40,818 nucleotides of DNA from Verrucomicrobiota bacterium (GTDB lineage: Bacteria > Auribacterota > JABMQX01 > JAFGEW01): assembly GCA_016931415.1 (NCBI GenBank), contig JAFGEW010000049.1, positions 1 through 40,818 on the forward strand, read 5' to 3'. How positions within the stretch are numbered: the first letter of the stretch is position 1; each line of letters opens with the position of its first letter. This document shows positions 1 to 40,818 of this stretch, piece by piece. The notes beneath the pieces are model-generated. The model saw only the letters and a list, made by a program, of their open reading frames with translations, did not search any database and had not been told where the DNA came from. The position numbers and the translations under genes were made by a program.

Positions 1-83
1 CGCGTTGCCTTCGGACGCAACTGTGGCCCACGCTGCGGGGCAGGTCAAGGGGAAACACCCAACAATATTAACGTGACGCGACA

Positions 84-2324
84 CTAGAACGCGACTGTGA
101 GCGTGCCCTGCGTCGTGTCCGCCTTGGCGGCGGGGAAGGTGACCTCGATGGCGACGGCCTTGCCCTTTGCCGTGTCCGGGGCTTCCTTGACGATCTTCGC
201 ATCGAGCCCGTTGCCTGCGACCCTGCCGACCTTGTACCCCTTTGGAACGTGGATCCAGTAGGTCTCCGTCGTGCCGCATACGCCCTCGATACCGAGGGCG
301 AGCTTGCGGTTCTTCCACGTCTGGGATTTGAGGCTGATCGCGTCCATGCTCACGTGGCGCGACGAGGCGAGGAACTGCGGCCGGTCGAGCGCCTCGCGCA
401 GCGCCACGATCTGGCAGTGACCGAGCTGGAGTTTCGGTGCTTTGATCGCGCCCTTGACCACGCCCAGATACTGCTGCTTCCAGAAATCGAACGCGACGTA
501 GCTCGTGTCGGTGTCGAGCGCGAGCGCGTCGAGTCTCAGCGTCGAGGCCTTGAGCGGCAGCGTGGCAAAGCGCGCCATGATCGTCCAGCGCCCGATGGGC
601 AGATCAACGTTGATCGACCAGAGCGACGAGAAGGGGTGCTTGTCGTTGACGGTGGGCCAGCGGCCGGCGATGTTGCGCGCGTCCTCGTCGGTCATGTGCT
701 CGGCGGCGAACGGTTTCTCGTCGAGCACCTGGAAACTGTGGAGCTTGGTCCACGTGAACGCCGCGTAGTCGGCCTGGAGCGGTCCGGTCTCGGCCGTTAC
801 GGTCGTCAGCGGCGGGATGCACTTCTTGACCAGATCGAGGTGCTTCTCGTCGTACTCGTGGAGCGGATCGCTGAGCATGAACAGCCCGCCCGTGAGCGCC
901 ACCATCGAGAGCACGCTGCGCGACCACTCGAACGGCGCGCGCACGCAGACATGGTCCGGGTCGTTGAGGAACAGGATGCGTTGCGTAAAGAACCAGCGTG
1001 CCGACTCGACGAGCTGCATCTGCATGCCCGACCAGTTCGGCATCGCGTCCTGCGAGATGCGGCACGCGTCGCACAGCCCTACCATCTGCATGAGGATGCC
1101 CCACGACGAGAGCCAGTACGCCTCGGGGCCGATGCCCTCGCGGCCCGCCTCGAGGAAGTTGCGGAAGCGCTTCTCGGCCTCGTCGTTCGTCATCAGGCCG
1201 AGCAGCACGGCCTCGTGCAGCCCGTCGTAGAGCAGGTGGCGGATGCCGTCGATCTTGAAGTAGTCGTAGCCGGCCTCGCGCCACGCCTTGAAGTAGGGCC
1301 GCACGTGCGCGTCGATTGTCTCGGGCCGGCAGTCGAGGATGTACTTGACCCAGTCGCCGAGTAGCGGCTTGCCGTCCTTATCGCAGATGAGCACGCTAGG
1401 CTGCGCATCGGCGAACGCGTCGTTGTAGATCGACGCCGTAGACCAGATGCCCGCCTTGAGCCCGGCCGCCTTGATCTTGCCAACGATGCCCTTGTGGCCC
1501 GACGGGAACTCGTCTTTCGTCTCGAGCCAGGCCTCGGCCATCGTGCCGTGCGGATTGACCGGCAGCGGGAGCTTCTCAAACCCGTCGTCGATCTGGATGT
1601 ACTCCATGCCGTAGGCGCGCAGGTGCTTGGCGAACAGCTCCGTGCCCTTGAGCACGTCCTTCTCGGTCACGTTGCGGCGATACGCTTCCCACGTGCACCA
1701 GCCGACGATCGGCTTGAGGTTGGGCCGCCACTGCCACGGCTTGTGGTACTGGTAGTTCAGGTGCGTGCGGTAGTACTGCGGCCGGAACTCGATCGCCCAG
1801 ACGCTCGGCCCGAGTTCCGCCTCAAGCACGCCGACCAGGTTGCCCTTCTCGTCAGGTGTAAGCCGGTCCGACGTCCAGCACCAATCGCAGCCGTGCCAGC
1901 CGATCAGGAGGTCCTGGTTGACGTCGTACAGACCGTTGACGCCCGGCAGACACGGCCGGCCGACCTGGCCGACGATCGCCTGCTCGGAGCGGGCGCGGTT
2001 CGGGCGGCAGTTGATTGTGTCGGCGCTCATCTCGAACGTCACCGTGCACGTCGCCGGCTTCTCGAGGATCACGTAGATCTGCTGCACGAGCGGCCAGCTC
2101 TGGAGCGTCCCGTCCGAGCCGTGGCGGAACGACACCCGCCCCGCCTTTTTCGGGATCTTGATCTGGATCACCTTGCGGCCGTTGTACGAGTAGATCAGCG
2201 TATTCGTCGCGTGGTCGAAGTGGTGGTACGCGTGCGCAATCGGCGGTTCATCCACCTGATGCAGCAGCAGCCGGTTCGTCTCCTCCGGCATCAAACGCTT
2301 CTTCGTCTCGCTTCCGTTGCCCAT
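84..2324 (-). CDS. GH36-like alpha-galactosidase (clan GH-D glycoside hydrolase)
   Basis: The 746-residue product looks like a clan GH-D retaining glycosidase of the GH36 (melibiase/raffinose-synthase-like) type, which removes alpha-galactosyl or related residues. An N-terminal beta-sandwich of about 200 residues precedes a TIM barrel. YFKIDG carries the likely nucleophile Asp359, and RISQDA carries the likely acid/base Asp426. YIQIDDGF (about 242-249) and LFLNDPDH (about 451-458) are also typical of the clan. A C-terminal beta domain follows. I chose the ATG at 2324 because GGAGAGG sits 5 nt upstream; the frame is open further upstream, but that stretch is basic, low in complexity and unlike the family. 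No signal peptide is evident, so a cytoplasmic enzyme is likely. It stands alone, divergent from glpD. The family is confident; the exact substrate is not. Confidence 0.85.
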   Translation of the reverse strand: MGNGSETKKRLMPEETNRLLLHQVDEPPIAHAYHHFDHATNTLIYSYNGRKVIQIKIPKKAGRVSFRHGSDGTLQSWPLVQQIYVILEKPATCTVTFEMSADTINCRPNRARSEQAIVGQVGRPCLPGVNGLYDVNQDLLIGWHGCDWCWTSDRLTPDEKGNLVGVLEAELGPSVWAIEFRPQYYRTHLNYQYHKPWQWRPNLKPIVGWCTWEAYRRNVTEKDVLKGTELFAKHLRAYGMEYIQIDDGFEKLPLPVNPHGTMAEAWLETKDEFPSGHKGIVGKIKAAGLKAGIWSTASIYNDAFADAQPSVLICDKDGKPLLGDWVKYILDCRPETIDAHVRPYFKAWREAGYDYFKIDGIRHLLYDGLHEAVLLGLMTNDEAEKRFRNFLEAGREGIGPEAYWLSSWGILMQMVGLCDACRISQDAMPNWSGMQMQLVESARWFFTQRILFLNDPDHVCVRAPFEWSRSVLSMVALTGGLFMLSDPLHEYDEKHLDLVKKCIPPLTTVTAETGPLQADYAAFTWTKLHSFQVLDEKPFAAEHMTDEDARNIAGRWPTVNDKHPFSSLWSINVDLPIGRWTIMARFATLPLKASTLRLDALALDTDTSYVAFDFWKQQYLGVVKGAIKAPKLQLGHCQIVALREALDRPQFLASSRHVSMDAISLKSQTWKNRKLALGIEGVCGTTETYWIHVPKGYKVGRVAGNGLDAKIVKEAPDTAKGKAVAIEVTFPAAKADTTQGTLTVAF

Positions 2325-2359
2325 AACGTCCTCTCCGCAGTGAAACTCGTCACATGATC

Positions 2360-2431
2360 TCTCGCAGAGGCGCAGGCGCGCCAAGAGGCGCGCATGCAGA
2401 GGATTGTAGGGCGGGTCGCCCTCGGCCCGCC
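2360..2431. repeat. REP-like hairpin repeat, copy 1
   Basis: The intergenic region upstream of glpD holds an 11-bp stem (2372-2382 with 2387-2397, one mismatch) around the loop AAGA, with GCGCGCC on the left arm and GGCGCGC on the right. A second inverted repeat, GGCGGG (2410-2415) with CCCGCC (2426-2431), follows. The first hairpin recurs downstream of glpD at 4296-4321 with the same loop, so it looks like a dispersed intergenic element rather than a terminator. Confidence 0.55.
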
Positions 2432-2534
2432 GCGCCGCTGTGAAAGAGAATCCTCTCCTCCGGTAGCCGCCTCGTATACGGGCAGAAACGCCCGATTTCA
2501 AGGGGAAACTCGCCTCGCGCCTGCGGCCATTCCT

Positions 2535-2564
2535 TTGACTCCGCTTGCTCGCACACGGTATCGT
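2535..2564 (+). promoter_or_regulatory. Putative sigma70-type promoter of glpD
   Basis: TTGACT (2535-2540), an 18-nt spacer and TATCGT (2559-2564) match a housekeeping promoter at 5/6 and 4/6 positions. It would give a short leader ending at the SD GGGAG (2576-2580) just before the GTG start at 2587. Confidence 0.45.
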
Positions 2565-2586
2565 GCGCTCGAACAGGGAGACGTCT

Positions 2587-4254
2587 GTGGAACGCAACCT
2601 TAGAAGACTAGCGGGAAACGAATACGACCTGCTCGTGATCGGGGGCGGGGTGTACGGGCTGTGCGTGGCGTGGGACGCGGCGCTGCGGGGGCTGTCCGTG
2701 GCGCTGCTCGAGAAGGGCGACTTCGGCGCAGCGACCTCGTCGGCCACGCTCAAGATTATCCACGGCGGCCTGCGCTACCTCCAGCATGCCGACGTGCGCC
2801 GCATGCGCGAGTCGATCTACGAGCGGATGGTTATGATGCGTCTCGCGCCGCACCTGGTGCACCCGATGCCGTGCCTGGTGCCGACCTATGGCCATCTCTT
2901 GCGGGGCAAGGAGGTCATGGCGGTCGCCATGATGATGACCGACCTCATCAGCTTCGACCGCAACCGGCTCGACGATCCGCAGAAGCGGATACCCCGCGGC
3001 CGTGTGATCTCGCGTCAGAAGTGCCTTGGTATTCTGCCCGGCATCAACCCGGATGGCCTGACCGGAGGTGCCGTCTACCACGACGCCCAGATGCACAACC
3101 CGGACCGCTTGACGCTGAGCTTCGCCCTCTCGGCCACCGAGGCGGGCGCGAACCTCGCCAACTACGTCGAGGTTACCGGTCTCGCCGCGCGCAACGGGCG
3201 TGTCGAGGCAGTGACCGCCAAGGACCTGCGCACGGACGAGACGTTCGACGTGCGCGGGAGAGTGGTGGCGAACATGACGGGGCCGTGGTCGGACATCGTG
3301 ATCGCCTCCCTGCACGGCGCGAAGCCCGACCGCCGCGTCTTGCGCTCGAAGGGGATCCAGATCGTTACCCCGCTCTACTGCGCCGACCACGCCTTCGCCG
3401 TCGAGAGCACGCAGCGCGATCCCGACGCGATTGTCTCGCGCGGCGGCCGTCTCTTCTTCATCACGCCGTGGCGCGGCCGCTCGCTCATCGGCACGACGGA
3501 CACGGTCTACGAAGGCGACCCCGACGATTTTGCGATCACGGCGCAGGACGTCGCCGAGTTTGTTGAGGAGATCAACGCGAGCTATCCCGGCGCGAAGCTC
3601 ACGCCCGACCAAGTCCCCTTCTGGTTTGGCGGCCTGCGGCCCGTTGGCGAGAAGAACATCGACCCGAACGTATCGAAGGCCGCGCGGAAGTTCGAGATCG
3701 TCGACCACGCGCGCCGCGACGGCGTCGCGAACTTCATCAGCGTCACGGGCGTCAAGTACACGACCGCGCGCGGCATCGCCCAGCAGACCGTGGACATCGT
3801 GTTCCGCAAGATGGACCGGCGTCCGCCGAAGTGCCCGACGGGCACGGCGCGCCTGTGGGGCGGCGAGATCGAGCGCTTCGACGACTTCATGGCCGAGCAG
3901 GTCGGCGGGAGGCCGGACGGTCTCTCCGAAGCCACGATGGGTCACCTTGTCTATACCTACGGCTCGCGCCTGGACGATATCCTTGCCTACATCGAGGCCG
4001 ATCCCGCGCTCGGCGCCTCGTTGCCCGGTTCGGACGTCACGCGCGCTGAGATCGTGCACGCCTGCCGCCACGAGATGGTCGGCTCGCTCGCCGACATGGT
4101 CTTGCGCCGCACCGAACTCGGCACGCTGGGCGCGCCTGCGCCCGCCGCCGTGGATGAGGTTTTGGCCATCGCTGCAAAAGAACTCGGCTGGTCCGCCTCG
4201 CGCCAGGCGTCCGAACGAGACGCTCTGGCTGCTTTGTATACGCTGAGGAAGTGA
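2587..4254 (+). CDS. glpD: FAD-dependent glycerol-3-phosphate dehydrogenase
   Basis: The 555-residue enzyme oxidises sn-glycerol 3-phosphate to dihydroxyacetone phosphate with FAD, normally at the cytoplasmic membrane, feeding electrons to the quinone pool. The N-terminal dinucleotide fold GGGVYG is at about 19-24. The family signature IHGGLRYL (about 58-65) and the DAO fold follow. The C-terminal helical domain (about 430-555) is that of aerobic GlpD/GlpA-type enzymes. I chose the GTG at 2587, with GGGAG 6 nt upstream, because the frame upstream adds residues with no similarity to the family. No glpK or glpF is adjacent, so the source of glycerol 3-phosphate (lipid turnover or glycerol) cannot be told here. 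The gene is flanked on both sides by the same hairpin repeat. Confidence 0.93.
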   Translation: MERNLRRLAGNEYDLLVIGGGVYGLCVAWDAALRGLSVALLEKGDFGAATSSATLKIIHGGLRYLQHADVRRMRESIYERMVMMRLAPHLVHPMPCLVPTYGHLLRGKEVMAVAMMMTDLISFDRNRLDDPQKRIPRGRVISRQKCLGILPGINPDGLTGGAVYHDAQMHNPDRLTLSFALSATEAGANLANYVEVTGLAARNGRVEAVTAKDLRTDETFDVRGRVVANMTGPWSDIVIASLHGAKPDRRVLRSKGIQIVTPLYCADHAFAVESTQRDPDAIVSRGGRLFFITPWRGRSLIGTTDTVYEGDPDDFAITAQDVAEFVEEINASYPGAKLTPDQVPFWFGGLRPVGEKNIDPNVSKAARKFEIVDHARRDGVANFISVTGVKYTTARGIAQQTVDIVFRKMDRRPPKCPTGTARLWGGEIERFDDFMAEQVGGRPDGLSEATMGHLVYTYGSRLDDILAYIEADPALGASLPGSDVTRAEIVHACRHEMVGSLADMVLRRTELGTLGAPAPAAVDEVLAIAAKELGWSASRQASERDALAALYTLRK

Positions 4255-4295
4255 TCTCTCATAGAGGCGCAGAGTCTTCCCCTCTTCCCATCTCT

Positions 4296-4321
4296 GCGTG
4301 CGCGCCAAGAGGCGTGCACGC
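4296..4321. repeat. REP-like hairpin repeat, copy 2
   Basis: This is an 11-bp stem (4296-4306 with 4311-4321, one mismatch) with loop AAGA, matching copy 1 near 2372-2397. The flanks also share AGAGGCGCAG-like sequence with the first copy. It lies between the convergent ends of glpD and the methyltransferase gene and might also serve as a transcription end, but no T-tract follows it. Confidence 0.5.
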
Positions 4322-4339
4322 GCCTCTGCGCGAGACCTC

Positions 4340-5119
4340 CTATTTCCTTCGGCCCGACACGATCATGTGCATGCCGCGCGCGGGGACGAGCACGTCGAGC
4401 CGCGCGAGCAGCCAGAAAAAGGGGTAGAGGAGGGAGTAGAGTCTCAGCGCTTTCTTGGACGCGGCAAGGTCGCTCGCCGTCATCACCGTGCCCTTGGCGC
4501 CGGTCCGGCCGCCCTTCTTCTTGCGCGACGCGAAGCGCACCGCCACGTCCACGCATTCCGAGAAGAAGCGGTTGTAGGTGCGCGCGCTTGTCACTTCGAA
4601 GTGCAGCGCGAGCAGCGCGCGCAGCCCGTCAAGCGTGTAGCCCTCGCGTACGTGGCCGTGCTCCTCATCCGTCAGCCCCAACTTGCGCTTGAGCGGCTCG
4701 AGCACCGACCAGCGCCGCACGCACGGCACGTTGACGATGAGCGTGCCGCCCGGCTTGATGATGCGTGCACACTCTCGCGTGAACTCGGCGTCGGTCCGCA
4801 CGTGCTCGAGGAAATCGACGATGGCGACTACGTCGAACTCCGCGTCACCGAACGGGGTCTTTTCCCCGTCGATGAGATGGACGTCCGTGGCGACGAGCGA
4901 CCGGATCGCTTCGACGGTCTCCGGATCGAGGTCGGCGCTTGCCCACGATCCGCCGAGCTGCCGGAACAGCAGGCTGAGCACCCCGTTATCGGCGCCGATG
5001 TCGAGACAGCGCTTGCCGTTCACGTCGCCCAGTGCTCGACTGAAGCGCTTGAACTTCGCCTGCTTCAGCACCGACTTGCGGTACAGCCGCAGCGCCCACT
5101 CTCGATTACTATAGGTCAT
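4340..5119 (-). CDS. Class I SAM-dependent methyltransferase
   Basis: The 259-residue protein has the Rossmann-like methyltransferase fold. Motif I LDIGADNG is at 39-46, the acidic end of strand 2 (DLDP) at about 63-66, and VDFLEHV (about 101-107) resembles the motif of the Methyltransf_11/UbiE-like superfamily, followed by IKPGGTLIVNVP. The C-terminal part is basic and hydrophobic (about 195-259), which could place it at the membrane. The start has AGGA 6 nt upstream. It lies 13 bp downstream of a glycosyltransferase gene on the same strand, so the two probably form an operon that modifies a surface glycan or lipid-linked sugar. The acceptor substrate cannot be determined from the sequence. 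Confidence 0.82.
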   Translation of the reverse strand: MTYSNREWALRLYRKSVLKQAKFKRFSRALGDVNGKRCLDIGADNGVLSLLFRQLGGSWASADLDPETVEAIRSLVATDVHLIDGEKTPFGDAEFDVVAIVDFLEHVRTDAEFTRECARIIKPGGTLIVNVPCVRRWSVLEPLKRKLGLTDEEHGHVREGYTLDGLRALLALHFEVTSARTYNRFFSECVDVAVRFASRKKKGGRTGAKGTVMTASDLAASKKALRLYSLLYPFFWLLARLDVLVPARGMHMIVSGRRK

Positions 5120-5132
5120 ATATGTCCTATTT

Positions 5133-6311
5133 CTATCTCCTCACCCGCTCCTCAACCCACGCATACATCTCGGCCACTTTGCGGCGGTAGGCGGGCATCG
5201 AGTAGTTGTCCTCGACCAGGCGGGCTGCCTCGCCGGCCAGCCGCTGTCCGAGCGCCGCGTTGTCAAGCAGCGATCCGATGCCGCGTGCCAGCCCGCTCGA
5301 TGACGGGGCCACGAGCACGGCCGAACGCTCGTCGAGCACCTGCGTATGCGTCGCCAAGTTCGTGGCAACAATCGGCCGCTGCGACGCCATGTACGTGTAG
5401 ATCTTCATCGGTGTGTTCGTCCCCGTGCGGCGCGGTGAGACGAGCACGTCAGCCAGCGCGAAGTACGGCGGCGTCTCCTGGGGCGCCACATGCCCGGCGA
5501 AGATGATGCGATCGTCGATGCCGAGCCGTCCGGCGAACGTGCGCATGGCCGCAATCTCGCGACCCGTCCCGCCGAGCAGCAACAGTCGCGCACGCGGGTG
5601 CGTCGCCGCGACCTCCACGAACGCCTCGATCAGCAGGTCCACGCCTTGGTAGCTGGAGAAATTGCCCATGTAGAGCACGACCTGCTCGGTGTCGCCGATG
5701 CCGAGCCGGCGCCGCAGCGGCCGTGCTTCCTCGCGCGAACGCACCCCGCCGGGCAGCACGGGCGGGTCCTCGATCGTGAACACGTTCTTCTTCGGATGCC
5801 GCCGCTGCGTGCTCTCGCTCAACGCGCGGCACATGGTCACCACGCACAGGCTTGCGGCGATCGCCCAGTCGTCGACGAGCTGCAGGAACGGCCGCACGAC
5901 GCTCCACGGGAGCCCCTTGTCGGCCATCTGATCCGGGATGGACGAATCGACGTCCATCACGTACGGAACGCGGTAGAAGAAGTACTTCATGAGCATGGCC
6001 ATGTAGGCGCCTTCCTCGACCGCGTGCACGACGTCGTAGCGGCGCGACCAGAACTCCGCCTCGCAGCGGAGTTGGAGCAGCAGATCCAGCGGGAGCTTCT
6101 TCCACGAGAAGCCGGGGCCAATGTGGCGGATCGGGTTCCACGGGATACGCAGGGTGCGCGCGTTCGGCAGCGCCATGTCGTGGCCCAGGTGGTACGCCAC
6201 CAAGTCCACATCGTGGTCCAGGCCGCCGAGTGTTTCGACGAGGTTGCGGACGGCGATCGGCGTGCCGCGCTCCTCGTAGAACGGCTGTGGCGCAATGAAC
6301 AAGATGCGCAT
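5133..6311 (-). CDS. Glycosyltransferase family 4 (GT-B fold)
   Basis: The 392-residue protein is a retaining GT-B glycosyltransferase of the GT4 type. It starts MRILFIAPQPF, then has the N-terminal loop ERGTPIAVRN that contacts the acceptor. The C-terminal donor domain shows VLYMGNFSSYQGVDLLIEAF, LLLLGG and TNTPMKIYTYMASQRPIVAT. In the last motif the position of the second Glu of the usual EX7E pair is Thr. I chose the ATG at 6311 because it begins the conserved first strand. GGGGAAGG lies 12 nt upstream, slightly far, and an in-frame TTG four codons earlier is a less likely start. It leads the operon with the methyltransferase. The sugar donor and glycan are unknown, with LPS or exopolysaccharide most likely. 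Confidence 0.85.
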   Translation of the reverse strand: MRILFIAPQPFYEERGTPIAVRNLVETLGGLDHDVDLVAYHLGHDMALPNARTLRIPWNPIRHIGPGFSWKKLPLDLLLQLRCEAEFWSRRYDVVHAVEEGAYMAMLMKYFFYRVPYVMDVDSSIPDQMADKGLPWSVVRPFLQLVDDWAIAASLCVVTMCRALSESTQRRHPKKNVFTIEDPPVLPGGVRSREEARPLRRRLGIGDTEQVVLYMGNFSSYQGVDLLIEAFVEVAATHPRARLLLLGGTGREIAAMRTFAGRLGIDDRIIFAGHVAPQETPPYFALADVLVSPRRTGTNTPMKIYTYMASQRPIVATNLATHTQVLDERSAVLVAPSSSGLARGIGSLLDNAALGQRLAGEAARLVEDNYSMPAYRRKVAEMYAWVEERVRR

Positions 6312-6371
6312 CCGGTGCGTCAACCTTCCCCTGGCGTGGATCCTGCAGCGGAACCGGGCCGCCATCCGTTG

Positions 6372-6400
6372 ACTATAAAGGAATGTGTGTTAGAAGGGAA
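6372..6400 (-). promoter_or_regulatory. Putative promoter of the glycosyltransferase operon
   Basis: On the minus strand TTCCCT (6400-6395), a 17-nt spacer and TATAGT (6377-6372) form a candidate promoter. The -10 box matches 5/6 and the -35 box only 3/6. It sits about 60 bp upstream of the glycosyltransferase start. Confidence 0.35.
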
Positions 6401-6438
6401 CCGCTCCGGACAGAATAGGCAACGCACAGCGGAAGAAT

Positions 6439-7350
6439 ATGGACGGCAACGGACAGCAGTACTACTACTACCGGCCCCGGCCCGTGTTTGGCTTCCCGAG
6501 GCTGACGCCGGCGGTCAAGACGCTTCTCATTGTCACCGGCGCCTGCTTCGCCTTGCAGATCATCGCTCGGATCATCACCCGCACCCCCGACGGGCAGGAG
6601 ACGATCGTTGAGCATCTCTTCGCCCTCCACCCGCAGGCCTTCATTCGCGGCCTGTTCCCCTGGCAGATCGTCACGTCGCTGTTTCTGCACGGCAGCCTGT
6701 GGCATCTGGCGATGAACATGCTGCCGCTGTCGTTTTTCGGTTTCGGGCCGGGGCTCGAGCGGTTCACGGGCGCGCGCCGTTTCTACGCCATCTACTTTCT
6801 CTCCGGCATCGGAGGCAACCTCCTGTTCCTGGCCGCCAACCTCCAGGGCACAGTGCCCGTCATTGGCGCGTCGGGTGCGGTGTGCGGCATCCTGGCCGCG
6901 TACGCCATGGCGTTCCCCGAGCGCTTTGTGCTGCTCTTCTTCGTGTTCCCGATCAAGGTCAAGTGGGTCGTCCTGGGCATCTTCGCCATGGAACTGATGC
7001 TCGAGGTCAGTCGTCCAGGCGCGGGCAACATCGCCCACGGCGCGCACGTCGGCGGGTTTGTCTTCGGCTGGGCCTACATGAAGCTCTTCTACAAGCTGAG
7101 TCTGCCGTTTGCGTTCATCGAGCGGATGAAATGGCGCGTCAGGCACTTGTTCAGCAGCCTGCCTGCGCCGCGCAACCCGTTCCGGCGTCCTCCGGGAGAG
7201 CGCAAGTACCCCCCGATCGACGACGACAGCTTCATCGATCAGGAAGTGGACCCCATCCTCGACAAGATCTCGAAGCAGGGCATCCACAGCCTCACCGCCG
7301 ACGAGCGGCGTATTCTCAAACGCGCCCACGACCGCATGGGCCGCGGTTGA
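6439..7350 (+). CDS. Rhomboid-family intramembrane serine protease
   Basis: The 303-residue polytopic membrane protein belongs to the rhomboid family, which cleaves transmembrane substrates within the bilayer. Six or so hydrophobic segments lie between about 25 and 220. The nucleophile is Ser145 in GASGAVCG, and the catalytic His is His203 in AHVGG. WQIVTSLFLHGSLWHLAMNM (about 75-94) matches the family's HxxxxHxxxN segment. The C-terminal 80 residues are soluble, charged and proline-rich. The end (about 265-300) has a short helical tail, KQGIHSLTADERRIL, which occurs in rhomboids of several phyla. SD GGAAGA precedes the ATG. Its substrate is unknown. Confidence 0.92.
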   Translation: MDGNGQQYYYYRPRPVFGFPRLTPAVKTLLIVTGACFALQIIARIITRTPDGQETIVEHLFALHPQAFIRGLFPWQIVTSLFLHGSLWHLAMNMLPLSFFGFGPGLERFTGARRFYAIYFLSGIGGNLLFLAANLQGTVPVIGASGAVCGILAAYAMAFPERFVLLFFVFPIKVKWVVLGIFAMELMLEVSRPGAGNIAHGAHVGGFVFGWAYMKLFYKLSLPFAFIERMKWRVRHLFSSLPAPRNPFRRPPGERKYPPIDDDSFIDQEVDPILDKISKQGIHSLTADERRILKRAHDRMGRG

Positions 7351-7374
7351 ACGGCGAGGTTGATCGCACCAAAG

Positions 7375-8838
7375 CTAGCGTTTTCTCGACCGTCCGCCGC
7401 CGCTGCGGCGGGGCCGGCGCTTGGGGCCGGATGCCGGCTCCTCGGATGGCTCCTCGGATGACGGTGCCGGTTCTGGCTGTTCCGGCGCGGCGTGGATGCT
7501 GGCGCGGTAGGACTCCTCGAGCAGCATGGCGATCAGGTCGAGCTCGTCCTCGCTCTCGGTCAGCGACTTCGCCAGCGGCACGAACCGCTCGATGCGCTCG
7601 CGCTCGACGCCGCCCAGATCGCGGCGTTTGTCCTCGAGCAGCACGGTGAGCCGCTCGGCCACAAGCCGCTGGACGGCCTCCTCGTCGGGCAGTTGCCGCA
7701 CCTCCATATTGATCTTGTAGTGGCGGGCCATCTTCTTGAGCTCCTCCTCCTGCGACACGGTCACGAGCGAGATGGCGATCCCGCCCGCGCCCGCGCGGCC
7801 CGTGCGGCCCGAACGGTGGATGTAGCTCTCAAAGTCCTGCGGCTGGTCGAACAGGATCACGTGCGACAGGTGCGTGATGTCGATGCCGCGCGCCGCCACG
7901 TCCGTCGCGACGAGGAACCGGAGCTGCTTCTGCTTGACGCGCTTCATGACCTTCTCGCGCTGCACCTGCGTCAGATCGGCGGTGATCTGGTCCGAATCGA
8001 AGCCGAACCGCGCGAGCACCTCGGAGACAAAGCGCACCTTGTCCTTGGTATTGCAGAAGATGATGGCGCTGTCGGGGTTCTCCAGCTCGAGGATGCGTGC
8101 GAGGGCGCGCTCCTTGCCCATCGACGGCACCGAGTAGTAGATGTGGTCGGTCTCCTCGACGTGCACATGGCCGTGGCTCAGGCTCAGGAAGTGGGGCTTG
8201 CGGAGGAACTCGTTGGCAAGCGCGCGGACCCTGGGCGGCATCGTCGCCGAGAACATCGAGCTCTGGCGCTTCGGCGGCAGGAAGCGGCGGATGCGCACCA
8301 TGTCGGGATAGAAGCCCATCGAGAGCATCTCGTCAGCCTCGTCGAGCACGAGAAAGCGCAGCCGGTCGAGCACCAGCTTGCGCCGCGTCAGGTGGTCGAG
8401 GATGCGGCCTGGCGTGCCGATGACGATCTGCACGCCTTTCTCGAACGCCTCGATCTGTGGGCCGTAGCCGACACCCCCGTACACGGCCACCGCTCGAATA
8501 CCCGTGCCCTCGGCGAGCCGGACGGCCTCGGCATGGACCTGCTTGGCCAGCTCGCGCGTCGGCGCAAGCACCAGCATCTGGCAATAGGCGTCCGTTTTCG
8601 TGATGCGCATCAGGTTCGGCAGCAGAAACGCCCCCGTCTTACCGCTGCCCGTGCGCGATTGCACGATCAGGTCGCGCCCGTCCAGCAGGTAGGGGATCGT
8701 CTTGGCCTGAACACGCATCGGGCTGGTCCAGCCGCTCCGCTGCGCGGTGCCCCGAAACGGTTCGGGGAGCTGTTCGAACTCGAAGTCCGGGAGCCGGTCC
8801 TCCGGTTCGATCACCTCTTTGACGTCTTCCTCGATCAT
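7375..8838 (-). CDS. DEAD-box ATP-dependent RNA helicase
   Basis: The 487-residue helicase has all the family motifs: a Q-motif region, Walker A SRTGSGKT (61-68), PTRELA (about 93-98), GTPGR (about 141-145), DEAD (166-169), SAT, and HRSGRTGRAG in the second RecA-like domain. A tail of about 100 residues ends in a Gly/Arg/Lys-rich segment likely to bind RNA. The role is unwinding of RNA duplexes in ribosome assembly, mRNA decay or cold response. I placed the start at 8838 because AAGGAG lies 5 nt upstream; the open frame further upstream is unlike the family. It resembles DeaD/CshA/RhlE proteins, but I cannot assign which subgroup. It is divergent from the heptose-kinase gene. Confidence 0.93.
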   Translation of the reverse strand: MIEEDVKEVIEPEDRLPDFEFEQLPEPFRGTAQRSGWTSPMRVQAKTIPYLLDGRDLIVQSRTGSGKTGAFLLPNLMRITKTDAYCQMLVLAPTRELAKQVHAEAVRLAEGTGIRAVAVYGGVGYGPQIEAFEKGVQIVIGTPGRILDHLTRRKLVLDRLRFLVLDEADEMLSMGFYPDMVRIRRFLPPKRQSSMFSATMPPRVRALANEFLRKPHFLSLSHGHVHVEETDHIYYSVPSMGKERALARILELENPDSAIIFCNTKDKVRFVSEVLARFGFDSDQITADLTQVQREKVMKRVKQKQLRFLVATDVAARGIDITHLSHVILFDQPQDFESYIHRSGRTGRAGAGGIAISLVTVSQEEELKKMARHYKINMEVRQLPDEEAVQRLVAERLTVLLEDKRRDLGGVERERIERFVPLAKSLTESEDELDLIAMLLEESYRASIHAAPEQPEPAPSSEEPSEEPASGPKRRPRRSGGGRSRKR

Positions 8839-8871
8839 AGTGCTCCTTGGTCCAGGGTCTCTCGGGCAGAG

Positions 8872-8900
8872 ATCATCCCGGCGCCGAGCGTTTCTGTCAA
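8872..8900 (-). promoter_or_regulatory. Putative sigma70-type promoter of the RNA helicase gene
   Basis: On the minus strand a perfect TTGACA (8900-8895), a 17-nt spacer and GATGAT (8877-8872, 4/6) form a promoter about 35 bp upstream of the helicase start. Confidence 0.5.
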
Positions 8901-8956
8901 GCGGTGTCATCGTCCAAGGCATTCTTCCTGTCTGCCGTATCGTTGAGCAATTGGGC

Positions 8957-8986
8957 TTGACGCGTGCAGCGAGGCGGGCGTAAGCT
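8957..8986 (+). promoter_or_regulatory. Possible promoter of the rfaE1-kdsB-pyrG operon
   Basis: TTGACG (8957-8962), an 18-nt spacer and TAAGCT (8981-8986) lie about 105 bp upstream of the heptose-kinase start. The -35 box is good (5/6) and the -10 box poor (3/6). It is the best candidate I see in the divergent gap. Confidence 0.3.
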
Positions 8987-9090
8987 ATGCTAGCCCAGAG
9001 AAGCCGGTGAAGCAGGTTTCTCGTCGAGCTTACACGCGGCTTTGGGGCTGGTCGCGAGCCTGCCTGCGGCGAGCAGGCGTGGGAACCTGA

Positions 9091-10080
9091 ATGGAGCACC
9101 TTTCACGAACACGCGCCAAGCGGATTCTGTCTGCCTTCCCGCGTACCCGTGTCCTCGTCGTCGGTGATCTCATGCTCGATGAGTTCATCTGGGGCGAGGT
9201 TTCACGCATTTCCCCCGAGGCCCCGATTCCCGTTGTCGAGGTCCGGTCGCGCTCAACCATGCCCGGCGGGGCGGCCAACGTGGCCAACAACCTCTGCGCC
9301 CTGGGGGCCAGGGCGTCGGTTGCCGGCCTCATCGGTGTCGATGCGGCCGGGCGCCACCTGCGCGCGCAGCTCGATCGCGAAGGGGCCGATACCTCGCTCA
9401 TCGTCGCGAGCGCCGGGGTCAAGACGAGCGTCAAGACGCGCGTCATCGCCCACAAGCAGCACGTCGTCCGCGTCGATGACGAGCGTCCGCTGGGCGATGG
9501 CCAGCGCCTCCGCTCGCGGCTCGTCGCAAAGGTTCGCGCCGCGCGCCGTGTCTTCGGCGCCATCGTGATCGAAGACTACGGCAAGGGCGTGCTCTCTCAG
9601 GAGCTCGTCGATGAGGTGGTCGCCTATGCGCGTCAGCGCGCGATCCCCATCATCGTCGACCCCAAGAAGGAGCATCCGCTCCGGCTCGACGGCGTGGACC
9701 TGGTGACCCCCAACCGCGAGGAGGCCAACATGCTCGCCGGCGTGCCGCTGCACTCCGACGTGCCACCCGAGGAAGTCGGCCGCATGCTCTCCGAGATGTG
9801 GGGCGGAGCCGCGGTGCTCGTGACGCTCGGCGCCGACGGCATGTGTCTCATCGAGAAGAACCTCCAGCCACGCCATATCCCGACGCGCAAGATCGAGGTC
9901 TACGACGTCGCCGGCGCCGGCGACACCGTGTGCGCCGTCATGGCCCTCGGGCTGGCCAACAAGCTGCCGCTCGCCGAGGCCGCCGCGCTGGCCAACCTCG
10001 CCGCGGGCGTCGTCGTGGGCAAAGTCGGCACCGGCACGGTGACCCGGGCCGAGCTGCTCCACGCCCTGGAGGCGGTCTGA
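9091..10080 (+). CDS. rfaE1: D-glycero-beta-D-manno-heptose-7-phosphate kinase
   Basis: The 329-residue protein is a PfkB/ribokinase-fold sugar kinase of the RfaE domain I type. It phosphorylates heptose 7-phosphate at C1 on the way to ADP-heptose for the LPS inner core. VVGDLMLDEFIWGEVSRISP (about 25-44) and the glycine-rich PGGAANVANNL (about 54-64) are family hallmarks. GAGDTV holds the catalytic base Asp278. It lacks the C-terminal adenylyltransferase domain of fused HldE, so a separate RfaE2 must be encoded elsewhere. Its TGA shares one base with the ATG of kdsB, indicating translational coupling in an rfaE1-kdsB-pyrG operon. Confidence 0.93.
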   Translation: MEHLSRTRAKRILSAFPRTRVLVVGDLMLDEFIWGEVSRISPEAPIPVVEVRSRSTMPGGAANVANNLCALGARASVAGLIGVDAAGRHLRAQLDREGADTSLIVASAGVKTSVKTRVIAHKQHVVRVDDERPLGDGQRLRSRLVAKVRAARRVFGAIVIEDYGKGVLSQELVDEVVAYARQRAIPIIVDPKKEHPLRLDGVDLVTPNREEANMLAGVPLHSDVPPEEVGRMLSEMWGGAAVLVTLGADGMCLIEKNLQPRHIPTRKIEVYDVAGAGDTVCAVMALGLANKLPLAEAAALANLAAGVVVGKVGTGTVTRAELLHALEAV

Positions 10081-10807
10081 TGGCGCGCATCATCGGCATC
10101 ATCCCGGCCCGATACGCGGCGACCCGGCTGCCCGGCAAGATGCTGCTCGACATCGCCGGCAAGCCGCTCATCATGCACACCTACGAACGCGCACGCGCCG
10201 CCAAGCTGCTCGATCGTGTCCTGGTCGCCACAGACGACACGCGCATCCTGGAAGCCGTCACCGCCGCCGGTGGCGAGGCGGTTATGACGGCGGGCGCGCA
10301 TCGCTGCGGCTCGGACCGCGTCGCCGAGGCGGCCAAAGCCATGGATTGCGACATCGTTGTGAACGTCCAGGGCGACGAGATCACCATCGAGCCGGCCCTC
10401 ATCGACACGACAGTGCACCTGCTGCTCGACAACGCCGAGGCCGACGTGGGCACGATAGCCTGCCCCATCACCACGGTGGCGGAGTATGCCGATCGTGATG
10501 TGGTCAAGGTTATCTTCGATGAGGCGGGCCGGGCGCTCTACTTCTCTCGTGCGCCGATCCCGCACTCGAAGCACGGCGCTTTCACGGCGCAGACGGCCGC
10601 GTACCGTCACATCGGCATCTACAGCTTCCGGCGCGATGCCCTCATGCGTTTTGCCGCGTTCGGGCCGTCGCCGCTCGAGCTCGCCGAGGACCTCGAGCAA
10701 CTGCGCGCCCTCGAACACGGTGCCCGCATCGCCGTCGCCCTCGCGACGGAGCACAGCAAACTCAAAATCGACACACTCGACGAGCTGGAGAAGGCACGAG
10801 CGGTTCT

Positions 10808-10829
<22 letters not shown>
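10080..10829 (+). CDS. kdsB: 3-deoxy-manno-octulosonate cytidylyltransferase (CMP-KDO synthetase)
   Basis: The 249-residue enzyme activates KDO with CTP to give CMP-KDO for lipid A-KDO assembly. [16 protein letters not shown] (about 7-22) is the nucleotide-binding signature. [11 protein letters not shown] and NVQGDE follow. The residue after QGDE, usually Pro, is Ile here. The [17 protein letters not shown] segment and the [12 protein letters not shown] end match the family. The start overlaps the rfaE1 stop by one base, and the last 22 bases overlap the start of pyrG. Placing kdsB beside CTP synthase makes metabolic sense, since CTP is its co-substrate. Confidence 0.95.
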
Positions 10830-12418
<1,589 letters not shown>

Positions 12419-12625
12419 CCTTCTCGACCTCCGTTCTGTGCCCTCTCTCTGCTCTGGAAGCCCCCGCAGAGGGATGTGTAATTAGGTTCTGCCTCTGACA
12501 CCGTAGCGCTTCAGGTATTCTGGACTTCTGGCTACTGGAAACTTGGGACGATTGTGGTACGTTCTCTAAGTAGGAAATTAGTCCTTGGCGTGTCGACCCG
12601 ATTCCAGCCAGAAGGGAGAGGCCCA

Positions 12626-13354
12626 ATGAAGCGGTCAGGCTTCACGTTGATCGAACTCCTTGTCGTGATCGCTGTCATCGCGATCTTGGCCGCCATGCTG
12701 TTGCCGGCCCTCCAGTCGGCCCGCGAGCAGGCGGCTACCGCCCACTGCGCCAACAACATGAAGCAGTGCCAGATCGCCTACGAGATGTACCGGCAGAACA
12801 ACGATGACCATGCGCCGTTTGCCGAGCAAGGGCAGTACGTGGTGCTGTACCACCTGCTCTATCCGTATGCCGACAACAAGGACGTTTTTGCCTGCACGGC
12901 CACCCCGTCCGAGCTCAACTCCTTCGATCCGGATGTCAAGATGCACTGGACCGATCCGGTGTCGATCGGCATCAACAACTGGGGATGGTGCAATGAGGAC
13001 TTCCCGGGGCTCGGGTGCTGCTCCGTGTTCTGGGGCGACTCCAGGACAGCGACGCAGATGAATGAGGTCGACGACGGCTCCAAGCTGATCGTCTGGGGAG
13101 ACACCCTGCCCGATCGCGACTGGGACTACACGATCGATCCCGGCACGAGCTACAACGACAACGAGCGGCCGTATCCGCGCCACGGCGCGCGGTCCGCGGA
13201 CAAGGGCTATGCCGGACTGCAGAAGGGGACATGGGTCAATATCGTCTGGTTTGACGGTCATTACAGCAAGCACACCCAGCAGTGGCTCATCGACGCCAAG
13301 TTCAATCCGGAGATCAGAGGATTCTGGCGGCGCAACGGGAAGACGGCGCTCTGA
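12626..13354 (+). CDS. H-X9-DG-type pseudopilin A1
   Basis: The 242-residue protein opens with a class III (type IV pilin-like) signal, [14 protein letters not shown], with the prepilin peptidase site after Gly5 and Glu+5 conserved. It then has a long hydrophobic helix. CANNMKQ (CxNN) follows the helix, and DVFACTA gives the second conserved Cys. The middle carries NNWGW and DWDYTIDP, shared with A2 and A3. The His-to-DG motif near the C-terminus is stretched (RHG to WFDGH, about 20 residues instead of nine). It ends FWRRNG, similar to the LWRR ends of A2 and A3. GGGAGAG is 5 nt upstream. It is expected to be exported and assembled or anchored by a type II secretion or type IV pilus machine encoded elsewhere. 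It is paired with the ribbon gene 23 nt downstream. Confidence 0.88.
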
Positions 13355-13377
13355 GCCGGGGTGACGGAGGCAACGTC

Positions 13378-13788
13378 ATGAGTTTCGCCAAGTCTCCTCT
13401 CATGGGGGTAATTGCTGTCGCTGTCATCATAGGGGCATTCTTTGTCATCAGGAGCTGTGGCAGCTCTCCCGAAGCTGGGCTGCGGAGGGTCGTCGGCAAC
13501 CAGCATTGCCTGGCGTGCGGCCATGAGTGGCATATGGACACCAAGGCGATGATGGAGCAGGCGCGCAACGATCCCACGGGAAACCGCTTCACCCAGTGTC
13601 CCAAGTGCGAGGCGTGGCGCGGCGTCGGTATGGGCGTCTGCGCCAAGTGCGGCAAGCCCATCCCGAAGGTCATCGCCTACGAAGAGGCGGACGGCACAGT
13701 AGCCACGGCCCAGCGTAAGTTCTGCGATGAGTGTGCGGCCGAGTTACGGGGTGCGGAACCTGAAAACGAGGAGGCGCACGAGGAGTAG
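13378..13788 (+). CDS. Membrane-anchored four-CxxC zinc-ribbon protein A1
   Basis: The 136-residue protein has one N-terminal membrane helix (about 8-25) and then four CxxC pairs: CLACGHEW, CPKC, CAKCGK and CDEC. These fit two zinc ribbons separated by a beta-rich link, VIAYEEADGT. The tail is acidic. GGAGG precedes the ATG by 7 nt. It lies 23 nt after pseudopilin A1, and the same order is seen in all six units, so co-transcription and joint function are likely. I do not recognise a named family. Possible roles, all inferred, are a metal or thiol partner of the pilin, or an adaptor between pilin and export machine. The topology is not settled by flanking charges. Confidence 0.8.
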   Translation: MSFAKSPLMGVIAVAVIIGAFFVIRSCGSSPEAGLRRVVGNQHCLACGHEWHMDTKAMMEQARNDPTGNRFTQCPKCEAWRGVGMGVCAKCGKPIPKVIAYEEADGTVATAQRKFCDECAAELRGAEPENEEAHEE

Positions 13789-13809
13789 GGGAACACCCAC
13801 CCGGCATCC

Positions 13810-13828
13810 GTCCGCCATGTTGGCGGAC
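13810..13828. terminator. Hairpin after the A1 unit, possible terminator
   Basis: A perfect 8-bp stem, GTCCGCCA (13810-13817) with TGGCGGAC (13821-13828), has a 3-nt loop and begins 22 bp after the ribbon A1 stop. No T-tract follows directly, so it may be an RNA-stabilising hairpin instead. Confidence 0.4.
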
Positions 13829-13953
13829 ATGGGTCTTCCAGGAAGAGCCATTCGACCTGCTAACGATCAACATGTGGGGTGGAGGTCCTACCTCCTGTGC
13901 CCTGTCTGTCTCTTGCCTCAGTGATCCGGTGACGCTTCTGCAAGTTTTTTCCC

Positions 13954-13982
13954 TTGCCAGTGCCCATGTGTGCAGGTATTAG
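13954..13982 (+). promoter_or_regulatory. Putative promoter of the A2 unit
   Basis: TTGCCA (13954-13959, 5/6), a 17-nt spacer and TATTAG (13977-13982, 4/6) lie about 75 bp upstream of pseudopilin A2. With the hairpin after A1, this suggests each unit is its own transcription unit. Confidence 0.45.
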
Positions 13983-14058
13983 TCCTAGTAGGACTTGACC
14001 ACCCCTCGGTCGAGTGTCCGGTCTGAGCTACCAGTTACAGACTGGGAAAGGGTTGCCG

Positions 14059-14769
14059 ATGAACCGTCATGCGTTCACGCTCATCGAGTTGCTCGTCGTC
14101 ATCGCCGTGATCGCGATCCTCGCCGCCCTCCTGCTGCCGGCCCTCCAGTCGGCCCGCGAGAAGGCCCGGGAGATGAACTGCTGGAACAACTACAACCAGC
14201 TCGGCAAAGCGCTCCAGCAGTACTTCAACACGTACGACGGTTGGGCGCCTTTCAGCCAGGGCGGTGTATGGCCCTATGCCGTCGGCTCGTGCCCCTGGGT
14301 GCTGCAGTTATTCCCCTTCGCTATGGACAAGGGCGTGTTCTGGTGTCCTAGCTCCGAACCAGAGCTGCAGTGGGACGGCAAGAGCACGGTGTGGTGGAAC
14401 ACTTGGTTCTCAATGAGCATCAACGACTGGGGCTGGGGCGACTCCGACTACCCCGGCCAAGGTCTTGCCGGCGTGATGAACCCAAACGAGAAGAATACAT
14501 GGGTAAACGAGGCGGATATCGTCAACCCCTCCGAGTTCATCGGCTTGGGCGACAGCGTCATCAACGGCGATTGGGACTGCGTGATCGACCCCGCCAGCAG
14601 CGACTGGGGTGAGCGGCCCGATATCCGTCACGGCCCGGGCGGCACGGTGCTCTTCGTTGACACACACGTTGAGAAGTATCGGCCGCTCCCGAACAATGGC
14701 GCCTCCAACCTCAACGAAAAAAAACGGTCCAGCCACCTCTGGCGCAGGTCAAACGAGACGAAGCCATGA
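14059..14769 (+). CDS. H-X9-DG-type pseudopilin A2
   Basis: The 236-residue protein begins [14 protein letters not shown], a prepilin signal with the small residue before the cleavage site being Ala rather than Gly, then the long hydrophobic helix. The conserved CWNNYNQ and GVFWCPSS cysteines are present, as are NDWGWGD and [22 protein letters not shown] is the H-X9-D motif, with Thr replacing the final Gly. It ends HLWRRSN. It is about the size of A1 and A3 and shares their order of motifs, so the three arose by duplication. AAAGGG lies 6 nt upstream of the ATG. Its stop overlaps the ribbon A2 start by 4 nt (ATGA), direct evidence of translational coupling of pilin and ribbon. Confidence 0.88.
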
Positions 14770-15170
14770 ACCGGTCGGCCGTCATAGTCCTGGTCTGTAT
14801 TCTTGCCATCGCCGGTTCGGCCGCTTGGCTGACGCTGCGTCCGGAGTCGCCGGCGGCCAAGGCCAAAGCGGAGGCCGAACGGCGCAAGTGCTTCGAATGC
14901 GGCCACGAGTGGAGCAAGAGTCGCCGCGCCCTTATTCTCGAATCGAAGAGCGCGCCTCCCGGCTCCGGAGCATTCGTCCAGTGTCCCAAGTGCAAGGCTT
15001 GGGCGGGCATGCCCGTCCTGCACTGCGAGCAGTGCGGCAAGAACTTCACCTCCCACGTGATCGTCGAGGAAGAGGACGGCACGCTCAGCTTCCCCAAGCA
15101 GCGCATCTGTCCTTACTGCCGCACGCCCCTGGGCGAAACTGCCAGCGAGGATGCGCCGGGAACAGAGTAA
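14766..15170 (+). CDS. Membrane-anchored four-CxxC zinc-ribbon protein A2
   Basis: The 134-residue protein has an N-terminal membrane helix (about 4-22), a short Ala/Lys/Glu-rich stalk and four CxxC pairs: [21 protein letters not shown] and CPYC. The spacing and the middle segment [15 protein letters not shown] match A1 and A3 closely. The start overlaps the end of pseudopilin A2 by four bases, the tightest coupling among the six units. No enzyme motif is visible beyond the cysteine pairs. It is a member of the same unnamed ribbon family. Confidence 0.82.
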
Positions 15171-15209
15171 CGGCATCCCCGGCTCGCTCGCACTCCGGAC
15201 GATCGTGCA

Positions 15210-15239
15210 TTGCCTCTCATGCACGGGCCATGATATCCT
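15210..15239 (+). promoter_or_regulatory. Possible promoter of the A3 unit
   Basis: TTGCCT (15210-15215), an 18-nt spacer and TATCCT (15234-15239) each match consensus at 4/6 and lie about 70 bp upstream of pseudopilin A3, at a similar distance to the A2 candidate. Confidence 0.35.
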
Positions 15240-15308
15240 CCAACTCGGTGATGCGAGTCAGAGTGCTTGTCTGTCTGGCCCTCGGCGCCGCGCGGGAGTG
15301 CACAGCCG

Positions 15309-15989
15309 ATGAAACGGTCCGGGTTCACTCTTATCGAGCTTCTCGTCGTGATTGCGGTGATCGCCATCCTGGCGGCGCTGCTGCTCCCCGCGCTCCAGTC
15401 GGCCAAGCAGCGGGCGCGCACGACGTTCTGCGCCAACAACCTGCGCCAGCTCCTGCTGGCCTACGAGAGTTACCGCAACGCGAACGACGGTTGGGCGCCC
15501 TACAGCGAGCGCTGGAATGGCGGGTCGGCCGAACGGCCGTACTACAGCCAGCTCCACAAGTACGCTGATGATGCCGATCTGTTCTGGTGCCCGGAGGCCG
15601 ATCCGGCCACGCAGTGGGACCCGAGCAAGGTCCTTGTGTCTACCACGATGGTCTCCTACGGTGCCAACAACTGGGGCTGGACCGATGAGGACCGCCAAGG
15701 CTGCCTCAGCGTCGTCTACCGGCTCCCCGACACCTACACCGACATGCGCGACGTCGTCAACGGCTGCGAGCTGATCGTCTTCGGCGATGGCACGCCCATG
15801 GGCTCGTGGGACGCCAGCCTCGATCCCTCGCCTGGCGAGCCGTGGCCGTTCGAGAAGCCTTCCGACCGCCACACGGGCATGTGCAACGTTGTGTTCTTCG
15901 ATGGCCACGCAGCGAGCTACAGCCGGACGTTCCTTACGGACCGGAAACTGGCAAGCCACCTGTGGCGCCGGTGCAATACCCCATACTGA
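15309..15989 (+). CDS. H-X9-DG-type pseudopilin A3
   Basis: The 226-residue protein starts [14 protein letters not shown] with the prepilin cleavage site after Gly5. CANNLRQ follows the helix, and DLFWCPEA gives the second Cys. NNWGWTDED and the aspartate-rich WDASLDP are shared with A1 and A2. [14 protein letters not shown] is a perfect H-X9-DG motif. The end HLWRRCN matches A2. I chose the ATG at 15309 because it begins the signal; an in-frame start 42 bp upstream would add residues that break it. Ribbon A3 begins 8 nt after its stop. It is predicted to be processed by a prepilin peptidase and held in or beyond the inner membrane. Confidence 0.88.
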
Positions 15990-15997
15990 GGTCAGCC

Positions 15998-16399
15998 GTG
16001 GCCCGCTCTGTCTTCATCATCATCGTCTGCATCGCGGCAATCGCCGGGTCGGCGTTCTACTACTTCAGCCGTCCCCAGTCGGCCGCCGAGCGCGAGCGCG
16101 ATATGGCCGGATGGCGCATCTGTGCCGAGTGCGGCCGCGAGTGGCACATGACGATGGCCCACATCGCCGCGCAGATGGAGCAGAATCCGGACGGGATCGG
16201 CGCCGTCCAATGCCCCAACTGCCACGCTTGGCGCGGGATGGTGCGGGCCGAATGCCCCAAGTGTCACAAGTCCTTCCCGCGCCTCGTGGCTGTCGAGACG
16301 GACGACGGCCTCAGCCTGGAGAAGCAGACCCTGTGTCCCCACTGCGGCTGTGTCTTCGGCGAGGCGGAAACGGCCGGAAACGGCCCCGCGGATCAGTAG
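15998..16399 (+). CDS. Membrane-anchored four-CxxC zinc-ribbon protein A3
   Basis: The 133-residue protein starts at GTG 15998 with GAGG 6 nt upstream, 8 nt after pseudopilin A3. An N-terminal membrane helix (about 4-22) is followed by CAECGREW, CPNCHAW, CPKCHK and CPHCGC, the same four-pair layout as A1 and A2. The frame is open further upstream, inside the pilin gene, but that stretch is a shadow of the pilin. The last pair of the A unit series lies 117 bp before kdsA. Confidence 0.8.
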   Translation: MARSVFIIIVCIAAIAGSAFYYFSRPQSAAERERDMAGWRICAECGREWHMTMAHIAAQMEQNPDGIGAVQCPNCHAWRGMVRAECPKCHKSFPRLVAVETDDGLSLEKQTLCPHCGCVFGEAETAGNGPADQ

Positions 16400-16444
16400 C
16401 TCCCCGAGCCTCGTCCGTCTCTCCTTGGCTGCACGCAAGAGTCC

Positions 16445-16473
16445 TTGTCTCCCCACAGGCCGTATGTTATCAT
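16445..16473 (+). promoter_or_regulatory. Putative promoter of kdsA
   Basis: TTGTCT (16445-16450, 4/6), a 17-nt spacer and TATCAT (16468-16473, 5/6) lie 43 bp upstream of kdsA. It would let kdsA be expressed apart from the upstream pilin units and from pyrG. Confidence 0.5.
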
Positions 16474-16516
16474 CCGCTACACGTACATTCGAGCCTGTTG
16501 AGGTGAGGGTGGTGCC

Positions 16517-17359
16517 ATGAAAGAGGTTGTTGTCGGCAATGTCCATATCGGCGGGCAGAACCCGCTCGTACTGATCGCCGGACCGTGCGTTATCGAGTCG
16601 GAGACGGCGTGTCTCGACACCGCGATGGCGCTGCGTGACTTGGCCGAGGAGAAAGGCTTCCCGTTCATCTTCAAGACGTCCTACGACAAGGCGAACCGAT
16701 CGTCGATCGACTCGTACCGGGGCCCGGGCGTTGGCCGCGGCCTCGAGATCCTCAGGCGCGTTAGGGACGAGCTCCACGTCCCTGTGCTCACCGACGTTCA
16801 TACCGTCGAGGAGGCCGAGCAGGCGGGCGAAGTGGTCGACATGGTCCAGGTGCCGGCGCTCCTGTCGCGTCAGACCGACTTGGTGCAGGCCGCGGCGCGC
16901 ACTGGCAAGCCGGTCAACCTCAAGAAGGGCCAGTTCATGTCGCCCTACGACGTGCCGAACGTGATCGCCAAGATCACCGCTTGTGGCAACGACCAGGTGC
17001 TGCTGACCGAGCGCGGCACGTTCTTCGGCTACGGCACGCTGGTCAACGACATGCGCGCCATTCCCATCATGCAGAACTTCGGCCACCCGGTCTGCTTCGA
17101 CGCGACGCACAGCGTGCAGTTGCCCGGCGGCGCGGGCGCCGCGAGCGGCGGCAAGCGCGAGTTCGTGCCCGTGCTCGCCCGGGCCGCCGTGGCTGCCGGT
17201 GCCAACGCGGTCTTTATGGAGGTTCACGCCAACCCGATCAAGGCCCTCAGCGACGGCCCCTGCATGCTGTTTCTCGAGGACCTGCCCGAGCTGATGACCA
17301 AGCTCATGATCATCGACCGCGCCGTCCACCCGGGCCGCCGCCACCCGGTGTGGGAATGA
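16517..17359 (+). CDS. kdsA: 3-deoxy-8-phosphooctulonate synthase (KDO-8-phosphate synthase)
   Basis: The 280-residue TIM-barrel enzyme condenses phosphoenolpyruvate with arabinose 5-phosphate to KDO 8-phosphate, the first committed step to KDO. LIAGPCVIES, FKTSYDKANRSS, LTDVH, KKGQFMSP, FDATHSVQ and MEVHANP are all family motifs in order. Cys24 in AGPC marks the metal-dependent class: in the family the E. coli-type metal-independent enzymes have Asn there, and Aquifex-type enzymes have Cys. GAGG/GAGGG repeats lie just upstream of the ATG. It functionally belongs with kdsB and rfaE1 but is separated from them by the three A units. Confidence 0.96.
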   Translation: MKEVVVGNVHIGGQNPLVLIAGPCVIESETACLDTAMALRDLAEEKGFPFIFKTSYDKANRSSIDSYRGPGVGRGLEILRRVRDELHVPVLTDVHTVEEAEQAGEVVDMVQVPALLSRQTDLVQAAARTGKPVNLKKGQFMSPYDVPNVIAKITACGNDQVLLTERGTFFGYGTLVNDMRAIPIMQNFGHPVCFDATHSVQLPGGAGAASGGKREFVPVLARAAVAAGANAVFMEVHANPIKALSDGPCMLFLEDLPELMTKLMIIDRAVHPGRRHPVWE

Positions 17360-17506
17360 CCCGGCACGCCGCATGATGAGGGACGACGGAGCGGGGAGCA
17401 CGTCAGCGAGCGCCCATCATGCGCTTCCGCGGCCTCTCTGACTTGTCTCCAGGCGTTCTCCTTCGGTTGCCACTTCCAGGCAGCGGATTCTGACTGCGAA
17501 GTAGGT

Positions 17507-17544
17507 CCGAGGCGTATGCGGTCCGACTGCCGCACACGCCTCGG
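17507..17544. terminator. Long hairpin between convergent kdsA and haloperoxidase genes
   Basis: A 15-bp stem with one G-T wobble (17507-17521 with 17530-17544) and an 8-nt loop lies in the gap between the two stop codons. It could end transcription from both sides. No T-tract flanks it, so factor-independent function is uncertain. Confidence 0.5.
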
Positions 17545-17564
17545 GCGAGTTCTGGGCCGGTGCG

Positions 17565-18893
17565 TCAGGCACGTCTGAGTCTGGCCAAGAGGAGCAATCC
17601 GCCGGCGGCGAGCAGCACAAGGGTGCTTGGCTCAGGCACTGGAGTCATGCAGTTGCCGTAGACGTACCGGGCCAACTCCTGTCCACCCATCAAGCCCTCT
17701 TCGTTGCTGAACTGGAAGTGGATACCGCCCCAGATGCGGCTTATCCCGGCTTCCTCGGCTGCCTCCCAGAAGCTGCTGTAGGTTCGGGGACCCAGTTCAG
17801 GATTCATCATCGAGGTCAGTTCGAACGTGTAGTTCCCACTGCCGAAATAGAGCTCGAGCAGGGCAGCCGCGCTGCCTGAGGTGAAGCTGTGGCCGCTGAC
17901 ATACTCGGGGAAGGCCGGCGAGGCGATAAGCGATTCCCACGTCGGGTCGCCCACGGTCGTGCCGTTCGTGTCTTCGTCGCCGAGATGAATGGCCGTCTCC
18001 GGACGCCAGAAGTTGTGCGAGTACTTCATGTCCCACACCGCGATATTCGAGTCAGCTATGGTCACGCTCAGCAGCGCGAACAGGTGAGCGTTCTCGACCA
18101 GCGAGAGTCCCTCACGCTGCGAGATGTCTCTGGCCAGGCCATGCCAGTGGCGGGGCACGTGCTCCATCCAGAAAATGGCTGTGTCAGTCTGATCCTGATC
18201 CCGGAGTGCGGAGTCCGCGGCGCCCCAGAGTCGGGTCTCTTCGTAGCAGAGGGCATACTCTTCGCTGGTCAGGGGCGGCGGACCTCCCTGGTCGAACTGG
18301 CTTCCGCTGGCCATGGCCCAGGGCGTCACGCTGCCCCAGCCCGGCGCCATGGGCTCGCCGGATGCGGTGCGGCGCCATTCGCCCGGTTCCGTGCCGTCCG
18401 GGTGCGGCGTCGTCATCGCAGCCATGGCGCCATCCGTGGACCGCAGCCCGAGGATCGACAGTCCGACGCTCTGACCGAAGGCAATGCCTTCGGTCTTGGC
18501 TGCGCCGTCGGGGATTAGGGCAAGGTGGCTCTCGTAGCGGGCCTGAAGGGTTGCCTGGTGGGCCGGGGCGGTGAAGATGGAGGACAAGACCGTGTACGCC
18601 GCCGCTGTCGCCGCCGCGTCCCGCGAGGCGCCTGACGGGGGAGCCGCCGTCACGTAGTAGGGCGTGTAGCCGCCGTCAAAGGCCACAATCGAGTCGTACA
18701 TGGCGGTGTGGACCATGGCCAGGGTGCGGCCGCCCAAGATGGTGCCCTGGCTGGGGTTGAGCATCAGGGTCGTCTGGTTCCAGTCGGTCACGAAGTCGGC
18801 CCAGGCCCCGCCGGCCAGCGCGACACTCAGCACGGACAAGAGCATAACGAGCCTGACCAGGAACCTGTGCTGGTCAACTTGCAGAGTTCTCAT
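17565..18893 (-). CDS. Vanadium-dependent haloperoxidase-like protein with PEP-CTERM anchor
   Basis: The 442-residue protein has an N-terminal signal peptide (about 12-32, cut near AGGAWA). The body is of the vanadium haloperoxidase/acid phosphatase (PAP2) superfamily. All vanadate-site residues expected from fungal chloroperoxidase are present with the right spacing: Lys290 and Arg297 in KYSHNFWRP, Ser333-Gly334-His335 in YVSGHSF, and Arg386 and His392 in RIWGGIH. The C-terminus PVPEPSTLVLLAAGG plus LARLRRA is a PEP-CTERM sorting signal, predicting exosortase-dependent surface placement. Known members oxidise halides with H2O2, but some homologues are phosphatases, so the reaction is inferred. 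It stands alone on the minus strand. Confidence 0.88.
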   Translation of the reverse strand: MRTLQVDQHRFLVRLVMLLSVLSVALAGGAWADFVTDWNQTTLMLNPSQGTILGGRTLAMVHTAMYDSIVAFDGGYTPYYVTAAPPSGASRDAAATAAAYTVLSSIFTAPAHQATLQARYESHLALIPDGAAKTEGIAFGQSVGLSILGLRSTDGAMAAMTTPHPDGTEPGEWRRTASGEPMAPGWGSVTPWAMASGSQFDQGGPPPLTSEEYALCYEETRLWGAADSALRDQDQTDTAIFWMEHVPRHWHGLARDISQREGLSLVENAHLFALLSVTIADSNIAVWDMKYSHNFWRPETAIHLGDEDTNGTTVGDPTWESLIASPAFPEYVSGHSFTSGSAAALLELYFGSGNYTFELTSMMNPELGPRTYSSFWEAAEEAGISRIWGGIHFQFSNEEGLMGGQELARYVYGNCMTPVPEPSTLVLLAAGGLLLLARLRRA

Positions 18894-19352
18894 CGCCTCG
18901 ATCCTTTCGCAGTTCTTGTCCTAGTTCGCCGTTCCCACGTGTTCCGGTGGTGGAGGCCATCACGGGCTGAGCTTCGCCCCGTGATGCCGCCGCCTGTGCG
19001 GACGTGCGAAGAAGCCACGCACGCGCCGGGGCATTGATCCGCGGTCAGAACCGCGTGCCCTACGCTTCGACGGCTGCACGCCCGATACCCCGCTGGCTTG
19101 ACCTACCTGATCGAAGACCGCCACCAGAACCCCGGCCCGTCCCCACAGGGTTCCCGTACGCAAGGTGTGACGGGCCGACAGAAGGAGGGGCAATGACGGG
19201 GAGCGAGAAAACGGGGATTGAGAGGATGGCAGGCGAGAAGCGCTTGGCGCGTCGCCTCCTTTCCCACCGTTCATCATCCGTCGTTTCTCATTCGTCTTTC
19301 TGCTGCTACACTGGGGGTGGTATGAACCGGAGTAGAACGCGAGGGACTGCCG
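18894..19352. other. 459-bp gap with one hairpin, no gene seen
   Basis: The gap between the divergent haloperoxidase and PH-domain genes holds a 9-bp stem, CATCACGGG (18958-18966) with CCCGTGATG (18978-18986). A weak -10-like TACACT (19307-19312) sits 40 bp before the PH-domain gene. I see no convincing coding frame and no RNA gene. Confidence 0.4.
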
Positions 19353-20012
19353 ATGCGCACGCGTCTGCGCGAGACCGAGTTCGTGGTGATGGTCACGAAG
19401 AAGCACCCGCTCAACATCATCCTGGTCTGCATGCTCACGATCATCTTCTTCGTGCTCCTGGTGGTGTTCTGGCGGAGTGCGACGGCGCGTTGGGTCTTCG
19501 GGCTCGGATTTGTCGGGCTGGCTTGCGCCGTGGCGATCATGTTCTGGGTGCGCCAGCGCGACATCTGGATCGTGACCACGCAGCGCGTTATCGACGAGCG
19601 CGGCATCTTCTCGCTCTACTCGATGGAGTCGCCGCTCGACAAGATCACCAACGTCTCGGTAGGCCAGTCGCTGCTGGGGCGCATGCTCGGCTACGGCTTG
19701 GTGCAGATCCAGACCGCGGGCGAAGCCGGCATTACGGAGCAGCTCAAGATCATGAGCCCACGCGCGTTTCGCGAGGCGATCTTCGAGCAGCGCGAGGCCT
19801 ATCTCGAAAAGATGTCCGGCCGCAGCCGGCCCGAGAAGCCCGCTCCAGCAGAGGAGAAGCTCATTCCCGGCGTGACGAAGGAGTGCCCCTTCTGCGCCGA
19901 GATTATCAAGGCCAAGGCCAGGATTTGCCGCTTCTGCAACCGCGAGCTGCCGGAAGATGCCGCCGACAACGCCGTACCCGCGCCGGAGGGACCTAGCCGG
20001 AAGACCCTGTAG
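19353..20012 (+). CDS. Membrane bPH2-domain protein with C-terminal zinc ribbon
   Basis: The 219-residue protein has two membrane helices (about 20-40 and 45-66). A bacterial PH-like domain (bPH_2, YdbS/YdbT type) follows at about 67-145, seen in IWIVTTQRVIDERGIFS, SPLDKITNVSV and the QIQTAGEAG strand. A Pro/Glu/Lys linker leads to a single zinc ribbon with CPFC and CRFC pairs (about 175-195), and an acidic tail. GAGGGA precedes the ATG. bPH2 proteins are thought to act at the membrane in stress or protein-complex roles; the exact function is unknown. The ribbon at the end of a small membrane protein loosely recalls the pilin-linked ribbons, but the sequence and layout differ. Confidence 0.8.
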   Translation: MRTRLRETEFVVMVTKKHPLNIILVCMLTIIFFVLLVVFWRSATARWVFGLGFVGLACAVAIMFWVRQRDIWIVTTQRVIDERGIFSLYSMESPLDKITNVSVGQSLLGRMLGYGLVQIQTAGEAGITEQLKIMSPRAFREAIFEQREAYLEKMSGRSRPEKPAPAEEKLIPGVTKECPFCAEIIKAKARICRFCNRELPEDAADNAVPAPEGPSRKTL

Positions 20013-20397
20013 CGGTATCAGAGCATCGCACGCCTTTCAGGTCCACAATCCGCCTCGTTGCAGGCGGTTGCGCTGGCGTCTCTGGCACGCGCCTTGCTGC
20101 GGGTATCTGCGGGAGTCGGGTCGGCCTTATCGGAGGGATGGCGGAACCTTGTGGGCTTCCGGCACGTTCTTCTGGACGAACTGGCGGGAAGGACAGATAC
20201 TTCCGGCCGGACCTGTTAGGTGCAGGGGCAACAGGCAGGTAACAGGAAAACGTCAGGTCACACCAGGGATGCTCCATTTCGGAGACATTGTTTGTTTCAA
20301 TATCATGTGAAGTGTTGCGTCTTGCCCTGTCCACATGGCAGGCGTACGTAATCGAACAACCGCGGACCCCACAGACAAGGCAACGAGACTAGGAGCA
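20013..20397. other. 385-bp gap with one hairpin, no gene seen
   Basis: A 6-bp stem, CCGCCT (20050-20055) with AGGCGG (20062-20067), lies 37 bp after the PH-domain gene and could end its transcript, but no T-tract follows. The rest shows no coding frame with an SD and no RNA gene that I recognise. Confidence 0.35.
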
Positions 20398-20640
20398 ATG
20401 TCCAGAAACTCGCACGGTCGCAAGCCCAAGCCTCGCCGGCCTGGGGACGACGACCCGGGACGCCGCATCCACGACGAGCGCCGCGCCTACAAGCGCCCCC
20501 ATGGGCCGGAGTGGCAGCAGCCCCTCGAGGATGAGGAAGTCGAGGAACTCGAGGATCTCGACGAGCTGTCCGAGCTGGAGGACAGCGAGTTCGACGCCCT
20601 CGAAGAGCTCGTCGAACCCGACGAAGAGGAACACAGCTAA
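20398..20640 (+). CDS. Small acidic protein of unknown function
   Basis: The 80-residue product has a basic first third (MSRNSHGRKPKPRRPG and further Arg/His residues), then a strongly acidic second half with repeated Glu-Leu-Glu-Asp steps that could form a helix or stay disordered. I chose the ATG at 20398 because AGGAG lies 3 nt upstream; an in-frame ATG 63 bp earlier has no SD. It has no membrane segment and no motif I recognise. It lies 264 bp before uvrA and might be co-transcribed with it. Such two-faced charged proteins can bind nucleic acids or basic partners, but that is speculation. The evidence for a real gene is the SD and sustained charge pattern. Confidence 0.5.
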   Translation: MSRNSHGRKPKPRRPGDDDPGRRIHDERRAYKRPHGPEWQQPLEDEEVEELEDLDELSELEDSEFDALEELVEPDEEEHS

Positions 20641-20904
20641 CGAGCTGATCCGCAGCGAGTCGTCTCTAGCCTAATCCCAGTCATCCTTCCGCGCACCGGC
20701 CTGAGCGTTGCAGGCCGGGGTGTGTCTTGGCGCCGGCGCACGGCACTTCGGTGGGGCTGCCACTGGGCCGAGCGACGGATCGTCTTGCGCGCGCAACGCG
20801 CAACGCGCCTTGTTCGCCCTTTACGCACAAGGTGCCTCATTTCGCTTCCAGGCCGATTCCATGTGGGTTACACTACGCGGTTCGACGAGTTGGGGGAGAG
20901 CGGC

Positions 20905-23745
<2,841 letters not shown>

Positions 23746-24332
23746 CGCCGCGGCGTGCCCGCAGGGCGTTCGTCACCCACGGAGACAAACGGCCCGCCGC
23801 CACCATGGGCATCCAGCGCCGCCTCGAGAGCTGTCAGCGGATGGCGGACCCGGCTTGAAGTCCTCTCTGCCACTGCCGGCCTTTACTTCCGCACCGCGTC
23901 AGGACCAGTGAGGCTCCAACCTTCTGGCTGTGTGTCCGCCCGCAGGCCTGTCTGGAATGCGCGTGCTGCCCGCTCCCCAGGCCGCACGCCCAACTCGGTC
24001 TGCTCGCCTGCATCAACCCTGTTGAAGAAGACACCGTCCTGATCCAGTTCGACGACCCGCTCCACACTGGCGCCCGGAGCGTCGGCCTGATCAGCCGTGA
24101 GACATCCATGGTTGTCTCTGCAGCGTCCCGCACGCGGATTGTGCGGACGTTGTGGCACTGCCTCGCGGTCGCCCGAATCGCGCACTTCTTTGGCTTCTCG
24201 CATCGGGTGGACGGTTGTGCAAGGTCAGTTTTTTGCTGTTGACAGAGTCATGGCCTAGGAGTAATGATCCAACCCGGACGCTGAGATAATTTACTCTGAG
24301 CCAGATGGGCAACGTTCCAGGGGGAAAACGAT
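23746..24332. other. 587-bp gap, no convincing gene
   Basis: This is the gap between uvrA and the first B unit. Several short open frames exist on both strands, as expected for GC-rich DNA, but none has an SD with recognisable protein features. The only site I can support is the promoter candidate near its right end. Confidence 0.4.
24239..24268 (+). promoter_or_regulatory. Putative promoter of the B1 unit
   Basis: A perfect TTGACA (24239-24244), an 18-nt spacer and AATGAT (24263-24268, 4/6) lie about 65 bp upstream of pseudopilin B1, directly after a T-rich stretch. Confidence 0.45.
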
Positions 24333-25097
24333 ATGGTGTACCGACGCCTGTCACATAGGCCGAACGCCTTCACGCTGATCGAGCTGCTGGTCGTGATTGC
24401 CGTAATCGCGATTCTGGCGGCGATGCTTTTGCCGGCCATCCAGTCGGCCAAAGAGAGGGCGGTCAAGATCAACTGCTATAACAACCTGGCTCAGATTGTC
24501 CGGGCATCCGAGCAGTACACGACGGAGTTCGAGGGATGGCTCGTTAACTCCCAGGCCGTCACCCGGGCAAGGAGAGCCGGGAAGATCATCGATACCCCGA
24601 ACGCGGGCTGGCCCGACTGCGTCAACGAGCCTGCCGATACCGGCCTCCTGTGGCGCTACTGCCAGAACAAGGACGTCTGGCTTTGTCCGCGCGACCACGG
24701 GTATCGGACATGGGCCGTCGTCCAGGGCGAACCGGGCGAGGGCTATACGTACAGCTACACTCTGAGCGGGACTGTGATGCCGCTCACGGGCACGGTTCCC
24801 TCCTGGAAAGCAAGCCACAACTACCAGCACGGACGGCACACGGGTACCATTGAGTCGCCTGAGACGCTCATCTACTTTGCCGAGGAGAACACCGACGCGA
24901 ATGCCAAGCCCCCCGTGGGTACGCGCCATGTCATCTACGAGGCGGGCCTCTCCACTGCAGACTACACCGGCAACTGCCACCAGTTGCGTGCGGTGGTCAA
25001 CTATGTTGACGGTCACGTGGGCGAGATAGACGCCTTCGAAGTCTGGATGCACAGCAAGCTGTTTCGGAGTGAGCCGACCGAGCAATGCAGTGAATAG
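24333..25097 (+). CDS. H-X9-DG-type pseudopilin B1
   Basis: The 254-residue protein has a slightly longer leader ([12 protein letters not shown]) before FTLIELLVV and the pilin helix. CYNNLAQ and DVWLCPRD supply the two conserved cysteines. The middle, [28 protein letters not shown] and [11 protein letters not shown], is typical of the B subfamily and differs from the A pilins. [14 protein letters not shown] is an H-X9-DG motif. SD AGGGGG lies 8 nt upstream. The prepilin peptidase would cut after Ala12. B1 is the most divergent and probably oldest of the three B pilins and has an intact partner 38 nt downstream. Confidence 0.87.
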
Positions 25098-25135
25098 CAT
25101 CGCTCGACAAAACGCCGGAGGCAGGAGGGTCGCGG

Positions 25136-25522
25136 GTGAAAGCCAGAGCCGTTGGTCAATTGGCCGTTGTCGTCGTGCTGATCGGTGTGGCCGTCTGGTT
25201 GTTCGCCCGCCATCTCACGGCCAAGCCCGTTTCAGAACAGGTTCCAGTCCGTTGCGTGGTGTGCGGCCATGAGTACGTGCCGGAAGGGACCGAGGACGAC
25301 CCGGAGTGTCCGAAGTGTCATGCCCGAGGCGGACTGCAGCGCGTCTACTATCACTGCAACGAGTGTGGCACGACCTTCCTCGCGTATGAGGAGGATCCCA
25401 GGCAGGGGCTGATCCGCGAGCCGGGCGGCGAGTGGACGACGACGGCGGCGTGGATTCCTACTGAGCCGCAATGCCCCAAGTGCTCGTCCACGAACACCGT
25501 GTTCGTGAAGAATCCGAAGTAG
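25136..25522 (+). CDS. Membrane-anchored four-CxxC zinc-ribbon protein B1
   Basis: The 128-residue protein starts at GTG 25136, with GCAGGAGGG 5 nt upstream. One N-terminal membrane helix (about 7-24) precedes CVVCGHEY, CPKCHA, CNECGTTF and CPKCSS. Compared with the A ribbons the second and third pairs are nearer each other, and the third and fourth pairs are separated by a conserved REPGGEW segment that recurs as RRPGGEW in B2. This defines the B ribbon subfamily. It is the second gene of the B1 unit. Confidence 0.8.
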   Translation: MKARAVGQLAVVVVLIGVAVWLFARHLTAKPVSEQVPVRCVVCGHEYVPEGTEDDPECPKCHARGGLQRVYYHCNECGTTFLAYEEDPRQGLIREPGGEWTTTAAWIPTEPQCPKCSSTNTVFVKNPK

Positions 25523-25723
25523 TCGGTCCATCGAGGCCGGGCGCGAGCAGTTGGCTGTCAGCAGTGGATGGCGAATCCAGGATGGCATTGCTTTCCTCTG
25601 AGAGAGCTGTCCCCCTCAAACTGGCTCCGCCCCTGCACATCTCCCCTTACACGGCTACCCCAATCCGTGCTATCTTCTGATCGAGTCAGTCCGCGGTAGT
25701 CGCCGTTTGGGAGGACGTGTCCA

Positions 25724-26408
25724 GTGCGTCATCGGAGCAGCGGCTTCACACTGATCGAGCTGCTGGTGGTCATCGCCGTGATCGCGATTCTGCCCGCCCT
25801 TCTGTTGCCGGCGATCCAGTCGGCCCGGGAGCGGGCGCTCAAGCTCAACTGCAAGAACAACCTGCACGAGATCGGCATCGCCGCCGCCGGATACACGCTG
25901 GAGTTTGACGGGTGGCTGATCGGCGGAAAGGGTATTTCGGCCCATGGCCAGCAGGTCGGCTACTCGAACGAATCGCCGCAAACGGGGCTCCTCTGGAGGT
26001 TCTATCAGAACGCCGCCATCTTTCTCTGTCCGCGTGACGACCGCAAGCCGGGCACGTTCACGTGGAGTTACGTGCTCAACTGCAGCACCCAGTACTGCAT
26101 CGGATACGGCATCGATTACGGCGTGATCAGCGCCTATTGCCGGCACGGGCGGAACATCGCCGATATCGAGTACCCGGAGGAGGTTATCTACCTCGTCGAG
26201 GAGAACACGGACGCTACGCTGCGCGGACCGAAGGGCGATCGCCACACGATCGACGATTTCTACTTCGCGCGCGTACGACTACGTCGGCTCGCGCCACGCC
26301 GGATTCAACGCGGTCTCCTACCTCGACGGCCACGTCGGCGAGGTCGGCACGGGGCTCGACTTCACGTGCGACGAGTTCCAGAAGGGTGGCCAGTACTGGA
26401 CGTGGTAG
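25724..26408 (+). pseudogene. Pseudopilin B2, interrupted by a one-base frameshift
   Basis: From GTG 25724 (GGGAGGA 8 nt upstream) the frame encodes the prepilin signal [11 protein letters not shown], the helix, [30 protein letters not shown] and [13 protein letters not shown]. In the run GCGCGCG at 26267-26273 one base too many shifts the frame. The next frame continues as [21 protein letters not shown] with the H-X9-DG motif and ends QKGGQYWTW with TAG at 26406-26408, exactly like B3. Without the extra base the product would be 227 residues, against 228 for B3. No other lesion is seen, so this is either a very recent mutation, a slippage site or a sequencing error. The unshifted frame runs on to 26467 with unrelated residues. 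Confidence 0.85.
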
Positions 26409-26463
26409 CGCCGGTCGCCCCTTGCGTTCGAGCCCCATTGGACTTCGGAGAGGGTTGGCATTC

Positions 26464-26862
26464 GTGAAAGGAAGGTCCATAGCCCGTGTGATGCTCGTTG
26501 TTGTGCTCCTCGCCGGTGCGGCATGGTTGTGGATGCGCCATGAGCGGGCCAAGAGGCCCGGGGTCGAGGCCCGGCCCGTGCGCTGCGAGGCGTGTGGCGG
26601 CGAGTATATCCCCAGGACAGGAGCCCCCGACGAACCCTGCCCCCAGTGCGGGGGCACCAAGCATGTGGTCGTCATGTGGTACCGCTGTCGTGACTGCGGC
26701 CATACGTGGATCGGCTTCGAGCAGCAGTCGGACACCGGCTTGTTCCGAAGGCCCGGTGGCGAGTGGGTGGGCGCCGCCGAGTTCGATCCGACGCAGACCT
26801 GCCCGGAATGCGGCTCGACGCGGGCCAGCTCCATCCTTCGGCCGAGCGCTCAGGGGGAATAG
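26464..26862 (+). CDS. Membrane-anchored four-CxxC zinc-ribbon protein B2
   Basis: The 132-residue protein starts at GTG 26464 with GGAGAGGG about 10 nt upstream. An N-terminal membrane helix (about 6-23) is followed by a basic patch, [10 protein letters not shown], then [22 protein letters not shown] and [24 protein letters not shown] links the third and fourth pairs. All eight cysteines are intact although the upstream pilin B2 is frameshifted. It is the closest relative of the decayed ribbon B3. Confidence 0.8.
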
Positions 26863-27001
26863 CACGGCCGCCGGGCCCGGCTTCGTCCACGGACAGGGCG
26901 TGCAGGTTCTGAGCCCGGCCCCGCTCGGTCTGACTGACGACCTGGGCAACCGTGACACCCAGGCGGGTCGTCGTCGCGGTTCGAGCCGAACGGAGGATTC
27001 C

Positions 27002-27688
27002 ATGAAGAGCCCACGGGGTCGCGGTTTCACGCTGATCGAGTTGCTGGTGGTCATCGCCGTGATCGCGATCCTGGCAGCGTTTCTGCTGCCGGCGATCCAG
27101 GCGGCCAAGGAGAAGGCGGTCAAGCTCAACTGCAGAAACAACCTGCAGCAGGTCAACTTGGCCGCCGCGGGGTACGCGACCCAGAACGACGGCTGGCTCG
27201 TCGGCGGCAAGGCCATCTCAGCTCACGGTCACATCGGCGGCTACTCGAGCGAGTCTCCCAAGACCGGTCTGCTCTGGGAGTACTACGGCGACGCCGATCT
27301 CTTCCTATGCCCCCGCGACGACCGGCGAGATGGTACCTACACGTGGAGCTACGTGCTCAACTGCAGCACCCAGTACTGCCAGGGCTACGTGATCGACTAC
27401 GGGGCAATCAGTGCCTATTGCCAGCACGGGCGGAACCTGTCCGAGTTCGAGCACGAGGACGAGGTCATCTACTTCGTCGAGGAGAACACGGACATCACGT
27501 TGCGCGGCCCAAGAGGCATGTACAATACGATCAACGACTTCTATCTCGGTGCGTACGACTACACAGGCGCGCGCCATCTCGGGTTCAATGTGGTCGCCTA
27601 CCTCGACGGCCACATCGGCGAGGTCGGTGCGGGTCTCGATTTCCCGATGGACGTGTTCCAGAAGGGGAGTCAGTACTGGACGTGGTAG
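27002..27688 (+). CDS. H-X9-DG-type pseudopilin B3
   Basis: The 228-residue protein begins [17 protein letters not shown] with the cleavage site after Gly8. CRNNLQQ and [10 protein letters not shown] supply the conserved cysteines. Long stretches match B2 nearly residue for residue, for example [23 protein letters not shown] and the end [23 protein letters not shown] is a perfect H-X9-DG motif. GGAGG lies 5 nt upstream of the ATG. It appears intact, while its partner ribbon gene downstream is degenerate, so if pilin and ribbon work together B3 must use another ribbon, most likely B2. Confidence 0.88.
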
Positions 27689-27766
27689 CGGCGTATCGCC
27701 GCCGCGTTTCGGGCGCCGAGGTGACCGGGCCGCGCATCCGGTGACCGGCGCAGAGAGCTCGACGCC

Positions 27767-28140
27767 GTGAGTGCGAAGCCGATAGCGACGGTGGCGCTGG
27801 CCGTCGTGCCCTTCGGGGGCGCGGGATTGCCCCAGGTCCGCCGTCAACGCGCTGCGAAGCGTTCCGCGCCGGGCACGCGCCTTGACGCGCGATCGCGAGA
27901 AGCTCTGTCCCCAATGTGGCAGCGCCAACCACGTGATCGGCCCGTGGTTCGGTTTCCGTGATTTCGGCCGTAGATGGATCGGCTTCCGCAACAGTCGAAC
28001 GGCCGTTCGCTCAGCAGGCCGGCCGGCGAGTGAATGGGCGTCGCCGACTTCGGTCCAACGCTGACCTGCCTGGAATGCGGATCGAAGGGCCGGCGAGGTG
28101 ACGCGATCAGGCGCCAGCCCGACGCGGAGCCGCTCTCAGG
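27767..28140 (+). pseudogene. Decayed zinc-ribbon gene B3
   Basis: Starting with GTG at 27767 a short hydrophobic segment, AKPIATVALAVVPFGGAG, resembles the membrane helix of ribbon B2. The first CxxC pair is missing. After a frameshift near 27880, REKLCPQCGSANHVIGPWF matches B2, but the third pair CRDC has become FRDF and the next His has become Arg. After a second frameshift near 28020, MGVADFGPTLTCLECGS matches the fourth pair. Loss of cysteines plus two frame changes shows a true pseudogene, not a single read error. The 3' border is approximate. Confidence 0.75.
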
Positions 28141-28263
28141 CGTCCGTTTTGTTCCGTTTCCGATTGCGTTCCGGCGGCGCTGTGGCCTATTGTCCCGCCG
28201 CCGCACTGCTCCGAGCGATGCGGCCACAGGAAACACATCGCTTCAGTACGGGGGAAGACAGCT

Positions 28264-29157
28264 ATGAAGATCGGGTTCCTGACGGGGGCGCTCCACCCGC
28301 GGCCACTCGACGAGATCGCGGCGTGGGCAGGCAGCGCCGGTTTCTCGGCGCTCGAATGCGGCGCTTGGCCGCCGACCAAGGGCAACTTGGGCTCAAACCT
28401 CGACGTGGCCGGGCTGACGCAGACGAAGGCCGACGCGTTCACGGGCATGACGCGAGACCTCGGCCTGGACATCTCGGCACTCGGCTACTACGACAACATG
28501 CTGCACCCCGAGGCGGCGGCACGCGGGGCGAAGGGCAAGCACCTCAAGAAGGTTATCGATGCGGCAAGCAAGCTCGGCGTCGGGCTCGTCGGCTGCTTCA
28601 TCGGACGACACCCGGCCAAGACGCTCGACGAAAACCTCGGCGAGATGAAGAAGGTCTTCACGCCGCTGTGCAAGTATGCAGTCGATCGCGGCGTCCGGCT
28701 TATGATCGAGAACTGCCCGATGGTCGGCTGGCAGTTCGAGGGTCTCATCGGCAACATCGCGTGCTTCCCGGAGATGTGGTGCAAGATGTTCGATGCGCTC
28801 GATGCGTTCGAGATCGGCCTCAACTACGATCCGTCGCACCTGTATTGGCTCGGCATCGATCACATCGCGGTCATTCCCGAGTTCGCCAAGCGCATCTACC
28901 ACACGCATGCCAAGGACACCGAGATTCTCGAGGCCGAGTATGACCTCAACGGCATCTACGGCCGCAACTGGTGGCGATATCGTATGCCCGGCATGGGCGA
29001 GATTGACTGGGGTCGCTTCATCTCGACGCTCGGCGAGCAGGGCTACGACGGCGTGCTGAGCATCGAGCACGAGGACCCCGTCTGGCACGGCACGCTCGAG
29101 AAGAACAAGCAGGGGCTACTGCTCGGCAAGCGTCACTTGGCCCAGTTCTTGCCATAG
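28264..29157 (+). CDS. Sugar phosphate isomerase/epimerase-family TIM-barrel protein
   Basis: The 297-residue protein belongs to the xylose isomerase-like TIM-barrel family (AP endonuclease 2 type, IolE/Hyi relatives). Strand-end motifs include ALECGAW, LVGCFIG, LMIENCP, GLNYDPSHL, HTHAKD, and LSIEHED near the C-terminus, supplying Glu, Asp and His residues that bind a divalent metal in this family. GGGGGAAGA precedes the ATG by 5 nt. No signal peptide. It likely interconverts a keto- or aldo-sugar or inositol derivative. It has no sugar-pathway neighbours here, so the substrate cannot be inferred. Confidence 0.85.
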   Translation: MKIGFLTGALHPRPLDEIAAWAGSAGFSALECGAWPPTKGNLGSNLDVAGLTQTKADAFTGMTRDLGLDISALGYYDNMLHPEAAARGAKGKHLKKVIDAASKLGVGLVGCFIGRHPAKTLDENLGEMKKVFTPLCKYAVDRGVRLMIENCPMVGWQFEGLIGNIACFPEMWCKMFDALDAFEIGLNYDPSHLYWLGIDHIAVIPEFAKRIYHTHAKDTEILEAEYDLNGIYGRNWWRYRMPGMGEIDWGRFISTLGEQGYDGVLSIEHEDPVWHGTLEKNKQGLLLGKRHLAQFLP

Positions 29158-29243
29158 GGCGTTGCGTTAGCGAGGCGGCATGTTTGCGAGCGTGATGCTC
29201 ATACGTTACTCTACATGTCGTTTCCATCATTTCCTGATGGTGC

Positions 29244-29272
29244 TTGACAGGGTTACTGGTGCAGGTTATATT
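29244..29272 (+). promoter_or_regulatory. Near-consensus sigma70 promoter of rpsU
   Basis: TTGACA (29244-29249, 6/6), a 17-nt spacer and TATATT (29267-29272, 5/6) make the best promoter in the window. It predicts a leader of about 40 nt before the rpsU ATG. Confidence 0.75.
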
Positions 29273-29318
29273 GACACCGCAAAGTTAACCTCCTCACAGA
29301 TTGGAGTTGATTCACTGT

Positions 29319-29519
29319 ATGACGCGAGTGGACGTTAAACCGGGGCAGGATATTGCCGCGGCCATTCGTGCTTTCAAGAAGAAATGCGCCAAGGACGGTG
29401 TCCTGAAGGACTTCAAGCGGTCCCGCCGCTTTGAGAAACCCTCGGAACGCCGGCGCAAGGAGTTCAGAGAGAGCGTGAAGCGTTGCCGTATAGCGACGCT
29501 CAAGGCTGAGCAGCAGTAA
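29319..29519 (+). CDS. rpsU: 30S ribosomal protein bS21
   Basis: The 66-residue basic protein matches bS21: TRVDVKPGQDIAAAIRAFKK, then KDGVLKDFKRSRRFEKPSERR and a Lys/Arg-rich helix. It binds the 30S platform near the anti-SD and aids initiation. I chose the ATG at 29319 because it aligns with the usual bS21 start; GGAG (29303-29306) lies 12 nt upstream, a longer gap than most genes here. CTCC at 29290-29293 could pair with this GGAG across a 9-nt loop and partly hide it. The gene is a single transcription unit with its own strong promoter and terminator. Confidence 0.93.
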   Translation: MTRVDVKPGQDIAAAIRAFKKKCAKDGVLKDFKRSRRFEKPSERRRKEFRESVKRCRIATLKAEQQ

Positions 29520-29541
29520 GCTGGTCGGCAACTCCGGCCAG

Positions 29542-29587
29542 AAAGGGCCCTTGCCCGGAAGTCATCGGCATCCGGGCGAGGGCCTTT
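29542..29587. terminator. Strong hairpin terminator after rpsU
   Basis: Arms 29542-29559 (AAAGGGCCC onward) and 29571-29587 (ending GGCCTTT) pair over about 17 bp with one bulge and one wobble, around an 11-nt loop. The A-run before and T-run after the stem let it serve both rpsU and the convergent helicase gene, whose stop lies just 11 bp beyond. Confidence 0.75.
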
Positions 29588-29597
29588 GCGTCGGGTC

Positions 29598-31763
29598 TCA
29601 CAGCCTCGTGAGTCGTGCGAACCGAGCGGCGACGGTGCGCGGCTTGTCGTCCTTCCCAAACTGAACCGAGCACAGCGGACCACACGAAGTCTCGGTCACT
29701 TCGAGCACCTCACCCACACCGAACGTGGGGTGGCGCACGCGGTCGCCGGGCTCATAGTCGCCGTTGCTGCGGCTCATTGGCGGCAGGCCCGGCTTGGTCG
29801 TCGTGCGCGACCCGCCGCGGCTGCTCCGGTCGAGCTCGTCCTCAGGCAACTCGTCGATGAATCGCGACGGTTGCCCGGCGTTCGTTTGGCCGTGGCGCAT
29901 GCGCGTGTCGGCCGCCGAGAGGAAGACGCGGTCTTTGGCACGCGTGAGCGCCACGTAGAAGAGGCGACGCTCCTCCTCGATGCCGGCGGTGCTCTCGATC
30001 GAGTTGGCGTGCGGGAACAGGCCTTCCTCAAGCCCAGTAACGAAGACGACGGGGAACTCGAGTCCCTTGCTGTTGTGCGCCGTCATGAGGCTGACGCGGT
30101 CGTGCTCGTTGTCCCACGTGTCTATGTCGGCGATGAGCGCGGTGTTTTCGAGGAAGCCCCGCAAGGAGGAGGGCTCATCGGCTGTTGCAGCCTGAGCTTG
30201 CTCGTAGGCAGTGATGGCGTCGAGGAGTTCCTCGACGTTCTCGATCCGGTCGGGCGCGAGCTCGTCGCGCTCTTCTTTCAACATGGTGAGATAGCCGATT
30301 TCGTCGACGATGAAACGGGCGACCTCGGCCGCGCTTCGCTCCTCAGCCTCGGCGCGGAAGCGCTGGAGCAGCTCGTGGAAGCCGCTCAGGCGGGCGCGGG
30401 CGGCGGGGCCGAGGCCGTCGATCTCCCCGGCCTGGGCAAGCGCCTCGTGCGACATGAGCAGGTGCTTCGAGGCGTAGGCGCGCAGCCGATCGAGCGTGGT
30501 GGCGCCGATGCCGCGCGCGGGCACATTGATGATACGCTCGAGCGAGACCGTGTCGGCCGGATTGACGATGAGCCGCAGGTAGGCGAGCACGTCCTTGACC
30601 TCCCGGCGCTCATAGAAGCCCACAGTGCCGACGACGACGTACGGGATCCGCTCGGCGAGGAACGTTTCCTCGAAGAGGCGTGACTGCGCGTTGGTGCGGT
30701 AGAGGACCGCGAGGTCGCGCCGCTGGTAGCCGGCCACGGTCATCTCGCGGACGTGCTTGGCGACGAGCGCGGCCTCGTCGTGCTCATCGTGCAGGACGCG
30801 GAAGGCGACGGGCTCGCCCTCCTCGCGCTTGGACCAGAGCGCCTTAGGATGGCGCGACGTGTTGTGGCCGATGACGGCGTTGGCCGCGCGCAGGATTGTC
30901 GGCGTCGAGCGGTAGTTCTGTTCAAGCAGAACGACGCGCGTGCCGGGGAAGTCGGTCTCGAACGCGTTGATGTGGCGGATGTCGGCGCCGCGCCACTGGT
31001 AGATCGACTGGTCGGGGTCGCCCACGACGCACACGTTGCCGCCGAGGCCGTCGGGCCCGGGTGCGGCAAGCAGCTTGACGAGCAGATACTGCGGCGGGTT
31101 GGTGTCCTGAAACTCGTCGACAAGCACGTGGCGGAAGCGATGGCGGTAGTGGTCGCGGGCGTCCGGGTGGTCGCGCAGCACGGCGACGGCATACATGAGC
31201 AGGTCGTCGAAGTCCATCGCGCCCGCGCGGCGAAGGCGCGTCTGGTACTCGGCGTACAGCGGTGCCACGGCGCGGCCGAAGCCGTAGCGGCGCGAGGCGG
31301 CGTACGCCTCGGGATCGAGCATCTCGGTCTTGGCGCGCTCGATCTCGGACTTGATGGCCGACGGCGGGTACTCCTTGCGATCGAGGCCGAGATCCTTGAG
31401 GAGGCGACGGATCACGCTCCCACAGTCGGTCTCGTCGTAGATCGTGAAGTCGTTCGGGAAGCCGAGGCGGGGCGCCTCGCGCCGGAGCAGGCGCGCGCAG
31501 AACGAGTGAAACGTGCACAGCAGTGGCGCGCGTCCGCTGCCGACAAGGCGCTCGACGCGCTCGCACATCTCGCCCGCGGCTTTGTTGGTGAACGTCACGC
31601 CGAGGATCAACCGTGGGTCAGTCCCGCGCGAGATGAGGTGGGCGATGCGGTAGGTGATGACGCGCGTCTTGCCGCTGCCGGCGCCGGCAACGACGAGCAA
31701 GGGGCCGTCGCCGTGTTCAATGGCTTCGCGCTGCTGCGGGTTGATCTGATCGGGATATGCCAC
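29598..31763 (-). CDS. pcrA: UvrD/PcrA-type superfamily 1 DNA helicase
   Basis: The 721-residue protein is a 3'-5' SF1A helicase used in mismatch and excision repair and in clearing proteins from DNA. Motif Q INPQQREAI is followed by Walker A AGAGSGKT (about 26-33), GVTFTNKAA, LVDEFQDTN (Walker B), VVGDPDQSIY, LEQNYRS, LMTAHNSKGLEF and YVALTRAK. The C-terminal 60 residues end in a Tudor-like VRHPTFGVGEVLEV segment, typical of PcrA. I chose GTG 31763 because GAGAAGG lies 5 nt upstream; an in-frame ATG at 31793 has no SD and adds ten residues. UvrA is encoded in the same window, but not in one operon. Confidence 0.93.
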   Translation of the reverse strand: MAYPDQINPQQREAIEHGDGPLLVVAGAGSGKTRVITYRIAHLISRGTDPRLILGVTFTNKAAGEMCERVERLVGSGRAPLLCTFHSFCARLLRREAPRLGFPNDFTIYDETDCGSVIRRLLKDLGLDRKEYPPSAIKSEIERAKTEMLDPEAYAASRRYGFGRAVAPLYAEYQTRLRRAGAMDFDDLLMYAVAVLRDHPDARDHYRHRFRHVLVDEFQDTNPPQYLLVKLLAAPGPDGLGGNVCVVGDPDQSIYQWRGADIRHINAFETDFPGTRVVLLEQNYRSTPTILRAANAVIGHNTSRHPKALWSKREEGEPVAFRVLHDEHDEAALVAKHVREMTVAGYQRRDLAVLYRTNAQSRLFEETFLAERIPYVVVGTVGFYERREVKDVLAYLRLIVNPADTVSLERIINVPARGIGATTLDRLRAYASKHLLMSHEALAQAGEIDGLGPAARARLSGFHELLQRFRAEAEERSAAEVARFIVDEIGYLTMLKEERDELAPDRIENVEELLDAITAYEQAQAATADEPSSLRGFLENTALIADIDTWDNEHDRVSLMTAHNSKGLEFPVVFVTGLEEGLFPHANSIESTAGIEEERRLFYVALTRAKDRVFLSAADTRMRHGQTNAGQPSRFIDELPEDELDRSSRGGSRTTTKPGLPPMSRSNGDYEPGDRVRHPTFGVGEVLEVTETSCGPLCSVQFGKDDKPRTVAARFARLTRL

Positions 31764-31881
31764 GGATGCCTTCTCGTCGTAGGTGTCAAGCATAGGGAGG
31801 ATAGCATGATTGGCCGGGCTGGCGACGCAGACATTTTTGTCCGGTCGCCGTACAAAACTGCGAGGATGGCCAAAAAAGCGC

Positions 31882-31910
31882 TTGACATGCCGTCCCCGTC
31901 GAGGTATAGG
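31882..31910 (+). promoter_or_regulatory. Putative sigma70 promoter reading into a non-coding region
   Basis: A perfect TTGACA (31882-31887), a 17-nt spacer and TATAGG (31905-31910, 4/6) point to the right, yet the next gene on that strand starts about 640 bp away. The predicted transcript begins near 31917 and enters the structured region at 31938-32252. Confidence 0.5.
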
Positions 31911-31937
31911 GCAAGCAGCGAATCGCGAAGCGGCCCA

Positions 31938-32252
31938 TGCGTTTCTTGGGGGTTATGACACGCAGGCTGTTTGGATTTTCCCCACGGCTCTTTCTCGGCA
32001 TCAGCCGGTCTAGGCCGGTTGTGTAAGAAACGGGAGTGTCGGTGGTCTACATCGTACGTATCCTTCCTTCCCGGGTCGTAATGCCGGCCCAAGAATCGCG
32101 GATATATCACTCCCGCTAGGTACAGCTGCGAGATTCTGGGGGGGGCAAAAGGAGCGGCGAGATGTACCGCAGCGGAAGGTCGGAGGCCCTGCCCCCTGAG
32201 AGGGGGTATTCCTCCGAACCTTTGCTGCATTAGGGCTCGGTGAAAACCGGCC
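31938..32252 (+). ncRNA. Candidate structured RNA of unknown class
   Basis: Three structures lie in this gap. First, 31938-31950 pairs with 32088-32100 (12 of 13 positions, including a wobble), closing about 140 nt that hold an apical hairpin AGCCGG/CCGGTT. Second, 32169-32186 pairs with 32211-32228 over 17 bp with two one-base bulges, and inside it CCCCCT (32192-32197) pairs with AGGGGG (32201-32206). Third, GGCTCGGT-GAAA-ACCGGCC (32234-32252) is a hairpin with a GNRA tetraloop. The strand is assigned from the upstream promoter. Long closed stem plus apical hairpin at about 180 nt from the predicted start recalls 6S RNA in outline only. I cannot match RNase P, tmRNA or SRP RNA signatures. 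It could also be a long 5' leader of the next gene. The rest of the gap (31764-31880 and 32253-32550) shows no gene. Confidence 0.35.
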
Positions 32253-32550
32253 GCCGATGCCGATGCCGTCAAGCTTACCCGCCTGAATCCAGTCACTTAC
32301 ATGCCTTCCCATCGCCCATGATTCCTGCAAAACGAGTGAAATCCGGGCTCGTTCCGGGTTTTCCGGGCGCTTTGGCCTTACCTGGATGCCTCCTGGAACC
32401 GATAGATAGACGGAGTCATGTGCCGAGGCAGCAGGGATGCCCCTGCGCACGCGGGGGCCAGGATGCGTGCTCGGGCCTCATTACGCCCCGGCACAGGTGG
32501 AGACGCACAGAGGCGCCCCTCCACGGGCGCTGGACACGCAGGACGGCACC

Positions 32551-34452
32551 ATGCCGGAAGCACCAGCACCAACACCGCAGGCGGCCGACGACCAGGTCCC
32601 TCAGTTCACTGAGGCCGAGAGTGCGGTGCTCTACGACGAGATGCTGGCCACGGGGCGCATTATCCAGGTGACCTCCGGGGGCGTGCGCGTCTTTGACCAG
32701 TCCGGCCTGTTCCTGCGCGAGGAAGTGCTTAAGGCGAAGCTCGTCTTCCCGCTTATCGACATCACACCGAAGGTCGAGCGGCTCCTCAATCACCTCATGG
32801 AGCACGACGATCTCAAGATCAGGCGGGTCCGCGGCGAGATCCACGAGGCCATCTACCGGCCGATCAAGGCGTCGCTCAACGAGTTGGTCAACGACTCGCG
32901 CGTGTTTTTCGGCGATCCGGCGGGCTTGGAGCAGATCAAGACTGACCTGCACAACGTCATTGACCGCCTCGACATGCTCACGCTGGGCATGCTCAACGAC
33001 ATTCTCAAGGGGAGCGAGCTCGACTTCCGGCGCCACATCGAGGCCGGCGCTTACTGCGGGCTGGCCGGCTCGGTGGTGTTCGGCGACTACAAGCGCAAGC
33101 TCACCGACAAGCGTGTCGTCGAGGACCTCATCATGATAGGGCTCATGTTCAACCTCGGGCCCGATCTGTCCAAGAGCACGAGCTTCCAGGAGCTGTGCCG
33201 CACGTCGAAGAGCTTCTACGATGTCGAGCGCGTGCTCGACGAGGTGCGCACGAAGCCGGACGAGCCGACTAACATCCTGAGCGAGATCCTCGCCGTGGCG
33301 CTGCGCTTCATCAAGGCGCTCGACGCCGACGACGCGCGCGATCCGTTGCGTGGTCTCACCGCGCTCATGGGCGGGTGTACGCCCTCCCATGCGATCGCGG
33401 TCGGCGCCCTAGCGCAGAAGTACGCCATTGACGAGTACATGCTCGGCTACCTGCGCAACGACGAAGAACTGCGCGATATGCTCCGCGCAAGCGAGGACAG
33501 TTTCCAGCAGACACTCCACGAGCGCATGAGCCGGGAGAATAATCCTGCGGTCAAGAAGCTTGGCGACCTGTTCCAGCGCCAACTCCGGTACAAGGCGACC
33601 ATCCGGCGCGGTGCCGATACGCTGCGGCGGCTCGACGAGTTTCTCGGTGTGCTGCTCCACGTCGGGGCGCTTGCAGCCGAGGCTCTGGCCAAGCTCGAGG
33701 GCACGGATGACGCTCATGCCAAAGCGGCAGCGAGTCGGCTCAAGACGATCGCGCAGGCGGTCGGGGCGTGTTCGGCGTTCCACGAACGCCACCATGATCC
33801 GTCGCAGTGGCCAAGCGTCAACAGCGTGCCAGGCGGCGCTTACCTGGTCGCCTACCGTTGGAGTGAGGAGATCGGGTATCGCATCCAGAACACCATTCGC
33901 ACGATCGAACGCTGCTATGATCGTGCCATGCCGCCTGTGAAGGCACTTGGCGACGCTGCGCTCGATCAGACCCTCGCCCGGCTCGACGAGCACATGCAGA
34001 TGGTGCAGAGCTTTCGCCTGCCCGTCGGGCGGCAGGTGCTCGACGCGGTCCACGTGGTCGAAGTCGTTGACCTGGCCTTCTCGGGCGAGGCCAGGCTGGC
34101 CCTCGTGACGCGTGTGCCCGAGCACCCGGTCAACATCGTTGTCGATTCCGATCGGCTCGACGCGGTGCTCTACGCGTTGCTTGACCAGATTGCTGAGGCG
34201 TCCACAAGTGCCGAAGGCGAACCGTCGGCGCCCGTGACACTGGGAGCACGCGCGTCGAATGGCCGCTGTCTCATCGAGATCAGGGATCCTGCCGGCCGGA
34301 TGCCGCACGACATGACCGCGCTGGTCGCGCAGACTGAGGCCGCCTCGCCCGGCGCCGGCCTGCATATCGATGTCAAGCCGGGCGCCGGCGCGACGTTCGT
34401 ATTCGACCTGCCGCTGCATCAGCCCACGAAGCCGGGCGAATCCTCGATGTAG
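32551..34452 (+). CDS. Large signalling-like protein with degenerate GHKL ATPase domain
   Basis: The 633-residue protein has no signal peptide or membrane helix. The N-terminal 400 residues are helical and I do not recognise them. From about 480 it resembles the core of a histidine kinase: a helical region (LDQTLARLDEHMQMVQSFRL), then an HATPase-like fold with DSDRLDAVLYALLDQ in place of the N-box, IRDPAGRMP in place of the G1 box, and GLHIDVKPGAGATFVFDLP as the G2-like end. The Asn residues that hold Mg-ATP are missing, so kinase activity is doubtful; a sensor, adaptor or anti-sigma-like role is possible. The start is uncertain: ATG 32551 begins the well-behaved sequence but its SD is weak; ATG 32437 in the same frame would add 38 low-complexity residues. 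Confidence 0.7.
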   Translation: MPEAPAPTPQAADDQVPQFTEAESAVLYDEMLATGRIIQVTSGGVRVFDQSGLFLREEVLKAKLVFPLIDITPKVERLLNHLMEHDDLKIRRVRGEIHEAIYRPIKASLNELVNDSRVFFGDPAGLEQIKTDLHNVIDRLDMLTLGMLNDILKGSELDFRRHIEAGAYCGLAGSVVFGDYKRKLTDKRVVEDLIMIGLMFNLGPDLSKSTSFQELCRTSKSFYDVERVLDEVRTKPDEPTNILSEILAVALRFIKALDADDARDPLRGLTALMGGCTPSHAIAVGALAQKYAIDEYMLGYLRNDEELRDMLRASEDSFQQTLHERMSRENNPAVKKLGDLFQRQLRYKATIRRGADTLRRLDEFLGVLLHVGALAAEALAKLEGTDDAHAKAAASRLKTIAQAVGACSAFHERHHDPSQWPSVNSVPGGAYLVAYRWSEEIGYRIQNTIRTIERCYDRAMPPVKALGDAALDQTLARLDEHMQMVQSFRLPVGRQVLDAVHVVEVVDLAFSGEARLALVTRVPEHPVNIVVDSDRLDAVLYALLDQIAEASTSAEGEPSAPVTLGARASNGRCLIEIRDPAGRMPHDMTALVAQTEAASPGAGLHIDVKPGAGATFVFDLPLHQPTKPGESSM

Positions 34453-34545
34453 CGCCCGCGTCGCACCGGCTGTGCGGCGTCTCGCCCTCCCGTCGATACT
34501 AATGCGGCAGAAAGACGGCCACGCCGACGGCTGGTCTCGGAGGCG

Positions 34546-35484
34546 TTACGTTGCGGTCCAGGGGATCTCGAAGGTGCCGATGAGGTCGTTGATATCGGCG
34601 ACGGTGTGTTCGGTCATGTAGGCGGCGATGCCGTCGACGACCTCTTCGCACGCGCGCGGGTTGTAGAAACTCGCGGTGCCGATCTGGACGGCTGAGGCGC
34701 CCACGGCGAGGAACTCGAGCGCGTCAGTGGCGCTCGCGATACCGCCGATGCCGATCACAGGCACGTCCACAGCCTGAACCACCTGCCAGACCATCCGCAG
34801 GGCGACCGGCTTGATCGCTGGTCCGGATAAGCCGCCGGTCACGTTGCGCAGCACGGGCCGCGGCCGGATGCCGCGCGACGGGTCGCCCAGGTTCACGGCC
34901 ATGCCGATCACTGTGTTCATGACCGAGAGCGAGTCCGTTCCGCCGTCGACGGCCGCGCGGGCGCAGACGGTGATGTCGGTCACGTTGGGCGAGAGCTTGG
35001 TCATGAGCGGCAGCGGTGTCGCCTTGCGCACGGCGGTCACGAGGGTGTTGAGGGCTTTGGGGTCGGTGCCGAAGCTCAGCCCCCCGGTCTTGTTCGGGCA
35101 GGAGACGTTGAGCTCGAGCGCGGTGACGCCGTCGATGCCGGTGAGTTTCTGAGACACCGCGACGAACTCGGTGATCGAGCTGCCCTGGACGTTGACCACG
35201 CACGCGACGCCGCGCTCGCGCAGGGGCGGGAGTTTCTCCGCGATGAATGCGGCGACGCCGACGTTCTGTAGGCCGATAGCGTTGAGCATGCCGGAAGCGG
35301 TCTCGCAGCCGCGCGGCGGCGGGTTGCCCTGGGCAGGCTCGAGCGTGACGCCCTTGGTCACGACGGCACCGAGTCTGGTGACGTCGCACAGTTCGGTGTA
35401 CACGTCGCCGTAGCCGTACGTGCCCGAGGCGGTCATCACGGGATTCTTGATTGTTGCGCCGCCGATGTTGACCGCCATCTTCAT
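34546..35484 (-). CDS. pyrD: Dihydroorotate dehydrogenase B, catalytic subunit
   Basis: The 312-residue FMN TIM-barrel enzyme oxidises dihydroorotate to orotate in pyrimidine synthesis. NPVMTASGTYGYG, TKGVTLEPAQGNPPPR, LELNVSCPN with catalytic Cys129 (class 1 enzymes use Cys; class 2 use Ser), LMTKLSPN and VIGIGGIASA are all present. It is class 1B, because PyrK is encoded directly upstream. The ATG at 35484 overlaps the pyrK stop by four bases (ATGA), fixing the start; the open frame further upstream is inside pyrK. Together the pair passes electrons from dihydroorotate to NAD+. Confidence 0.95.
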   Translation of the reverse strand: MKMAVNIGGATIKNPVMTASGTYGYGDVYTELCDVTRLGAVVTKGVTLEPAQGNPPPRGCETASGMLNAIGLQNVGVAAFIAEKLPPLRERGVACVVNVQGSSITEFVAVSQKLTGIDGVTALELNVSCPNKTGGLSFGTDPKALNTLVTAVRKATPLPLMTKLSPNVTDITVCARAAVDGGTDSLSVMNTVIGMAVNLGDPSRGIRPRPVLRNVTGGLSGPAIKPVALRMVWQVVQAVDVPVIGIGGIASATDALEFLAVGASAVQIGTASFYNPRACEEVVDGIAAYMTEHTVADINDLIGTFEIPWTAT

Positions 35485-36275
35485 TCGAACACCACGTCGC
35501 GGGCGTTGAACACCGGCCCGTCCTTGCACACCATCTTGTAGTCCGCCGCGCCGTCCGCGGCGCGCGTGTTGCAGGCGCAGACGAGGCACGCGCCGACGCC
35601 GCACGCCATCCGCTGTTCGAGTGAGAGTTCGCAGAACACGTCGCGCCCGACGGCGATCTCGGCCACGCGCTTGAGCATCAGCTCGGGCCCGCAGGCATAC
35701 ACGCCGACCTTGTTGTTCCCGTGCGCGTCAAGTTCCTGCTCGAGCAGGCCGGTGACGAAGCCGTTGTAGCCCTGAGAGCCGTCATCGGTCGCCACCTTGA
35801 ATCCGACGCCGATCTCGGCAAAGAGGTCGGCGAGCACCACGAGCGGCGCCGATCGGAAACCGGCGAGCACGACGGTGTGCGTCTGTGGCCGGCGCTTGGC
35901 CAGCTCGATGGCCAGGAACGGGAACGGCGCGATGCCGATGCCGCCGGCAACGAGGACGTTGACCTTTGCCCACGTCTCGAGCGTGAAGCCGCGGCCGAGG
36001 GGGCCGAACACGTCGAGCTCGTCGCCTTTATCGAGCTCGGCGAAGGCATGCGTCGCCTTGCCCACCGCGTCGTAGTAGATCTCTATCGTGTTGCCGTCCA
36101 CGTTGCCGATGCTGAACGGCCGGTTGAGCAGGTAGCCGCGCGGCTGCACCTCGCGCATCATCACGAACTGGCCGGGTGCGGCGGCGCGGGCGATCTCGGC
36201 ACAGTCGAAACCCAAGACGTGCGTCGCCCCAGCCAGGTGGTGGTTGAAAACGATAGGAACCTGCTTTTGGATCAT
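35481..36275 (-). CDS. pyrK: Dihydroorotate dehydrogenase B, electron transfer subunit
   Basis: The 264-residue subunit carries FAD and a [2Fe-2S] cluster and couples PyrD to NAD+. RPFSI (52-56) is the FAD motif and GGIGIAP (111-117) lies at the NAD-binding fold. Cys225, Cys230, Cys233 and Cys250 (MACGVGACLVC and MVCKDGP) bind the cluster with the spacing of the family. I chose the ATG at 36275 because GAGGG lies 4 nt upstream; an in-frame start 51 bp earlier adds a basic stretch not seen in PyrK. It is the first gene of a pyrK-pyrD operon with a 4-nt overlap. Confidence 0.94.
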   Translation of the reverse strand: MIQKQVPIVFNHHLAGATHVLGFDCAEIARAAAPGQFVMMREVQPRGYLLNRPFSIGNVDGNTIEIYYDAVGKATHAFAELDKGDELDVFGPLGRGFTLETWAKVNVLVAGGIGIAPFPFLAIELAKRRPQTHTVVLAGFRSAPLVVLADLFAEIGVGFKVATDDGSQGYNGFVTGLLEQELDAHGNNKVGVYACGPELMLKRVAEIAVGRDVFCELSLEQRMACGVGACLVCACNTRAADGAADYKMVCKDGPVFNARDVVFE

Positions 36276-36432
36276 GCGCCCTCGACGTGCCCTCCGCGTC
36301 TGACCGGCGGCAGTGTACGCGCCCACCCGCGAACCGTCAACAACGGAGGGCTGGCGGGTATCTTCAAGCCTCGAATGCTACGGAGAGTCTCCCCCCATCG
36401 TCCGCGCTTCTGGATTCAGGTACGTCCACAAG

Positions 36433-36903
36433 TCAGTCAAGCCACGTGCCAAAGGCGAGGTAGAACACGAGCCCCAGTGCAGCATGCGCAACGAGAGCAA
36501 CGCACTGCGCCCAGAGCCCGGCACGCCTGCCGGTCACTGCATAGACGAGCGACGGGGAGAGCTCGATGAGGGAACCAACAATCAGTAGGGGCAAGGACAC
36601 GCCCATGCCGAGAAGGCCGCTCAGCAGTCCGCCGGGAAACCTGATCTGATACGCGACGACGCTCAGGATCTGGCCCCTCGGTTCTCATACGTAGGAAGCC
36701 CACGCCAGGGTGCCAAGAGCTGCACAGCCCGCCACGAAGACAGCGATCGGCCGCACCACCCGTCGCCACGCGGAACCGTATGTCACGCGCGTCTCGCATG
36801 CACAGCCGGGCAGGTCGTTGCCGGGTGACACTGCGTTGGTTCTCGAACGTACTGCACGGGCGCCCTTGGCAGGGGCGGGTTCCTGTGCTACTTCCTTCGG
36901 CAT
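36433..36903 (-). pseudogene. Membrane-protein gene interrupted by an in-frame TGA
   Basis: Read on the minus strand from 36903, a basic N-terminus leads to a helix, RPIAVFVAGCAALGTLAWASYV, then TGA at 36687-36685. In the same frame the sequence goes on as EPRGQILSVVAYQIRFPGG, a second helix (LLSGLLGMGVSLPLLIVGSL) and a third ending LGLVFYLAFGTWLD before TGA at 36435-36433. Three well-formed membrane helices in one frame suggest a real small membrane protein broken by a nonsense change. No start codon follows the TGA before the second helix. The true start is uncertain, since ATG 36903 lacks an SD and overlaps the start of the divergent creatininase gene; GTG within the N-terminal part is an alternative. 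I do not recognise the family. The rest of the pyrK-creatininase gap (36276-36432) shows nothing. Confidence 0.45.
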
Positions 36904-37630
36904 GAAGCTGCGGTATGAGGAGATGACGCCGGCGGAGCTGGTCGCGGCGCTCGAGGCTCGGGCGGTGGCCTACATGCCGTGCGGGTTGCTCGAGTGGCAC
37001 GGCGACCATCTGCCGCTTGGGACCGACGGGCTGAAGGCGCACGCGATCTGCCTCAAGGCGGCGGAACGGACGGGCGGTGTGGTGCTGCCGGTGAACTGGA
37101 TCGGTACGCACGGCTTCGACCTGTTCACGGGTGGTCTGGTCTACGAGCGCGAGACGGTCAAACGCGTTATGCTCGCCACGCTTGGCCAGCTCGAGAAGGT
37201 CGGCGCGCGCGTTGTCGTGCTGCTCACGGGCCACTACGGCGAGAAGCAGGTTGCACTCGTCAAGGAAGTCGCCACGGAGTTCATGCGGGCGAGCGGCGTC
37301 AAGGTCATTGCGCAGCCCGAGTATGAAGGTGTCGTTGATGAACGCGACGAAGTGCCCGCTGACCACGCGGGCAAGTGGGAGACGTCGTTCATGCTCCTGT
37401 TCCGGCCCGAGCTGGTGCAGATGGATGCGTTCAAAACGGGCGAAGCGTTCGTGGAGTGCTACGACTGCGAAGACACCGGCGAAGACGCCGAGTTCCACGC
37501 CATGCAGCGCAAGCCGTGGCTGTGGAATGAGGACCTGAACGCGCAGTCGTCGCCCGAGCGGGCGGCGGCCGTCGTCGAGCGGATCGTCAGGCGGCTGGCC
37601 GGCCTCGTCCAGAAGGCATTGGGCGGCTGA
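36902..37630 (+). CDS. Creatininase-family metal-dependent amidohydrolase
   Basis: The 242-residue protein belongs to the creatininase/MftE/ArfB family of metal-dependent C-N hydrolases. CGLLEWHGDHLPLGTDG (27-43) holds metal ligands Glu31, His33 and Asp42; LLTGHYGEKQ has His111; and HAGKWETSFML (His155 to Glu160) is the family's HAGxxETS motif. No obvious SD precedes the ATG, which begins the conserved part; the frame upstream is open but unlike the family. Members act on creatinine, formamidopyrimidines or peptides. No mycofactocin or flavin genes are near, so the substrate is not known. Confidence 0.85.
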   Translation: MKLRYEEMTPAELVAALEARAVAYMPCGLLEWHGDHLPLGTDGLKAHAICLKAAERTGGVVLPVNWIGTHGFDLFTGGLVYERETVKRVMLATLGQLEKVGARVVVLLTGHYGEKQVALVKEVATEFMRASGVKVIAQPEYEGVVDERDEVPADHAGKWETSFMLLFRPELVQMDAFKTGEAFVECYDCEDTGEDAEFHAMQRKPWLWNEDLNAQSSPERAAAVVERIVRRLAGLVQKALGG

Positions 37631-37715
37631 GGCACCGGCCGTCGTCCGGCTGCGTCGAATACCTGTTGAGCGGCGCGCGTCCAACGAGGTGCAGAGAGCC
37701 AGAGAGGTGATGCAT

Positions 37716-38798
37716 ATGCGTTGGCTGGTTCGTTCCCTCTTTCATGTTCTTGCGGTCGCGGGTGTTCTGCTCGTCTCGCTCGCGGCCCATTCGGCGTTGA
37801 CGGTGCGCGATGCGGACCGTTTCTATGCGCCGAAGGAACCCGGTTCCGGAGCCAAGCTGCTCGCCGTCGGTGACCGCGGCGACCTGTTCTTCGTGTGGCC
37901 GGGATCGGACTCGAACTGGATCGAGGCGATTGACGATCACGGCAAGGTCAAGGGGCGCTTCGAGGGGGTTGCGCCGGCGACGTGTGCCTGCGTTGACTCG
38001 GGCAGTGACTGGCTGCTCGCGGGCGACGCGCAGGGCCGTGTGATGCGCTGGCGGATTAAGGACGGCACGCGCGAGCAGCTGCTGGAGATCAAGGACGACA
38101 CCGGCGCGCCGCGAGCGGTGACAGCCATCGTGCCGAGCAGCCGCGGTGTGTTTGTGTTCTCGTTCGGCCTGCTTGGTGAGTTGGATCGGGCCGTTTTCTC
38201 GCAGCGTTTCGACTTGAATAAGCATGCACGCATTGTCTTCCGCAAGGATGGGCACAGGATCGAATGCGTGACCGAGCGCAAGGGTCTCGTTGTGACGAGC
38301 AACGGGACGAAGCTCTACGGTTTCGACCCGTCGAAGCCGGACCCGGTCTGGACGCTCGACACCGGCGGTGCGCCGGCGGCAGTCGTCGACGTGCCGCGCG
38401 CCCGCTCCATTCTCGCGGCCAAGGACTCGCTCCGCCTCATCGACGACCGCAAGGGCGAGATCGAAGAGGAACGCGAGTGCGCGGGCGTGATGTGTGCGGT
38501 CGTGTTCAGGGACGCTGAGAGCATCTATGCCGGTCTCAACGGCGGCACCGTTGACCAGTACGTCCAGATCAGGGAGCACGACGCCCGTGGTCTGAGCGCA
38601 TCCGACCGCGAACGCCAGCGTCATGACCACAACTCGTTCACGTTCGGCCGCGAGCGCCGGTGGAACGGGTTCCAGGGCGCGGTAACGGCCCTCATCGCTG
38701 CTCCGAATGACAAGCAGCTCTTCGCCTCCGACTCGCAGGGCAACCTCTACGTGATGCGGATCGGCGAGGACGACCAGGAGCGCGACCGGGGCCGCTAG
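37716..38798 (+). CDS. Exported beta-propeller-like protein of unknown function
   Basis: The 360-residue protein starts MRWLVRSLFHVLAVAGVLLV, a signal peptide or anchor with a possible cut near AHSA. The remainder is strand-rich with about six repeats of the type 'GD..G.LFFVW' and 'GD.QGRVMRWRI', ending FASDSQGNLYVMRI, as in PQQ- or WD40-like propellers. No catalytic motif is seen. I chose the ATG at 37716, 8 nt after AGAGAGG; ATG 37710 is in the same frame but too close to the SD. It follows the creatininase gene by 85 bp. The last 4 bases overlap the convergent comF gene. The region 240-330 is more charged and may not be part of the propeller. Confidence 0.72.
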   Translation: MRWLVRSLFHVLAVAGVLLVSLAAHSALTVRDADRFYAPKEPGSGAKLLAVGDRGDLFFVWPGSDSNWIEAIDDHGKVKGRFEGVAPATCACVDSGSDWLLAGDAQGRVMRWRIKDGTREQLLEIKDDTGAPRAVTAIVPSSRGVFVFSFGLLGELDRAVFSQRFDLNKHARIVFRKDGHRIECVTERKGLVVTSNGTKLYGFDPSKPDPVWTLDTGGAPAAVVDVPRARSILAAKDSLRLIDDRKGEIEEERECAGVMCAVVFRDAESIYAGLNGGTVDQYVQIREHDARGLSASDRERQRHDHNSFTFGRERRWNGFQGAVTALIAAPNDKQLFASDSQGNLYVMRIGEDDQERDRGR

Positions 38799-39529
38799 CT
38801 GATCGGGCGGGTGAGCGTGAAGGCGACCACGGACGCGGCGCCCGCTTTCTTGAGCACGCGCGCGCACTCGTTGATCGTGGCGCCGGTGGTGTACACGTCG
38901 TCGACGAGAATGATGCGTTTCCCCTTGATCCGCTCAGCGCGTCTCACCGCGAAGGCGTCCTTCATGTTCTCCCGCCGTTCGGATGGTCCGAGCTGGACCT
39001 GCGGCGTGGTGTGGCGCAGGCGCCGCAGCACGTGCTTGACGACGGGCAGCCCGAACCCGCGCCCCACCGCCTGCGCCAACGCCGCGGCCTGATTGAATCC
39101 CCGGTACTGGAAGCGCCGCCAGTGCAGTGGCACGGGCACGAGGCTGTCCAGGTTGGCCGTGTCGATGTGGCGGCGGGCGAACTCGATCATCCACGCGGCG
39201 AACGGGCGGGCCAGATACTGGCGCAGGCCGTACTTGTAGCGGTGCACGAGGGCCTTCATCGGGTCGTTGTAGATCGTGGCGGAGAACGCACGGTCAAAGT
39301 GGCGTGTCGTCGAGCGGCACTCGGCGCAGAGCAACTCGCCGGTGGCCTGGGCGAACATCTTGGCGCCGCAACGCTCGCACATCGGATCCTCGACGAGGAT
39401 CACCTCGCGGCGGTGCACGTTGCAGAGCACACTGCTTGGGCCGGACTCGAGGTCGGCGCCACAGACCAGACAGCGCCGCGGATAGAGCAGATCGAGGAGA
39501 CGCGCGGCAATTGAGCCGAAAACGCTCAC
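38795..39529 (-). CDS. comF: ComF-family phosphoribosyltransferase-like protein
   Basis: The 244-residue protein has an N-terminal zinc-finger region with CLVCGADL (20-27), CERCGAK (51-57) and CAEC (68-71). The C-terminal part is a type I phosphoribosyltransferase fold with the PRPP loop IILVDDVYTTGAT (206-218). WRRFQYRGFNQA is a family signature. ComF proteins help DNA uptake in competent bacteria and have relatives of unknown role elsewhere. The start overlaps the stop of the CPBP protease gene by four bases, so the two form an operon. No other competence gene is in the window, though the pseudopilins might belong to a pilus-type machine. Confidence 0.88.
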   Translation of the reverse strand: MSVFGSIAARLLDLLYPRRCLVCGADLESGPSSVLCNVHRREVILVEDPMCERCGAKMFAQATGELLCAECRSTTRHFDRAFSATIYNDPMKALVHRYKYGLRQYLARPFAAWMIEFARRHIDTANLDSLVPVPLHWRRFQYRGFNQAAALAQAVGRGFGLPVVKHVLRRLRHTTPQVQLGPSERRENMKDAFAVRRAERIKGKRIILVDDVYTTGATINECARVLKKAGAASVVAFTLTRPIS

Positions 39530-40485
39530 GACTCTCCGCGCCCGCCCGTGCGCGCGCTGGAGCCGCCGCCCGCCCGAAGCTTGGTGCCAAGCACGATGAG
39601 CAGCACGATGAGCACGACGGCCACGAGCCAGCAGATCAGGCTGTCCGTGTAGCTCATGAACCAGTCCTTCGGGATCCCGAAGAGCAGCTCGGAACGCCCC
39701 GCGACATCCGAGAACACGTGCTTGTCGAACTTGATGACGGTGACCAGCCCGGCGTGGATGCCGATCGGCAGGTAGAGTGAGCCCGCCTTGAGGTACGCCA
39801 CCGAGAGCACTATGCCGAACAGGAACAGCCCAAGAAAGAACGGCCAGATCTCATCGAATCGGCCGAAGTTGGCGAGCTGGTAGGGGAGCAGGCGGAATCC
39901 GTTGAGGACGTGGAACGTGTTGAATGCCGGCGCTTCGCTCCCGGCGAGCACGTCGTTGGGCAGCGGCTGGACGAAGTGCATGGCCGCAAAGAACGCCGAA
40001 GCGAATACGACGGCGAAAAACGCATCCATATCGGCCTGTAGATTCTGGAGCACAACACCGCGGAAGACGATCTCCTCGACCAACGCGACGCCCAGCCCCG
40101 TCAGCAGCGCCATCCAGATCGTGTCCACCGTGAAGTCCGCATCGAGCCGCTTGGCTCCCGCGATGTAGAAGATGGCGATGACGACCGCCAGGGCCAAGAC
40201 GCCGATCAGCAGACCGGCGATCAACTGCTTGAGCACGGACGAAATACGGATGTTGAGCGAGGCCACGACCTTGGATCGCATGGATCCGCGGAACACGAGG
40301 AAGTAGACCAGCGTGAACCCCACCAGACACTTCGTGAACACCTTGCCCAGCGGCCGGGTCTTGGCCAGTTCGTCGTTCAGGATCTTGACGAACGGCGAGG
40401 CAATACAGGCCGAGAGAAGCGCCAGGCCGAACACGAGCGGCAGCAGCACGTACGACCGCTGTAAGACCCTTGCTCCTCGCGCCAT
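39526..40485 (-). CDS. CPBP-family intramembrane metalloprotease (CAAX protease-like)
   Basis: The 319-residue polytopic membrane protein has about eight hydrophobic segments. The active-site motifs of the CPBP/Abi family are EEIVFRG (Glu137, Glu138, Arg142), FAAMHF (His170) and GIHAG (His244). Such proteins cleave prenylated or other membrane substrates, or act in immunity to bacteriocins. SD AAAGG lies upstream of the ATG. It is the first gene of a two-gene operon with comF (4-nt overlap). The substrate is unknown. The C-terminus ends in a Gly/Ser/Arg-rich tail. Confidence 0.88.
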   Translation of the reverse strand: MARGARVLQRSYVLLPLVFGLALLSACIASPFVKILNDELAKTRPLGKVFTKCLVGFTLVYFLVFRGSMRSKVVASLNIRISSVLKQLIAGLLIGVLALAVVIAIFYIAGAKRLDADFTVDTIWMALLTGLGVALVEEIVFRGVVLQNLQADMDAFFAVVFASAFFAAMHFVQPLPNDVLAGSEAPAFNTFHVLNGFRLLPYQLANFGRFDEIWPFFLGLFLFGIVLSVAYLKAGSLYLPIGIHAGLVTVIKFDKHVFSDVAGRSELLFGIPKDWFMSYTDSLICWLVAVVLIVLLIVLGTKLRAGGGSSARTGGRGES

Positions 40486-40569
40486 AGCGACCTTTCACCT
40501 GACTGAATGATCCCGCGTGCCATGTGTTGCGGGGAACACCTTCCCGGTCCAACCGACTCAGAACCAGTC

Positions 40570-40613
40570 CGGCGGCAAGACGCCGCCGAAACAGCCGGCA
40601 GGATGCCGACGCT
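40570..40613. repeat. Tandem short hairpins, REP-like element
   Basis: A perfect stem, CGGCGGC (40570-40576) with GCCGCCG (40582-40588), is followed at once by an imperfect one, GCCGGC (40594-40599) with GCCGAC (40605-40610), each with a 5-nt loop. The paired layout is like that of repetitive extragenic palindromes. No second copy is in this window. The rest of the 333-bp gap from 40486 to the window end shows no gene. Confidence 0.45.
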
Positions 40614-40818
40614 ACATCCCCACGGTCTAATGACCACGCTCGCCGCGACGGAATCTAGAGGAGCCCCCAACGCGAATCAAGCGAAAACGGCACTCGCAGT
40701 CCAGATGCCGCTGCTCGATGTCACAATCGACGCCCGGATTCTCGGATAAGCGTTTGCATGGGTGGGGCGGAGAGGCCTGAAGGGGCATTGAAGGGGCGGA
40801 GTGCGGCGAATACGCAGA

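Follow-up and report, generated by a model that had tools for sequence, protein, structure and literature searches.

Organization of the locus

The window, by which we mean the whole stretch of DNA that was analysed, is the complete contig C49 (40,818 bp); the draft genome to which it belongs comprises 134 contigs and 4.06 Mb in total. It contains two tandem arrays of three units each, array A (12629–16399) and array B (24333–28100). The unit is made up of two genes, the first for a type IV pilin-like protein and the second for a small protein, here called the ribbon, in which a single N-terminal membrane helix is combined with four CxxC motifs. A fourth B-type pair is located outside the window, on contig C81. 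Six ribbons are intact, that on C81 and five within the window; they align end to end and share eight invariant cysteines. The individual features are as follows.

12629–13354, plus strand: pilin A1, of the first tandem array (genome pilin survey, alignment)
13378–13788, plus strand: ribbon A1, intact (sequence, ribbon alignment)
14059–14769, plus strand: pilin A2 (N_methyl and DUF1559 matches)
14766–15170, plus strand: ribbon A2, intact, with an ATGA overlap with pilin A2 (open reading frame, ribbon alignment)
15312–15989, plus strand: pilin A3 (genome pilin survey, alignment)
15998–16399, plus strand: ribbon A3, intact (sequence, ribbon alignment)
24333–25097, plus strand: pilin B1, intact, 254 aa, with a type IV pilin N-terminus (open reading frame; N_methyl PF07963, 8.6e-8; TIGR02532)
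25136–25522, plus strand: ribbon B1, intact, 128 aa, one membrane helix, four CxxC (open reading frame, ribbon alignment)
25724–26408, plus strand: pilin B2, broken by one extra base at about 26266–26273, with A17P in the N-terminal helix (nucleotide alignment with B1, B3 and C81; survey of residue 17)
26464–26862, plus strand: ribbon B2, intact, 132 aa, eight cysteines, the nearest relative of the remnant (nucleotide and ribbon alignments)
27002–27688, plus strand: pilin B3, intact, 228 aa, 70% identical to B2 (open reading frame; N_methyl PF07963, 1.7e-8)
27767–28100, plus strand: ribbon B3 pseudogene, which retains the GTG start and the helix and has Phe in place of C44, C75 and C78, as well as seven indels and stops (alignments to ribbon B2)

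No Rfam family was found at the locus, and scans for promoters and terminators remained at chance level. Elsewhere in the window, the minus strand at 17565–18893 encodes a protein with a PEP-CTERM-like C-terminal end (PVPEPSTLVLLAAGGLLLLARLRRA), as judged by eye alone.

Pilins and membrane zinc-ribbons

Pilin B3 matches the prepilin N-terminal motif N_methyl (PF07963) with 34.1 bits at a cut-off of 21.2, and this cut-off is likewise passed by B1 and A2. On DUF1559 (PF07596) pilin B3 reaches 13.9 bits and fails the cut-off of 23.3, which A2 passes with 39.1. The likeness to the N_methyl (PF07963, TIGR02532)/DUF1559 pilin-like proteins lies in N_methyl for B1, B3 and A2, and in DUF1559 also for A2. 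The B-type pilins differ from DUF1559 proteins in that they stay below the cut-off and possess a C-terminal region of their own with a D-G-H motif. Structure prediction for pilin B3 yielded an unusable model (pLDDT 38).

No curated family that describes the whole length of the ribbon was passed at cut-off. Ribbon B2 falls just below the cut-offs of Zn_ribbon_8 (33.4 versus 34.4) and TIGR02605 (FmdB; 30.6 versus 31.3), and it lies just above that of HypA (29.4 versus 28.9 bits) through its zinc knuckles alone (residues 39–69). Its predicted structure (pLDDT 80) displays a single long N-terminal helix (residues 3–29) and few short strands. Comparison of this predicted fold with the PDB gave no match better than E = 1.5, and comparison of the sequence with the PDB retrieved just generic zinc knuckles, namely those in rubredoxins and in ribbons of the ribosome and of RNA polymerase. 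What ribbon B2 has in common with small zinc-ribbons (Zn_ribbon_8/FmdB-type proteins, the HypA zinc site, rubredoxin-like knuckles) are the CxxC/CPxC knuckles, whereas the N-terminal membrane helix, the presence of four CxxC and the position of the gene next to a pilin set the pilin-adjoining ribbons apart. Each ribbon, with its four knuckles, is likely to hold two zinc ions.

A longer form of the ribbon carries six CxxC, with motifs flanking the membrane helix. It is represented by L038 (contig C16 of the same genome), L057 (G001:C339), L058 (G006:C20) and L060 (G019:C51). With such an arrangement, zinc knuckles would lie on either side of the membrane. Two of these ribbons are followed immediately by the start of a pilin gene.

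The remnant of ribbon B3

An earlier note on this DNA had held that the ribbon partner of pilin B3 has decayed while the pilin is intact, and alignment bears this out. The region 27767–28140 and ribbon B2 (26464–26862) align with a local nucleotide score of 134, compared with a mean of 22.4 (SD 2.9, maximum 36) in 500 dinucleotide shuffles, and are 67.8% identical over 363 aligned columns. The homology extends over the full length and is not confined to the cysteine fragments. A search of the whole genome with the ribbon B2 protein retrieves the remnant in two frames (E = 1.9e-8 and 2.1e-5). At the nucleotide level, every other ribbon scores only 20–25 against the remnant; the reverse complement does as well, so that these values are background and ribbon B2 can be identified as the sister. 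The end proposed in the earlier note, 28140, is slightly too far, because homology to ribbon B2 weakens past about 28100.

Relative to ribbon B2 the remnant has accumulated seven indels (deletions of 9, 14, 11, 1 and 1 nt, insertions of 2 and 1 nt), and six frame changes occur along its length. The N-terminal helix is found in frame 0 (VSAKPIATVALAVV...), the first CxxC has become CEAF (27853–27864), CPQC follows in frame 1 (27906–27917), the third CxxC has become FRDF (27954–27965), and CLEC is again in frame 0 (28067–28078). The description given earlier, of helix, CPQC and CLEC fragments in alternating frames with the first CxxC lost and the third turned to FRDF, is hence accurate in all details. 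In terms of codons, Cys44, Cys75 and Cys78 of the ribbon read TTC (Phe) in the remnant, and those of Cys41, 59, 62, 113 and 116 persist in differing frames.

The start and the hydrophobic helix of the remnant are still open in frame 0, and a functional short membrane peptide (64-aa frame, 27767–27961) was therefore considered. However, the 5′ part is as diverged as the rest (64% identity, with mismatches of 4, 10 and 10 at codon positions 1, 2 and 3), and the codon bias of frame 0 is not positive (−0.09). Such a peptide appears extremely improbable and was rejected, as constraint is absent.

Homology above chance, disabling lesions and absence of purifying selection, the marks of a pseudogene, are all present in the remnant. 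The region from 27767 to about 28100 is a pseudogene of the membrane zinc-ribbon gene (132 aa in B2), which underwent duplication along with the adjoining pilin gene.

Selection and relative age of the lesions

Pilins B2 and B3 diverged as constrained genes do. Ahead of the frameshift in B2 they display 44, 29 and 67 mismatches at the three codon positions (of 182 each; dN/dS 0.28, in keeping with constraint on the intact pilin B3), and past the frameshift 10, 5 and 11 (of 46; dN/dS 0.38). Between the remnant and ribbon B2, on the other hand, the mismatches by codon position amount to 29/121, 44/122 and 44/120, with no excess at third positions (chi-square p = 0.15). Third-position divergence is 37% for remnant and ribbon B2 versus 34% for the two pilins (p = 0.72), as is to be expected if both genes were duplicated together, and second-position divergence is 36% versus 15% (Fisher p = 1.2e-5). 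The lack of a third-position excess and the raised second-position divergence, at a third-position divergence equal to that of the pilins, indicate that ribbon B3 lost its constraint early.

Polarisation of first- and second-position changes by B1 assigns 34 to the remnant lineage versus 10 to ribbon B2 (p = 4e-4), and at sites where B1 and C81 agree the counts are 21 versus 6 (p = 0.006). With C81 as sole outgroup the excess is weaker and not significant (30 versus 20, p = 0.20). A rough calculation with a wide range puts the share of the time since duplication that ribbon B3 spent without constraint at 0.82 (95% 0.32 to above 1). Even intact ribbons change faster than pilins (40% versus 60% identical between B1 and C81), so that part of the second-position excess could reflect weak constraint and not its complete absence. 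Gene conversion between the B2 and B3 pilins would also give the pilins a younger look than the ribbons. Close relatives were sought in GTDB r220 with a ribbon profile and a profile of the pilin mid-region, which yielded no confirmed locus; the class comprises two genomes only.

The reverse damage in unit B2

Unit B2 displays the opposite damage, in line with the earlier note. Nucleotide alignment against B1, B3 and C81 places one extra base in pilin B2 at about 26266–26273, after which the open frame continues out of frame to 26467, and the ribbon downstream has all of its eight cysteines. Units B2 and B3 are damaged in opposite members, the lesion in B2 being a single base in a draft genome. 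The shifted pilin frame ends in GTGA and overlaps the GTG start of ribbon B2 (26464–26467), which resembles the ATGA overlap of the A2 pair (14766–14769). Since the shifted tail is not pilin-like, this overlap is probably a coincidence.

Past the frameshift, the coding bias is +0.61 bits/codon in the old frame versus −0.7 and −1.1 in the other frames, and conserved pilin residues are still present. Amino-acid changes, counted by outgroup, number 15–16 for pilin B2 versus 12–17 for pilin B3, so acceleration of B2 is not apparent. These data indicate that the break in pilin B2 is either recent or an assembly error. If it were an assembly or sequencing error, B2 would be a complete pair and ribbon B3 the only loss. 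Such an error would be in keeping with a single extra base in a CG-rich run, with the fact that coding bias is full and residues are conserved both before and after it, and with the draft state of the genome. However, residue 17 of the mature helix is a proline in pilin B2 (AILPALLLP versus AILAALLLP); this is unique among the pilins surveyed, in a helix that is otherwise very conserved. Moreover, 14 other genes of the window (the coding-bias training set, long conserved genes included) have no internal frameshift, which makes an assembly error at B2 less likely without excluding it. On balance we regard an error at this site as rather unlikely. The A17P exchange itself could mean that constraint had begun to relax, or could mark a functional difference.

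As read from the alignments, the two lesions differ in age, that of ribbon B3 being early and that of pilin B2 recent or a product of misassembly. It would follow that B2 was still complete, and pilin B3 already without a ribbon of its own, during the greater part of the period since the duplication.

Possible partners of pilin B3

The earlier note had proposed a reciprocal decay of B2 and B3 with complementation, in which pilin B3 works with ribbon B2 and one hybrid pair is left from two half-broken units. The intact ribbon in B2 and the intact pilin in B3 would allow for this; no intact ribbon is closer to the lost ribbon B3 than ribbon B2, and the resulting order of ribbon and then pilin occurs naturally elsewhere (contig C16 of the same genome and G001:C339). 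However, an early loss in the remnant and a recent one in pilin B2 are not of comparable age and hence do not amount to a reciprocal loss, and the intact pairs B1, immediately upstream, and C81 could serve pilin B3 equally well. Furthermore, a ribbon or remnant adjoins 9 of the 28 distinct pilin genes of the genome (29 rows in the survey, in which B2 was split in two), and the other 19 have none within a flank of about 1.5 kb; membrane ribbons are also found without an adjoining pilin. Neither a requirement of the pilin for a ribbon nor a shortage of other ribbons is evident. Reciprocal decay as the history of the locus is thus unsupported, and complementation of pilin B3 by ribbon B2 appears unlikely.

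With no ribbon beside the majority of pilins in the genome, there is no need to invoke a rescue for a pilin that stands alone. Pilin B3 may accordingly require no ribbon and act independently, as many lone pilins of this genome may do, and the persistence of its constraint long after the loss of its own ribbon is consistent with this. On the other hand, a ribbon could act in trans, so that its absence nearby proves little, and paired arrangements are conserved in other genera. We consider independence of pilin B3 a real possibility, if somewhat short of an even chance. The alternatives discussed here are not mutually exclusive, as they answer different questions, some about the B2 pilin and some about whether pilin B3 needs a ribbon. 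Pilin B3 could use ribbon B2, ribbon B1 or none.

Probable duplication and degeneration

Ordinary duplication and degeneration of the tandem B2 and B3 units is, in our view, very probably the explanation of the locus. A two-gene unit, encoding a pilin-like protein and a membrane zinc-ribbon with four CxxC, would have undergone tandem duplication, from which B2 and B3 arose. The second ribbon (B3), which would have been redundant, lost its constraint early and has become a pseudogene, and purifying selection was kept on both pilins. The frameshift in pilin B2 would have arisen much later, unless an assembly error is located at that site. Ribbon B3 would have been dispensable, being covered by a neighbouring ribbon (B2, B1 or C81) or, alternatively, superfluous to a pilin that needs none.

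Decay of one member after tandem duplication is already well known. The features of such cases recur here, namely paired tandem copies, one member dead through indels and loss of key residues, and a sister gene under constraint. Nothing at this locus is categorically different; its particularity is that B2 and B3 are damaged in complementary members at different times.

Pairing of pilins with membrane zinc-ribbons

Pilins and membrane ribbons are neighbours on contigs C81, C130 and C16 of the same genome, as well as at G001:C339, G003:C83, G011:C157, G019:C106 and G026:C119. The ribbon directly follows the pilin in G003, G019, G026 and G011, four genomes that belong to another family of the phylum. 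The position of a pilin next to a ribbon is an old arrangement. The membrane ribbons adjoining pilins have four and sometimes six CxxC. Because membrane ribbons stand alone in several genomes, the pairing is frequent and not obligatory. A literature search on pilins with zinc ribbons found no paper that describes the pair. Pairs of a pilin and a membrane ribbon, recurring across genera of the phylum, are apparently undescribed, and this novelty belongs to the loci as a group rather than to the decayed copy.

In an intact unit, the pilin would insert via its N-terminal helix and be processed by prepilin peptidase. The ribbon, as a small membrane-bound zinc protein, would probably assist or regulate the pilin as an adaptor, chaperone or assembly factor. 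It is conceivable, if decidedly improbable, that both form an undescribed two-component module of the phylum, in which ribbons are exchangeable, redundant ones are lost and the survivor serves the pilin of a neighbour.

As a pseudogene the remnant is ordinary. Its value is that of a natural experiment, in which a pilin stayed under selection long after its own ribbon had been lost. It shows that a pilin can outlast its own ribbon, either through ribbons that act in trans or because no ribbon is needed. Beyond this, the remnant points to the repeated association of pilins with membrane zinc-ribbon proteins, which seems not to have been described.
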